NCBI GenBank assembly: GCA_902572005.1
Contig: CACGEC010000002.1
Location: 1-64,000 of the forward strand
DNA length: 64,000 bases
Source: an uncultured Pelagibacteraceae bacterium
GTDB lineage: Bacteria > Pseudomonadota > Alphaproteobacteria > Pelagibacterales > Pelagibacteraceae
Reading direction: 5' to 3'
Shown here: one piece after another, positions 1 through 64,000 of the stretch
Numbering within the stretch: the stretch's first letter is position 1
How the letters are laid out: every line of letters begins with the position of its first letter
The notes under the pieces: generated by a model
Databases searched by the model: none
What the model saw: the letters and a program-made list of their open reading frames with translations, nothing else
What the model was told of the DNA's origin: nothing
Program-made: the position numbers and the translations under genes

Positions 1-2
1 AA

Positions 3-263
3 CCAAAAGTTGAAAGTTCACTATTAAAATTTACACCCAAAAAAAAATTTTTTGAACTAAAAGACCCAAATAATTTAGAAAAAATTACCCGAATTTTTTT
101 TAATCATCGAAGGAAAATGATAAAGAAACCATTTTACCAAATATTTTCAAAAAATATTGATATTCTTGAAAAATTAAATATTTCCTTAGATTTAAGACCT
201 CAAAATCTAAATTTTGAAACTTATTACAAATTAGCAAGAGAATACGAAAAATTAAGACGTTAA
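3..263 (+). CDS. rsmA: 16S rRNA adenine dimethyltransferase RsmA/KsgA, C-terminal part (5' truncated by window)
   Basis: Open frame from window start: [21 protein letters not shown]...[11 protein letters not shown]...[13 protein letters not shown], matching the KsgA C-terminal region. Confidence 0.8.
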
Positions 264-884
264 TTTTTCAACGTGTTGTCTTATAAAATCTTTATCATAA
301 TCTTTTGATCCATTTATTATTTCTGCTTGAATCAAATTAAAAATTTTAGTGTAACATTTTTCTAAATTTTCATTTATAACTACATAATCATAATTGATCC
401 AATGCAGTACATCCCTTTCAAATTGTTTCATTCTTTCTTCAGCTATTAATTTATCTTTCATATCTCTATTGGATAATCTTTCAAATAAAACCTCTTTGCT
501 TGGTGGTAATATAAAGAATGTAATTAATTTATAATCTAGTCTTTTATTCTTTATTTGATCTGCACCTTGCCAATCAATATCAAATAAAACATTTTTTCCT
601 TTATTAAGCTTGTCAATTACGGGAGTTCTTGTTGTCCCATAATAATTATCAAAAACTTTTGCATACTCTAAGAACTCTTGATTTTTAATCAGTCTTTTAA
701 ATTTATTCTCATCAACAAAATAGTAATCTTGATTTTCTATCTCGTTTGCCCTTGGTCGACGTGTGGTATGTGAAATTGAGATTTCAAAGTTATTTTTTTT
801 CGATAGAAGATTTACTAAGGTTGTTTTTCCAGCTCCAGACGGAGAGGATAAAACTATCATTATCCCATCATTTTCTGTGGGCAT
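252..884 (-). CDS. gmk: Guanylate kinase
   Basis: [15 protein letters not shown]-loop, [18 protein letters not shown]. Confidence 0.97.
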
Positions 885-893
885 TTAATTAAA

Positions 894-1133
894 TTAGTTT
901 GCTTTTCCTTCAATAAATTTTACAGCGTCACCAACTGTTAAAATTTTTTCAGCTTCACTATCAGATATTTCTGAACCAAATTCTTCTTCAAAAGCCATTA
1001 CTAATTCAACTGTATCTAGACTGTCTGCACCTAGGTCATCTATAAAACTAGAATCTTCAGTAACCTTTGCTTCATCTATACCAAGGTGATCTGCTACTAT
1101 TTTTTTAACTTTGCTTGAAACATCTTCTGACAT
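894..1133 (-). CDS. acpP: Acyl carrier protein
   Basis: [21 protein letters not shown] phosphopantetheine site. Confidence 0.98.
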
Positions 1134-1182
1134 ATTGATCCTTTTTTGTTTTAAATTCTTAATAGTTTAAAAACATGTTTTG

Positions 1183-1920
1183 TCAAGCCATATACATACC
1201 ACCATTGACATGTAATGTTTCTCCATTGATGTAATTTGACTGTTCTGAGGCCAAAAAAAGAACAGCATTTGCTATATCTTCTGGTTCTCCTAATCTAGCT
1301 GATGGAATTTTTGATAATATAACATCTTTAAATTTGTCGTCTATTTTGTCAGTCATAGCTGTTTTTATAAAACCAGGAGAAATACAATTAATATTGATAT
1401 TTTTTTTGGCATATTCAATTGCTAAAGTTTTTGACATTGCCACAATACCTGCCTTAGATGCAGTGTAATTTGCCTGACCTAAATTACCTGTGTGACCAAC
1501 AACTGATGTAATATTAATAATTTTTCCAGATTTATTTTTTAACATTTTTTTTATTGCAAATTTGCTTAATAAAAATGTGGAAGTTAAATTAATATTAATT
1601 ACTTTTTTCCATTCATCTAAACTCATTCTGATTGATAAATTATCTTGGGTAATTCCTGCATTATTAACTATACAATCTAAATTTCCACCAAGCTCTGTGG
1701 TAGCTTTTTCAATAAACTCCTCTATTTTTTCATTTTGAGATATATCAAATTTTAAGATTTTTATTGAATCAAATTTTGATTTTAAATCCTCAAGTTTCTC
1801 TAACCGAGTCCCTGAAGCTAAAATATTTGCACCACTATCGTTTAGTTTTTGAACTATCGAGTTACCTATTCCTCCTGAAGCGCCCGTTACTATAATATTT
1901 TTACCTTTTAAATCTTTCAT
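1183..1920 (-). CDS. fabG: 3-oxoacyl-ACP reductase
   Basis: TGASGGIG, NNAGIT, YTASKAG; gene order with acpP and fabD. Confidence 0.96.
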   Translation of the reverse strand: MKDLKGKNIIVTGASGGIGNSIVQKLNDSGANILASGTRLEKLEDLKSKFDSIKILKFDISQNEKIEEFIEKATTELGGNLDCIVNNAGITQDNLSIRMSLDEWKKVININLTSTFLLSKFAIKKMLKNKSGKIINITSVVGHTGNLGQANYTASKAGIVAMSKTLAIEYAKKNININCISPGFIKTAMTDKIDDKFKDVILSKIPSARLGEPEDIANAVLFLASEQSNYINGETLHVNGGMYMA

Positions 1921-2843
1921 ATCTTTAATTCTTTTATATCACTATCGCTATTAATAGTATTGATTTTTACATTTTTATCTATTCTTTTAATAAGCCCTGA
2001 CAAAACTTTACCTGGACCTATCTCAATAAATTGATTGGTGCCTTTACTAATCATATAAATTACACTTTCTCTCCATCTAACTCTATTTTCAATTTGATCA
2101 ATCAGTAGTTTTTTTAATTCATCTTTATTCAAAATTTCAGTAGCAGTCACATTCGAAATTAAGGTATTTTTTCCATCTATAAAATTTGCTTTTTCAATTT
2201 CTGTCTTCATTATATTTGTAGCTTTACTCATAAGTTGACAGTGAAAAGGGGCACTAACTGGTAATTTAATATTTTTAATACCATTAGACTTTAAAACTTC
2301 AACAAGTTTGGATAAATCCTCATTTTTACCACTTAGTACTATTTGACCTTCTGAGTTATCATTTGCTACCTGCATTTTAAAATTAGATTGATTATCTTTT
2401 AATACCTTTTCTATAATTTCAACTTTAGAGCCTAATACTGCCAACATTCCGCCTTGGCCCTTTGGCACAGCATTCTGCATGGCATCTCCTCTTACTCTTA
2501 AGAGTTTAATTGTTTCTGAAAAATTCAAATAGTCTGCACATGATAAAGCAGAATATTCGCCTAATGAGTGTCCAGCAAAAAAGCTGGCTTTATTTAAATC
2601 AATATTAAACTCTTTTTTAATGACATTAAATATAGAGTAGCTGATAAGATAAATAGCTGGCTGTGTATTTGCGGTAAGATCCAATTCTTCTTTAGGACCA
2701 TTTAGAATTATTTTTGAAAGAGGAAAATTTAAAACATCATCTGCTTGTTTAAATAGATCTTTTACCAAATCATACTTTTCAAAAAATTCTTTTCCCATTC
2801 CAACTATTTGAGATCCTTGTCCTGGAAAAATTACTGAAAACAT
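1917..2843 (-). CDS. fabD: Malonyl-CoA:ACP transacylase
   Basis: FPGQGSQ, GHSLGEYSAL motifs. Confidence 0.96.
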   Translation of the reverse strand: MFSVIFPGQGSQIVGMGKEFFEKYDLVKDLFKQADDVLNFPLSKIILNGPKEELDLTANTQPAIYLISYSIFNVIKKEFNIDLNKASFFAGHSLGEYSALSCADYLNFSETIKLLRVRGDAMQNAVPKGQGGMLAVLGSKVEIIEKVLKDNQSNFKMQVANDNSEGQIVLSGKNEDLSKLVEVLKSNGIKNIKLPVSAPFHCQLMSKATNIMKTEIEKANFIDGKNTLISNVTATEILNKDELKKLLIDQIENRVRWRESVIYMISKGTNQFIEIGPGKVLSGLIKRIDKNVKINTINSDSDIKELKI

Positions 2844-2930
2844 CTAAAAAAAACCTATTTTTTAATCCTTTTTGCTATTGTAATTGAAGATTTATAATAG
2901 TATATCCTCACTTTTTATTAAAGAACATAA

Positions 2931-3293
2931 ATGAATTTATACGAACATACAATTATAGCTAGGCAAGATGCTTCACCAAGTGAAATTAAGCAATTAACTG
3001 AAAAGTATTCTAAAATTGTAGAGAAAAATGATGGAGAGGTAGTAAAGTCAGAAAATTGGGGTTTGCTAAATCTTTCATACCTAATAAAAAAAAATAAAAA
3101 AGGTAGCTACATTCATTTCAAAATTAAAGGTAAGGGAAATACAATTCAAGAATTAGAAAAAAATGAATCAATAGATAAAAAATTGTTAAGATATTTGACA
3201 GTAAAAGTAAAAAAATTTGATTTAGACACAAACTATTTTGCAAGAAAAGATGATAGTGAAAAATTTGAAAAAAAAGAAAGTATTAAAAACTAA
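2931..3293 (+). CDS. rpsF: 30S ribosomal protein S6
   Basis: [18 protein letters not shown]...; rpsF-rpsR-rplI order. Confidence 0.96.
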
Positions 3294-3295
3294 TT

Positions 3296-3568
3296 ATGCC
3301 TAAAAGACAAAGTGGAAACAAAAAAAGCAAACAAAGTAATTTTGCTAAACTAAGTATATTTCAACCAAATAAATATAAGTTCAAAAAATCTTGTCCACTT
3401 TCTGTAAAGGGTGCCCCTAAAATTGATTATAAAAATATAAAGCTTTTAAAAAAATATACCTCAGAAAATGGTAAAATTTTACCTTCAAGGATAACAAATG
3501 TCAGCCAAAAAAAACAAAGAGAATTATCATTATCAATTAAAAGAGCTAGAAATTTAGCATTACTATAA
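3296..3568 (+). CDS. rpsR: 30S ribosomal protein S18
   Basis: [48 protein letters not shown]. Confidence 0.96.
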
Positions 3569-4026
3569 TGAAAGTTGTACTTTTAGAAAATCTGAAAAAA
3601 ATTGGGTCTATTGGTGAAGTAATAGATGTAAAAAGAGGTTTTGCTAGAAATTTTCTAATAGCAAACAAAAAAGCTTTATATGCTTCTAAAGCTAATGTTT
3701 CCCAGGTAGAAAATATAAAATCTGAACTTGCAAAAAAAGATAACCAAAAAAAGAAAGATGCCAAAGAAATTTCTACGAAAATAAATAAAAAAAATTATAA
3801 AATAAAAAAATTGAGTACAGAAAATAATGAGCTATATGGATCCGTAAAACCTACAGAAATTTCAAAATTAATATTAGAAATTGACAAACTAGACATCAAG
3901 CCATCTTTGATACAACCCGTACAAGAGATTAAGTCTCTTGGAAAATTTAAAGTAAAAATTTCTTTACACTCAGAAGTTGATGCTGAGATATCTATTGAAG
4001 TTGAATCTGCTGATAGCATTCAATAA
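3568..4026 (+). CDS. rplI: 50S ribosomal protein L9
   Basis: [31 protein letters not shown] signature. Confidence 0.97.
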   Translation: MKVVLLENLKKIGSIGEVIDVKRGFARNFLIANKKALYASKANVSQVENIKSELAKKDNQKKKDAKEISTKINKKNYKIKKLSTENNELYGSVKPTEISKLILEIDKLDIKPSLIQPVQEIKSLGKFKVKISLHSEVDAEISIEVESADSIQ

Positions 4027-4093
4027 TTATACAATTTTTTCCCCAGGCACTTTTAAAAATTTTTATAACTTATTTTTCATGTAGATTAATGAA

Positions 4094-5512
4094 ATGGAAA
4101 ATAAATTAAGTTTAGTAAAAGATAATTTCAAAGAATTGCCAAATAATATTGACGCTGAACAGGCTGTAATAGGATCTATTTTGGTAACAAATGAAATATT
4201 TGATGAAATAAATATAATTATATCAAGCAAAAATTTTTATGATCCTATGCATCAAAAGATTTTTGAGGCAATTGAAAACCTCATTTATAAAGGAATGCTA
4301 GCAAATCCTATTACTCTTAAAAATTACTTTGAGAACGAAAAAGATGATTTAAATGTTCCTGAATACCTTGTAAAGATAACAAAATTTTCTACATCAACGA
4401 GACAAGCAATTGAATATTCAAAAATAATTTACGATATGTTTGTTAGAAGAGAGCTTATAAAAATTTCAGAGCAAACTATTGATACGGCAAAAATCAATGA
4501 TTTAAATACTAGTGGTCAAAATATAATAGAAAATTCTGAAAGACTATTATTTGATTTAGCTGAAAAAGGTTCTTTTAATTCATCATTGGTAAAATTTGAT
4601 GAAGCAATGAAACAAACTATTGAAATGGCATCAGCAGCTTATAAAAATGATGAGGGTATTGTGGGTGTGCCAACTGGGTTAAGAGATTTAGATGATAGAT
4701 TGGGCGGTCTTCATCAGTCTGATTTAATAATAATAGCCGGACGACCATCGATGGGTAAAACCGCACTAGCAACCAATATAGCTTTTCATGCAGCAAAAAA
4801 ATTGCAAGATAATAGTAAAAAATCATCCATCGCTTTTTTTTCACTGGAAATGTCATCAGAACAACTTTCAACAAGAATTCTAGCAGAACAATCAAGAATC
4901 AAATCTAATGATATAAGGCGAGGTAAAATTTCAGATGAACAATTTGATAAATTTATCGAAACTTCAAAAAATATTTCAGAATTACCTTTGTATATTGATG
5001 AAACACCCGCAATTAGTATTGCTGCAATGAGTAATAGAGCTAGACGAATAAAAAGGTTGTTTGGACTTGATATGATTGTGGTTGATTATATTCAGTTAAT
5101 GAGGGGTAATTATAATAATAAAGATGGAAGAGTTCAGGAAATATCAGAAATAACTCAAGGCCTTAAAGCAATAGCTAAGGAATTATCAGTGCCTGTTGTG
5201 GCGCTTTCCCAACTTTCAAGAGCAGTTGAACAAAGAGATCAAAAAAAACCACAATTATCTGACTTAAGAGAGTCAGGTTCAATTGAACAAGATGCAGATG
5301 TTGTGATGTTTGTCTATAGAGAGGCTTATTATTTGGAGAGACAGGAGCCCAGACCTGCAACTGTTGAGCACGCTGAGTGGCAGGCAAAAATGAATGAAGT
5401 TTCAAATTTGGCAGAAATTATAATTGGTAAACAAAGACATGGACCAACAGGAAACGTAATGCTAGAGTTTGAGGCAATGTTTACTAAATTTAAGGATACT
5501 CAAAACAGCTAA
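4094..5512 (+). CDS. dnaB: Replicative DNA helicase
   Basis: AEQAVIGSIL; IIIAGRPSMGKTALATNIA; SQLSRAVEQR; no intein. Confidence 0.98.
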   Translation: MENKLSLVKDNFKELPNNIDAEQAVIGSILVTNEIFDEINIIISSKNFYDPMHQKIFEAIENLIYKGMLANPITLKNYFENEKDDLNVPEYLVKITKFSTSTRQAIEYSKIIYDMFVRRELIKISEQTIDTAKINDLNTSGQNIIENSERLLFDLAEKGSFNSSLVKFDEAMKQTIEMASAAYKNDEGIVGVPTGLRDLDDRLGGLHQSDLIIIAGRPSMGKTALATNIAFHAAKKLQDNSKKSSIAFFSLEMSSEQLSTRILAEQSRIKSNDIRRGKISDEQFDKFIETSKNISELPLYIDETPAISIAAMSNRARRIKRLFGLDMIVVDYIQLMRGNYNNKDGRVQEISEITQGLKAIAKELSVPVVALSQLSRAVEQRDQKKPQLSDLRESGSIEQDADVVMFVYREAYYLERQEPRPATVEHAEWQAKMNEVSNLAEIIIGKQRHGPTGNVMLEFEAMFTKFKDTQNS

Positions 5513-5534
5513 ATTCCAATATAAAAGAGATAAA

Positions 5535-7919
5535 ATGTTTGCCCAGTTTTATCAAAATATCATACTTAAAAATCCTAAATCCATTTTTGTTATTCTTATA
5601 ATTACCCTACTTAGTTTTGGGTATTATTCTAAAGATTTTAGACTTGATGCATCATCTGAAACTTTATTGATTGAGGGCGACCCAGACTTAAAATATCTAC
5701 AAGAAATAACTAAAAGATACGGATCCAAGGAATTTCTTATTTTAACATACACACCAAACGATGGGATGATTTCAGATAACTCGATAAACAATTTATTAAG
5801 TTTAAAATATAAGATTCAAAGTTTAAATTGGGTTCACAGTGTCATCACACTTTTAGACATCCCTTTGTTAAATAGTTCTGATGTCCCCTTGCAAGAAAGA
5901 CTTGAAAACTTTAAAACTCTCAAAGATGAAGATATTGATAAAGAACGGGGCTTTAACGAAATTCTAAGCAGTCCGGTCTTTAGAAATTTTGTAATAAGCG
6001 AAGATGGTAAAACAAGTGGAATAATTGTTAATATAAAGCAAGCTAAAGAAATAAACTTTTCTGACAAATCAAAAAAAGAAATAGAAGACCATAAAGATCA
6101 AATAAAAAAACAAAATCATCAAAATATTCTTGAAATTAGAGATGTTATTAAAAGTTATGAGGATATTGGAAAAATTCATTTGGGAGGAATTCCTATGATT
6201 GCAGACGATATGATGTCATTTATTAAAAGTGATATAATAGTCTTTGGAATTGGAGTTTTTCTTTTTATAATTGCTACTTTGTGGTTTGTTTTTAAAAAAC
6301 TTATTTGGATAGTTGTTCCTATAAGTAGTTGTTTTTTTTCTGTTATAATAATGATGGGAATACTTGGATTGCTCGGATGGAAGGTGACAGTTATATCATC
6401 CAACTTTATCGCGCTAATGTTAATTTTAACTATGGCAATGAATATTCACATTAGCACAAGATTTTTACAACTTAAAGAAAGTCATCCAAACAAAAGTGTG
6501 TTGGATTTAATTTCTTTAACTACTAATAAAATGTTCTGGCCAATCTTGTATACTGTCTTAACAACAATCATTGCTTTTTTGTCTTTAATTTTTAGCGAAA
6601 TAAAACCTATTATTGATTTTGGATGGATGATGACACTTGGTCTAATGACTTCATTTGTTGTAACTTTCACTTTACTACCAACTCTAATTAATTTTGTACC
6701 TAAAGAAAATATTTCTTTAAAAAAATATGAAGACTCAAAAATTACATCTTTTTTTGGAAGAGTATCTCTTAACAATCAAAAGACAATTTTTGTTGTAACG
6801 GGAATCGTGGTTTTATTAAGTTTAATGGGAATTAGCCGTCTTGAGGTCGAAAATAGTTTTATAAATTATTTTAGTAAAAAGACAGAGATTTATAAAGGTA
6901 TGAAGCTAATTGACGAAAAACTTGGAGGAACCACACCTCTTGAAGTAATTCTCAAATTTCCAAACAAAGACAAAGCTAACTCTGATGTTGAAGATGAATT
7001 TGAAGATTGGGGAGACGAAGATGATCAAAATGAGGAAAAGTATTGGTTTACAAAAGATAAAATTGATAAAATTTCATCAGTACATAACTATTTAGATAGT
7101 TTGCCACAAGTTGGAAAAGTTTTGTCTTTCTCTTCAATAATCGATGTTGCAACCTTACTAAATAACAATAAGCCTCTTGGAACATTAGAGATGGGTGTTT
7201 TGTACTCTAAAATTCCTAAAAGCATAAAAACAGAGATAATTGATCCATATATTTCAATTGAAGATAATGAGGCTCGAATTAATTTAAGAATAATAGACTC
7301 ACAAGAAAATTTAAGAAGAAACGAATTGATAAAAAAAATAAACTTTGATTTAAAAAATAAGATCGGTTTAGAAGAAAAAGAATTTAAACTAGCAGGTGTT
7401 TTAATTTTATTTAATAATTTACTACAAAGTCTTTTCAAATCTCAGATACTTACTCTAGGCTTAGTTATGTTAGGTATTTTTGCAATGTTTTTAGTACTTT
7501 TTAAAAATGTTAAATTGTCTTTAATTGGTGTGGTTCCTAATTTTATAGCTGCATTTTTTATTCTAGGAATAATAGGTTTAATAGGAATTCCATTAGATAT
7601 GATGACAATTACTATTGCTGCAATTACGATTGGAATTGCTGTAGATAATAGTATTCATTATATTTATAGATTCAAAGAAGAATTTAGAATTTTAAAAGAT
7701 TACAATAAGACTTTAAATTTATGTCACTCGACTGTAGGTAGAGCAATTTTAAATACATCAATAACTATTGTTTTTGGTTTTTCAATATTGGTTTTATCAA
7801 AATTTATTCCTACAATTTATTTTGGGATTTTTACAGGGCTTGCAATGTTGCTAGCAATGATCTCTGTTTTGACGCTATTGCCCTCTCTAATACTGCTGGT
7901 CAAACCATTTGGGAAATAA
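5535..7919 (+). CDS. RND/MMPL superfamily exporter
   Basis: Two halves of clustered TM helices with large soluble loops, including GIAVDNSIHYIYRFKEE. ATG at 5535 preferred because the track start overlaps dnaB. Confidence 0.85.
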   Translation: MFAQFYQNIILKNPKSIFVILIITLLSFGYYSKDFRLDASSETLLIEGDPDLKYLQEITKRYGSKEFLILTYTPNDGMISDNSINNLLSLKYKIQSLNWVHSVITLLDIPLLNSSDVPLQERLENFKTLKDEDIDKERGFNEILSSPVFRNFVISEDGKTSGIIVNIKQAKEINFSDKSKKEIEDHKDQIKKQNHQNILEIRDVIKSYEDIGKIHLGGIPMIADDMMSFIKSDIIVFGIGVFLFIIATLWFVFKKLIWIVVPISSCFFSVIIMMGILGLLGWKVTVISSNFIALMLILTMAMNIHISTRFLQLKESHPNKSVLDLISLTTNKMFWPILYTVLTTIIAFLSLIFSEIKPIIDFGWMMTLGLMTSFVVTFTLLPTLINFVPKENISLKKYEDSKITSFFGRVSLNNQKTIFVVTGIVVLLSLMGISRLEVENSFINYFSKKTEIYKGMKLIDEKLGGTTPLEVILKFPNKDKANSDVEDEFEDWGDEDDQNEEKYWFTKDKIDKISSVHNYLDSLPQVGKVLSFSSIIDVATLLNNNKPLGTLEMGVLYSKIPKSIKTEIIDPYISIEDNEARINLRIIDSQENLRRNELIKKINFDLKNKIGLEEKEFKLAGVLILFNNLLQSLFKSQILTLGLVMLGIFAMFLVLFKNVKLSLIGVVPNFIAAFFILGIIGLIGIPLDMMTITIAAITIGIAVDNSIHYIYRFKEEFRILKDYNKTLNLCHSTVGRAILNTSITIVFGFSILVLSKFIPTIYFGIFTGLAMLLAMISVLTLLPSLILLVKPFGK

Positions 7920-7923
7920 TTTA

Positions 7924-8469
7924 ATGCCTGACTTTCTCGAGTATTTTTATAACACTACATCAATTATAGACATCTTTTATATAATTATTACAATCTTATC
8001 ATTAATAAAGTGTTACAAAAAAGGTTTTGTTTTAAGTATATTGTCAATGGCTAAATGGTTTTTGGCCTACATAATAACTTTATTAATTTTTCCAAGAGTC
8101 AAACCTTATTTAAAAAATATAATTGATAATGAATATGTGCTCGATATAGGTTTGGGGATGATAATTTTTGTTATTGTTATTTTTTTAATCTTAATGATTA
8201 ATAAAGGATTAAGTAAAGCAATTCATTACACAGGAATCGGTAGTTTGGATACAATGTTCGGATTCTTTTTTGGATTTATTCGAGCTTACATAATATCAAT
8301 ATGTATATTTTCTGGTGTACATGTGGTCTATAATTATGATAAATGGCCGATAAATTCCGACAAATCATTCATCTTTCCATATATTGAAAAAGGTAGTAAT
8401 TATTTATTGAAAGAATTTCCTAATGAAAAAACATATCAAGACTCTAAAGAAAAAATTGAGGAACTTTAA
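7924..8469 (+). CDS. cvpA: CvpA family membrane protein
   Basis: About 180 aa multi-TM protein directly upstream of purF; LSMAKWFLAYI...GSLDTMFGFFFGFIRAY. Confidence 0.85.
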   Translation: MPDFLEYFYNTTSIIDIFYIIITILSLIKCYKKGFVLSILSMAKWFLAYIITLLIFPRVKPYLKNIIDNEYVLDIGLGMIIFVIVIFLILMINKGLSKAIHYTGIGSLDTMFGFFFGFIRAYIISICIFSGVHVVYNYDKWPINSDKSFIFPYIEKGSNYLLKEFPNEKTYQDSKEKIEEL

Positions 8470-9904
8470 TCCTAAGCTAAAAGAAGAATGTGGGGTATTT
8501 GGTGTAAGTAATGCTATTGATGCCTCAGCTTTAGTTGCGCTTGGTCTTCATGCTCTACAGCACCGTGGCCAAGAAGGTTGTGGTATTGTTACTTTTAATG
8601 GAAAACAATATTTTTCAGAAAAAAGATTTGGATTAGTTGGTGATAACTTTAATAAAGAAAAGATATTAAAAAATTTACAAGGTAATCACGCCATAGGACA
8701 TAATCGATATAGCACAACTGGAGAAAATACTTTGAGAAATATTCAGCCATTTTTTGCTGATACTAATGCCGGTGGTATTGGCGTTGCACATAATGGAAAT
8801 TTAACAAATTCAATTTCTTTGCGAAAAAAACTAGTTGAGGATGGTGCGATTTTTTATACTACCTCTGATACTGAAACAATTGTTCAATTAATTGCTAAAT
8901 CAAAAAGAGTAAAGACTATTGACAAGGTTGTTGATGCAATTTTTCAAATACAAGGTGGTTATGCTTTAGTAATGCTTACTCAAAATTCTCTTATTGGAGT
9001 TAGAGATCCTTATGGTATAAGGCCTTTGGTTATAGGTAAATTAAAGAATAGTTATGTTTTAGCATCAGAAACTTGTGCGCTAGATATCATTGGTGCAAAA
9101 TTTGTTAGAGAGGTTGATAATGGTGAAATTGTTTTGATTGAAAATGATGAGCTAAAAAGTATTAAACCTTTTCCCCCTAAGAAAATAAGACCTTGTGTTT
9201 TTGAATATATTTATTTTGCAAGACCAGATAGTATTTTAGATGGTAAGACTGCTTACGAACACAGGAAAAATTTAGGAGCTGAATTGGCTAAAGAAAACGA
9301 TATTGATGCAGATATAATTGTACCTGTGCCTGACTCAGGAAATGCAGCAGCTTTGGGTTTTGCACAACATCTTGGAAAAAATTTTGAATTAGGTCTTATT
9401 AGAAATCATTACGTTGGAAGAACATTTATTGAGCCTAGTCAAAAAATTAGAAGCTTGGGAGTAAAATTAAAATTAAATGCAAATAAATCGGCAATTAAAG
9501 GTAAAAAAATAATTTTGATTGATGACTCATTGGTAAGAGGCACAACTTCTCATAAAATAGTTAAAATGCTTTATGATGCTGGGGCAGATGAAGTTCATGT
9601 TAAAATTGCTTGTCCAGAAATCAAATATCCAGATTTTTATGGAGTAGATACCCCAACAAAAAAAGAGTTGCTTGCTGCAAATAAAACCAATGAAGAAATA
9701 TGTGAATATATTGGGGCAAAATCTTTAAAGTTTTTGTCATTAGATGGAATGTATAGAGCTATAGGATTTGATAAAAGGAACCAAAATTATCCTCAGTTGA
9801 CAGATCACTATTTTACTGGTGACTATCCAGTTAAACCCATTGATGAGCTTGGTGATAATAAAGTTACACAGCTGTCTTTACTAAGTACTGCATCAAATAA
9901 TTAG
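8423..9904 (+). CDS. purF: Amidophosphoribosyltransferase
   Basis: ECGVFGVSNA N-terminal nucleophile region, GHNRYSTTG, IDDSLVRGTTS PRPP motif. Confidence 0.97.
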   Translation: MKKHIKTLKKKLRNFNPKLKEECGVFGVSNAIDASALVALGLHALQHRGQEGCGIVTFNGKQYFSEKRFGLVGDNFNKEKILKNLQGNHAIGHNRYSTTGENTLRNIQPFFADTNAGGIGVAHNGNLTNSISLRKKLVEDGAIFYTTSDTETIVQLIAKSKRVKTIDKVVDAIFQIQGGYALVMLTQNSLIGVRDPYGIRPLVIGKLKNSYVLASETCALDIIGAKFVREVDNGEIVLIENDELKSIKPFPPKKIRPCVFEYIYFARPDSILDGKTAYEHRKNLGAELAKENDIDADIIVPVPDSGNAAALGFAQHLGKNFELGLIRNHYVGRTFIEPSQKIRSLGVKLKLNANKSAIKGKKIILIDDSLVRGTTSHKIVKMLYDAGADEVHVKIACPEIKYPDFYGVDTPTKKELLAANKTNEEICEYIGAKSLKFLSLDGMYRAIGFDKRNQNYPQLTDHYFTGDYPVKPIDELGDNKVTQLSLLSTASNN

Positions 9905-9924
9905 ATTATAACGTTAATTAATAA

Positions 9925-11226
9925 ATGAAAATGATCAAAACAAAAGAACAGATTATTGAATATTTTAATTCAGGAATTAAAAAAACAAAAAATTTCAAAA
10001 TTGGAATTGAGCACGAAAAATTTTTATTTAATAACAAAAATGACAAAAGAGTAGACTATTCAAAAATAAAAGAAATGTTTGCAGCAATGCTAGAATTTGG
10101 TTGGAACCCAATTTTAGAAAAAGGAGATATTATAGGATTAAATAAAGGAGGAAAAAATATTACTCTTGAACCAGGGAACCAAATAGAGTTATCAGGAGAA
10201 AAACTTAATCATTTACATGAAGCCTGTGCAGAATCTCAAGATTATTTATTTGAACTAAGACAAGTTACAAACAAATTAAATTTAAGTATCGTCAGTACTG
10301 GATTTGATCCAATATCAAAATTAAGCGAAATCCCAAATAACCCAAAACGAAGATATAAATTAATGACCAAAGATATGCCACAAGGTGGAGAGCTAAGTTT
10401 AGATATGATGTATCGAACTTGCGGTACACAATTGAACATTGATTATAGCTCTGAGGAAGATTTTATTAAAAAATTTAAAATTGCAAATTCAATTGTTCCA
10501 ATTTCAATCGCATTATTTGCTAATTCTTCAATTGTTGAAAAGAAAAAAAGTAAATACTTATCCTATCGTTCAAAAGTCTGGCAAAATACTTCAAGAGGTG
10601 GACTGCCTAAGTTATTTTTTGAAGACTTAAATTTTGAAAAATATGCAGATTTTGTGATGAACTTTCCAATTCTTTTTATTCAAGATAAAGAAAATTACAT
10701 TTCAGGACAAAGATTTATATTTAAAGATTTTATGGATGGGAAAATTAATGAGATTGGTAAACGATTACCAGATGAAAATGATCTATCGACTCACTTAAGC
10801 ACAATTTTTACAGAAAATAGATTAAAAAAATATATAGAACTAAGATCAATGGATACTTGTGGGTGGGATTGTTTGTGTGCTGGTCCTGCTTTTAATGTTG
10901 GAATGTTTTATGGAAATCTTGATGAAGTTTATGACTTAATTTCTACATGGGATAAAAATAAAATTATTAATGCTTATATGGAATCTCCTCAAAAAGGATT
11001 CAATACTCAATTGATGGGAAAAGATCTTCTTCATTGGGCCTCAACTTTATTAGATTTATCTAAAAAGGGATTAGAGAATAGAGATATACTTAATAAAAAT
11101 GGAAAAAATGAAACTTTGTTTTTAAATCATTTACAAAAAGTAATTGATAATAAAACAACAAACGCAGATCATATGATAAATAAATTTTCTAAAAATGAAG
11201 ATTTAAGTGAATTATATGACGAGTAA
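9925..11226 (+). CDS. gshA: Glutamate-cysteine ligase (plant/alphaproteobacterial type)
   Basis: IGIEHEKFLF, GGNITLEPG-like motif, DMMYRTCGTQLNIDYSSEEDF; followed by gshB. Confidence 0.93.
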   Translation: MKMIKTKEQIIEYFNSGIKKTKNFKIGIEHEKFLFNNKNDKRVDYSKIKEMFAAMLEFGWNPILEKGDIIGLNKGGKNITLEPGNQIELSGEKLNHLHEACAESQDYLFELRQVTNKLNLSIVSTGFDPISKLSEIPNNPKRRYKLMTKDMPQGGELSLDMMYRTCGTQLNIDYSSEEDFIKKFKIANSIVPISIALFANSSIVEKKKSKYLSYRSKVWQNTSRGGLPKLFFEDLNFEKYADFVMNFPILFIQDKENYISGQRFIFKDFMDGKINEIGKRLPDENDLSTHLSTIFTENRLKKYIELRSMDTCGWDCLCAGPAFNVGMFYGNLDEVYDLISTWDKNKIINAYMESPQKGFNTQLMGKDLLHWASTLLDLSKKGLENRDILNKNGKNETLFLNHLQKVIDNKTTNADHMINKFSKNEDLSELYDE

Positions 11227-12142
11227 AATTGTTGCTATACAAGGAAACAGTCTATCAAAACTTAATCCATTAACTGATACAAGTGTCTTCTTGGCTCACG
11301 AAATCCAGAAAAAAAAATACAAAGTTTTTTATTATTATCCTGAAAACTTATCAATAATTAATTCAGAAGTCACTGCAAATGGTTTTTTCGTAAAATTTAA
11401 TTATAATAAACCAAAGTTTTTTAAAATCATTAAAAAACAAAATTTAGTTCTATCAAAATGTAAATTTATCCTTATTAGGCAAGATCCACCATTCAATTTG
11501 GAATATATTTCGACAACTTTTATATTAGATACTATTAATCATAAAGTTAAAATAGTTAATAACCCAACCTCAATAAGAAATGTATCTGAAAAACTATATT
11601 CAGCTAAATTCCAAAAATTTATGCCTAATACTATTTTTACACAAACAATTAGTGAAATTAAAAATTTTTTTAAAGTAAATAAAGAAGTTATTCTTAAACC
11701 CATTCATAGTTATAGTGGTAATGATATACTCTTACTTAATAAATTTAGTTTAAAAAAGATAAAAAAATTCATTAATAAACATCAGTATATAATGTGTCAA
11801 AAATATTTACCGAAAATTTACAAGGGAGATAAACGTGTATTTTTAATAAATGGAAAAGTAGTTGGTGTAATTTCAAGAGTTCCTAAAAAAGGATCTTTTT
11901 TAAGTAATTTAAGTAAAGGCGCATCACCTAAGAATACAAAATTAACAAATATAGAAAAAAAAATATCCAATTTAATTGCCAGAGATTTAAAAAAAGAGAA
12001 TATATTTTTTGCAGGAATTGACTTTATAGATCAAAAGATTAATGGTGATATTAATGTTACATCACCTACTGGATTAAAAACTTTTTATGATCTTTCAAAA
12101 ATTAATCTTGCTAAAACTTTTTGGAAAGAATTAAAAGCATGA
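11216..12142 (+). CDS. gshB: Glutathione synthase
   Basis: ATP-grasp protein; ILIRQDPPFNLEYI, LKPIHSYSGNDI, INVTSPTGL. Confidence 0.9.
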   Translation: MTSKIVAIQGNSLSKLNPLTDTSVFLAHEIQKKKYKVFYYYPENLSIINSEVTANGFFVKFNYNKPKFFKIIKKQNLVLSKCKFILIRQDPPFNLEYISTTFILDTINHKVKIVNNPTSIRNVSEKLYSAKFQKFMPNTIFTQTISEIKNFFKVNKEVILKPIHSYSGNDILLLNKFSLKKIKKFINKHQYIMCQKYLPKIYKGDKRVFLINGKVVGVISRVPKKGSFLSNLSKGASPKNTKLTNIEKKISNLIARDLKKENIFFAGIDFIDQKINGDINVTSPTGLKTFYDLSKINLAKTFWKELKA

Positions 12143-12999
12143 GAAACTTTACTGATCAACAAAAAGGGTCCCTGATGGCTTTTGTGGCAGTAATGTTCAT
12201 AACTCCAGATTCATTATTTATTAGGCTTTCAAGTGTGGATACATGGGGGTTAGTTTTTTATAGAGGAATAATCCCCTTTTTTACAGTTTTTCTCGGTATG
12301 TTGCTAATTTATAAATTAAGTTTTTTTAAAATTCTTTTTACTAGTGGCTATCACGGCCTTATTTATATCGGAACATTTAGCATTACTAACATCACTTTTG
12401 TAGTCTCTATACAAAATACAAATGTAGCTAACACGCTTGTTATGATTGCTACAGCACCTATGCTTTCAGCTATTCTTGGTGCAATTTTTTTAAAAGAGCC
12501 ACCTGATAGAAAAACATTGCTCTCAATAATTATTACTTTTTTTGCTATAATTTATATATTTTTTGACTCTCTTAAATTAGGTAACTTTTATGGTGATATC
12601 TTAGGATTTATAACTGCTGTAGGTTTGGCTGTTGGAGCAGTTACAATTAGATCTGCAAAAACAAAAAATTTAGTTCCAGCCGCTGTGGTTGGTAAGTTAT
12701 TTGTAGCTTCTTTCGCTTTATTTTTTATTGAAAGCTTTGCTCTTGTAGATAAGGATTTGTTTATAGTTCCCTTGATGTGCATATTATGTGTTGCAATACC
12801 TTTTGTATTAGTCACTATAGCGCCAAGATTTATACCTGCGGCTGAAGTAAATCTATTTTTCTTATTAGAGACCATTATAGGTCCTATTTGGGTTTGGCTT
12901 ATTATAAAAGAACAACCAAGTATAGAGACCCTTCAAGGAGGTATGGTTATAATCATTACTATTGCAGTACACTCCTTTTTAAAAATCAGAAATTCTTAA
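12139..12999 (+). CDS. EamA/DMT superfamily transporter
   Basis: About 10 TM helices; APMLSAILGAIFLKEPP and FLLETIIGPIWVWL repeats. Confidence 0.88.
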   Translation: MRNFTDQQKGSLMAFVAVMFITPDSLFIRLSSVDTWGLVFYRGIIPFFTVFLGMLLIYKLSFFKILFTSGYHGLIYIGTFSITNITFVVSIQNTNVANTLVMIATAPMLSAILGAIFLKEPPDRKTLLSIIITFFAIIYIFFDSLKLGNFYGDILGFITAVGLAVGAVTIRSAKTKNLVPAAVVGKLFVASFALFFIESFALVDKDLFIVPLMCILCVAIPFVLVTIAPRFIPAAEVNLFFLLETIIGPIWVWLIIKEQPSIETLQGGMVIIITIAVHSFLKIRNS

Positions 13000-13056
13000 A
13001 CTTGTCACAATTAAGACTTGATTTAATAATACATCGCGAATAGTTACGTCAATTTT

Positions 13057-14346
13057 ATGAATAAAGTTTTAAAAAATTCTTGGGCACTATTTATAGGCAT
13101 GGGATTCATTATGATGGCGTATGGTTTTCAAGGCTCTCTTTTAGGAGTAAGAGCAGTTCAAGAAGAATTTAGTTTAACAGCAACCGGCTTTATGATGTCA
13201 GGGTATTTTGTAGGATATTTTATAGGTGCAGCAACTATTCCTAATATAATTTCTAGAGTTGGTCACATCAGAGTTTTTGCAGCTTTTGCATCGTTAGCTT
13301 CATTAGTTATTTTGGTACATTCAATTTTAATTAATCCCTTTATCTGGTTTTTACTTAGAGTACTCACTGGGATAAGCATGGTTTGTATTTATACTGTAGC
13401 TGAAAGTTGGCTTAATGACAGATCAAGTAACAAAAACAGAGGAAGCGTTCTTTCAATATATATGGTCATACTTTATGGTTCTATGGGTATAGGAATGTTT
13501 TTACTAAACTTCAGTAGTCCTAAAAATTTCCAACCATTTATTTTAGTTTCTGTTATTACATCTGTTGCTTTAATACCAATCTTACTTACTAAAAAAAAAC
13601 CACCAACTTTTAAAAGAATTAAAGCAATGACACTTAAAGATCTTTACGATGCATCTCCATTTGGCATGGTGAGTTCATTTTTTTATGGAACTATTCAAGC
13701 TGCTTTATTCACTCTATTAGCTGTTTATGCAACTTCTATGAATTTTACAATATTAGAGATATCTATAGTAACTTTTCTTTTAGCAATATCAGGTGCTATT
13801 TCACAATTTCCAATTGGAAAAATATCAGATCTTTATGATAGAAGAAAAGTAATTGTTTTTTCGACTTTTGGAGCAGCAATTTTTGCAATTTTAGCAATTT
13901 TTGTTTCTCGACAAATGTATTTACCAGAGGGTCTTGCAACAAGTAAGACTTGGTTTTATATTTTTTTAATTCTTTTTTCATTTTGTAGTTTGCCAATGTT
14001 TTCTCTGATATTAGCTCATACTAATGACTATATTCCAAAAGAAAAATTTGTTGCTGCAGGTGCAGGACTTCAGTTTGTATTTGGATTGGGTGCAATGAGT
14101 GGTCCATTTTTATGCTCAATATTTATGGATATTGTTGGATCAAATGGATTTTTTATATTTTTATTTTTCTTTCATTCAGTAATTGGAGTTTTTGGTATTT
14201 ATAGAATGAAAATTAGACAAACAGTTGATAATCCAGATTCTCAATTTGTTGCAATGCCGCAAACAATTACTCCAGCCGGAATTGAGTTAAACCCAACAAC
14301 AGAACCTATAGAAGAGCCTATTAAAGAAGAAGATAAAATAAATTAA
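13057..14346 (+). CDS. MFS transporter
   Basis: About 12 TM, GKISDLYDRRKVIVFSTFGAA MFS loop motif. Confidence 0.88.
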   Translation: MNKVLKNSWALFIGMGFIMMAYGFQGSLLGVRAVQEEFSLTATGFMMSGYFVGYFIGAATIPNIISRVGHIRVFAAFASLASLVILVHSILINPFIWFLLRVLTGISMVCIYTVAESWLNDRSSNKNRGSVLSIYMVILYGSMGIGMFLLNFSSPKNFQPFILVSVITSVALIPILLTKKKPPTFKRIKAMTLKDLYDASPFGMVSSFFYGTIQAALFTLLAVYATSMNFTILEISIVTFLLAISGAISQFPIGKISDLYDRRKVIVFSTFGAAIFAILAIFVSRQMYLPEGLATSKTWFYIFLILFSFCSLPMFSLILAHTNDYIPKEKFVAAGAGLQFVFGLGAMSGPFLCSIFMDIVGSNGFFIFLFFFHSVIGVFGIYRMKIRQTVDNPDSQFVAMPQTITPAGIELNPTTEPIEEPIKEEDKIN

Positions 14347-14978
14347 TTGTATTTATCAATATATTCAGACATTTTAGTTAAAACTTGTTTTTTGTTGAGT
14401 TTATCTGTCCTTATTAAAATTGCATCTTTTACTCTTATCAAAGGGCTATTTTTTCTTTTCTTATCCATTTGTGTCCTTTTATTCAAAGATTTTTTTACTT
14501 CTGCTAAAGGGACTTTTTTTTTTATATCTAGCCATCTTCTGTAACTTGCTACATTAAGATCACACTTAAAGTAAAAAGCTAAATCATATTTAGGGTTTTT
14601 AGCAAGAATTTTACTTGCAATATCTCTTCCCTCGACACATATCCTCTTATTTTTTTTTATAATTTTATTTTGAAATTTATTCACTATTTCTCTTATTTTT
14701 TTATCTTTGGCCAACATAGCAGCATGATTACTTATTTCTTCAGAGTGTAAATTTTGTTTTGAAATAGCTTTATATGAAACTTTTTTAAATTTTTGGTTTA
14801 AAAAGGGAATAAGATTTTTTGGATTATGTTTAATTACGAGCTTACCGACATATCTATAAATCAAACCCGAGTTTATTAGTAATAAACCATATTTTTTTGA
14901 AATTAACTTTGCAGCAGTACTTTTTCCACTTGCGGACTCTCCGTCACAAGCAATAATTAATTTATTTAATTTTTTCAC
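14343..14978 (-). CDS. cmk: Cytidylate kinase
   Basis: IACDGESASGKSTAAKLISKKYGL..NSGLIYR; CVEGRDIAS; FKCDLNVASYRR. Confidence 0.85.
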   Translation of the reverse strand: MKKLNKLIIACDGESASGKSTAAKLISKKYGLLLINSGLIYRYVGKLVIKHNPKNLIPFLNQKFKKVSYKAISKQNLHSEEISNHAAMLAKDKKIREIVNKFQNKIIKKNKRICVEGRDIASKILAKNPKYDLAFYFKCDLNVASYRRWLDIKKKVPLAEVKKSLNKRTQMDKKRKNSPLIRVKDAILIRTDKLNKKQVLTKMSEYIDKYN

Positions 14979-15153
14979 TAAATCTTAATAATGTTTTGAT
15001 CAGTTTATTGCAAAAAAATTATTTAAAATCTGAACATTTGTAAGAGAATTATCACTTGTAGGTTGAAACTCAAAATAGTCACGGAACAAAAAGTTTTTTT
15101 ATTCTTTGTATTGAAACAAAGTCCATTCTTTGCTCAAATAGTTTTTTAAAAAA

Positions 15154-15903
15154 ATGGCAAAGAAAAAAAATACAAAACCTAAAAATAGAAGAAAAACTTC
15201 TAATCAAAATAATGGTTTAGCAAAAATTGCAACTATTACTACTAAGTCGCTTAGTAGTGCCTTTATTAATTTTAAAAAAAACCAAGAAATTAAAAAGATT
15301 AAAGAGATCAAGTTAAAGAAACTTCAAGAAAATAATAATGTTGTAAGAGAAAGAAAAGAATTAAAAATTTTGGAAGAAAAGCTCAAAAAAGAAGATAATA
15401 AATTAAGATCTAAAGAAGATGAATTGAGAATTAAAGAAAAAGAATTAAGATCTAAAGAAGAACAACTTAAAATTGAAAATGAAAGATTAACTAAAAAAGA
15501 TGAAAATTTGATATTAGTGACAAATGATCTGAGAAATAAAGAAAAAGAATTGAAAATAAAAGAAGAGGAACAAAGTAGAAAAGATATAGATTTAAAAGCA
15601 AGAGAGGAAGAGCAAAAAAGTTTAGAATTAAAAGAAAAAAGAAGAAGAGAAAGAGCTTTAAAACTTATTAAAGAAGAGGAAGAAAAACAAAGACAATTAG
15701 AGTATATAAAAATTAAAGAATGGGAAGAAAAATTCGACAGAGAACAAAAAGCAAAAGAGCATCGTGAGAATTTAAGAGAGCAACGATTAAGAGAAAAAGA
15801 ATTAGAAAAATTAAGATCTTTTGAGGAAAAAGAAAAAACAGCTGAGAGTAATTTTTCGAGTGGATTAGAAAAATTTGAGATTAGTAAAAATAAGGAAAAT
15901 TAA
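15154..15903 (+). CDS. Lys/Glu-rich long-helix (coiled-coil or single alpha-helix) protein of unknown function
   Basis: Basic N-terminus followed by about 170 residues of charged heptad-like repeats (LRSKEDELRIKEKELRSKEEQL...). Confidence 0.75.
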   Translation: MAKKKNTKPKNRRKTSNQNNGLAKIATITTKSLSSAFINFKKNQEIKKIKEIKLKKLQENNNVVRERKELKILEEKLKKEDNKLRSKEDELRIKEKELRSKEEQLKIENERLTKKDENLILVTNDLRNKEKELKIKEEEQSRKDIDLKAREEEQKSLELKEKRRRERALKLIKEEEEKQRQLEYIKIKEWEEKFDREQKAKEHRENLREQRLREKELEKLRSFEEKEKTAESNFSSGLEKFEISKNKEN

Positions 15904-15955
15904 AAAAATCTTAATTATTTTAAAAATATCTTTCATCCAAAATTGTCTTTAAGTA

Positions 15956-16183
15956 ATGAATAAAGAAAATAAAAGCAAGCTTTGGAAAAGTATTCAAGAA
16001 GCTGGCGATTATTTGGTTGGACAATTACCTGAACACCCCAATCATCCTAGAGGCCGAAACCCTTATGCCCATGTAGCTATCTGTGTCAAAGAAAAATTTA
16101 ATGATAGTTATAAGGATATTCCTGATGAAAAATATAACGAAGTTATAAAATTTATTGAATTTCTAAAAAAAAATCCAAGTTAA
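15956..16183 (+). CDS. Small soluble protein, unknown function (75 aa)
   Basis: Intact ORF MNKENKSKLWKSIQEAGDYLVGQLPEHPNHPRGRNPYAHVAICVKEKF..., balanced composition. Confidence 0.7.
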   Translation: MNKENKSKLWKSIQEAGDYLVGQLPEHPNHPRGRNPYAHVAICVKEKFNDSYKDIPDEKYNEVIKFIEFLKKNPS

Positions 16184-16186
16184 AAA

Positions 16187-17302
16187 CTATTGTTTAGGAA
16201 AATAGTCTTTAAGCTCACCTTCTCTATAAACATCAGCTGTACAACAGTGAAGGCCCCCGCCGAAAGCATAAGCATCTCTCAATTCGACTGGTATTACTTC
16301 CATCCCAAGTTTATCTAATTGTTCGGCTTGATACTTTTCACTTTTTTCAACGCAAACAGTTTTAGGGTCTAATATTAATACATTCATTGATAACCAAACA
16401 GAAGAATAGCAAAGTGGAGGTGGTTCATTATGAGCTGGTTGTGCAGCGTCTATTATTTCCCAACCATTTTTCTCAAATAATTTTCTTTGATCTTTTGGAA
16501 GTTTCCTTTGTGGATTATTTATAATTAGTCCCTCTTTAATTGGTGTAAAAGTTGCATCTATGTGGATTGGGTAAGGATCTCCTGGAAAGTTTACTGCATG
16601 GACTCTGTGATCCTTATAATGTCTTTTTAACCAATCAATACCTTTTAAGTTTGTTGTAAATCCATGCTGAACAACAAGATCTTTACCAAATCTTAAAACA
16701 TCAGCCGCATCAAATAATGGTTCCTCTTCAGTCGTTACAAAAAATTTTTCCTCTGTCCATTGTAATCTTTTTTGAATACCAATTTTATCTGAGAGATAAT
16801 CTTTTCTGTAATCGGCATCTGTTAATCTTGGTTTTGGTGCTGACTCATGCCTCATGTTTGGATCGGAATTATAATATTCTTTTAATAATGGTCTATAACA
16901 AAGATATTCAAACCATCGACAACGATAACTCATTGTTGCCTCTAGAATTTCATTTCCTACAGTAAGCAGTACATCTCTCGGTGGCATACAGCCAAACATT
17001 GTTTCTGCTTCCCAATCAGGCGTAGATGTTTTTTGATTAAAGTTTATAGGAGAAGGTCTATCAACTCTTATGCCTCGTTTAATAAGAGTGTTAGAAAAGT
17101 CGTCCAATAACTGATTTGCTTTATCTACTGTATCTCTAGTTCTAGGACCAAACTGACCTCTCATGTCAGAGTCTTCAGGAACTTTTGCATCTAGTGCGGG
17201 CTCAGGTGCTGGAATGCAAGTTCCATCTGCCCTCCCCACAATAACATGTTTCAATGGATCCCATTCATTCCAACTATTTACAATGGTTTTTTTATTATTC
17301 AT
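16187..17302 (-). CDS. Glycine amidinotransferase-like (AGAT family)
   Basis: Similar to AGAT from memory: NSWNEWDPLKHVIVGRADGTCIP, DAADVLRFGKDLVVQ, HIDATFTPIKEGLII, GGGLHCCTADV (catalytic Cys). Confidence 0.9.
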   Translation of the reverse strand: MNNKKTIVNSWNEWDPLKHVIVGRADGTCIPAPEPALDAKVPEDSDMRGQFGPRTRDTVDKANQLLDDFSNTLIKRGIRVDRPSPINFNQKTSTPDWEAETMFGCMPPRDVLLTVGNEILEATMSYRCRWFEYLCYRPLLKEYYNSDPNMRHESAPKPRLTDADYRKDYLSDKIGIQKRLQWTEEKFFVTTEEEPLFDAADVLRFGKDLVVQHGFTTNLKGIDWLKRHYKDHRVHAVNFPGDPYPIHIDATFTPIKEGLIINNPQRKLPKDQRKLFEKNGWEIIDAAQPAHNEPPPLCYSSVWLSMNVLILDPKTVCVEKSEKYQAEQLDKLGMEVIPVELRDAYAFGGGLHCCTADVYREGELKDYFPKQ

Positions 17303-17307
17303 AAAGA

Positions 17308-18525
17308 TCAATTTTTTATAATATTATGCTCAGGGCCAAAAGGAAATTTTGTTATATTTTCTACGCTATCTTTCCCTATCACCAGAATGTCATGCTCTCT
17401 ATATCCGCCTGCACCAGGTTTCCCATCTGGAATCATAATCATAGGTTCCATTGAAACAACCATATTTTCCTCAAGAACTGTGTTAATGTCCTCCCTTAGT
17501 TCAAGTCCAGACTCTCTTCCGTAAAAATGAGACAACATTCCAAAAGAATGACCATATCCAAATGTTCGATATTGAAGATAGCCAAGTTCTGCAAATAATT
17601 CATTGAGCTCATTACAAATGTCAGAGCACTTTACTCCTGGTTTAATCAATTCTAATCCTCTTTTGTGAACTTTAACGTTTGCTTCCCACGCTTTTAAAGA
17701 CTCATCATCTACTTGATCTAAAAATAAAGTTCTTTCTAAAGCAGTGTAATAACCAGAAATCATTGGAAATGTATTTAATGATAAAATATCTCCTTTTTGA
17801 AGGCTACGATTTGTTTTGGGATTATGAGCACCATCAGTATTGATCCCTGATTGAAACCAAACCCATGTGTCCATATATTCTGCACCTGGATAAGTTCTTG
17901 CAATTTCTCTTTCCATTTTATCGCGTCCAGCAATTGCAATTTCTAACTCAGTATTTTGTTCTTTGATATTTTTAACAATTTCTTCCCCTCCTATATCAGC
18001 AATTCTTGCCCCATTTTTGATGATATCGATCTCTTCTTTAGACTTGATCATCCTTAATTTCATTAAATCTTTTGAAACGTCATTAAATACAGAGAAAGTA
18101 AAAATTGATCCAATTTTTTCTTTCATTTCTAAGGTGACATGATCATATTCAAGACCTACAGATTTTGGAGGCTCATCTCTTCCAATTATTGAAACAATTG
18201 CTTTTAAAAAATTGTCTCTTTTCCAATCTGTGTAAATTACATTATCACAATGAGATCTTCTCCATGGCTGACTTGCATCAATATTTGCAGATATGGTAAA
18301 AATTTTTTTTTTTGTAATCAAACATCCATAAGGTCTTCCAAATGAACAATAAATAAATCCAGTATAATATGCGATATTGTGCATTGATGTTAAAATAATC
18401 ATATCTAAATTATTTTTATCCATCACGGTACGTAATTTTGAGACTCTTTCCTTATACTCTTTTTCAGAAAATGGTAATTTTACTTTTTCTCCGTTTTTTA
18501 ATTCAAAAAAATCAGGTCTTTCCAT
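17308..18525 (-). CDS. Creatinase (creatine amidinohydrolase), M24/pita-bread fold
   Basis: Near collinear with Pseudomonas creatinase as recalled: YCSFGRPYG, ISANIDASQPWRR, VIYTDWKRDN, WFQSGINTDGAHNP, YYTALERTLFLD, YGHSFGMLSHFYGREAGLELRED-like, VVSMEPMIM. Confidence 0.92.
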   Translation of the reverse strand: MERPDFFELKNGEKVKLPFSEKEYKERVSKLRTVMDKNNLDMIILTSMHNIAYYTGFIYCSFGRPYGCLITKKKIFTISANIDASQPWRRSHCDNVIYTDWKRDNFLKAIVSIIGRDEPPKSVGLEYDHVTLEMKEKIGSIFTFSVFNDVSKDLMKLRMIKSKEEIDIIKNGARIADIGGEEIVKNIKEQNTELEIAIAGRDKMEREIARTYPGAEYMDTWVWFQSGINTDGAHNPKTNRSLQKGDILSLNTFPMISGYYTALERTLFLDQVDDESLKAWEANVKVHKRGLELIKPGVKCSDICNELNELFAELGYLQYRTFGYGHSFGMLSHFYGRESGLELREDINTVLEENMVVSMEPMIMIPDGKPGAGGYREHDILVIGKDSVENITKFPFGPEHNIIKN

Positions 18526-18533
18526 AAATTTTT

Positions 18534-19439
18534 TTAATTAAGTGCTATATATCTTTTGTTCCATCTCATTATGAGACTGTAATATACAATTGATATAAAG
18601 AGAAAGAACCCACCTACAATAGTGTTGGTTGAGGGTATTTCGTTAATTCCAAAAAGTGGTAGCCATACCCAAAAAATTCCACCAATCACCTCAGTAAGAG
18701 AAAGTAAAGTAAGTTCAGCTGCAGGAATAGCCTTTGATCCAATAGAATATAAGATTAATCCTAGACATACTAATGTTCCATGAAGTGAAAACATAGAACT
18801 ATTATAACTGGTTGCAAAAAAAGGTTGTTTGGTTAATAAAATTATGATCGATGCAAATACAAAGCAAAATAATCCTGCAATAGCTACTGTAGTAAATTTC
18901 GGTGTTTCTTTTCTCCATCTAAGAGTTACAGAGAATACTGAAAAACCAATTGACGAAACAAGCCCAAAAACAAAACCCAATAAAGAGTTTTTTTCAGTGT
19001 TTCCAATTGCCATAATTATGATTCCAATTGTAGCAACAATGATTGAAACCCAAACATTTAATGAAATTTTTTCTTTTAAAAATAAATAAGCCAATATTGC
19101 AGTAAAAAATGGCATTGCAGCTAAACATAATAGAGTCACTGCGGCAGAAGTATTTGTAATTGAATAAATAAAAGTAATCATTGCTACACCAAGCCCTGTC
19201 CCACCAATTATTCCAGATCTACCAACTTTTTTGTAATTTTTATAAAAATTAATTCCCTCTTCAAAGTACAAATATAAATTTAAAATTATAAATATTGTTA
19301 AACCTCGACCAAAAATATATTGCCAAGGAACCATATGCGGATTGTCCATATATCTCACAACAAGTGGACCAAAAGACCAAAGAATTCCTGCAAATAAAAC
19401 TACAGGGATAGCAATTTTTTCATTTTTTAGCTCAATCAT
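18534..19439 (-). CDS. EamA/DMT superfamily transporter
   Basis: About 10 TM, AAMPFFTAILAYLFLKEKIS; same strand and 9 nt from creatinase gene. Confidence 0.88.
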   Translation of the reverse strand: MIELKNEKIAIPVVLFAGILWSFGPLVVRYMDNPHMVPWQYIFGRGLTIFIILNLYLYFEEGINFYKNYKKVGRSGIIGGTGLGVAMITFIYSITNTSAAVTLLCLAAMPFFTAILAYLFLKEKISLNVWVSIIVATIGIIIMAIGNTEKNSLLGFVFGLVSSIGFSVFSVTLRWRKETPKFTTVAIAGLFCFVFASIIILLTKQPFFATSYNSSMFSLHGTLVCLGLILYSIGSKAIPAAELTLLSLTEVIGGIFWVWLPLFGINEIPSTNTIVGGFFLFISIVYYSLIMRWNKRYIALN

Positions 19440-19491
19440 AGTGAATATTTAATTCTTATTAGTTTGAACTACAACAAAAATTCAACCTTCC

Positions 19492-20742
19492 CTAAAAATT
19501 TTGATTTGGATAATGTGGAGAAAAACAATCTACGATTTCTCCTTTTTTAAATTTAGACTTGCCAGATGGTAATAAAGTCCAAATATTTGAATTGGTAAAA
19601 GATTTAATTCTAAATGATTCTTGCCCTTTTAAAATTTCAACTTCTATTTTACCATTTTTAGTTGTATTAATCTTGCTCTTTACAAATCTAGTAAAATTAA
19701 TCTTTTTCTCAAAATTATTTTTTAAAATTGCTTTAAGCGGTTTTTCTTCATTGATTCCAAGTAGAGTTTGTAAATAAGGATAAACAAAAAATCTAAAACA
19801 GGCTGCAGTAGAAATAGGATTGCCAGGAAGACCAAAAATAGCTTTTTGCTTTCCTTTGATATTGGCAAATAAAATCGGTCTACCAGGTCTTATTGCAACA
19901 CTTTTAAAATAATTTGATAATTTGAATTTATTTACAATTTTAGGAACATAATCGAATTTTCCAGCAGATACAGCGCCAGAGGTGATAATAATATCAATTT
20001 TTGAATTAAGCATTTTTTTTATCTGTCTTTCAAAAGTTAATTCATCTTTATCTTTCAAAATTCCTCCATAATAAAAATTAAATAAAAAATTTTTAGCAAT
20101 AGACTTTATATAATGACTATTAGAATTTCTCACCTTCCAGTCTGGGATAATTTCTTTGTCACTAATTTCGTTACCTGTAGAAAAAAACAAAACATTAGGA
20201 ATTCTTTTCACTTTAATATTTTTAATACCAAGTGATTTTAAAACTAATATATGATTAGAGTTTAAAATTGTACCTCTTCTTATTAATAAATCATCTTTTT
20301 TATAATCAGATCCTTTGAATCTTACATGTTGATATTTTTTAATCTTTTCATTAATCAAAATAAATTTAGGATTTTGTCTGTTTGGGAAGAATTTTATTTT
20401 TTCGATCGGAATAATTGTATCAAAGCCTTTAGGTAAGAGCCCTCCCGTCATTATCTCAATTGTTTTAAATTTTTGGTTGTTTTTGCTTTTTGGTCTATTC
20501 CCAGCAGCAATCATTCCAATAATTTTAAAATATTTAATTTTTTTCTTATTTAAATTATTTGTGTCTTTTGAATTAATTGCGTAACCATCAAAAGCAGCAT
20601 TGTTGCCTGCAGGATTATTTATTTTACTTAATATGTCCTCAGCAGCTACTCTATTAATGCAATCAGTGCTTTTTATTAATTCAGTTCTTATTTTAATTTT
20701 TGATCTTTTAAGAATTTTTCTAGCTTGCTTGTAACTAATCAT
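19492..20742 (-). CDS. moeA: Molybdopterin molybdenumtransferase
   Basis: NAAFDGYAI, TGNEI, TSGAVSAGKFDYVP, GLPGNPIS. Confidence 0.94.
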   Translation of the reverse strand: MISYKQARKILKRSKIKIRTELIKSTDCINRVAAEDILSKINNPAGNNAAFDGYAINSKDTNNLNKKKIKYFKIIGMIAAGNRPKSKNNQKFKTIEIMTGGLLPKGFDTIIPIEKIKFFPNRQNPKFILINEKIKKYQHVRFKGSDYKKDDLLIRRGTILNSNHILVLKSLGIKNIKVKRIPNVLFFSTGNEISDKEIIPDWKVRNSNSHYIKSIAKNFLFNFYYGGILKDKDELTFERQIKKMLNSKIDIIITSGAVSAGKFDYVPKIVNKFKLSNYFKSVAIRPGRPILFANIKGKQKAIFGLPGNPISTAACFRFFVYPYLQTLLGINEEKPLKAILKNNFEKKINFTRFVKSKINTTKNGKIEVEILKGQESFRIKSFTNSNIWTLLPSGKSKFKKGEIVDCFSPHYPNQNF

Positions 20743-21343
20743 TTTTCATTATTTCTATTGCTTTTTCTAAATCTTCTTTTGTATTTATATTAAAAAATGG
20801 GTCTGGTTCTTTATATCCAATATTGACAGTGCTTACACCAATCGAATTGGCCCAAACTTCGACTTTTCTTTCGCCTCTTAAAATATCAGTTTGTAATTGA
20901 TCAATTAGTTCTAACGACCATAGACCAAAAATATTATGTCTTGTTTCTTTGCTTTTAATAAAGAATAATTTGCTCTCATTAATTTTAATATTATCATAAA
21001 AATATCTAAGTTCTTTTTTTGTAAAAAATGGTGTGTCGGATGGGAATGTTGAAATCCATTTATATTTTCTATTATTTTCTTTTACCCATTTCATTGCAGT
21101 CAAAACTCCTCCTAATGGACCCAGTCCACTTTGAAAATCTTTTGTAAGTGATATATTTTTGGATTTCATAAAACTTATTGGTTCATTAGCAACTATTAAT
21201 GTTTCATTAAATTCGCCTATAATTTCATTTAGAATGAAATCTATCAATAATTTATCTTGTAATTTTACTTGAGATTTATCCTGACCAAATCTCTGTGACT
21301 TTCCTCCTGCTAGCACAACACCTAAAATATTGTTAAGATCCAT
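20735..21343 (-). CDS. mobA: Molybdenum cofactor guanylyltransferase
   Basis: GVVLAGGKSQRFGQDK, GPLGGVLTAM, FPSDTPFF. Confidence 0.93.
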   Translation of the reverse strand: MDLNNILGVVLAGGKSQRFGQDKSQVKLQDKLLIDFILNEIIGEFNETLIVANEPISFMKSKNISLTKDFQSGLGPLGGVLTAMKWVKENNRKYKWISTFPSDTPFFTKKELRYFYDNIKINESKLFFIKSKETRHNIFGLWSLELIDQLQTDILRGERKVEVWANSIGVSTVNIGYKEPDPFFNINTKEDLEKAIEIMKND

Positions 21344-21386
21344 AAATTAAAATATAAAACATTAAATTTTGATTTAAAGAAATAAT

Positions 21387-21785
21387 ATGGATTTAAGAAT
21401 TCTAGAAATTGCATCTAATACTGAAAATAATAAAGTTATTAATAACTTTACTCACAAGTCAAAAAATAAAAATCCAATTTGTGGTGATGAGATGGAAATC
21501 AGCTTAATAGTTGAAAATGATAAAGTTACAGATATGGGTTATCAGTGCAAATCATGTGTCTATTGCCAAGCATCCGTAAGTATGTTGTCTCAAAAAATTA
21601 AGAATCAAAATTTGGATGAAATAAGAAAATTTATAGAAACTTCTGAAAATATGTTTGAAAGTACCAAATTAGTTTTAGAAAAAAAATGGAAAGATTTTAT
21701 AGAGCTATTAAATAAAAAAAATATATCAAGAAAAGAATGCTTGCTTCTTCCTATGAGAACTGTTTTAAAAGCATTAAAATTATAA
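21387..21785 (+). CDS. NifU/IscU-like iron-sulfur scaffold domain protein
   Basis: NPICGDEMEISLIVENDKVTDMGYQCKSCVYCQASVSML...RKECLLLPMRTVLKAL. Confidence 0.8.
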   Translation: MDLRILEIASNTENNKVINNFTHKSKNKNPICGDEMEISLIVENDKVTDMGYQCKSCVYCQASVSMLSQKIKNQNLDEIRKFIETSENMFESTKLVLEKKWKDFIELLNKKNISRKECLLLPMRTVLKALKL

Positions 21786-22261
21786 TGATCAAAATTAATA
21801 AAGATATTTTTAAAAAAGCTTTGTTAGCTGGAATATTTTCTGCATTCACAATAGGCGTACTGACTGTATTAACCTACAAAAGTGCCTTAGGATTATTTAT
21901 AGCTGGATCATTTGGTTCATCTATGGTTTTGTTGTTTGGTTTCCCAGAGAGTCCATTTGCTCAACCAAAAAATGTTTTTTTTGGACATCTGGTAACAGCG
22001 CTAGTTGGAGTATTTTTTGTAACAATGATTCCTCTGCCAATGTACATAAGTATAGCACTAGCTGTTGGAGTTGGTATTTTTTTAATGATACTTTTAAATG
22101 TTGTACACCCACCTGCTGGTGGGAATCCAATTATGGTAATTATTGGAAGTGTTTCTTATGATTACTTATTAAGTCCGATTATTTTTGGATGTATCATCAT
22201 TATTTCACTTGCAATTTTGATTAATAAATTTTTACTTAAAAAGAATTATCCGTTAAAATGA
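21785..22261 (+). CDS. HPP family membrane protein
   Basis: GSFGSSMVLLFGFPESPFAQPKNVFFGH...LNVVHPPAGGNPIMVI (HPP motif), 4 or more TM. Confidence 0.88.
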   Translation: MIKINKDIFKKALLAGIFSAFTIGVLTVLTYKSALGLFIAGSFGSSMVLLFGFPESPFAQPKNVFFGHLVTALVGVFFVTMIPLPMYISIALAVGVGIFLMILLNVVHPPAGGNPIMVIIGSVSYDYLLSPIIFGCIIIISLAILINKFLLKKNYPLK

Positions 22262-22265
22262 TTTA

Positions 22266-23105
22266 ATGAATTCAAAGTATAAGGTTGTCAAATTTAAGAA
22301 AGATAAATTTGAGAATATTGATGATTTTATTTCTATAGAAGAGCCTCTTGAAATTTTATTAAAATACAAAGAAAAAGATAATTGGGTAATAAACAGTTTA
22401 TCAATCACCATGAGAACTCCTGGTCACGATGAAGATTTAGTTAGAGGTTTTTTATACAATGAACAAATAATTCAGAATATAAGCGATATAGACAGTATAG
22501 AAAGTTTTGGAGAAAAAGTTGGACAATATAAGATACAAAACAAAATCCAAGTAACTCTCAATAATTCAAAAAATATTAATATTTCAAAAATAAAAAGAGA
22601 TTTTATAACTAATTCATCATGTGGAGTTTGTGGAAAATCATCACTCGATGCATTGGAAATAATTAAAAAAGAAAAAACATATAAATCTGATCCTAAATTA
22701 ACTAAAGAAATCATTATTCAATCACCTGCAGTTTTAAGAAATAATCAATCTGAATTTTCCAAAACTGGAGGTATTCATGCAAGCGGATTATTTTCCTCTG
22801 ATGGAAAATTGATATCTTTGAGAGAAGATGTTGGTAGACATAATGCTTTAGATAAGATGATTGGAAATGCATTAAATAAGAAACAAATTGAGGCTAAAAA
22901 TCAATTTGTAACTTGCTCGGGTCGACTTAATTTTGAACTGGTACAGAAAGTTTTAATGACAAATATTGGCTTAATGATTGGTGTAGGTGCGCCAACTAGC
23001 CTAGCTATAGACCTTGCGAATAGATTTGACATGACCTTGATAGGTTTCGTAAAAGAGGATAGTTTTAACATTTACACAAATAACCAGAAGGTTATTGTAA
23101 ATTGA
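22266..23105 (+). CDS. fdhD: Formate dehydrogenase accessory sulfurtransferase FdhD
   Basis: MRTPGHDEDLVRGFLYNE, SSCGVCGKSS, GGIHASGLF, REDVGRHNALDK, GRLNFELVQK. Confidence 0.95.
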   Translation: MNSKYKVVKFKKDKFENIDDFISIEEPLEILLKYKEKDNWVINSLSITMRTPGHDEDLVRGFLYNEQIIQNISDIDSIESFGEKVGQYKIQNKIQVTLNNSKNINISKIKRDFITNSSCGVCGKSSLDALEIIKKEKTYKSDPKLTKEIIIQSPAVLRNNQSEFSKTGGIHASGLFSSDGKLISLREDVGRHNALDKMIGNALNKKQIEAKNQFVTCSGRLNFELVQKVLMTNIGLMIGVGAPTSLAIDLANRFDMTLIGFVKEDSFNIYTNNQKVIVN

Positions 23106-23121
23106 AATTGCGGAGAGGATA

Positions 23122-24777
23122 GTGTCAAAAAATATTAGTAATTTATCAGGTAGAGTTGGGTTAAAGGATAACCTTTTTAAAAAATTGTCTGAGAATGTGC
23201 TTAACGACTCTCCAAAAGATATTAAAGAGATTGCAAAAGAGTATAACTTAGGTGTTTCCACAATTCATGGTGCAGAGAGTTTTTATGAATTTTTAAGACC
23301 ATCTCACAGAGAGAAAAAAGCTTTTGTTTGTAACGGAAGTGCTTGTATGTGTGCTGGTACTCAAGACAAGCTTAAAGAAACTCTAAAATCTAAACTTGGA
23401 AACGACAAAGTAGGAGAAATGTTTTGTTTGGGTCACTGCTATGAAAACCATGCTTTCCATTATGATGGTGAAAATTATGCAGGAAAGGATATAGAAAAAA
23501 TTGACCAAATTTTAAATGGAGAAAAAATCAAACAAGAAAAATTTTTTTCAAAAAGTTTTGCAAAAACTAGCTTTTTAATGGATGATAAACTTTCTTCAAC
23601 AGAGCAATTTAAAGAACAATTAAATAAATTTTTAAAAATAAATAAAAAAGAAATTGTAAAATCGTTACTGGATTCAAATCTTACTGGAAGAGGTGGCGCC
23701 GGGTTTCCAACGGGAATGAAATGGGACTTTTGTAGTAAAGCAAAAGGTGAAAAAAAATATGTTATATGTAATGCTGACGAAGGAGACTCAGGTGCATTTT
23801 CTGACAGATATCTTTTAGAGGATCAGCCTTTAAAAGTTATTTTTGGAATGGTAATATGTGGTTTAGTTATTGGAAGTGATGAAGGTGTTTTATATATTAG
23901 AGGTGAATATCCAAAATCTATAGAAGCAATTAATGGATGTATCAATGAGCTTAAAAAATTAAATTTACTAGGTGAAAATATTTTAGGTACTAACTTTTCT
24001 TTTGATCTGGGAATTTGTATTGGTCAAGGTGCTTATATATGTGGAGAGGAAACAGCTTTAATTGCATCAATTGAGGGAAGACGAGCCGAAGTAGATGTAA
24101 GACCTCCTTTCCCTGTTACAGAGGGACTTTATAAAAAACCAACTGTAGTCAATAATGTTGAAACATTAGCGGCAGCTACTGGTATCTTAATTAATGGTGC
24201 TGAAAAATTCTCATCTATTGGAAATAAAAAATCTGCAGGAACAAAATTAGTTTGTTTGGATAGTTTTTTTAATAATCCTGGTGTTTATGAAATTGATATG
24301 GGAACACCAATGAAAAAAATATTTAACGAAATTGGTGGAGGTTATAAGGAACCAGTTAAAGCTTTTCAAATTGGCGGACCTTTAGGAGGAGTTGTGCCAA
24401 TAAATGAAATAGATAATCTTAATTTGGATTTTCAAGAATTTAGCTCTAAAGGCTTTATGTTAGGTCATGCAAGTGTTGTAAGTATTCCTAAAGATTTTCC
24501 AATGACAGAGTATATTCATCATTTGTTTGAATTCTCTGCTGAAGAATCTTGTGGTAAATGTTTTCCTGGAAGACTTGGGTCTTATAGAGGTAAAGAAATG
24601 TTTGACCAGGCAAAGAAAAAAACTGCTAAAATTCCACTAAAATTATTAAACGAATTGTTGGTTACTATGCAAAAAGGCTGTTTATGTGCTCTTTGTGGAG
24701 CAATACCAACTCCCATTATGAACATCTTAAAGTATTTTGGTGATGAAATGAAAAGTGATATGGTAAAAGATAACTAA
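23122..24777 (+). CDS. fdsB: NAD-dependent formate dehydrogenase, fused NuoE-like/NuoF-like subunit
   Basis: N-terminal thioredoxin-like [2Fe-2S] region (CNGSACMCAGTQ, CLGHCYENHA) followed by NuoF motifs (GRGGAGFPTGMKW, NADEGDSGAFSDR, GQGAYICGEETALI, ESCGKCFPGR). GTG start. Confidence 0.9.
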   Translation: MSKNISNLSGRVGLKDNLFKKLSENVLNDSPKDIKEIAKEYNLGVSTIHGAESFYEFLRPSHREKKAFVCNGSACMCAGTQDKLKETLKSKLGNDKVGEMFCLGHCYENHAFHYDGENYAGKDIEKIDQILNGEKIKQEKFFSKSFAKTSFLMDDKLSSTEQFKEQLNKFLKINKKEIVKSLLDSNLTGRGGAGFPTGMKWDFCSKAKGEKKYVICNADEGDSGAFSDRYLLEDQPLKVIFGMVICGLVIGSDEGVLYIRGEYPKSIEAINGCINELKKLNLLGENILGTNFSFDLGICIGQGAYICGEETALIASIEGRRAEVDVRPPFPVTEGLYKKPTVVNNVETLAAATGILINGAEKFSSIGNKKSAGTKLVCLDSFFNNPGVYEIDMGTPMKKIFNEIGGGYKEPVKAFQIGGPLGGVVPINEIDNLNLDFQEFSSKGFMLGHASVVSIPKDFPMTEYIHHLFEFSAEESCGKCFPGRLGSYRGKEMFDQAKKKTAKIPLKLLNELLVTMQKGCLCALCGAIPTPIMNILKYFGDEMKSDMVKDN

Positions 24778-27545
24778 TGAGTTCTGAAAAAAGAAAAATA
24801 GCTTATATAGATGGAAAGCCATATGAAATTGGTGCTAATCACACATCTATTTTAAAATTTGTAAAAAGCTATATTGGTGAAAAGAAGGTCCCCACATTAT
24901 GTGATGATCCTAATTTAGCTCCATATGGTGCTTGTAGGGTTTGTTCTGTTGAAGTGGCTTTAGAAAAAGATGGTCCAACAAAAGTTGTTGCTTCATGCCA
25001 CACACCAGTCGCTGAAAATCAGCACATTTTTACATCAAATGAAAATCTTCATAATTTAAGAAAAAATATTGTTGAGTTAGTTTTAACTGACCACCCAATG
25101 GAATGTAACACTTGTGAAGTAAATAACAATTGTGAACTTCAAACTGTTGCAAATGATTTAGGTATTTCGGACCATAGATATAATAGTCCAAAACAACACA
25201 AGGGCATTCCAAGAGACACGTCTCATGATTATATGAGAATGAATTTAGATAACTGTATTAATTGCGGAAGGTGTGTAAGAGCTTGTGATGAAATCCAAGG
25301 TTCATTTGTTTTAACAATGTCTGGAAGAGGATTTGAGTCTAGAATTACTACTGATAACGATATGATGTTCGGAGATTCATCTTGTGTATCTTGTGGAGCT
25401 TGCGCACATACTTGCCCAACAGATGCAATTTCTGATGTTTTTAAATCAAAATCTGTGGCTGTTGATAAAAAAGTTAGAACTACTTGTTCTTATTGTGGAG
25501 TCGGATGTAATTTAGAAGCATCTATTAAAGATAATAAAGTAGTTGCTATAGATACTCCAAAAGAAACAGAGGTAAATGCTGGTCATACATGTATTAAAGG
25601 AAGATATGCATTTGGTTTTTATGATCACCCTGACAGACTTAAAACTCCATTAATTAAAAGAAATGGAAAATTTGAGGAGGCTACTTGGGATGAAGCTTAT
25701 GATTTTATCAAAAAGGAAATGCAAAGAATAACAAAAGATCATGGGCCAGATGCTTTTGCAGGTATTTCATCTGCAAGATGTACTAATGAAGAGAATTATG
25801 TTTTTCAAAAAATGATTAGGGCTGCTGTAGGTACTAATAGTGTAGACTGTTGTGCAAGAATTTGTCACTCACCTACTGCGTGGGGAATGCAACAAACGTT
25901 TGGAACAGGTGCTGCAACTAACTCAACTGAAGACATTTTTCATGCAGATCTATTTTTGGTAATTGGCGCAAATCCAACTAATGCACATCCTGTTACTGGT
26001 GCAAAAATAAAACAACAAGTTATGAAAGGTAAAAAACTTATTGTTTTAGATCCCATCACAACTGAATTAGCAAAATTAGCAGATTATCATATAAAATTAA
26101 GACCTGGAACTAATGTAGCTGTACTTAATATGATGTTACATTTTATTATTAAATTAAAATTATTTAATGCTGATTTTGTAAGAGATCGAACAGAAGGATT
26201 TGATAATTTCCTAAAAGAAATAGAAAGACAAGATGTTGATCAACTAGCAAAGGTTGCTGGAGTTGATAAACAGCTTGTTAAAGAGGCTGCAATTGCGTAT
26301 GCAACAGCAAAAAATTCAATGGAGTTTCATGGTTTAGGAGTGACAGAGCACGAACAAGGTTCAAAAACTGTAATGTTAATTGCAGACTTAGCTATGATTA
26401 CTGGTAACATTGGAAGAAAAGGTGTGGGAGTAAATCCTTTAAGAGGACAGAATAATGTTCAAGGTGCTGCGGATATGGGATGTCAACCTCATCAAGGTGC
26501 AGGATACTTTGAAGTTTCAGATAAAAAAAATCAAAAATTCTATACAGAAAAATATGGAGTAACACATCCAACTAAACCTGGCCTAAAAATTCCCCAAATG
26601 TTTGAAGCAGCAATTAATAAAGAGCTAAAAGGTGTGTGGATTATCGGGGAGGATATTGTTCAAACTGATCCTAATAGTGCTCATGTAATTGAAGCAATGA
26701 ACTCTTTAGAACTTTTGGTTGTACAAGAAATATTTATGAGTGAGACAGCTAAATTAGCAACTGTTGTTTTACCAGGAACTACTTTTTTAGAAAAGGATGG
26801 AACTTTCACTAATACTGAAAGAAGAGTGCAAAGAGTTAATCGGGCAGTACCCCCTTTGCCTGGCACAAAACCTGATGGAGTTATAGTAACTGAAATGATG
26901 CAAAAACTTGGTTTTGACCAGCCAACATATGATGCAAATCAAGTACTTGCTGAAATCGCAGATATAGTACCTTTCTTCAAGGGTATAACTCGAGAAAGAT
27001 TAGGTAAACTTGGTTTACAATGGCCTGTAAAGGAAGATGGAACAGATACTCAAATATTGCATACTGAAGAATTTAAACTAGGAAAAGGTCGATTGAAAAA
27101 TTTTGATTGGAAAGAGTCATCTGAAATTGAGGCCAATCATAAAGATTATCCTCTAATATTAACTACTAGTCGAGTTTTACAACATTATAATGCTGCTACC
27201 ATGACAAGAAGAACTAGTAATATTAATATTGTTGATGAAGATGTTTTATTAATACATCCTAAAGATGCAGCTAATAGAGATTTAAATACAGGTGATATTG
27301 GTAGATTATATTCAGGAAGAGGTGAAGTTGCCTTAAAAGTAGAAGTTACTGATAAAGTAAAAGAAGGTATAGTTTTTACAACATTCCATTTCCCTGAACA
27401 TATGGTCAATATGGTAACAGGTCATGGAAAAGATGAAGAGACAATGTGTGCTGAATACAAAGTTTCTTCAGTACAAGTACAAAAAATATCAAATCAATTC
27501 AAAACTGAAGTAAAACCAAAAGAGCATCAAGCTGAAGTAAGCTAA
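24777..27545 (+). CDS. fdsA: Formate dehydrogenase alpha subunit (molybdopterin, NuoG-like N-terminus)
   Basis: DNCINCGRCVRACDE, CVSCGACAHTCPTDAI, CSYCGVGCNLE, CCARICHSPTAWG (Cys, not Sec), RGQNNVQGAADMG. Confidence 0.95.
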   Translation: MSSEKRKIAYIDGKPYEIGANHTSILKFVKSYIGEKKVPTLCDDPNLAPYGACRVCSVEVALEKDGPTKVVASCHTPVAENQHIFTSNENLHNLRKNIVELVLTDHPMECNTCEVNNNCELQTVANDLGISDHRYNSPKQHKGIPRDTSHDYMRMNLDNCINCGRCVRACDEIQGSFVLTMSGRGFESRITTDNDMMFGDSSCVSCGACAHTCPTDAISDVFKSKSVAVDKKVRTTCSYCGVGCNLEASIKDNKVVAIDTPKETEVNAGHTCIKGRYAFGFYDHPDRLKTPLIKRNGKFEEATWDEAYDFIKKEMQRITKDHGPDAFAGISSARCTNEENYVFQKMIRAAVGTNSVDCCARICHSPTAWGMQQTFGTGAATNSTEDIFHADLFLVIGANPTNAHPVTGAKIKQQVMKGKKLIVLDPITTELAKLADYHIKLRPGTNVAVLNMMLHFIIKLKLFNADFVRDRTEGFDNFLKEIERQDVDQLAKVAGVDKQLVKEAAIAYATAKNSMEFHGLGVTEHEQGSKTVMLIADLAMITGNIGRKGVGVNPLRGQNNVQGAADMGCQPHQGAGYFEVSDKKNQKFYTEKYGVTHPTKPGLKIPQMFEAAINKELKGVWIIGEDIVQTDPNSAHVIEAMNSLELLVVQEIFMSETAKLATVVLPGTTFLEKDGTFTNTERRVQRVNRAVPPLPGTKPDGVIVTEMMQKLGFDQPTYDANQVLAEIADIVPFFKGITRERLGKLGLQWPVKEDGTDTQILHTEEFKLGKGRLKNFDWKESSEIEANHKDYPLILTTSRVLQHYNAATMTRRTSNINIVDEDVLLIHPKDAANRDLNTGDIGRLYSGRGEVALKVEVTDKVKEGIVFTTFHFPEHMVNMVTGHGKDEETMCAEYKVSSVQVQKISNQFKTEVKPKEHQAEVS

Positions 27546-27550
27546 TTAAA

Positions 27551-28999
27551 ATGACCATAGGATGGCATTTTGATAATACATATTCAAAATTATCAGACAT
27601 TTTCAGAGAAGAAATAAAACCTATTCCTGTAATTAATCCAGAGTTAGTGATACTTAATGAAAGTTTGGCCTCTGAATTGAGTCTAGATTTTTCTAAAATT
27701 GATAAAAAAGAACTCTCAAAAATTTTTTCAGGTAATTCCTTGCCGAGTGGGAGTAGCTCTATAGCTCAGGCATATGCGGGTCATCAGTTTGGTCATTTTA
27801 CAATGCTTGGGGATGGTAGAGCGGTATTAATTGGTGAGCATACAACTAAATCAAATAAAAAATTTGATATTCAATTTAAAGGCTCAGGCAAAACAGCATT
27901 TTCAAGAAATGGTGATGGTCGTGCAGCTTTAGGACCAATGTTAAGAGAATATATAATAAGTGAAGCCATGAATGCTTTAGGTATTCCAACCACGCGTAGT
28001 TTGGCTGTAGTAAAAACTGGGGAAAATATTCAAAGAGAGAAAACATTACAGGGTGCAGTACTCACTCGTATAGCATCGAGTCACATAAGGGTAGGTACAT
28101 TTCAATATATTGCAGCAAGGCAAAAAGAGGATGAGTTAAAAACTTTATTAGATTACACCATTGATAGACATTATCCCGAAATAAAAAATTCAAATAATCA
28201 GGCTTTAGACTTATTAAATCTTTTAATAGAAAGACAATGTAATTTAGTAGTTAACTGGATGCGAGTTGGTTTCATTCATGGAGTGATGAATACTGATAAT
28301 ATGACTATTTCTGGAGAAACAATTGATTATGGTCCTTGTGCATTTATGGATTTCTATGATCCAAAAACTGTTTTTAGTTCAATTGATCAAACTGGCCGAT
28401 ACGCATATTGCAACCAACCTGTTATCACCAAATGGAACTTAGCTAGGTTTGCTGAATGCTTAATACCATTTATTGATAAAGATCAAGATAAGGCCGTTAA
28501 AATTGCTACTGAAACAATTAATTCTTTCGAAAAAAAATATGAGGAAAAATGGATGAATATGATGAGAGATAAGTTGGGATTATTTGGTTTAGATGATAAA
28601 GACAAATTTTTAATTTTAGACTTATTAACTTGGATGCATGAAAAAAAAGCAGATTACACTAACACATTTTGTTATTTGATGAATCTAAATCCTAAAGATG
28701 ATGGATTATTTGATGATAATAATTTTAAAAATTGGAAAAAAAGATGGGAAGAGAGAATGCTAAAAAATAATAACACTCCAAAAAAATGTATAGAATTAAT
28801 GAGAAAAAATAATCCATTAGTTATTCCTAGAAATCACAAAGTTGAACAGGCCCTTATGGCAGCTGAAAAAAATGATTTAAATCCTATCATTGAATTAATA
28901 GACGTTTTAAAAAATCCTTATACTCAAAAAAATAATATTTTTGATTATCAAATTCCATCTAACTCAGATGAAAAATATCAAACTTTTTGTGGAACTTAA
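27551..28999 (+). CDS. selO: Protein adenylyltransferase SelO (YdiU/UPF0061)
   Basis: AQAYAGHQFGHFTMLGDGRAVLIGE, GSGKTAFSRNGDGRAALGPMLREYI, IHGVMNTDNMTISGETIDYGPCAFMD, C-terminal FCGT. Confidence 0.95.
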   Translation: MTIGWHFDNTYSKLSDIFREEIKPIPVINPELVILNESLASELSLDFSKIDKKELSKIFSGNSLPSGSSSIAQAYAGHQFGHFTMLGDGRAVLIGEHTTKSNKKFDIQFKGSGKTAFSRNGDGRAALGPMLREYIISEAMNALGIPTTRSLAVVKTGENIQREKTLQGAVLTRIASSHIRVGTFQYIAARQKEDELKTLLDYTIDRHYPEIKNSNNQALDLLNLLIERQCNLVVNWMRVGFIHGVMNTDNMTISGETIDYGPCAFMDFYDPKTVFSSIDQTGRYAYCNQPVITKWNLARFAECLIPFIDKDQDKAVKIATETINSFEKKYEEKWMNMMRDKLGLFGLDDKDKFLILDLLTWMHEKKADYTNTFCYLMNLNPKDDGLFDDNNFKNWKKRWEERMLKNNNTPKKCIELMRKNNPLVIPRNHKVEQALMAAEKNDLNPIIELIDVLKNPYTQKNNIFDYQIPSNSDEKYQTFCGT

Positions 29000-30103
29000 T
29001 TAAAGAACGTAAGGTTCTGGTCTTGCTTTTTTACCCAAAACTCTCTCTACAGCCATATTTGAAATATCAATAGATTGATAAGCGCCTGTTGTAATCAGTT
29101 CAGTCAAAGCTCTACCTATTCCTGGTGCTTGCATAAGGCCTCTTCCTGTAAAACCTGTGGCTAAATAAACATTTTCAAACTTAGGATGTTTTCCAACAAC
29201 AGCATTATTATCAAGCCTATTACAATCATAATAACCTGCCCACCCTCCAGTTAACTTTAACTCTTCCATTGCTGGTATTCTCTGAGCCAAGGCAGGCCAA
29301 ACAAGTTCCTCAAAGTCGTCCCAAGCTGGTTCAAGATCGTCTGCATCAAAAACAGATTTTGGGGATCCTGCTAAATATTCTTTTCCTTCTGGTCTCCAGT
29401 AAACTCCTGTCGTTAGATCTCCTGTTAATGGCATCTCTGGAATATGTTTAGGACATTTAACTCTGAAAACTGTATGTTTTTGTGGTTCAACTGGAATATC
29501 TTCTAATAATTCTTTTGTCCAGCAACCAGCAGCAGAAATTATTGTCTTAGCTTTTATTTCAGATAGAGATTTTACTTCTCCCTTAATAAATTCAGCACCA
29601 AGTTCCATTGCTTTACTTTTTAATGCACCATGAAACATAAATGGATCAATCCAACCTTCACTTTGATTATCTGTAAACGTGGCCGTTTCTATTCCCTCAC
29701 TGTTTATATATGGAAAAAATTTTGTTAATTCTGATCCTTTAATATTTTTTGTACCTGCTTCACAAGCTTTATGATTTTCTAAAGCTTTGTATTGTTCCTC
29801 CGCATGTTCTGGTCCAAACATTAAAAGATAACCATTTGTTACCATGCTAGCAGTTGGTTTGGGATTTTTTTCTGTTTTTAATAATTCAGGTATTTGGAAA
29901 ATAAATTCTCTTGCAAATTTACCAAGTAAGATATTTTCTGTTTGAAAAAATTGTCTTCTAAAACCACCGAGTGATAATGGAAATGAAGCTGTTTTATATG
30001 TTGGGTCTCTTTCTATTACTTTAACTTTCCTGCCCTCTTTCGATAAAAAGTAAGCTGTTGCTGTACCAATTATTCCACCACCAACTATTACAACATCATC
30101 CAT
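29000..30103 (-). CDS. FAD-dependent oxidoreductase (DAO family, sarcosine/D-amino acid oxidase-like)
   Basis: VVIVGGGIIGTATAYFLSKEGRKVKVIER, C-terminal VYLATGFTGRGLMQAPGIGRALTELI. Confidence 0.88.
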   Translation of the reverse strand: MDDVVIVGGGIIGTATAYFLSKEGRKVKVIERDPTYKTASFPLSLGGFRRQFFQTENILLGKFAREFIFQIPELLKTEKNPKPTASMVTNGYLLMFGPEHAEEQYKALENHKACEAGTKNIKGSELTKFFPYINSEGIETATFTDNQSEGWIDPFMFHGALKSKAMELGAEFIKGEVKSLSEIKAKTIISAAGCWTKELLEDIPVEPQKHTVFRVKCPKHIPEMPLTGDLTTGVYWRPEGKEYLAGSPKSVFDADDLEPAWDDFEELVWPALAQRIPAMEELKLTGGWAGYYDCNRLDNNAVVGKHPKFENVYLATGFTGRGLMQAPGIGRALTELITTGAYQSIDISNMAVERVLGKKARPEPYVL

Positions 30104-30104
30104 A

Positions 30105-30572
30105 TCAATTTAATATATATAAGTTAAAATTTAGAAATAATGCATAGCAACTCCAAAGTAAATAGGGAATCATTAAGCAAGAACTAACATAATTGACACG
30201 TTTAAATTTCAAAATAAGAATTATAATCAAAACAATTAGAATCATTAACACAATCAGTGCTAATAAGATTTGATGTAAACCAAAGAAAACAATACTCCAA
30301 GTTGTATTAAAAACTATATGGATAAAATAAATATAAATAACATTCATATCTCTATTTTTACTATGCCAATATAACCAAATAGCTAATGTCATCATTAGAT
30401 ATAAAGTAGTCCAGACTGGAGCAAAAACCCAATCTGGTGGATTAAAATTAGATTTTACAAGCTGTGAGTACCACGGTTCTTTAAAACTAATTGTCGCCAT
30501 TCCTCCTATAAATGATGCAGAATAGGTAATTATGAAAAATAGAATAAATGATATAAATTTATTTTTTAACAT
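30105..30572 (-). CDS. TspO/MBR family protein
   Basis: PWYSQLVKSNFNPPDWVFAPVWTTLYLMMTLAIWLYW, FNTTWSIVFFGLHQ. Confidence 0.92.
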   Translation of the reverse strand: MLKNKFISFILFFIITYSASFIGGMATISFKEPWYSQLVKSNFNPPDWVFAPVWTTLYLMMTLAIWLYWHSKNRDMNVIYIYFIHIVFNTTWSIVFFGLHQILLALIVLMILIVLIIILILKFKRVNYVSSCLMIPYLLWSCYALFLNFNLYILN

Positions 30573-30596
30573 ATAAGTATTATACATCAGTATAGA

Positions 30597-31358
30597 ATGA
30601 ATAAAAAAACAATTTGGATAACCGGCGGAAGCACAGGAATTGGTAAAGCTTTGGCAATTAAATTTGCTAGTAAAGGTTGGAATGTTGCGATTTCAGCTAG
30701 AAGAGAAAATCTACTTAAAGAAATCTCAGATAATAACAAAAATATTTATGGATTTCCACTTGATGTAACTGATAAGTCAAAGTGTAAAGAAGTTTTTGAA
30801 CAAATCAAAAATAAGTTTAATGGTGTTGATATATGTTTTTTCTCAACTGGGACCTGGAACCCAAAAAAAGAAAAAGATATTGATGTAGAACAAATAGAAG
30901 ATGTCTTCAAAGTAAATTTTTTTGGAACCTTAAATAGTATTAAGGCTGTAGAAGAATATTTTAGAACTAAGGGGGAAGGTATAATCACTATTGTTTCATC
31001 TATAGCTGGATATAGAGGATTGCCAAATTCAACCGGTTACGGACCTTCAAAATCAGCTTTAAATAATTTAGCAGAAAGTTTATATTTTGATTTTAAAAGA
31101 TCTAATGTGCGAGTTTGCTTAGTGTCACCCGGATTTATTAAAACACCAATGACAGATAAAAATGATTTTAAAATGCCTTTTTTAAAAACTACAGAATATG
31201 CAGCTGAAAAAATTTATGACGGACTGATAAATAAAAATGTTTTTGAAATTCATTTCCCTAAATCACTTACACTTATTCTGAAAATATTAAGTTTCTTACC
31301 TAGTAAAATTTACTTTGGATTAGTGGGTAAAATGACTAAATATCAGAAAAAAAATTAA
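30597..31358 (+). CDS. Short-chain dehydrogenase/reductase
   Basis: TGGSTGIGKALA, VSSIAGYRGLPNSTGYGPSKSAL. Confidence 0.9.
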   Translation: MNKKTIWITGGSTGIGKALAIKFASKGWNVAISARRENLLKEISDNNKNIYGFPLDVTDKSKCKEVFEQIKNKFNGVDICFFSTGTWNPKKEKDIDVEQIEDVFKVNFFGTLNSIKAVEEYFRTKGEGIITIVSSIAGYRGLPNSTGYGPSKSALNNLAESLYFDFKRSNVRVCLVSPGFIKTPMTDKNDFKMPFLKTTEYAAEKIYDGLINKNVFEIHFPKSLTLILKILSFLPSKIYFGLVGKMTKYQKKN

Positions 31359-31903
31359 TCTTTTACAAATACTACTGTCAATTCAGCAACTTTAAAACCA
31401 AATTTAGTCATAGTTGCTCTATTAATAGCTACACGATCATCTTGCTTAAATATCCAATCGTCAAAAGTAATTTTCATTTCTTTGCCTTTTACAGGCACCA
31501 AAAGAACATATTCAAATTTAAATGCAGGTCCATATGAATAACCTTTTGCTTTTCCCACAACGTCTCCAGCTGTTCCTTCATAATTATTCTCATCAATTTT
31601 AGTTATTTGCCATTGTCTAGTTTGAATCTCACCATCATCCCAATTGAATTTTTCATCAAGTATTAATTGTTTTCCATCCCATTTTCCGAATAAATCAGCA
31701 GAAAATTGTCTTGTTACTTTTCCAGATCTATTTTGAAGAACACCCCAAGCTTTTACATTGCCTGATAAATATTCTTCGATAACTAATCTAGGTTTTTTGT
31801 CTTTAAAATCTTCTGGTTTCATAGAGCTATTGTTTGAACAGTTTGTAATTAAGAATAAAGAAATTATCAATAAAATTGATTTAATAAATTTTTTGTCGCG
31901 CAT
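31355..31903 (-). CDS. DUF3833 family lipoprotein
   Basis: Lipobox LITNC; KAWGVLQNRSGKVTRQFSADLFGKWDGKQLILDEKF; ends the CFA/DUF1365 operon. Confidence 0.78.
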   Translation of the reverse strand: MRDKKFIKSILLIISLFLITNCSNNSSMKPEDFKDKKPRLVIEEYLSGNVKAWGVLQNRSGKVTRQFSADLFGKWDGKQLILDEKFNWDDGEIQTRQWQITKIDENNYEGTAGDVVGKAKGYSYGPAFKFEYVLLVPVKGKEMKITFDDWIFKQDDRVAINRATMTKFGFKVAELTVVFVKD

Positions 31904-31913
31904 CTATCCTCTT

Positions 31914-33092
31914 TTATTTATTTTGTATTGAAAATTGTATTAAATCTATGTTTTTAGACTTAAACCCAGCTTCACAGTAAGAAAGGTAAAATTCCCACAT
32001 TCTTTTGAAAGTAGAATCAAAACCTTGTTCCTTAATCAGTTGCCATTTTTTATTAAATTCGTTTCTCCAAATAGCTAATGTATTTGAATAGTGATCTGCG
32101 TAAGATTCGTAAGACTTTATAGTCAAACCATTATGTGAAACATGTTTATTTATACTTCCTTTGTTTGGGAGAAAACCTCCTGGAAAAATATATTTTTGGA
32201 TAAAGTCTTCTTTGTTTTTATACCTATCGAAAAGATCATCATCAATTGTAATTGCCTGGATAGCAGCACTACCATTATTTGACAAGTTGTTTTTAATTGT
32301 TTTGAAATAACTCTCTAAATAATTTTGGCCAACAGCTTCTATCATTTCAATAGATGCTATTGAATTATATTTGTCTTTTAAGTCTCTATAATCTTTAATC
32401 TCAATATTTACTTTTTCATTTAATCCACACTTGTGAATTCTTTCTTTAGCGTATTCAAATTGCTTTTTAGAAATTGTAATACAATCTAATTTTACATCAT
32501 ATTTCTTCCCAAGATATTCAGCAAATCCACCCCAGCCACATCCTATTTCCAAAACTTTATCACCAATCTTTGGTTTAATTAAATCTATTAATTTTTGATA
32601 TTTATTATTTTGAGCATCTGATAAATCTTTTGTTGTTTCATCAAATATTGCACTTGAATAAGTTAATGTTTTATCAAGCCAAAGTGAAAAAAACTCATTG
32701 CCTAAATCATAATGTTTTGAAATATTTTCTTTACTTCTATTTTTTGTATTTTTAATAAAAATATTTTTTACATAATTTAAAAAGGGGAAATCTAGCAGTC
32801 CAGAAAATCTATGAATCTGCTTTATATTTCTTGCGGTAACTTCAATTAAATTAGACAGATTGTCAGTTTCAAAATCATTTTTCATATAAGACTCTGCAAA
32901 TCCTACACTTCCACCCTTTATTAAGTTGAATGTAAAGTTTGTATTTTTAATTTTTATATTAGCTTTTAAAGGATCTTTTGGATCACCAAATTTGTAATGA
33001 TTCCCATCATGATTAATTATCTCTAGAAAGCCATATTTTATATCTTTTAAAATATTAAAAACTAATTTGTCTGATAAATTACTTAAGTTCAT
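31914..33092 (-). CDS. Cyclopropane-fatty-acyl-phospholipid synthase family methyltransferase
   Basis: SKHYDLGNEFFSLWLDKTLTYSSAIF, VLEIGCGWGGFAEYLGK, SIEMIEAVGQNY. Confidence 0.92.
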   Translation of the reverse strand: MNLSNLSDKLVFNILKDIKYGFLEIINHDGNHYKFGDPKDPLKANIKIKNTNFTFNLIKGGSVGFAESYMKNDFETDNLSNLIEVTARNIKQIHRFSGLLDFPFLNYVKNIFIKNTKNRSKENISKHYDLGNEFFSLWLDKTLTYSSAIFDETTKDLSDAQNNKYQKLIDLIKPKIGDKVLEIGCGWGGFAEYLGKKYDVKLDCITISKKQFEYAKERIHKCGLNEKVNIEIKDYRDLKDKYNSIASIEMIEAVGQNYLESYFKTIKNNLSNNGSAAIQAITIDDDLFDRYKNKEDFIQKYIFPGGFLPNKGSINKHVSHNGLTIKSYESYADHYSNTLAIWRNEFNKKWQLIKEQGFDSTFKRMWEFYLSYCEAGFKSKNIDLIQFSIQNK

Positions 33093-33853
33093 TAACTTTC
33101 AAATGTAATATTATTTCTTATTTTTATTTTTTTCTTAATGAACTTAATTCCTTTAGTCCATAATTTAAACGCTTCATAATGTATCGCAGAAATTATCTTA
33201 AAGGTCATAAGAGGGTGTTTTAAATATGATTTAAGCAATTCTTTGCTAGTAAAATCAACCCTTTTACCATCTTGAGATGCATATAATATTTTTTCATCTG
33301 TTTGATATTGGTCAATAATGACAGATATTTTTTCTCCAGGTTTTAAGATTCTAAAAAAATAATTACAATTCATTTCTATAAATGGTGAAACATGAAACTT
33401 TTTTGAACAATTATGTTGAAATAGATTAGCATCATCTTTTACTTTAAATATGTAGGTATGTTGTTCTCCAAATGTATTTTTTACCTCATATAATATCGAT
33501 ATTAATTTTTCACTTGAATCATAAATAAAAAAAACACTTAGTGGATTAAATACATAGCCAAATATTCTCGGGTAACACAAAAGCTTAATTCTAATATCTT
33601 TAGAGTTGATGTCATTTTCATTCAAATTTTTTTTTATCCATTCAACTAATGAGGATCCATCTCTATGACCATGATCTTTCTCATAAAAACTTACTAAATT
33701 AAATTTATTAAATGAAAAAAATTTAACTCTTTTATCTAAATCTTCTAATTCAGATAGGTCTATCAATAGTGAAAAAACATTATATTTAAAAAAATGTTTT
33801 TTTGGTTTAAATCTTTTGTGAATTACAGCACCATTATATATTGAGCTAGTCAT
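33092..33853 (-). CDS. DUF1365 family protein
   Basis: IYNGAVIHKRFKPKKHFFKYNVFSLLIDLSELE, YPRIFGYVFNPLSVFFIYD, EVKNTFGEQHTY. Confidence 0.9.
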   Translation of the reverse strand: MTSSIYNGAVIHKRFKPKKHFFKYNVFSLLIDLSELEDLDKRVKFFSFNKFNLVSFYEKDHGHRDGSSLVEWIKKNLNENDINSKDIRIKLLCYPRIFGYVFNPLSVFFIYDSSEKLISILYEVKNTFGEQHTYIFKVKDDANLFQHNCSKKFHVSPFIEMNCNYFFRILKPGEKISVIIDQYQTDEKILYASQDGKRVDFTSKELLKSYLKHPLMTFKIISAIHYEAFKLWTKGIKFIKKKIKIRNNITFES

Positions 33854-35087
33854 CTAAGTTTTTAAGCATTTCAATAGATGATTTTATTCCATCCTCATGA
33901 AATCCGTAACCAAAATAACTACCACAGAACAATAAATTTGCTTTATTTTGAATATTTTTTAAATTTTTTTGATTGTCTAAAGCATTTTGGTCATAATAAG
34001 GATGAGTAAATTTAATTTTTTTAAAAATTTTTTCCTCAGGAATATCCCTTAAAGGATTAAGGGTTAAAAATATATTTTTTTCACATTCTAAATTTTGTAA
34101 AAGATTTAACCAATAAGAGAGGGAACTTTTATCAAGATTTTTTGGATCAACAAAAGAATTCCAAGAGGACCATGTCTTTTTGTTTTTGGGCATTATACTT
34201 TCATCAGAGTGTAAAATTGCATTATTTTCCTTATAATTGAAATTTGATAAAATTTTTTTTTCTTGATCTGTTGGTTTGTCAATTAAAGCTAGGGCTTCAT
34301 TAGCATGAGTTGCTAAAACAACTTTGTCATAATCAAAAAATTCATTATTACCCCCATAATAAATTTGAACTCCTGATGAAATTCTTTTTATAGAATTAAT
34401 TTCGTAATTCTTATAATACTCCCCACTAATTTTCGGTAAAACTTTGTTAACATATGTTCTGCTTCTTTGAGCTACTGTATACCACTGGGGTCTTTTGCTG
34501 AGCTTGAAAAGACCATGGTTTTGAAAAAATTTTAAAAAAAAATTCATTGGCATTTTTCCTGCCTCGTAAGGTGGCATTGACCAGATAGCTGAAACCATAG
34601 GTATAATATGATAATTAACAAAACTTTTAGACCATTTATTTTTTTTTAAAAATTCATTTAAAGTAATTTTTTGATCGAGTTCTGAAGTTTTATCGCATGA
34701 TTTATAAAATTTAATAATATCAAAAAACATTTTGATAAATTCAAAGTTAAATAAATTTGACTTATTTGCAAATATGCCTGACAGGTCTTTACCACAATAT
34801 TCAAAATTAGTATTTTCAACAGAGACAGAAAATGACATATCACTTTTTTCAATCTCAACATCAATTTCTTTAAAAAAATTAATTAAGTTTGGGTATGTTT
34901 GAAAATTGAATACAATAAATCCAACATCAACTGGTATCTTTTTGTCATTAATTATAATATCAATTGTATAAGAGTGACCCCCAAAATAGTCCTCCCTTTC
35001 AAAAAGATCTACACTGTGTTTTTTTGATAAATAATATGCTGCGCTTAATCCTGAAATCCCTGATCCAATAACAGCAATTTTCATCAA
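33846..35087 (-). CDS. FAD/NAD(P)-binding oxidoreductase (amine oxidase-like)
   Basis: IAVIGSGISGLSAAYYLSKKHSVDLFERE; FVVFNFQTYPNL-like; overlaps DUF1365 gene. Confidence 0.88.
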   Translation of the reverse strand: MMKIAVIGSGISGLSAAYYLSKKHSVDLFEREDYFGGHSYTIDIIINDKKIPVDVGFIVFNFQTYPNLINFFKEIDVEIEKSDMSFSVSVENTNFEYCGKDLSGIFANKSNLFNFEFIKMFFDIIKFYKSCDKTSELDQKITLNEFLKKNKWSKSFVNYHIIPMVSAIWSMPPYEAGKMPMNFFLKFFQNHGLFKLSKRPQWYTVAQRSRTYVNKVLPKISGEYYKNYEINSIKRISSGVQIYYGGNNEFFDYDKVVLATHANEALALIDKPTDQEKKILSNFNYKENNAILHSDESIMPKNKKTWSSWNSFVDPKNLDKSSLSYWLNLLQNLECEKNIFLTLNPLRDIPEEKIFKKIKFTHPYYDQNALDNQKNLKNIQNKANLLFCGSYFGYGFHEDGIKSSIEMLKNLDD

Positions 35088-35090
35088 TAA

Positions 35091-37961
35091 TTATGCTGCA
35101 TCTTCTTTAAATTCATCCATACTTGGACAAGTACAAAAAATATTTTTGTCTCCATACACATTGTCTACTCTTGCAACTGGAGGCCAAAATTTGTTTGCTT
35201 TTAAAAATTTTGCTGGATATGCGGCTTGCTCTCTAGAATATTTATGTTCCCATTGATCTGAAGCTAATTCCATATCAGTATGTGGGGCATTTTTGATCGG
35301 ATTATCAACTTTATCAAATTTACCTGACTTAATCATATCTATTTCAGATTTAATACTAATCAAAGTATCACAAAATCTATTCAATTCAGATAAGCTCTCA
35401 CTTTCTGTTGGCTCAATCATCATTGTGCCAGCTACAGGCCATGACATAGTTGGAGCATGAAAACCATAATCAATAAGTCTTTTAGCTATGTCTTCTTCTG
35501 TAATTCCTGTTTCACTTTTAATTGATCGAATATCAATTATACATTCATGAGCTACATTACCGTTTGAACCTGTGTATAGAATTGGATAGTGATCTTTAAG
35601 TCTTTTTGCAATGTAATTTGCATTTAATATTGCAACTTGTGTTGCAAGTTTTAATCCTTGAGAGCCCATCATTTTAATATACATCCAAGAAATTGATAAA
35701 ATACTCGAGCTACCCCATGGTGCTGCTGAAACCGCTCCTATTCCTGTCGCAGGCCCACAATCTTTAACAACTGGATGGTTAGGCAAATAAACTTGTAAAT
35801 GTCTTTTACATGCAATTGGTCCCATTCCAGGACCTCCTCCGCCATGTGGAATACAAAATGTTTTATGTAAGTTTATATGACAAACATCTGGACCAAAATT
35901 TCCAGGTCTTGCTATACCAACCAGTGCATTTAAATTTGCACCATCCATATAAACTTGACCCCCATGTTTATGAATTAATTCACATATTTCTGTTATTTTT
36001 TCTTCAAATACACCATGAGTAGATGGATAAGTTACCATTAAAGCTCCAAGATTTTCAGAATGACTTTCTACTTTTTTCTTTAAATCTTCAAAATCAACAT
36101 TTCCCTCTTTATCACAATTAACAACTACTACTTTCATCCCAGTCATTTGTGCACTTGCTGGATTAGTTCCATGTGCTGAGCTTGGTATTAAGCATATATT
36201 TCTATTCTTGTCCCCTCTATCTAAATGGTATTTTCTTATTACCATTAGTCCTGCATATTCACCTTGAGCACCTGCATTTGGCTGAAGTGAAACTCCAGAA
36301 AAGCCAGTAATTGATCTTAGCCAATTTTTAAGATCTGTGAACAATGCTCTATACCCTTCCATCTGTTCAATAGGCACAAACGGATGGGGCTCAGCTAATT
36401 CTCTCCATGAAATAGGTATCATCTCTGCAGTAGCATTTAATTTCATAGTACATGAGCCAAGAGCAATCATCGTTCTGTTAAGAGCTATATCTTTATCCTC
36501 TAACTTTTTAAGATATCTAAGCATTTCTGTCTCTGAATGATATGAATTAAAAACAGGATGTTGTAAGTATTTTGAAGTTCTTAATAATTTTTTTGGTAGA
36601 TTAGGTAAACTTACCGTTGGGTCTTCTTTTTTGATTGACTCTGCTGCATTAAAAATTTTTAGTAATTGATTTACTCTATAAACATTTTTCTTTTCATCAA
36701 AAGAAACAGCAAGCATATCTGAATTTACTTTTCTAATATTTACCTTTTGATCCAAAGCATTTTTATAAATTTGATTAGTTTTATCTTTGGTTATAACAGT
36801 AACAGTATCAAAAAAATGGTCTGAATAAATTTCATATCCTGATTGCTTTAATTTATCCGCAAAGTTTTTAGCCAATTGAGAAACTCTCTCAGCAATAGTT
36901 CGAATTCCCTCTGGACCGTGATAAATAGCATATGCTGCTGACACTATTGCTAATAAGGCTTGGGCAGTACAAATATTACTTGTTGCTTTGTCTCTTCTTA
37001 TATGTTGCTCCCTAGTTTGTAATGATAATCTATATGCTTTGTTTCCATGTCTATCGACAGAAACTCCTACAATTCTTCCCGGCATAGATCTTTTAAATTC
37101 GTCTTTAGTTGCAAAGAAAGCTGCATGAGGCCCACCATAACCCATTGGAATTCCAAATCTTTGAGAACTTCCTACGGCTATATCTGCTCCTAGTTCCCTT
37201 GGTGTTTTTAACTTGGCAAGAGCTAATAAATCACATGCTAAAATTGATTTACCATTTTTTTTATGAATTTTACTTATTGCCTCACTAGGATCTTTAATAT
37301 CTCCTAAAGTTCCAGGATACTGTAAAATTCCACAAACTAAGTCTTCTTTTAACTGTTCTAAAACCCTATCCTCATTCCCAACAAGAACTTTTAAACCCAT
37401 TGGTTCTGCTCTAGTTTGTATAACGTCTATTGTTTGTGGATGACAATTTTCCGAAATAAAAACTAAATTACTATCACTTTTATTCAATCTATGACTTAAA
37501 CCCATAGCCTCAGCTGCTGCTGTACCTTCGTCAAGCAAAGATGCATTGGCTATATCCATTCCTGTAAAATCAACAACCATTTGTTGAAAGTTAAGGAGCA
37601 TTTCCAATCTTCCTTGTGCTACTTCTGGCTGATAAGGTGTGTAAGAAGTATACCAACCTGGATTTTCTAAAATATTTCTTAGAATTACGTATGGTGTATA
37701 AGTGCCGTAGTAACCCATTCCTATAAAATTTGAATAAATCTGATTTTTTTTTGAAATTGCTTTTAATTTTCTCAATGCCTCATATTCTGAATTAGACTCA
37801 CCAATATTTAATTCATCTTTCAATTGTATCTTTTCTGGAACTGTGCTTTTAATTAAATCATCTAAAGATTTATAATTAAGTTCCTTAAGCATTTTGTTTT
37901 GATCTTCATCTGAAGGCCCAATATGTCTTTTCAAAAAATCTTTTTGAGAATTATGTAACAT
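35091..37961 (-). CDS. gcvP: Glycine dehydrogenase (aminomethyl-transferring), P protein
   Basis: RHIGPSDEDQNKML, MDGANLNALVGIARPGNFGPDVCHINLHKTFCIPHGGGGPGMGPI. Confidence 0.98.
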   Translation of the reverse strand: MLHNSQKDFLKRHIGPSDEDQNKMLKELNYKSLDDLIKSTVPEKIQLKDELNIGESNSEYEALRKLKAISKKNQIYSNFIGMGYYGTYTPYVILRNILENPGWYTSYTPYQPEVAQGRLEMLLNFQQMVVDFTGMDIANASLLDEGTAAAEAMGLSHRLNKSDSNLVFISENCHPQTIDVIQTRAEPMGLKVLVGNEDRVLEQLKEDLVCGILQYPGTLGDIKDPSEAISKIHKKNGKSILACDLLALAKLKTPRELGADIAVGSSQRFGIPMGYGGPHAAFFATKDEFKRSMPGRIVGVSVDRHGNKAYRLSLQTREQHIRRDKATSNICTAQALLAIVSAAYAIYHGPEGIRTIAERVSQLAKNFADKLKQSGYEIYSDHFFDTVTVITKDKTNQIYKNALDQKVNIRKVNSDMLAVSFDEKKNVYRVNQLLKIFNAAESIKKEDPTVSLPNLPKKLLRTSKYLQHPVFNSYHSETEMLRYLKKLEDKDIALNRTMIALGSCTMKLNATAEMIPISWRELAEPHPFVPIEQMEGYRALFTDLKNWLRSITGFSGVSLQPNAGAQGEYAGLMVIRKYHLDRGDKNRNICLIPSSAHGTNPASAQMTGMKVVVVNCDKEGNVDFEDLKKKVESHSENLGALMVTYPSTHGVFEEKITEICELIHKHGGQVYMDGANLNALVGIARPGNFGPDVCHINLHKTFCIPHGGGGPGMGPIACKRHLQVYLPNHPVVKDCGPATGIGAVSAAPWGSSSILSISWMYIKMMGSQGLKLATQVAILNANYIAKRLKDHYPILYTGSNGNVAHECIIDIRSIKSETGITEEDIAKRLIDYGFHAPTMSWPVAGTMMIEPTESESLSELNRFCDTLISIKSEIDMIKSGKFDKVDNPIKNAPHTDMELASDQWEHKYSREQAAYPAKFLKANKFWPPVARVDNVYGDKNIFCTCPSMDEFKEDAA

Positions 37962-38341
37962 TAACTAGCGCTCTCCTTTGCAAATTTATCATATTCTTCT
38001 TTATCCATTAGGCTATCTAATTCAGTTTTGTCTTTCATTTTTAATTTAAAAAACCAGGCAGAACCTTCTGGATCTTCATTTATTTTAGATGGATCATCCA
38101 CAATCGCTTGATTAGTATCTACCACCTCACCACCTACTGGAGTATAAACGTCACTAGCAGCTTTTGTTGACTCTACTACTCCTGCAGTTCCATCTTTTTC
38201 AACATTTGATCCCTTTTCAGGAAGTTCGGCAAAAACTATATCTCCAAGCATCTCTGTTGCATGCTTTGTAATTCCTATCGTCGCTACATCACCATCTAAA
38301 GTAATCCACTCATGTTCTTTTGAATATTTTACACTGCTCAT
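37961..38341 (-). CDS. gcvH: Glycine cleavage system H protein
   Basis: [39 protein letters not shown] lipoylation site. Confidence 0.98.
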
Positions 38342-39444
38342 TAATTTGCTCCTTTCACATAGCTTTTTTTATAAAATGGTAATCCACAAACATTTGCTGG
38401 ATGTTTTTTTCCTCTTACCTCTAGAAAGACTTTTGTATCTTTTTTTGAAAATTCATTTTCTATATATCCCATTGCAACAGGACCATTCACACTTGGGCCA
38501 AATGTTCCGCTTGTAATCTCGCCGATATGTAAATCTGACTGATTAAATATTTTTGTTTTCTCCCTTGCAATTACTCTTCCTTCGGGTTTAATGCCAACTC
38601 TTATTTTGTTAACGCCATCAGCTAATTGTTTAATAATTACATCTGATCCAATAAAATTTCCTTTTAAAATTCTCTCTTTGGAAATAGCCCATTTCAAATT
38701 TGCCTCTACTGGAGTTTTATCTTTACCTAGTTCATGTCCATAAAGACAAAGTCCTGCCTCTAACCTCAAGGTATCTCTTGCACCAAGTCCTATCAACTTG
38801 GCTCCCTTTTCGATCAAATCTTTAGTAAATTTTACTGCTAGATCATTGCTAATAGATACTTCAAATCCGTCTTCTCCTGTATATCCTGAGCGTGTGATAT
38901 AAATTTTTTGTTCTTTAAATACAAACCAATTGCCGGTCATAAAATTAAGATTTTGAACACCATTAATGATATTATTTAAAATCTGAGCTGATTTTGGTCC
39001 TTGAATAGCAATTAATGATCTTTTGTCATCTAAGATCATCTTATATTTGTCATTTAATAACTGACTTAAGATTGTAAAGTCATTGTCTTTACAAGCAGCA
39101 TTAAGGATAATTAAAAAACCTTTTTCAATTTTAGTAATGATTAAATCATCATAAATACCAGCATCTTTATTCATCAAAAAGCTATATTTTGAATGATTTA
39201 ATTTCAAATTTTTTAAATCTAATGGAAATATCTTTTCAAGATCATTAGTTAAATCTTCATCGCCATAAATAAATAGTTGACCCATATGAGAAACATCAAA
39301 AATTCCAGAATGACTTCTTGTAAATTTATGTTCTTCAACAATTCCTTCAGAATATTGAATTGGCATTTGATAGCCTGCAAATTCTACAAATTTCGCCTTA
39401 CTATCTTGATGTAGTTGGTATAGTGATGTTTTTTTTGTATCCAT
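38341..39444 (-). CDS. gcvT: Aminomethyltransferase, T protein
   Basis: [38 protein letters not shown]. Confidence 0.97.
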
Positions 39445-39454
39445 ATTAACTCTT

Positions 39455-39606
39455 TTTACCCATCTGTATATTTGCCTGAGAGTTTTGCTCCTTCGGCGAG
39501 AATTTAATCTCTTTCCAGAGTTAATATGCTACGGTCCTTTTTGCCTGAGAGATTCCTGGGTGGTTGCTCCTTCGGCGCTACGATATTCTGTAGTCTCTCC
39601 CGTAAA
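39455..39606 (-). promoter_or_regulatory. Tandem glycine riboswitch upstream of gcvT
   Basis: On the minus strand the signature GCCGAAGGAGCAA...CTCTCAGGCAAA occurs twice in succession (about 39541-39606 and 39466-39519). Confidence 0.93.
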
Positions 39607-39634
39607 CCAATAATCTTACAAGTGAGTACGAATG

Positions 39635-40513
39635 TCAATGAGAAACGCTTTTTTTATTCTTAACTAAAAGTGAATAAAACTGCAATAAAACAGCAAATAA
39701 AATAATTGCACCTCCTATTAATCCAAATAAAGAAGGTCTTTCACTTACAAATAAAAATGCCCAAATAGGACCTAATACAGATTCGGATAACATTATTATT
39801 CCAACCATTGCAGAAGGTGTAGTTCTTGCTCCTATGGTTATAAAAATAAAACCAAAACCAACTTGAAAAAATCCCGCTAAAAAACCCAAAAAAATATCAT
39901 TAGGTGAAATCATAATTTTAGAAGAGAGTAAAAAACCAATTAAACAAGAACTTATTCCTGCAACAAATTGTGCTGGAACCATATCTACTGTGGGATATTT
40001 TCTTACTATCATAATCAAAACAGCAAAGGTTATTGGCATTGTGAAAGCAGCAAGATTTCCAGACAATTCACCAGGCGTTAATGAGTTTCCAACCATTAAA
40101 ATAACACCACTCATTGCTAAGATAATTGAAGTCAAAGTAAGTGCACTGATTTTTTCTTTAAGAAAGAAGTATCCAAATATAGCTAAAAACAATATTTGAA
40201 GTGAAATAATAAAATTAGTATTAGCTACTGTTGTATTATACATGGCAAAAACATACCCACAAAAACCAAAAGATAAAACTATTCCACCAAAAAATCCTGG
40301 TAAGCCTGACTCATAAAATGATTTGAAAGTTTCTTTTTTATAACTGATTATTAAAAAAGCCAAAACTGTTAAAGAAAAAAATAACGATCTCCAAAATAAA
40401 ATTTGCCATAAAGTTGCTCCTTCAAAAGATTTAACAATTAACCCCCCAAAACTTAAACTAAGAGCGCCTAAAAAAATCAATAAAGGACCAGGTAGATTTC
40501 TTATTATATTCAT
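39635..40513 (-). CDS. EamA/DMT superfamily transporter
   Basis: Two EamA repeats: QILFLAIFGYFFLKEKIS, LSESVLGPIWAFLFVSERP. Confidence 0.88.
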   Translation of the reverse strand: MNIIRNLPGPLLIFLGALSLSFGGLIVKSFEGATLWQILFWRSLFFSLTVLAFLIISYKKETFKSFYESGLPGFFGGIVLSFGFCGYVFAMYNTTVANTNFIISLQILFLAIFGYFFLKEKISALTLTSIILAMSGVILMVGNSLTPGELSGNLAAFTMPITFAVLIMIVRKYPTVDMVPAQFVAGISSCLIGFLLSSKIMISPNDIFLGFLAGFFQVGFGFIFITIGARTTPSAMVGIIMLSESVLGPIWAFLFVSERPSLFGLIGGAIILFAVLLQFYSLLVKNKKSVSH

Positions 40514-41454
40514 TATATTTGTGAAATTAAATTTTGTGTTTCCATTTCATACAACTTAAATAAGGTTTCTGCATCAGATAAATTAATTTCTTGAAATTTT
40601 ATTTTTGAACCTGGCGATAATTGAACCAATCTGTCGTAATCAGCACTTATCACCACTCCAATTTTAGGATAACCTCCTATTGTACCATGGTCTGATAACA
40701 TTATTATAGGATTTCCATCTGCAGGTACTTGAATAACACCTTTTATTAATCCCTCCGACCTAATATTTGTATTAACTACATTTTCAATTTTTGGTCCCTC
40801 TAACCTCATACCCATGCGATCAGTCAATTTTGAAACTGTAAATTCTTTTTCAAAAAAAATTTTTTTACCCTGGTCTGAGAAATAATCAAAATTAGTACCC
40901 TTAATTACTCTTATTTTTTCAATTTTTGAATTAATATAATTCATTTTTTTTCCTATTCGATTTGAATTTATTTTTTTAATTTCAAATCTCTGTTTAGATT
41001 TAAATTTTTCTCCATTATTCGAACCGATCATAGCTTTAGTATTTGTAGAGCAGCTTCCCCATTGAAATTTTAAATCGAACTCTCCGTTAATTGCTAAATA
41101 TCCATAAACTGACTTATTTGTGGAAATGATATCTATTTCATCTCCATCTTTAATCGAATAATTTTCATAACAATTGCCTTGGATTTCTTTGTCCCCTTTA
41201 ATGATTTTAAAAATAACATCACCTGTGATAACAAAATTAATTTCATCACCTATATATTTTATTAATGGGCCTTGATAAGCAAACTCTATCACCGGAAAAT
41301 GAGGTTTATTACCGGCAATACTATTGGCTAACCGAAAATTTCTTTGATCCATTGCGCCACTAAACGGAACACCTATGTGATAAAGGTTTTTTCTACCATT
41401 GTCTTGAAATGTTGTGTTTATTCCAGCTCTTAAGATTTCAAAATAATTACTCAT
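40513..41454 (-). CDS. pxpC: 5-oxoprolinase subunit PxpC (KipA/carboxyltransferase domain)
   Basis: TTFQDNGRKNLYHIGVPFSGAMDQRNFRLAN, RSEGLIKGVIQVPADGNPIIMLSDHGTIGGYPKIGVV. Confidence 0.92.
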   Translation of the reverse strand: MSNYFEILRAGINTTFQDNGRKNLYHIGVPFSGAMDQRNFRLANSIAGNKPHFPVIEFAYQGPLIKYIGDEINFVITGDVIFKIIKGDKEIQGNCYENYSIKDGDEIDIISTNKSVYGYLAINGEFDLKFQWGSCSTNTKAMIGSNNGEKFKSKQRFEIKKINSNRIGKKMNYINSKIEKIRVIKGTNFDYFSDQGKKIFFEKEFTVSKLTDRMGMRLEGPKIENVVNTNIRSEGLIKGVIQVPADGNPIIMLSDHGTIGGYPKIGVVISADYDRLVQLSPGSKIKFQEINLSDAETLFKLYEMETQNLISQI

Positions 41455-42121
41455 TAAAATTACCGTATTCTTCTAAGGAGATTTTTTTAAATTTTATAGT
41501 ATCCCCAGGATTTATTAAATTTGGGCTTTTCTCCTTTGAGCTATCAAAAATTTTTAAAGGTGTATTACCTATTATATTCCAGCCTCCTGGACTTTCATAA
41601 GTATAGATATTTGCAAATTGCTCCGTTAAACCAACTGAACCTTTTGGAACTTTTACTCTTGGTGTATCAAGACGATTTAACCTTAAGTTTTTTTCAAGAT
41701 CCCCTAAAAAAGGCATACCAGCGATAAAGCCTGTCATGTAACAAAAATATTCTTTCTCAAAAAAACTCTCATAAATTTTTTCTCTTTTCAAAAAAAGTTT
41801 AGATTCGAGTCTTTTTATGTCTAAAGCGAAAGTATCCTCACAACAAATTGGTATCTCAATTTTTTTAACAAAATTTTCATTAATTTCATTTACATTTTCA
41901 TTTTCAATTAACTTTTTTATTCCTTTAAAATTAATTTTGTTTAAATCAAACGAGACGATCAATTTATTATATGACGGGGTAAGATTTATAATACCTTCAA
42001 TATTTCGCCCCTTAAGACTTCTAAAATATTTGATAACTTGAGAATTGATATCTTTATTAACCTCGTCCCCAAAATCACAATATAAAGCTGTGTCACCAAG
42101 ATTTGATATATTTTTTATCAT
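41447..42121 (-). CDS. pxpB: 5-oxoprolinase subunit PxpB (KipI)
   Basis: IEIPICCEDTFALDI (PVCY-like), YMTGFIAGMPFLGDL, RLDTPRVKVPKGSVGL, ESPGGWNIIGNTPL. Confidence 0.9.
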   Translation of the reverse strand: MIKNISNLGDTALYCDFGDEVNKDINSQVIKYFRSLKGRNIEGIINLTPSYNKLIVSFDLNKINFKGIKKLIENENVNEINENFVKKIEIPICCEDTFALDIKRLESKLFLKREKIYESFFEKEYFCYMTGFIAGMPFLGDLEKNLRLNRLDTPRVKVPKGSVGLTEQFANIYTYESPGGWNIIGNTPLKIFDSSKEKSPNLINPGDTIKFKKISLEEYGNFNE

Positions 42122-42149
42122 GACATGTTATACTTCAACTATTATTACT

Positions 42150-42923
42150 ATGGAAATTAATATCAATTGTGATTTAGGTGAAAAATCGAAACATCATTCA
42201 AATAAGTATGATCCAGATTTACTTGAAATAGTAAATTCTGCAAATATTGCATGTGGATATCATGCTGGTGATACTGAAACAATGAATCAAGTAATTGAAA
42301 TCTCAAAAAAAAATGGTGTAAGTTTGGGTGCACATCCATCATTTAATGATCCTGAAAATTTTGGAAGAGAGAGAATGAATTTACCCCCAGAAGAAATAAG
42401 AAAACTTATAATTGATCAATACGAAATTCTTCAGGATATAGCTTCAAATCATGGAGATAAAGTCTCGCATATTAAACCTCATGGAGCTTTAAATAATATG
42501 GCTTGTGAAAATTTAGATCTTTCAATTACTTTAGCTAAAACAATTAAAGAAATAGATAAAGATTTAATTTATCTTGTTCCAACAGGTTCTAAAATGGAAG
42601 AGGCTGCAAGAAAACTTGATATGAAAATCGCATGCGAAATATTTGCAGATCGAAATTATGAAGATGATGGAAATCTGGTTTCTCGTAAAAAACCTCACGC
42701 CTTAATTACAAATCCGGAAGAGGCCAAAAAACATGTTTTAAATATGGTAAAAAATCAGGCCCTTAATTGTCACAGTGGAAAACAGATACCTTGCGAAATT
42801 GACTCAATATGTATACATGGCGATAATATAAGTGCATTAGAGACTGCTAAAGAAATTAAAAAAAATTTAACTGATAACAGCTTAACTCTACTTGCATTAA
42901 ATAAGATGAAAAAGTTTTTATAA
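42150..42923 (+). CDS. pxpA: 5-oxoprolinase subunit PxpA (LamB/YcsF)
   Basis: MEININCDLGEKSKH, SANIACGYHAGDTETM, IKPHGALNNMA, CIHGDN. ATG at 42150 preferred over the track start 42045, which overlaps pxpB. Confidence 0.94.
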   Translation: MEININCDLGEKSKHHSNKYDPDLLEIVNSANIACGYHAGDTETMNQVIEISKKNGVSLGAHPSFNDPENFGRERMNLPPEEIRKLIIDQYEILQDIASNHGDKVSHIKPHGALNNMACENLDLSITLAKTIKEIDKDLIYLVPTGSKMEEAARKLDMKIACEIFADRNYEDDGNLVSRKKPHALITNPEEAKKHVLNMVKNQALNCHSGKQIPCEIDSICIHGDNISALETAKEIKKNLTDNSLTLLALNKMKKFL

Positions 42924-42931
42924 ATATAACA

Positions 42932-43432
42932 ATGAAACTACTAATTATTACACTGATTGCTTTTTTAAATTTTACAACTTTAAGTTATACAGCTGGAAGT
43001 GGTGGTTCTTCTAACGATAATAGCTCTACAAATAAAATGTCAGACTTTGATTGGGCTGAAAGAAAAATTATAAAAGCGAAAAAATATGAAAAAAAAGGGA
43101 AATTGAAGAAGGCTGAAAAAAGTTACAATGATGCAATTAAAAAATTACTTAAAGCAAATGAAAAAGATCCAACTAACCCTGATATTTATAATTATTTAGG
43201 TTTTGCAAATAGAAAGGTTGGGAACTTTAAAGATGGTGAAATGTATTACTTGATTGGTCTGGAACTAGATCCAAAACATAATGGTATTAATGAATATTTA
43301 GGTGAACTCTACCTGCAGACTGATCGAAAAGACAAAGCTTTAGAGAGATTAAAAGTTTTAGAAACATGCAACTGCAAAGAATATACAGAGTTAAAAGATC
43401 TGATTGATGGCAAAAAAACGTCAAAATATTAA
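42932..43432 (+). CDS. TPR-repeat protein with signal peptide
   Basis: N-terminal hydrophobic segment then KAEKSYNDAIKKLLKANEKDPTNPDIYNYLGFANRKVGNFKDGEMYY TPR pattern. Confidence 0.75.
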   Translation: MKLLIITLIAFLNFTTLSYTAGSGGSSNDNSSTNKMSDFDWAERKIIKAKKYEKKGKLKKAEKSYNDAIKKLLKANEKDPTNPDIYNYLGFANRKVGNFKDGEMYYLIGLELDPKHNGINEYLGELYLQTDRKDKALERLKVLETCNCKEYTELKDLIDGKKTSKY

Positions 43433-43486
43433 TTTCTTTATTGTTAAATTAAAATTTTCAAATATTATTAAAATAAAAATAATAAA

Positions 43487-44098
43487 TTGATTGAAGAAGC
43501 TTTAATATTATCTCAAATAATTTTCATTGATATTATTCTTGCAGCCGATAATGCAATAATAATTGGCCTTATAGCTGCAAACTTCGTACCTAAAAACAGA
43601 AAATTAATTATTTTTTGGGGAGTGGTTGGGGCACTTATCTTTAAAGTAATATTTGCTATTTTTGCAACTTATTTATTTCAATTTTATTGGATTAAAATTT
43701 TGGGTGGACTTCTATTAATTTGGATTGTTAATGATTTACGAAAAGATTTATTTGAAATAAAAAAAATTAAGTCACCGACTAAAAAATCAAAAGAACCGTC
43801 ATTTATAAAAAGTATTTATAAAGTGCTCTTTGCAGACATTACTATTAGTTTCGATAATGTCATCGGAGTTGTTGGTGCTGCTAAGGGCAATTTTGGTTAC
43901 ATGATGTTTGGACTTATTTTATCAGTCGTTCTTACAGGAGCCTTAGCAACATATTTAGCAAATTATATTCAAAGACATCTTTGGATAGCTTATGTTGGCT
44001 TAGGATTTATTTTACTTGTGGCATTGCAATTAGTTATTGGTGGTTTAAATGACTATGGAGTTTTATCCATTAATGAAACATTTAAACAATATTTTTAA
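43487..44098 (+). CDS. TerC/YjbE family integral membrane protein
   Basis: IDIILAADNAIIIGLIAANFV, DITISFDNVIGVVGAAKGNF; TTG start. Confidence 0.88.
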   Translation: MIEEALILSQIIFIDIILAADNAIIIGLIAANFVPKNRKLIIFWGVVGALIFKVIFAIFATYLFQFYWIKILGGLLLIWIVNDLRKDLFEIKKIKSPTKKSKEPSFIKSIYKVLFADITISFDNVIGVVGAAKGNFGYMMFGLILSVVLTGALATYLANYIQRHLWIAYVGLGFILLVALQLVIGGLNDYGVLSINETFKQYF

Positions 44099-44109
44099 AT
44101 TTCTAAAAT

Positions 44110-44967
44110 TTGCCACTTAAGCACTTATTAATTTTACTTTTTATAGCCATTGCACACGGAAGTGCATTTCCTTTTACAAAATTAGTTTTAAATGACTCTG
44201 TTCCTCCAATTCTTATGGCATCATTAAGAATGGGGTTAGTGTTATTAATATTGATTCCTTTTTGGAAGTTTAAGGTACCAGAAAAAAAATATTTACCATC
44301 ACTAATAGCGTTTTCAATCTCTATGGGTGTCATGGTTTATGTATTTATGACTCTTGCATTATACTATTCCTCTATTATTTCTCCTGTAATTGTAGGTTCT
44401 CAGTTAGCAATACCTTTTGGAATTCTTGCTAGTGCATTTATGTTAAATGAAAACATAAGCCCCAAAAAATGGTTTTTTATATTTTCTGCTTTTGTAGGAG
44501 TATTGATTATATTTTTTGATCCAAAATTGGTTGATAATTTTTTAGGATTATTCTTTGCAAGTCTAATGGCATTAGCTTTCGCTTTTGCTCAAGTTTTTTC
44601 AAGACAATTAAGAGATTTAGATATTAGTTTAACTAATGCCTATACAGGTTTATTTGGTTTTGTGATCTTATTGATTTTATCATTTTTCATTGAAGGTAAC
44701 ACTATCTCAACTATTAAATCTATAAGTCAAAATTCTTGGATTTTAATATCTTACCAGGCGATTGTAGTTTCTTTGGGCGCTCATTTGATGATGTTTTATT
44801 TATATAAGTTTTATACTGTAGGACAAATCTTTCCTTCATATTCTTTGTTCCCAATATTTGGAATAGCTCTTAGCTTTTTAATATTTGGTGAAGTTCCAAC
44901 TGTTTTGTTCATATTGGGTGGAATAATTGTTATAGGCTCTGTCTTTTTACTTCATAAAATAAGATAA
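44110..44967 (+). CDS. EamA/DMT superfamily transporter
   Basis: HGSAFPFTKLVLNDSVPPILMASLRMGLVLLI; about 10 TM; TTG start proposed. Confidence 0.87.
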   Translation: MPLKHLLILLFIAIAHGSAFPFTKLVLNDSVPPILMASLRMGLVLLILIPFWKFKVPEKKYLPSLIAFSISMGVMVYVFMTLALYYSSIISPVIVGSQLAIPFGILASAFMLNENISPKKWFFIFSAFVGVLIIFFDPKLVDNFLGLFFASLMALAFAFAQVFSRQLRDLDISLTNAYTGLFGFVILLILSFFIEGNTISTIKSISQNSWILISYQAIVVSLGAHLMMFYLYKFYTVGQIFPSYSLFPIFGIALSFLIFGEVPTVLFILGGIIVIGSVFLLHKIR

Positions 44968-45042
44968 TTTATCCATTGAAATATTTAATTAATCATAATT
45001 AAATTAGCTTTTTATAAATTGTTAACAATAAGAAGGAAAATA

Positions 45043-46224
45043 ATGAAAAAACTATTTATTGCTGCTTTTATATTCGTCTCTACATTTACGTCGAATACAT
45101 TTGCAGAAGTTAAAATGGGAATCATCTTAGGATTTACTGGTCCTATTGAATCTCTAACACCAGCGATGGCGGCGTCTGCTGAGCTTGCATTTAAAGAAGC
45201 TTCAGACTCTGGTTCATTACTTGGTGGTGAAACAATTTCAGTAGTAAGAGCAGATTCAACTTGTGTTGACTCAGCAGCAGCAACAGCAGCAGCTGAAGGT
45301 GTTATTTCACAAGGTGTAGCAGCTATAATGGGTGCTGACTGTTCAGGTGTAACTGGAGCAATAGCTTCAAACGTTGCTGTACCAAATGGTGTAGTAATGA
45401 TTTCACCATCAGCTACGTCACCAGGACTAACTACTTTAGATGACAAAGGGTATTTCTTTAGGACTGCTCCATCTGATGCTAGAGGTGGTCAAATTTTAGC
45501 TGACATTACTAAAGATAGAAAAGTTAAAAGTGTTGCAATCACTTATACTAATAATGACTATGGAAAAGGTTTAGCAGATGTTTACAAAGCAGCTGTTGAG
45601 GCTCATGGTATTAAAGTAACTACTGTAACTGCTCACGAAGATGGTAAAGCAGACTATTCTTCTGAAGTAGCAACTCTTGCTTCAGCAGGTGGTGATGCGG
45701 TAGCTGTAATTGGTTACCTTGACCAAGGTGGAAAAGGTATCATCCAAGCATCATTAGACTCTGGTGCATTTGATAAATTTATTTTATCAGATGGTATGAT
45801 CGGACAGTCTTTAGTTGATGCATTTGGAAAAGACTTGAAAAAATCTTTTGGTTCAATGCCAGGTTCAACTGGTAAAGGTGCTGGAGTATTTGGTAAAGTA
45901 GCAAAAGCTGCTGGTATTGATAGCTCAGGTCCTTACACTGGAGAATCTTATGATGCTGCTGCTTTGATTGTTTTAGCAATGCAAGCAGGTGGATCAGCTG
46001 ATAGAGCATCAATTGCAAAAAATGTAATGGATGTTGCTAACGGCCCTGGAACAAAAATTTACCCAGGTGAACTAAAAAAAGGTTTAGATTTATTAGCTAA
46101 AGGTAAAAAAGTTGACTACGAAGGTGCAACTGGAGTAACTTTTACTAGCGTCGGTGAAGCTGAAGGTTCTTTCTTAGAACAAGAAGTTAAAGGCGGAAAA
46201 TTCAAAACTAAAAAACAAAGATAA
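45043..46224 (+). CDS. livK: Branched-chain amino acid-type ABC transporter substrate-binding protein
   Basis: Signal peptide MKKLFIAAFIFVSTFTSNTFAEV; periplasmic binding-protein fold (GFTGPIESL..., AITYTNNDYGKGLADV). ATG at 45043. Confidence 0.9.
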   Translation: MKKLFIAAFIFVSTFTSNTFAEVKMGIILGFTGPIESLTPAMAASAELAFKEASDSGSLLGGETISVVRADSTCVDSAAATAAAEGVISQGVAAIMGADCSGVTGAIASNVAVPNGVVMISPSATSPGLTTLDDKGYFFRTAPSDARGGQILADITKDRKVKSVAITYTNNDYGKGLADVYKAAVEAHGIKVTTVTAHEDGKADYSSEVATLASAGGDAVAVIGYLDQGGKGIIQASLDSGAFDKFILSDGMIGQSLVDAFGKDLKKSFGSMPGSTGKGAGVFGKVAKAAGIDSSGPYTGESYDAAALIVLAMQAGGSADRASIAKNVMDVANGPGTKIYPGELKKGLDLLAKGKKVDYEGATGVTFTSVGEAEGSFLEQEVKGGKFKTKKQR

Positions 46225-46239
46225 TTTATCTTAAAATTT

Positions 46240-46275
46240 AAACCCCCAGCATTAATTTGTTGGGGGTTTTTTTTT
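46240..46275. terminator. Rho-independent terminator, probably bidirectional
   Basis: AAACCCCCAGCA-TTAATT-TGTTGGGGGTTT stem-loop followed by T-run on +; A/T flanks on both sides. Confidence 0.9.
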
Positions 46276-46345
46276 AAAAGAACAAATATTTATCTGCCAT
46301 ATACAAAGCCCAAGCTATTGCGGCACCTGTAATAATATATTTCAT
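46274..46345 (-). CDS. Candidate 23-aa single-TM microprotein downstream of livM
   Basis: ATG...TAA reading MKYIITGAAIAWALYMADKYLFF*; start 5 nt after livM stop codon, stop just before the terminator. Confidence 0.5.
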   Translation of the reverse strand: MKYIITGAAIAWALYMADKYLFF

Positions 46346-46350
46346 AATGA

Positions 46351-47721
46351 CTATTTTATTTCTATTTTTTCAGGAAGTATACCTTTCGGTCGATATCTCA
46401 TAATAAGTAATAGACCAATTCCCATCATTAAAAATCTAAAATAAGGTACACTCTCAATTAAATGAACTTTTAGAGCGTGTGTATCATCTAAACCTGCAGT
46501 TGTTAGATTTACTAAATATAATCCTATAGGTGCAGCTTCAATCCATAAGAACCAAACTGCAAAACCTCCAAGAATTGCACCAAAATTATTTCCACTTCCT
46601 CCAACTATAACCATAACCCAGATTAAAAAAGTGTATCTCATTGGTCTATAACTTCCTGGAGTAAATAATCCATCTTGAGTTACTAACATCGCTCCAGCAA
46701 TTCCAACAATGGCTGAGCCTAAAACAAATATTAAAAGATGTTGCTTAACAACATTTTTGCCCATAGCGTTAGCTGCTTCTTCATTATCTCTTATAGCTCT
46801 CATCATTCTTCCCCATGGTGAATAAAGAGCTTTTTGAGTTAAAATTAAAAGAATTATTACAACTACTAAAAATAGTCCTGAGTAACAAAGTTTTACAAAA
46901 ACTGATGATCCTTCAATTACAAACTGGTTTAGAGCAGTTTGTCTTTCAGCAAAATCTGAAATTAAATTTAATTTACTAGAGTTAAATTTTTCAACTAAAT
47001 TTATGAACCAATCGGTTTGTTGTAAATTTACCTCGTAAGGTGCGGGACGTTTTAAACCAATTACATTTTTAACTCCTCTTGTAAGCCAATCTTCATGTTT
47101 AATAATTGCAATTACAATTTCAGATATTAATAAGGTTGCTATCGCTAAGTAATCTGCTCTTAAACCTAAGGCAACTTTACCTATAACAAATGCCAATCCA
47201 CCAGCAAACAAAGCTCCAACTATCCAAGAAAAAATAATTGGGAGACCAAGTCCACCCAAAAAACCAGTTTTTGCTGGATCTACCTCTTCAATTGCCTCAA
47301 TACCAGGCTCGGATACAAATCGTATTGTGATAATTCCTAAAATGATAATTGTGGCAACAATGTAAGTTCTTGTTTTTGATTTACCATACTTCTTCAAAAC
47401 ATACCTAACAGCTAACACCATTCCTATAATAAGAAATAGGCTGACTAAAATATTTGAACCACCTGCACTCCAAGCTTCTTGAACTGGATTAACAGAAATT
47501 AAAACTGCTGCCAAACCACCTAAGGCTGTATATCCCATTATTCCAAAGTTAATTAGGCCAGCATAGCCCCATTGAATATTTGCACCCATCGTCATGACAG
47601 CTGAAATTAAACAAAGATTAAATATCGATAGAGCAATATTCCAAGATTGAAATATTCCTACAAGTACAATCAATCCCATCATTATACTGTAAGCTGCTAT
47701 TACATTTAAATTTTTTCTCAC
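46351..47721 (-). CDS. livM: Branched-chain amino acid ABC transporter permease LivM
   Basis: Multi-TM; WGYAGLINFGIMGYTALGG, SPWGRMMRAIRDNEEAANAMGKN, GGSGNNFGAILGG. Confidence 0.92.
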   Translation of the reverse strand: MRKNLNVIAAYSIMMGLIVLVGIFQSWNIALSIFNLCLISAVMTMGANIQWGYAGLINFGIMGYTALGGLAAVLISVNPVQEAWSAGGSNILVSLFLIIGMVLAVRYVLKKYGKSKTRTYIVATIIILGIITIRFVSEPGIEAIEEVDPAKTGFLGGLGLPIIFSWIVGALFAGGLAFVIGKVALGLRADYLAIATLLISEIVIAIIKHEDWLTRGVKNVIGLKRPAPYEVNLQQTDWFINLVEKFNSSKLNLISDFAERQTALNQFVIEGSSVFVKLCYSGLFLVVVIILLILTQKALYSPWGRMMRAIRDNEEAANAMGKNVVKQHLLIFVLGSAIVGIAGAMLVTQDGLFTPGSYRPMRYTFLIWVMVIVGGSGNNFGAILGGFAVWFLWIEAAPIGLYLVNLTTAGLDDTHALKVHLIESVPYFRFLMMGIGLLLIMRYRPKGILPEKIEIK

Positions 47722-48737
47722 AATACCTTCCCTTTAAATATTCCTGATGGTCGGTAAAGTAATACGATAACTAATATTGAAAACGATACTGCAAATTTAT
47801 AATCAGTTGAAAGTAATTGAACCAAACCCCCAGGTTCCATACTTTCAGGCAAAACATACATAAAAAATTTTCTGTAAGCATATGTTAATAATATTTCAGA
47901 AAAAGCAATCACATATCCTCCTAAAAATGCTCCAAATGGATTGCCTATTCCGCCTACAATAGCTGCAGCAAATATTGGAAGCATATTATTGAAATAAGTA
48001 AATGGTTTAAAACTTTTGTCTAAACCATACAAAGCACCTCCAATTGTAGCTAGGATACCTGCTATGACCCAAGTTATCATAACTATTTTTTTTGGATCAA
48101 TACCTGATAACAACGCCAAGTCTTCATTATCAGAATATGCCCTCATACTTTTTCCTGTCTTAGTTTTATTCAAAAACCAAAAGAGAGTTGAGACTAAAAT
48201 TAATGTAACAATAATAGTTAAAACTTGGGTTGATTTAATTGCAAGACCTTCATTTAATCCTGTCATTTCCTTAAATTCACCAGCTTTTATTAAAAATTTT
48301 TCTCCATCAAAAAATCTTCTATCAGATGGTCCAATAATTATTCGAACCACAGCCTGGGTAACAAACATCACGCCAATACTAACCATTGCCAACTGAACTG
48401 GTGGGCTTTTGTTTACCCGATAATATTTAAAGACAAATTTATCTACTAGCAGCATATAACCAATCATAAAAATAATTGCAAAAGGAATAGCTAATAAAGC
48501 TGTTGGCAAAACTCCAAGACTAATACCAACAGACTGAAAGTACCAAGTAAAAAGAATTGTAAACATAGTGCCAAAAGACATCATGTCTCCAGTAGCAAAG
48601 TTTGCAAATCGTAAAATTCCATAGATTAAAGTTACAAAAATTGCACCAAGTGCTAATTGAGATCCGTATGCTAAAGCAGGAACAAAAATATAATTTAATA
48701 AAAGTATAATTGCGTTTACAAAATCCATATTATCCAC
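47718..48737 (-). CDS. livH: Branched-chain amino acid ABC transporter permease LivH
   Basis: TLIYGILRFANFATGDMMSFG, MRAYSDNEDLALLSGID, GGIGNPFGAFLGGYVIAFSE. Confidence 0.92.
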   Translation of the reverse strand: MDNMDFVNAIILLLNYIFVPALAYGSQLALGAIFVTLIYGILRFANFATGDMMSFGTMFTILFTWYFQSVGISLGVLPTALLAIPFAIIFMIGYMLLVDKFVFKYYRVNKSPPVQLAMVSIGVMFVTQAVVRIIIGPSDRRFFDGEKFLIKAGEFKEMTGLNEGLAIKSTQVLTIIVTLILVSTLFWFLNKTKTGKSMRAYSDNEDLALLSGIDPKKIVMITWVIAGILATIGGALYGLDKSFKPFTYFNNMLPIFAAAIVGGIGNPFGAFLGGYVIAFSEILLTYAYRKFFMYVLPESMEPGGLVQLLSTDYKFAVSFSILVIVLLYRPSGIFKGKVL

Positions 48738-49437
48738 CTAGAAAAGAGCTTCTCACCCTTGAATCCTCTAATAATTCTTTTCCAGTACCAGAGTACCGGT
48801 TCTCGCCTGTTACCAAAACATAGCCTCTATCAGAAATATTTAATGCTTGCTTCGCATTTTGCTCAACCATCAAAATTGCTACATTAGTTCTTTTCACTTT
48901 AACAATGTGATCAAATAATTCATCCATCACGATAGGTGAAACACCTGCTGTAGGTTCATCAAGCATTAAAACTGAAGGTTTAATCATTAAAGCTCTACCA
49001 AGTGCAACTTGTTGTCTTTGCCCACCAGATAATTCACCAACTAACTGATCTTTTTTTTCTTTAAGAATTGGAAATAGGTCAAAAATTTCTTCAATTGTTT
49101 CTTTAAATTCAGTGTTAATTAGGAAAGCGCCCATCTCTAAGTTTTCTTCAACTGTCATACCTGCAAAAACATTTTTTGTTTGAGGAACAAATGAAATACC
49201 TTCTTTTACTCTATCTTGAGGTGAAAGTTTTGAAATATCTTTGCCATTAATAACTACTGATCCAGATTTAAGATTTAACAAACCTAACATTGCTTTCATT
49301 GCTGTAGATTTTCCAGCTCCATTAGGACCAAGAATTGATACTATTTCCCCTCTCTCAACATTTACAGAGCATGAATTAATTATATCTGGCCCATTTCCAT
49401 AACCACCTGTCATTTTATTACCCTCAAAAAATGCCAT
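48730..49437 (-). CDS. livF: Branched-chain amino acid ABC transporter ATP-binding protein LivF
   Basis: GPNGAGKSTAMKAMLGLL, LSGGQRQQVALGRALM, LMLDEPTAGVSP. Confidence 0.94.
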   Translation of the reverse strand: MAFFEGNKMTGGYGNGPDIINSCSVNVERGEIVSILGPNGAGKSTAMKAMLGLLNLKSGSVVINGKDISKLSPQDRVKEGISFVPQTKNVFAGMTVEENLEMGAFLINTEFKETIEEIFDLFPILKEKKDQLVGELSGGQRQQVALGRALMIKPSVLMLDEPTAGVSPIVMDELFDHIVKVKRTNVAILMVEQNAKQALNISDRGYVLVTGENRYSGTGKELLEDSRVRSSFLGG

Positions 49438-49439
49438 AT

Positions 49440-50225
49440 TTAATTATCCTTTAACTTTGAGCCTCTACCTAAATAACTTTCTATAACTTTTTCATCTTTT
49501 TTTGCATCCTCAACAGAACCTTCAAATAGAACTGACCCTTCTGCCATTACTATTACTGGATCACATAATCTTCCTATGAAATCCATGTCATGCTCAATCA
49601 TGCAAAAAGTATAACCTTTATCTTTATTTAATTTTTCAATAGCCGTTCCAAGATCTTTTAATAATGTTCTGTTAACACCTGCTCCAACCTCATCTAATAA
49701 AACTAGCTTTGCATCAACCATCATCGTTCGACCTAATTCCAATAATTTTTTTTGTCCTCCAGATAAATTTCCAGCTAATTCATTTTTTAAGTGACCAAGA
49801 TTAAGAAAATCAACAACTTCCATTGCTTTATCTTTAATTTGACTTTCCTCTTTTGCAACTAATGAAGGTTTTAATAAAGCATTCATTAATTTTTCTCCAG
49901 ATTGATTTCCTGGAACCATCATCAAATTTTCTAAAACAGATAAATTTGTAAACTCATGTGCTATTTGGAAAGTTCTAAGCAATCCTTTTGAAAATAATTC
50001 ATAAGAAGGAACATCAGTAATATTTTCATCATTAAACATAACGCTTCCAGCTGAAGATTTTAAATTTCCAGCAATTAAATTAAATAATGTAGTTTTACCT
50101 GAACCATTAGGTCCAATAATACCTGTGATAGTTCCTTTTTTTACTTTAAGTGAACACTCTGATACTGCCGCTAGGCCTCCAAAATATTTTGATAAATTAT
50201 TAATTTCTAAAATATTTTCAGACAT
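49440..50225 (-). CDS. livG: Branched-chain amino acid ABC transporter ATP-binding protein LivG
   Basis: GPNGSGKTTLFNLIAGN, LSGGQKKLLELGRTMM, EHDMDFIGRLCDPVIVMAEG. Confidence 0.94.
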   Translation of the reverse strand: MSENILEINNLSKYFGGLAAVSECSLKVKKGTITGIIGPNGSGKTTLFNLIAGNLKSSAGSVMFNDENITDVPSYELFSKGLLRTFQIAHEFTNLSVLENLMMVPGNQSGEKLMNALLKPSLVAKEESQIKDKAMEVVDFLNLGHLKNELAGNLSGGQKKLLELGRTMMVDAKLVLLDEVGAGVNRTLLKDLGTAIEKLNKDKGYTFCMIEHDMDFIGRLCDPVIVMAEGSVLFEGSVEDAKKDEKVIESYLGRGSKLKDN

Positions 50226-50228
50226 TAA

Positions 50229-50996
50229 CTATTTGTTTAGTCTTTTATGAATACTATTTAAAGTATTAATTACAGATTTATAAACACCTTTTTTACTCAT
50301 TTCTTTTAAGCCTTGTTCATTTAATCCTTTTGGTGTTTGGGACTCTTTTACTAAATGTTTTAATTCTTTTTTTGAATTTACAACCGCATCTTCAGATAAA
50401 GCTAAAAATAATGTAGTGATATATTTTTGCGCATCTAATCTTTTAATACCTCTCTTAACTAACCAATTACTCATTACTTTTAACATTTCATAGTAAGAGG
50501 CCATCATTCCTGATGTTGACCAAAAATTAATTGATAGTTTTTCATTTTGAATTTCAATAGTCGATCCAATTTTATCAAAAAAATTTTTAATCTTTTTATT
50601 TGGTGGGCAAATTGGAACTGGGCCTTTTTTGAGTGAAATTGGGGGTAGAGGTATAGCTCTAACAATGTCAGATTTGACTTTTATCATTTTTTTTAATTCA
50701 GCTAATTTTATTGTAGAGATGAAACTTATGATTTTTTGATTATTTCTAAAATTTAAAGTCTTGATAATCTTATTTCCAACAGATGGGGTGACTGCTAAAA
50801 AAACCCAATTTGAATCATTTATAATATCTTGATTATTTTTAACAATTTTAACTTTTTTAAATTTTCTCTCTAATTTTTTTGCTAAAATTCTATTTCTTGA
50901 TGAAATTAGTATTTTCTTAAATTTTATTTTTGAATTACATATACCTGTTATTACTGAATACGAAATTTTTCCAGTCCCAATAAAACCAAGTATCAT
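50229..50996 (-). CDS. Pyrroline-5-carboxylate reductase-like protein
   Basis: GFIGTGKISYSVITGI, VFLAVTPSVGNKII, RAIPLPPISLKKGPVPICPP; divergent relative to canonical ProC. Confidence 0.78.
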   Translation of the reverse strand: MILGFIGTGKISYSVITGICNSKIKFKKILISSRNRILAKKLERKFKKVKIVKNNQDIINDSNWVFLAVTPSVGNKIIKTLNFRNNQKIISFISTIKLAELKKMIKVKSDIVRAIPLPPISLKKGPVPICPPNKKIKNFFDKIGSTIEIQNEKLSINFWSTSGMMASYYEMLKVMSNWLVKRGIKRLDAQKYITTLFLALSEDAVVNSKKELKHLVKESQTPKGLNEQGLKEMSKKGVYKSVINTLNSIHKRLNK

Positions 50997-51031
50997 AATT
51001 TCAATATATCAATTTAAAATAATTAGGGTAA

Positions 51032-51063
51032 AAAAAAAGCCCTCACTTGGAGGGCTTTTTTTA
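51032..51063 (-). terminator. Rho-independent terminator downstream of OMP gene
   Basis: AAAAAAGCCCTC-ACTTG-GAGGGCTTTTTT, near-symmetric, stem 51033-51044/51050-51061. Confidence 0.88.
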
Positions 51064-51082
51064 AATTTGTTGTAAAAGATAA

Positions 51083-51778
51083 CTAGAATGATCTACCGAT
51101 TGAAATTCTAGCACCGTAACCTTCAATACCTGATGCTTCAATACTTTTGTCTGAATCATTTTGGTTTGTAAGTTTTACGTCGTCAAACTCCATCATATTA
51201 GCTTCAAGTCTAACAAATGCTCCAGTATCAAGATCATGGTTGTAACCTACACCAAGAATGAAACCTTCAAGAGAAGTATCACCGTAAGCACCACCAGTTC
51301 CAAGAACTTCGTTAGTTGCAACATCTACTTCGACATATCCAACTTTTGCATATACGCCAGCTGGAGAACTTGCAGTTACATAAGCAGTGATCATATTTTC
51401 AAATGAAACACTTACTCTGTTGGTTGCATCAGCAGATTTTTGTAAATCTATACCACCTTGTCTTTGGATGTTTTCTGTAGTTTCTGAGTCCATGCTCATT
51501 GGAACATAATCTACTCCAACTGCAATAACATCATTTAACTCTTTTTCCACAAAAAGGGATCCAAAATAAAACGCAGTTTCTGCATCATCACCCTCAGTTG
51601 ATGTTTTCTTTGTTACGTCATCTCTAGCTGCATTTGATACGTGGTCACCTGAAAATTTCTCAGCACCATCACCATTAAACACACCACCGATAACAGATAT
51701 TCCTATGTTTACGCCATTTGCATTTACTGCGCTTGTAAATCCAAAAAGAAACGCAATTAAGTATACATATTTCTTCAT
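51083..51778 (-). CDS. Small outer-membrane beta-barrel protein
   Basis: Signal peptide MKKYVYLIAFLFGFTSAVNA; alternating strands; C-terminal ISIGRSF aromatic end. ATG at 51778 chosen. Confidence 0.8.
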   Translation of the reverse strand: MKKYVYLIAFLFGFTSAVNANGVNIGISVIGGVFNGDGAEKFSGDHVSNAARDDVTKKTSTEGDDAETAFYFGSLFVEKELNDVIAVGVDYVPMSMDSETTENIQRQGGIDLQKSADATNRVSVSFENMITAYVTASSPAGVYAKVGYVEVDVATNEVLGTGGAYGDTSLEGFILGVGYNHDLDTGAFVRLEANMMEFDDVKLTNQNDSDKSIEASGIEGYGARISIGRSF

Positions 51779-51922
51779 ATATTTAACCTTCATTAGTATT
51801 AATAAATTATAATTTATTGTTAGTCTTAATTAACCATAGTTTATTAAGAATTAACAGTGGAGTTATATATGTAGAATGATAATTTTTCTAAAAAAAGACT
51901 ATTTAGGCAAATTTTGCTATTC

Positions 51923-51944
51923 ATTGTGATAAAATTATCACAAT
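51923..51944. promoter_or_regulatory. Perfect 22-bp inverted repeat, candidate operator
   Basis: ATTGTGATAA-AA-TTATCACAAT, 10-bp perfect arms, about 145 bp upstream of the OMP start codon. Confidence 0.5.
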
Positions 51945-52360
51945 ATTATTCAGTAATTTCAATGTTTTTTACACCTTAAAAAAAACTGTTAAAAATAAAC
52001 AACTTTTGATTGATTATGACTAAATAAAAAAATTTATGGTTAATTTTTTGCAAAATAACGATTCTTTACAAAAATTTTTTATAAAAAATTAATTAATAAG
52101 AATTTTTAATAAACGTTGATTAAAAAATAGCAAAAACACTATTATAATTAAAACTATAGATGAAATTAAATTTATTGTTTTAGTTTTTGATTTGATGAAA
52201 ATTGCTAATATTACATGTTTTTAGTTTGCAGTAAAATAACCTAAAGCTGTCCAAATACATTTTTGAATCCTACAATTCATTGAATTAAGAGAAAAGAATA
52301 ATTCTTACGGCAGATAGGGTTACAAAAAAAAACAAGTATCTTTGAAAAAGGACAGGACCT

Positions 52361-52446
52361 AAGTGATATACAAAAAAAGATAGTCCTTAAAAACCGGGAG
52401 CTAAAGATGGCTAAGAAGGACTATCAATAACAATATATCAGATCTT
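52361..52446 (+). ncRNA. Candidate structured RNA or leader upstream of DUF2805 gene
   Basis: Nested helices TGATATA/TATATCA (52364-52370/52434-52440), GATAGTCCTT/AAGGACTATC (52379-52388/52416-52425), AGCTA/TGGCT (52399-52403/52408-52412). Confidence 0.5.
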
Positions 52447-52488
52447 AAAAAAAATGCATTATCTATTTTTTTCAAATATAAGGGATTT

Positions 52489-52785
52489 ATGAAAAAAAAA
52501 GGTCACAGGCCAGTCACTAGGGTCAAAAATCCTGAGCCAAAAGTTGAGGACCCAGATTGGGTCATATGGGCTGCATGGGCAGATAGGATCACTTTTGAGG
52601 AAATTGAAAAAAAAACTGGTTATTCAGAATCAAGCGTAATCAAAATTATGAGAAGATCCTTAAAACCATCTTCATTCAGATTATGGAGAAAAAGAGTAAA
52701 CCAAAAAAGTATTAAACATCGTAAAAAATTTGAATATTCAAGAAAACAAATGACTAGTAAAATAAAAAAAGGTGATTATTTATAG
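52489..52785 (+). CDS. DUF2805/TIGR03643 family HTH-like protein
   Basis: DPDWVIWAAWADRITFEEIEKKTGYSESSVIKIMRRSLKPSSFRLWRKRV. Confidence 0.88.
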   Translation: MKKKGHRPVTRVKNPEPKVEDPDWVIWAAWADRITFEEIEKKTGYSESSVIKIMRRSLKPSSFRLWRKRVNQKSIKHRKKFEYSRKQMTSKIKKGDYL

Positions 52786-52788
52786 CAT

Positions 52789-53043
52789 ATGAAAAAAATA
52801 ACTATTTATACAGGTCCATTGTGTAATTATTGTGATGCAGCCAAAAGATTGCTAACAAGAAATAACGCATCTTATGATGAAATAAATATTGCATCAGTTG
52901 ACGGTGCTATGGATGAAATGATCAAAAAAGCAAATGGAAAAAGAACTATTCCTCAAATTTTTTTTGATGACCAGCATATTGGTGGGTATGATGAAGTTAG
53001 AGCTTTAGAAAGAGAAAATAAATTACAAGATCTTTTAAAATAA
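52789..53043 (+). CDS. grxC: Glutaredoxin 3
   Basis: ITIYTGPLCNYCDAAKRLL, GKRTIPQIFFDDQHIGGYDE. Confidence 0.94.
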   Translation: MKKITIYTGPLCNYCDAAKRLLTRNNASYDEINIASVDGAMDEMIKKANGKRTIPQIFFDDQHIGGYDEVRALERENKLQDLLK

Positions 53044-53376
53044 AACATAATAGATAACCCAAAAAATTAAAGTATATTCAAAAAAACTTTTTAATACTGT
53101 AATTTGTTTCTCATTTAACTTTTGATTAATGAATTTTTTTGAGAAATAAAATCCGATATTTACCAATAGAATACCAATAACAATACCGATTATTGTAAAT
53201 TTAATAGAAAAATTCTTATAACCAAAATAACAGGCTGCAATTAAAGTAAACCAAGAAACTTTAGTAATGAATATTTTAAAAATAATTCCAGCTTTTTTAC
53301 TAAATACTGATTGTGTTTTAATAATTGAATATGACCAAACTATTCCAATTAAAAAACTTAAATACTTTATAATCAT
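53035..53376 (-). CDS. Small multi-TM membrane protein, unknown function
   Basis: 113 aa with about 4 hydrophobic segments; abuts msrB and overlaps the grxC end by 9 bp. Confidence 0.6.
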   Translation of the reverse strand: MIIKYLSFLIGIVWSYSIIKTQSVFSKKAGIIFKIFITKVSWFTLIAACYFGYKNFSIKFTIIGIVIGILLVNIGFYFSKKFINQKLNEKQITVLKSFFEYTLIFWVIYYVLF

Positions 53377-53747
53377 TACTTCTTCGGTTTAAAAACTAGA
53401 CAAACTCCATTGTTACAATATCTTTTGCCAGTTGGTTGTGGTCCGTCATCAAAGATATGACCATGGTGTGCGTTACAATTTATGCAATGATATTCTGTAC
53501 GAGCATAACCTAATAAATGATCAGTTTTAGTTTCAAATACATTTGGTAGAGATTTAAAAAATGATGGCCAACCCGATCCACTTTCATATTTTGTTTGAGA
53601 CTCAAATAATTTGACATCACAGTTAGCGCAATGGAAACTACCTTCACGTTTCTCCTGGTTCAACTCACTTGTTCCAGGTGGCTCTGTACCTTCCTCAAAC
53701 ATTACTAATTTTTGCTCTGCAGTTAAATTCGGATTTTTTTTGTTCAT
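53376..53747 (-). CDS. msrB: Peptide methionine (R)-S-oxide reductase
   Basis: FHCANCDVKLFESQTKYESGSGWPSFF, EYHCINCNAHHGHIFDDGP, RYCNNGVCLVF. Start ATG at 53747. Confidence 0.94.
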   Translation of the reverse strand: MNKKNPNLTAEQKLVMFEEGTEPPGTSELNQEKREGSFHCANCDVKLFESQTKYESGSGWPSFFKSLPNVFETKTDHLLGYARTEYHCINCNAHHGHIFDDGPQPTGKRYCNNGVCLVFKPKK

Positions 53748-53751
53748 ATAA

Positions 53752-54645
53752 TTATAATAATTTAGCACATGATTGATGTAAAAAAGAGTGCAATTCAACC
53801 AATTTGTTAAAATCTTTATTATAACCACCGCCCAGAACCCCACACAATGGAATACCTTTTGAAAAAAAATTTTGGGTGACTATTTCGTCTCTTTCTTTAA
53901 TTCCATTATCTGAAATTTTTAATTTACCTAAACGATCATTAAAATGAATATCAACACCAGCTATGTAAAAAACATAGTCAAAATTTTCTTGATTTAATTG
54001 ATTAAGATAAAATTTTAGGATTTGAGTATATTCTTTATCCTCCATATTATCACTAAGTTCGACATCAAGATCGCTAGTTGATTTTTTAGCTGGATAATTT
54101 GATTTTGAATGCATACTAAAAGTAAATACATTTCTGTTTTCCCTAAAAATATCGGAATTTCCATTTCCTTGATGCACATCTAAATCGACTATTAGAATTT
54201 TACCAGCTAAGCCTCTATCAAGTAAATAATGAGCAGCCACTGCTACATCATTAAATACACAATAGCCAGCTCCCCCCTCAAAATTTGCATGATGACTACC
54301 CCCGGCTGTATTGCAAGCAATACCATTTTTGATTGCAAGTTTTGATGCTAAAACTGTTCCGCCAGTTGCAACTAATGATCTTTGGATCACGCTATCAACC
54401 AATGGGAAACCAATTTTTTTTATAGTATTTTGATCTAAAGTTTTATTCTTAACTTGATTTATGTATTTTACTGAATGAGCTCTTTTTAAAGTTTGTTCTG
54501 AACAAGGATAAGGTACATGAAATTTTTTCACTATCTTATTGCTAATAAGATAATTAGCTAATTCTCCAAACTTATTAATTGGAAATTTATGATCATCCCC
54601 AATTTTCGCAAAATAGTCCTCATGATTTACAACAGATAAATCCAT
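53752..54645 (-). CDS. Histone deacetylase family protein
   Basis: AGGSHHANFEGGAGYCVFNDVAVAA, ILIVDLDVHQGNGNSDIF, GVLGGGYNKD. Confidence 0.9.
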   Translation of the reverse strand: MDLSVVNHEDYFAKIGDDHKFPINKFGELANYLISNKIVKKFHVPYPCSEQTLKRAHSVKYINQVKNKTLDQNTIKKIGFPLVDSVIQRSLVATGGTVLASKLAIKNGIACNTAGGSHHANFEGGAGYCVFNDVAVAAHYLLDRGLAGKILIVDLDVHQGNGNSDIFRENRNVFTFSMHSKSNYPAKKSTSDLDVELSDNMEDKEYTQILKFYLNQLNQENFDYVFYIAGVDIHFNDRLGKLKISDNGIKERDEIVTQNFFSKGIPLCGVLGGGYNKDFNKLVELHSFLHQSCAKLL

Positions 54646-54647
54646 AA

Positions 54648-55598
54648 TTACTCAATTATGCGAATTGGCTTTCCTTCTGCACAGGCTTCAAGAGACTCTA
54701 TCATTTGAGTGTAATAAATATTATAATTTTCTGCAGTCACATAACCTATGTGAGGTGTTAACAGTGCATTTGGTAAAAACCTTAACTTGTTATTTTCTGG
54801 TAAAGGCTCTTTATCATAAACGTCTAGGCCTGCGCCAGCAATTTCATTAGTAGATAATCCAATAATTAAATCATCTTCATTTACTATTGGGCCTCTGGAA
54901 GTATTAATTAAAAAAGCTGTTTTTTTCATTTTATCTAATTCTTTTAGTGTAATACAATCTTTGTATCTTTCGCCTCCTTGGACATGTATAGATAAAAAAT
55001 CTGAATTTGTAATTAAATCATCTTTACTAGAAGGCAATACATCTAATTCTTTACATCTATTTAAATCTAAATTTTCACTCCAAGCCATGACCTGCATGCC
55101 AAATGCTTTACCTATTTTTGCAACTTGTGAACCTACTCGACCAAGACCGATTAAACCTAAAATCTTTCCTTTAAGCTCAGTACCAACAGTTGTTTGCCAA
55201 TAACCTTGATACATATTATCTATTTCCTGTTTCAAGTTTCTTGCCAATCCTAAAATTAGAGCCCACGTTAATTCTGGTGTTGGGTTTAGATTGCTTTCAG
55301 TCCCACTGACTATAATTTTTCTTTTTTTTGCAGCATTCAAATCAATAGATTTGTTTCTTAATCCACTAGTAATAATAAATTTTAATTTTGTTAAATTGTC
55401 TATCAAATTTTTAGTGATAGGAGTTCTTTCCCTCATTACTAAAAGAGCTTCAAAATCAGCTAATTTATCTAAAGCATCAGCTTCGTCTTCAAAAGGCTCA
55501 CTAAAAATCTTAAATTCATATTTTCCAGATAATTTTTCTAAATCCACAAATTGTTGTGATACATTTTGATAATCATCTAAAATAGCAACTTTAAGCAT
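54648..55598 (-). CDS. D-2-hydroxyacid dehydrogenase family protein
   Basis: GKILGLIGLGRVGSQVAKIGKAFGMQV, LINTSRGPIVNEDDLI, LDVYDKEPLP, LTPHIGYVT. Confidence 0.9.
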   Translation of the reverse strand: MLKVAILDDYQNVSQQFVDLEKLSGKYEFKIFSEPFEDEADALDKLADFEALLVMRERTPITKNLIDNLTKLKFIITSGLRNKSIDLNAAKKRKIIVSGTESNLNPTPELTWALILGLARNLKQEIDNMYQGYWQTTVGTELKGKILGLIGLGRVGSQVAKIGKAFGMQVMAWSENLDLNRCKELDVLPSSKDDLITNSDFLSIHVQGGERYKDCITLKELDKMKKTAFLINTSRGPIVNEDDLIIGLSTNEIAGAGLDVYDKEPLPENNKLRFLPNALLTPHIGYVTAENYNIYYTQMIESLEACAEGKPIRIIE

Positions 55599-56484
55599 TT
55601 TTAATTTCTTTATTTGATAAAAATAAACCTAATATAATTAATATAGCTCCAATCAAGTGAAAAAGTTGAAATTGTTCATCATAAAACGTGATAGCCATAA
55701 TTGTGCTAAATAAAGGAATTAATGAGAGAAATATTCCGGCTCTATTAGCCCCGATAATAGATACTGCACCCGCCCAACAATAATAAGAGCCAATGCTTGG
55801 GAACAATGCTAAAAAAATTAAAATATATAATAAATTTAAATCAAATTTAATAAGTTGTCCTTGTGAATATTCATAAAGAAATTGAGGTAAGATAAATAAT
55901 AAGCCAAAAGTACACAAAACATGAACCAATGTTAAAAGTGGTAACACGAAGTTTTTTTTTTTAAGGAAAGCAGAATAAAGACCCCAAGTAATAACTCCTC
56001 CAACCATTATTAAATCACCCTTATTAAAGTCTAATGAAAGTAAAATATCTAAATCAAACTTAACAATTATTGTTAAAATACCTAAAACTGAGAGGATGAG
56101 ACCAAAAATTTGAAATTTATTTGTTTTTTCAATTTTGAATATAAAACAAAGTAAAATTATCATAGCTGGAATTGCTGTATTAAAAAGAGATGCATTAATT
56201 ACCTGTGTGTGTACTAGAGCAAGATATGTAAAAGAATTAAATAAACCAACGCTAGTTAAAGCTAAAAATAATATTAATGGTAAATTACTTATAATTACAT
56301 CTTTAAACTTAATTATTTCCTTAAAAGTAAAAGGAATTAATATAAGCCAAACTAATGACCATCTAAAAAATACAAGAGACATTGGGGGAATGTCTGCTAA
56401 GAAAGCAAATTTTCCAATCATGAAATTCCCAGCCCAAAATAATGTGGCACAAACCAACATTATGTATGCTTTGGTATCTTGCAT
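55591..56484 (-). CDS. EamA/DMT superfamily transporter
   Basis: ATLFWAGNFMIGKFAF...RWSLVWLILIPF; two EamA repeats. Confidence 0.88.
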   Translation of the reverse strand: MQDTKAYIMLVCATLFWAGNFMIGKFAFLADIPPMSLVFFRWSLVWLILIPFTFKEIIKFKDVIISNLPLILFLALTSVGLFNSFTYLALVHTQVINASLFNTAIPAMIILLCFIFKIEKTNKFQIFGLILSVLGILTIIVKFDLDILLSLDFNKGDLIMVGGVITWGLYSAFLKKKNFVLPLLTLVHVLCTFGLLFILPQFLYEYSQGQLIKFDLNLLYILIFLALFPSIGSYYCWAGAVSIIGANRAGIFLSLIPLFSTIMAITFYDEQFQLFHLIGAILIILGLFLSNKEIKNA

Positions 56485-56487
56485 GAA

Positions 56488-57726
56488 TTAATTAAATCTT
56501 GCTGAGCTATAAGGGTCTAGATTTAAATTAGTATTTTCTTTAGCTATCATTCCAGAAACAATCTTTCCAGATATTGGTCCCAATGTCCATCCTAAATGGT
56601 GATGACCAAAACAATAGAATACATTTTTGTGATTTTTTGATGGGCCCATTACTGGTAAAAAATCTGGTAATGTTGGTCTAAAACCCAACCATTCATCCTC
56701 GTGTTCTGGTAAATCACCCAACATATATTTTGCATTATTAATTAAATTTTTAATTCTAGATTTTGATAATGGATTATCTAGCCCCCCAAATTCAACCGTA
56801 CCTACAACTCTTAATCCTTGTTCCATTGGAGTAATTCCAAATCCTCTATTTGAGAATATCACTGGTCTGTTCAAAAGATGATCGCAATCTTTAAAGTGAA
56901 CATGATATCCTCTTTCAGTATCAAGTGGAATTTTTTCATCCAATTTATCTGTGAGTTTTTTTGAAAATGCTCCACATGCAATCACTACTTTATCAAAAGT
57001 AAACTTTTGATTTTCAGAAATTAAAATGGGTTTTTCATCATCAAAATGAATATCTTTAATATTGATTTTATTAAAATTGCCACCTTTTTTTTTAAATAGC
57101 TCAAATAATTTTATTAAAATTTTTTTTGGATTTCTGGCATGTCTTGCATAAGGATAATAAACTCCTGCATGATAAAATGGTTTTATGTTGGGCTCTAAAT
57201 CATGAATTTCATCTTTATTTACCAATTGCTGTTTTACCCCTAATTCATCCCTAACCTTAATTTCTAACTCTCGACTTTTTAAGTCTTGATCGTTCCAAAT
57301 ATAAAGAATGCCTTTATTTTCTACAAGTCCCTCTAGTTTAATCTCATCAAACAATTCATCATACGCTGGAAGAGCTAAATCTAAGATTTGATGCATATTT
57401 TTTGCAGTGTGCATCATTTTATTTTTAGTGGTATTGAGAATAAACTTTAAAAACCACGGGATCATCTTAGGAACATAATTCCATTTAAGAGCCAAGGGTC
57501 CAGTCGAACTTAATAGCATTGCGGGAACATCTGCTAGTACATCGGTTCTATTAAGTGATAGCGAGGCGTAGGGTGAAAAATGACCAGCATTACCATAAGA
57601 GGCTGCTGGACTACCAGGTTCATCTCTATCAAAAATTGTAACCTCAAAACCTTTTTTTTGTAAAAATAAAGCATTTGAAATACCTTGAATACCCGCTCCT
57701 ACTATTCCAACTTTAAATTTACTCAT
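56488..57726 (-). CDS. FAD-dependent D-amino acid dehydrogenase-like protein
   Basis: VGIVGAGIQGISNALFLQKKGFEVTIFDRDEPGSPAASYGNAGHFSPYA; WLGFRPTLPDFLPVMG; FGHHHLGWTLGPISG. Confidence 0.88.
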   Translation of the reverse strand: MSKFKVGIVGAGIQGISNALFLQKKGFEVTIFDRDEPGSPAASYGNAGHFSPYASLSLNRTDVLADVPAMLLSSTGPLALKWNYVPKMIPWFLKFILNTTKNKMMHTAKNMHQILDLALPAYDELFDEIKLEGLVENKGILYIWNDQDLKSRELEIKVRDELGVKQQLVNKDEIHDLEPNIKPFYHAGVYYPYARHARNPKKILIKLFELFKKKGGNFNKINIKDIHFDDEKPILISENQKFTFDKVVIACGAFSKKLTDKLDEKIPLDTERGYHVHFKDCDHLLNRPVIFSNRGFGITPMEQGLRVVGTVEFGGLDNPLSKSRIKNLINNAKYMLGDLPEHEDEWLGFRPTLPDFLPVMGPSKNHKNVFYCFGHHHLGWTLGPISGKIVSGMIAKENTNLNLDPYSSARFN

Positions 57727-57774
57727 TCTAATTTATACAATCAATTTTTATAAAAATTTAAGCGACAAATTATC

Positions 57775-58902
57775 TTAAGCAATTGCTTGTTGACTGTGAA
57801 CTTTTGCGCTCATCACTATACCAAATCCAATCATAGTCGCTAACATTGAAGATCCCCCGTATGACATTATTGGTAATGGAGATCCAACTATAGGTAGTAA
57901 TCCTAATACCATGCTCATGTTTATAGTTATATAAACAAATATTGCAGCTGCAAAACTATAACAAAATATTTTTGCGAAATAGCTTCTAGATGAAGCTCCA
58001 ATTACTACAATTCTATAAATAGTTATTGCATAAATTATCAAAAGCAATGCAGATCCAACAAATCCAAATTCTTCTGAAAAAAGTGTAAAAATAAAATCTG
58101 TATGTTTTTCAGGTAAAAATTCTAGATAACTTTGAGTTCCTTTTAAAAAACCTTTGCCGAAGAGTCCACCTGAACCAACGGCGATTTTGGATTGAATAAT
58201 TTGGTATCCCGCTCCCAAAGGATCTCTATCTGGATTTAAAAAAGATAATACCCTTAATTTTTGATATGGTTTTAAAAAAGAGATTATAAAAGGTAAAGAT
58301 ATTAAAAAACCTATCATAGTGTAAATAAAATATTTATGATTTATACCTGCAAACCATAAAACTGCTATTCCACTAATCGAAATCAACAAAGAAGTACCCA
58401 GATCTGGCTGAACAATTACCAGCCCCATTGGTAATAAAATAATTATTAAAGAAGTTAAAATTGTATAAATTGAATTTACATTTTCTAATTTCATTCTATG
58501 AAAATATTTAGCTAAACATAATATTATACAAATTTTCATAAGTTCTGAGGGCTGCAGATTTATAAAATATAAATCCATCCATCTTTGGGAACCAGATGCT
58601 TTTATGCCAAAATAGTAAGTCCAAATTAATAGTCCTATAACTATCAAGTAAAAAAGATATCCAATTGAAAACCAAAATTTAATATTAATAAATGAAAATA
58701 TTAACATCATTATTGTAAAAGTTACTAACTTCACAAAATGACTTTTGGTATGAAATAAAACTTTACCACCATCTGTTGAATACATTGTTGTTAGGCTGAG
58801 AGTGCCAAGCAATAAAATACAAGCCAAAAGAATATAATCAAAACTTTTAAATTTTTGAAATAAACTAAAACTACCTTTGCTAAGTCTAGTATGCTGGTAC
58901 AT
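57775..58902 (-). CDS. rodA: Rod shape-determining protein RodA (SEDS)
   Basis: GSQRWMDLYFINLQPSELMKI, VGSGGLFGKGFLKGTQSYLEFLPEKHTDFIFTLFSEEFG, LPIMSYGGSSML. Confidence 0.96.
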   Translation of the reverse strand: MYQHTRLSKGSFSLFQKFKSFDYILLACILLLGTLSLTTMYSTDGGKVLFHTKSHFVKLVTFTIMMLIFSFINIKFWFSIGYLFYLIVIGLLIWTYYFGIKASGSQRWMDLYFINLQPSELMKICIILCLAKYFHRMKLENVNSIYTILTSLIIILLPMGLVIVQPDLGTSLLISISGIAVLWFAGINHKYFIYTMIGFLISLPFIISFLKPYQKLRVLSFLNPDRDPLGAGYQIIQSKIAVGSGGLFGKGFLKGTQSYLEFLPEKHTDFIFTLFSEEFGFVGSALLLIIYAITIYRIVVIGASSRSYFAKIFCYSFAAAIFVYITINMSMVLGLLPIVGSPLPIMSYGGSSMLATMIGFGIVMSAKVHSQQAIA

Positions 58903-60776
58903 TATATATCCATATATCTCTTATTGTTAATTGAAACTCTCAACTCGTGCCTATCAATTATTGATTTAAATAACTTTTTTGCCATTGGAGCTGCCGTTGT
59001 ACTTCCATTTCCACCATGTTCAACAATAACACTTACTGCATATCGTGGATGCTTGTAAGGACCGTATGCAATGTATAATGCATGGTCCCTTTCCTCATAT
59101 GGTATCTGAAATGTTTTTAAATCTAATTCACGGTCTCTTTCTGTAATTTTTTTAACTTGTGCGGTTCCAGTTTTACCTGCAAATTGATATTTTGGATCAC
59201 TTATTCTTGATCTATAGGAAGTTCCCATGACTTCATTCGTAGAACCAAACATGGCATCCTGTACGATTCTTATGTTTTCTGGATTTTCATAAAGTGGGGT
59301 AAACTTGTCATCAGGTTGATCTTTATTTTTATCATCAACAATAATTTTAGGATAAATTTTATAACCTCCATTAGCTATTTGTGCAGTCATTAAACATAAT
59401 TGAATAGGTGTTGTTTGAATATACCCCTGTCCAATACCAGTAATTATAGTTTCTCCTAATAACCAGCCTTTTCCTAAAGCGTTTTTTTTCCATTGAGTAT
59501 TTGGAACTAAACCTTTTTTTTCAATATCAAAAAGTTTATCAAAAACTTTATCTCCTAAGCCAAATTTTTTTGCTGTTTCGCTTAGTTTATCTACACCCAG
59601 TTTTCGGGCAATTTCATAAAAATAAGTATCACAAGATTGTTTCATCGCATTTCTTAAACTAACAAATCCATGACCTTTTTTTTTCCAGCAATGATAAGTT
59701 TGTCCATACAATTCGGTCTTTCCAGTGCATTTAACTGTAAAATTAGTGTTGATAATTCCATTTTCCAAAGCTGACAAAGCAACAATTGGTTTTATTGTTG
59801 AGCCTGGTGAATAATTTCCTTGCAATGTTTTATTTACCAATGGCTTCATTGGATCATTACGAATTAATTGCCAATCATCTTTGCTTATTCCAAAAACAAA
59901 TAAATTTGGATCAAACGATGGAGAGGAATGCATTGCAATAATTGAACCTGAATAAATATCCATTACACATATAGATCCAGCTTGATCTTTTAACAATACA
60001 TTAGCCAGTTTTTGAATTTCAGTATCTATTGTTAGTCTTAAAGATTCTCCCTTTTGGCCCTTTTGAAACTCTAACTGACTAATCCTTCTGCCATAAGCAT
60101 TAACCTCATATCTCTCGATATCGTTAGATCCTATTAATTGTTGCTCGAGAGATTTTTCCAATCCTGTTTTACCAACTTTTAGTCCAGGTACGAAATTTTT
60201 CTTTATAATTTCATTATTTTCAATATCATTTTCATTAGCTTGACTTACATAACCAATAACATGAGTAAAATTTTCTTTAAATGGATAGTTCCTAGAAATA
60301 GATATTACTGGTTTTACACCATTTAAGTCATACAAATGATTATTTATTTTTGAAAAATTTTCCCAACTTAAGTTATCTGAGACAATTAATGTTTCCCATG
60401 GCTTAATCTCATTCTTCTTTTTTAAAACTTTTTTAAATGACTTGTCTGATAACTCTAAAAGATCTTTTAGTCTATATATAACATATCTAAAATCCTCAAC
60501 TTGCTCTGGAATTACATGTAGTTGGTAAGCCTCAAAGTTACCTGCTATTACGTTACCAAAGTAATCGTAAATCTCACCTCTTACAGGTGCCAATTTCCAC
60601 TCTCTAATTCTATTTTTATCTGATAAAGTTAAATACTTTTTGTTTTCCTTAACTTGTAAAAAAAATAATCTACTTATTAAACCCATCATTATAAAAAATT
60701 TTAGAGATCCGGTTATAAACATCCTTCTGTTTATTGAATTTAATTTTTTTACACTATCACTCGAGGAATTAATCAT
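58902..60776 (-). CDS. mrdA: Penicillin-binding protein 2
   Basis: APVRGEIYDYFGNVIAGN, NYSPGSTIKPIVALSALE, SCDTYFYEIA, GKTGTAQVKK. Confidence 0.96.
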   Translation of the reverse strand: MINSSSDSVKKLNSINRRMFITGSLKFFIMMGLISRLFFLQVKENKKYLTLSDKNRIREWKLAPVRGEIYDYFGNVIAGNFEAYQLHVIPEQVEDFRYVIYRLKDLLELSDKSFKKVLKKKNEIKPWETLIVSDNLSWENFSKINNHLYDLNGVKPVISISRNYPFKENFTHVIGYVSQANENDIENNEIIKKNFVPGLKVGKTGLEKSLEQQLIGSNDIERYEVNAYGRRISQLEFQKGQKGESLRLTIDTEIQKLANVLLKDQAGSICVMDIYSGSIIAMHSSPSFDPNLFVFGISKDDWQLIRNDPMKPLVNKTLQGNYSPGSTIKPIVALSALENGIINTNFTVKCTGKTELYGQTYHCWKKKGHGFVSLRNAMKQSCDTYFYEIARKLGVDKLSETAKKFGLGDKVFDKLFDIEKKGLVPNTQWKKNALGKGWLLGETIITGIGQGYIQTTPIQLCLMTAQIANGGYKIYPKIIVDDKNKDQPDDKFTPLYENPENIRIVQDAMFGSTNEVMGTSYRSRISDPKYQFAGKTGTAQVKKITERDRELDLKTFQIPYEERDHALYIAYGPYKHPRYAVSVIVEHGGNGSTTAAPMAKKLFKSIIDRHELRVSINNKRYMDI

Positions 60777-61275
60777 TTAGACCCTTTAAATAAAACTTAA
60801 ATATAGAGACAAAAATTATGTAAAATAAAAAAGTGAAAAAAGTATTCACAAGATAGCTCATCAAAATTAAATTAAATGAAAAAAATAAGGTTAAAATAGA
60901 ATAGTTAATTGAATTTATAAGACTAATAACAAATAAAAAATAAAACCAATCTTTAATTTGATTGGGTCTTATTGTTATGTTTCTAAAATAAGATGTAAAG
61001 ATACAAATTAGGATATATGAAAAACTACTTATCCCAAGAGGTAACCCCACTACAGTATCATTAACCAATCCAGCTAAAAAAACTAAAAAATAATCAAAAT
61101 TTTTAAAATCTTTTAAAGTGAAATAAAAAATCAAGATAAAAGGGAAATTAAATGAAAAATAGTCCAAGTTTAGATAGTTGAAATCAAATTCATTCAAAAC
61201 AGACACAAATAAAACAATCAAAGGTATCCATGAATAAAACTTAAAAAAAGATCCTTTTGTTCTTAGACTACTCAT
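60769..61275 (-). CDS. mreD: Rod shape-determining protein MreD
   Basis: Multi-TM; FLAGLVNDTVVGLPLGISSFSYI; position between mreC and mrdA. Confidence 0.88.
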   Translation of the reverse strand: MSSLRTKGSFFKFYSWIPLIVLFVSVLNEFDFNYLNLDYFSFNFPFILIFYFTLKDFKNFDYFLVFLAGLVNDTVVGLPLGISSFSYILICIFTSYFRNITIRPNQIKDWFYFLFVISLINSINYSILTLFFSFNLILMSYLVNTFFTFLFYIIFVSIFKFYLKGLND

Positions 61276-62500
61276 TTATTTTTTTTCCTCTATTTAAAAT
61301 ACATTTTTTATATTCGGGCGTCCCTACTTTGAAGCCAGTGCTAAATAATTTTTTCGTTTGACATTTGTGGCTATAAATAAGATTTAATCTTAAAAATTCT
61401 AACTCTTCTTTATCTATACTAAATTGATTAATAGTTTTTTTTTGATTTAATATCTCATTTTCATAATTAAAAATTTTACTATTAAGATTATCTATCTCAT
61501 TTTTTAATAATTCATTTTCATCTTTAAATTTTAGATTAGTTTGCTCAATAATCTCAAGTTCGTCCTCTAGAATTTTTATTTTTGCATCTATTGGGTTTTT
61601 ATTTTGATCAGTATTTTCTGCACTTTCTTCACTTTTATCAAAAATTTTAGTTCTTGTAACAACCTCCGCAAAAACATATTTAAGTTGAGAAAAATCACTA
61701 TAAAATTCCACATTGTAGTTAGTCTTAGTCTCATTTTTTAAAACTTTGATCTTGCCTATAGGAATTCCACTTTTAAATATTGCGCCTGTTCCAGAAGTAT
61801 AAACAATACTTTTTTCAGTTAATCCTTCCTGGAGACCTTCCTTAACATACTTAATTTGAGCATTGTTATCTCCTGAGCCGGTAATAATAGCTTGCACATT
61901 TTGAGGAGCAATAGTCACGGGAACGTTAGAATTAAGATCTGAAAGTAATAAAACTCTTGAAGTTTTATAGTTAACCTCAATTACTCGTCCTACTAAATAT
62001 GCTTGATCATAAATATTGGTTCCAATTTTAATATTATCTTTACTTCCTTTGTTAATGATTATGCTTTTCAAAAAAGGGCTTTCGTGATCAACTATGATCT
62101 TTGCCAACACTTTATCTGAACTTGAAACATAATCATTTATTAACTCTTTAAGTTCTTTATTTTCAAATAAAATAATTTCATTGGAAACATAATTTGATCT
62201 CAGCTCATCTAATGCTTGTTTGTCTTTTTTATAGCTATTAAAAAAGGTTGTATAATCTTTGACATTAAAAAATGTGTTCTTAATAAAATTTTCAGGAATT
62301 GAAACTACAAAAGATGACCGATAAACAACCTCATTAATCCCAATCTTGAGATATCTTATAACCTTAAAATCTAAACTAGATAGTAAAATTACAAAAGCAG
62401 AAACTAAAACTAATGATAAAAGTGAAAATTTTTGTTGAGTACTTTTTTTTAAAAAAGCAGATCTAATTGCAATTATAAAATCATCTCTGCTTGAGGCCAT
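61268..62500 (-). CDS. mreC: Rod shape-determining protein MreC with long C-terminal extension
   Basis: N-terminal TM, KIIVDHESPFLKSIIINKGSKDNIKIGTNIYDQAYLVGRVIEV; coiled-coil tail after about residue 285. Confidence 0.92.
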   Translation of the reverse strand: MASSRDDFIIAIRSAFLKKSTQQKFSLLSLVLVSAFVILLSSLDFKVIRYLKIGINEVVYRSSFVVSIPENFIKNTFFNVKDYTTFFNSYKKDKQALDELRSNYVSNEIILFENKELKELINDYVSSSDKVLAKIIVDHESPFLKSIIINKGSKDNIKIGTNIYDQAYLVGRVIEVNYKTSRVLLLSDLNSNVPVTIAPQNVQAIITGSGDNNAQIKYVKEGLQEGLTEKSIVYTSGTGAIFKSGIPIGKIKVLKNETKTNYNVEFYSDFSQLKYVFAEVVTRTKIFDKSEESAENTDQNKNPIDAKIKILEDELEIIEQTNLKFKDENELLKNEIDNLNSKIFNYENEILNQKKTINQFSIDKEELEFLRLNLIYSHKCQTKKLFSTGFKVGTPEYKKCILNRGKKINE

Positions 62501-62505
62501 TGCTC

Positions 62506-63540
<1,035 letters not shown>

Positions 63541-64000
63541 TTAAACTCCTCCCTTAACTTTTTTTGGTTCAATATTTTTATAAAGAGATTTTTTCTCTCT
63601 TTTAATAAGCATCTTATTTAATGCATTCAAATAAGCATTTGCTGATGCAACTAATGTATCAGTATCTGCAGATTGTCCAACAGTTGTTCTGTCATTTTCC
63701 TCAATCTTGACACTTACTGTTGCCTGAGCATCTGTTCCCTCAGTTACTGCATGAACTTGATAAAGAGATAATTTTACATCATGAGGATAAAGGTTTTGAA
63801 TACATTTAAAGATTGCATCTACTGGGCCATCACCAGTTTGTGAAGTTTCTTTAATTTCTCCAAAAACATCTAAAGTCATGTCAGCTCTTTGTGGCTCACC
63901 TGTTCCAGCAAAAACTTTTAAAGACTTTAAGTTTATAGCATTTATTTTGTTGTCAATAATTAAACTATCATCAACTAACGCAACAATATCTTCGTCATAA
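63541..64000 (-). CDS. leuA: 2-isopropylmalate synthase, C-terminal regulatory domain (5' truncated by window)
   Basis: Open frame to window edge: YDEDIVALVDDSLIIDNKINAINLKSLKVFAGTGEPQRADMTLDVFGEIKETSQTGDGPVDAIFKCI. The track entry 63541..63879 is only its 3' part. Confidence 0.9.
   Translation of the reverse strand, partial: YDEDIVALVDDSLIIDNKINAINLKSLKVFAGTGEPQRADMTLDVFGEIKETSQTGDGPVDAIFKCIQNLYPHDVKLSLYQVHAVTEGTDAQATVSVKIEENDRTTVGQSADTDTLVASANAYLNALNKMLIKREKKSLYKNIEPKKVKGGV

Follow-up and report, generated by a model that had tools for sequence, protein, structure and literature searches.

Introduction

Few bacteria in the ocean are as abundant as SAR11. Its genomes carry few transcription factors, and how it controls expression after transcription is mostly guesswork. 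IstR-1 of Escherichia coli, which acts on tisB, and RNAIII of Staphylococcus aureus, which acts on spa, are trans-encoded antisense RNAs that cover the ribosome-binding site of their target. From Pelagibacter and marine metagenomes, the rhtB associated element was described in 2009, with its function left undecided among a terminator, a regulator and an inverted repeat, and with no target given (Meyer et al. 2009, PMC2704228). In the searchable literature, which omits most subscription journals, we found no later study of the rhtB RNA and none of a lysine-rich protein from Pelagibacter.

Here we analyze one copy of this element, located in a 64,000-nucleotide stretch of DNA from an uncultured Pelagibacteraceae bacterium (hereafter, the window). 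A first-pass annotation had proposed at this place a plus-strand RNA of three nested helices, either a cis-regulatory leader of a DUF2805 gene or an sRNA. The RNA family itself has been described before. As far as the searchable literature goes, what is new here is its probable target, the assignment of its promoter and the co-variation across loci, and an RNA that has been an orphan for 17 years thereby gains a specific target that can be tested.

Results

A search with cmscan against Rfam, which the first-pass annotation had suggested as a check, returned RF01814 ("rhtB") on the minus strand at 52443-52361, covering the full length of the model (1-83) with 82.5 bits, above the gathering threshold of 55 bits. 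The plus strand of the same region, which had been the strand proposed, scored 25.2 bits, below threshold. By its sequence, the element is a minus-strand member of the RF01814 (rhtB) RNA family, and it is one of the published Pelagibacter candidates to which the first-pass annotation had pointed.

The region folds better than shuffled sequences in both orientations (z = -3.8 on plus, z = -4.3 on minus). All the strings quoted in the first-pass annotation are present in the window, and its 10-bp helix, with arms at 52379-52388 and 52416-52425, closes the 47-nt RF01814 hairpin (52379-52425, minus strand). Across loci, 98.7% of the cells of this helix are paired, two-sided changes occur at three pairs (positions 7, 9 and 10), position 6 runs through the series U-A, U-G and C-G, and none of 500 shuffles reached the covariation score of the stem. 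The stem GAUAGUCC/GGACUAUC that RF01814 conserves is thus found here, along with its compensatory changes. The 146 distinct loci reduce to 35 distinct hairpin forms, 10 of which carry wobble variants, at stem positions 2, 3, 6 and 9; all of these are G.U pairs on the minus strand and A.C mismatches on the plus strand, and none shows the reverse. As every wobble variant pairs as G.U on minus and none pairs only on plus, the comparison of loci establishes the minus strand.

The two other helices fared less well. The inner 5-bp tetraloop hairpin (AGCTA/TGGCT) does pair on the plus strand, with one G.U, but its minus-strand equivalent has a C.A mismatch in 23 of 23 aligned hairpins; the near-invariance of this segment is instead accounted for by its antisense match to a mini-gene start, described below. 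The 7-bp outer helix forms six or seven of its seven pairs at the window positions in only 2 of 143 loci, and at shifted positions it does no better than partners shuffled between loci; one arm coincides with the -10 box of the minus strand.

This box, an extended -10 element (TGATATATT, 52432-52440, minus strand), lies 6 nt before the hairpin. In 145 loci, TGnTATwwT is near-invariant and in almost all ends 6-8 nt before the hairpin on minus; the mean best score of the -10 box is 6.4, compared with 4.9 for shuffled sequences, and the plus-strand side of the same loci shows no enrichment of promoter boxes. Upstream of it, AATG[CA]A recurs with a spacer of 17 in 107/145 loci and of 18 in 23/145 (130/145 together); in the window, AATGCA occupies the -35 position (52455-52460, minus strand), separated from the -10 hexamer downstream by 17 bp. 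The sequences thus show conservation of promoter and hairpin alike.

The absence of a U-run, noted earlier, holds on the plus strand but not on minus, where seven U (TTTTTTT, 52378-52372) directly follow the hairpin (52425-52379) and resemble the 3' end of an intrinsic terminator. A simple terminator scan, which allows only loops of 3-8 nt, did not call the window hairpin. The wobble pairs, the near-invariant extended -10 box and the U7 tail lead us to predict a minus-strand RNA of about 54 nt, from about 52425 to 52372, with its 5' end near 52425. A U-run of at least five follows the hairpin in 41/145 loci; in the other 104 the RNA would need processing, or would act within an mRNA.

Read on the plus strand, the loop sequence is GGGAGCTAAAGATGGCTA, which resembles a translation start. 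From this reading a dnaJ start (M-A-K-x-D-Y) was considered as target and abandoned, since a search with the 18-mer gave a different gene. In most genomes of relatives, the loop sequence has a second site elsewhere, and there a mini-gene begins whose product reads M(A/P)KRRKKAKKKAKK...RRRR. An 18-nt segment of the loop, UAGCCAUCUUUAGCUCCC (52396-52413, minus strand), is antisense to GGGAGCUAAAGAUGgCUA, which runs from the Shine-Dalgarno sequence through codon 2-3 of the mini-gene mRNA. This start-site antisense, which the first-pass annotation did not see, is the feature that, on sequence grounds, indicates function.

In 100 distinct loci, the mini-protein is 17-35 residues long and consists almost entirely of K, R and A, with a little T and P; it matched no family in Pfam or NCBIfam. 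The mini-gene has a promoter and a terminator of its own: TTGACA is present in 100/100 of these loci, a 5'UTR hairpin (CGAATC/GATTCG) in 97/100 and a strong terminator in 98/100. The 5'UTR hairpin, for example at locus L061, is itself conserved. The mini-gene is unlinked to the RNA locus; its neighbours, named by eye from translations, are an acyl-CoA-synthetase-like gene on one side and convergent CarD-like and ferredoxin-like genes on the other. Neither the mini-gene nor its ferredoxin neighbour was found in the window's assembly, which is 63% complete, and for this reason the target of the window genome itself is deduced from relatives.

Complementarity was also evident in pairing energies. 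The window RNA against the target starts of relatives gave a mean of -39 kcal/mol with duplexfold, which ignores internal structure, compared with -10 +/- 4.2 kcal/mol for the start regions of window ORFs, and co-folding of six natural RNA/target pairs gained 12-20 kcal/mol over the separate folds. In one large clade, codon 2 of the target is CCT (Pro) and the RNA still matches GCT, leaving one C.C mismatch; in genome G323, position 1 of the 18-mer is replaced by different bases at the two loci. Three viral contigs of 51-55% GC (L290, L291 and L292) also carry the exact 18-mer, where it forms the start region of a gene resembling one for a coat protein. A link to SAR11 phages was considered from these three and one further occurrence elsewhere, and was set aside as probably unrelated, the GC content of 38-55% being unlike that of SAR11 phages.

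RF01814 was detected in 301/399 genomes of the genus Pelagibacter, almost always as a single copy, and in 54/57 of those at least 90% complete. With up to two mismatches, the 18-mer is present in all 57 of these more complete genomes and has at least two sites in 47/57, and a reversed control pattern gave almost no sites. In the 10 single-site genomes the missing locus appears unassembled. Three of them have a contig that stops at the expected mini-gene start (G004, G087 and G217, contigs C11, C7 and C16, respectively), the break falling almost exactly at the mini-gene, probably through its low complexity. Four genomes (G102, G180, G310 and G351) gave no good match to the ferredoxin neighbour of the target, and in three (G009, G230 and G245) DUF2805 was not found by a search that had no positive control. 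Among the 57 genomes, loss of one partner alone was not demonstrated in any, and the sequences thus show co-occurrence of the two loci.

The two loci also change together. A G-to-A variant of the spacer, GGGAGCTAAAAATGGC, occurs in 16/399 genomes, at both loci in 13 and at the single assembled site in the other 3, and in each of the 13 variant pairs one site is an rhtB loop and the other a mini-gene start. Where both loci could be parsed (44 genomes), we counted G/G in 33, A/A in 11 and mixed combinations in 0. A tree of the flanking DNA needs three G/A changes, at least two of them forced by well-supported branches, suggesting that the change arose independently about two to three times at the least. 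Extended complementarity at an unlinked locus, observed in relatives, and coordinated change, two marks of a trans-acting antisense RNA, were both found.

Outside the genus, three sister genera of the same family carry the mini-gene with other start regions (GGGAGAAAAAAATGG, AGGAGACTAAAGATGG and GGGAGATAAGATGG), and RF01814 scored above threshold in 0/27 of the sister-genus genomes. In this sample, retention of the exact spacer is confined to groups with a recognisable RNA. Weak RF01814 matches in one of the sister genera (g8) were rejected as RNAs: L384 and L387 are the antisense strand of the mini-gene start, while L379, L380 and L382 (22-30 bits) are a terminator-like 12-bp hairpin, GGTGGTCCCAAT / ATTGGGACCATC, immediately downstream of a metabolic gene. 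As L384 and L387 illustrate, the RF01814 covariance model partly detects its own target. A distant RF01814-like RNA from another family (G054, 30 bits) had no loop match to the target.

Proposed mechanism and alternative explanations

We consider it very probable, judging from the comparisons above, that this element acts in trans as an antisense RNA, blocks translation of the mini-protein without Hfq and often doubles as a LysE/RhtB leader. The small RNA would be made on the minus strand from its own extended -10 promoter, starting at the foot of the 10-bp hairpin, and its 27-nt loop would present 18-20 nt antisense to the Shine-Dalgarno sequence, the start codon and the first codons of one mRNA. 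Pairing would mask the ribosome-binding site of the mini-gene, so that its translation would be blocked without Hfq, and in most relatives the LysE/RhtB exporter gene would also have this hairpin as its 5' leader. A stable transcript, its pairing in cells and repression as the outcome are what we infer. Hfq (PF17209) was found in 0/8 genomes, among them five near-complete Pelagibacter and two from a different family, with positive controls in E. coli and Caulobacter, and an Hfq-dependent sRNA was rejected on this result in the genomes searched.

An elaboration that we regard as unlikely is a two-way trans circuit sensing basic amino acids, in which translation of the mini-ORF would report lysine/arginine supply and its mRNA and the LysE leader would control each other. 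The mini-ORF, made almost wholly of Lys/Arg/Ala codons, would act as the supply sensor, and pairing would switch off the mini-protein and might release from the hairpin the AAGGAC ribosome-binding site of lysE.

The neighbourhood of the RNA bears on a second alternative, somewhat less probable still, namely that the hairpin is only a cis leader or attenuator of the LysE/RhtB gene, stopping transcription or hiding the AAGGAC site, with the mini-gene match incidental. Of the 145 loci, 113 have a LysE-type (RhtB) start codon no more than 45 nt beyond the hairpin on the side of the RNA, nearly always 4-14 nt downstream, and in 38 of those 113 a U-run of at least five stands between the two; a regulation or termination signal is also what Meyer et al. 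proposed (PMC2704228). Most LysE-linked loci, however, have no such U-run, and a LysE start is missing at 32/145 loci where identical hairpins recur, the window included, so that LysE control cannot be the only function. The identity of the loop and its coordinated change with an unlinked gene would also be left unexplained.

In the window, the RNA's own side carries a 236-residue ORF that matches nothing in Pfam, followed by a proC-like gene and, further on, by ABC transporter genes of the liv type, with no rhtB beside the RNA; linkage to rhtB (LysE) or to proC/liv varies among members of RF01814. On the divergent side, DUF2805 is constant, being present in nearly all loci, and glutaredoxin is usual. 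The DUF2805 gene of the first-pass annotation is confirmed (52489-52785, plus strand; PF10985, 3.6e-26; TIGR03643), but the RNA lies on the opposite strand and runs away from it, and a cis leader of DUF2805 is therefore rejected, while the same annotation's other suggestion, a genuine structured RNA that is plausibly an sRNA, holds. Elsewhere in the window (39522-39612, minus strand) a glycine riboswitch is present (RF00504, 63.4 bits). One contig binned as Cytophagales (L212, JAPYTU010000121.1) carries a Pelagibacter rhtB locus at 28% GC and is likely a binning contamination.

That a single transcription factor binds the shared 18-mer as DNA at both loci, the G-to-A change reflecting co-evolution of the factor, is very improbable: an 18-bp site common to two loci and changing in concert would suit it, yet the site lacks palindromic symmetry, and it stands downstream of the predicted start site at both loci, oppositely oriented with respect to each promoter. 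At one locus it coincides exactly with the Shine-Dalgarno sequence and start codon, and at the other it lies in the loop of a covarying RNA hairpin. We give even less credit to a plus-strand RNA acting as a sponge of the mini-gene start region, or encoding a leader peptide (MAKKDYQ) for DUF2805, because a good Shine-Dalgarno sequence and ATG on plus are countered by a reading frame that varies (MAKKDYQ, MAR, MVK and others), by the A.C form that the wobble variants would take, by the lack of promoter enrichment on that side and by the Rfam score below threshold. Equally slight is the case for a recent inverted duplication of the mini-gene start, functionless and kept alike by gene conversion, which would explain two similar sites but not a common tract of only ~18-20 bp, short for recombination, a GCC/GGC difference that persists across a clade, or the selection on promoter and stem.

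Discussion

The antisense reading points to regulation by RNA-RNA pairing, independent of Hfq, in a streamlined genome. It also draws attention to a genus-wide polycationic mini-gene outside the Pfam and NCBIfam families. Compared with the 2009 description of RF01814 rhtB (Meyer et al. 2009, PMC2704228), our loci share the family, the strand, the hairpin and the frequent U-run, with flanking rhtB/proC/liv genes to a varying extent; the probable RNA target, the promoter and the cross-locus co-variation are added here, and the window copy has no adjoining rhtB gene.

Among better-characterized antisense RNAs, IstR-1/tisB and RNAIII/spa resemble the proposed rhtB system in long contiguous pairing near the translation start and, for RNAIII, in having no need for Hfq. 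In rhtB, by contrast, the antisense lies within one hairpin loop of an RNA that is also an exporter leader, the probable target is a polycationic mini-protein and a search for Hfq gave no match. Type I toxin-antitoxin pairs likewise place a small ORF under an antisense RNA, but the rhtB target peptide, of K, R and A with a little T and P, is not a small hydrophobic membrane toxin, which sets it apart from that class, and the two genes are unlinked. Finally, SreA of Listeria, a trans-acting RNA derived from a 5'UTR, is similar in that the leader of one gene acts on the mRNA of another, whereas rhtB has no riboswitch, would carry its antisense in the loop and in some copies stands alone.
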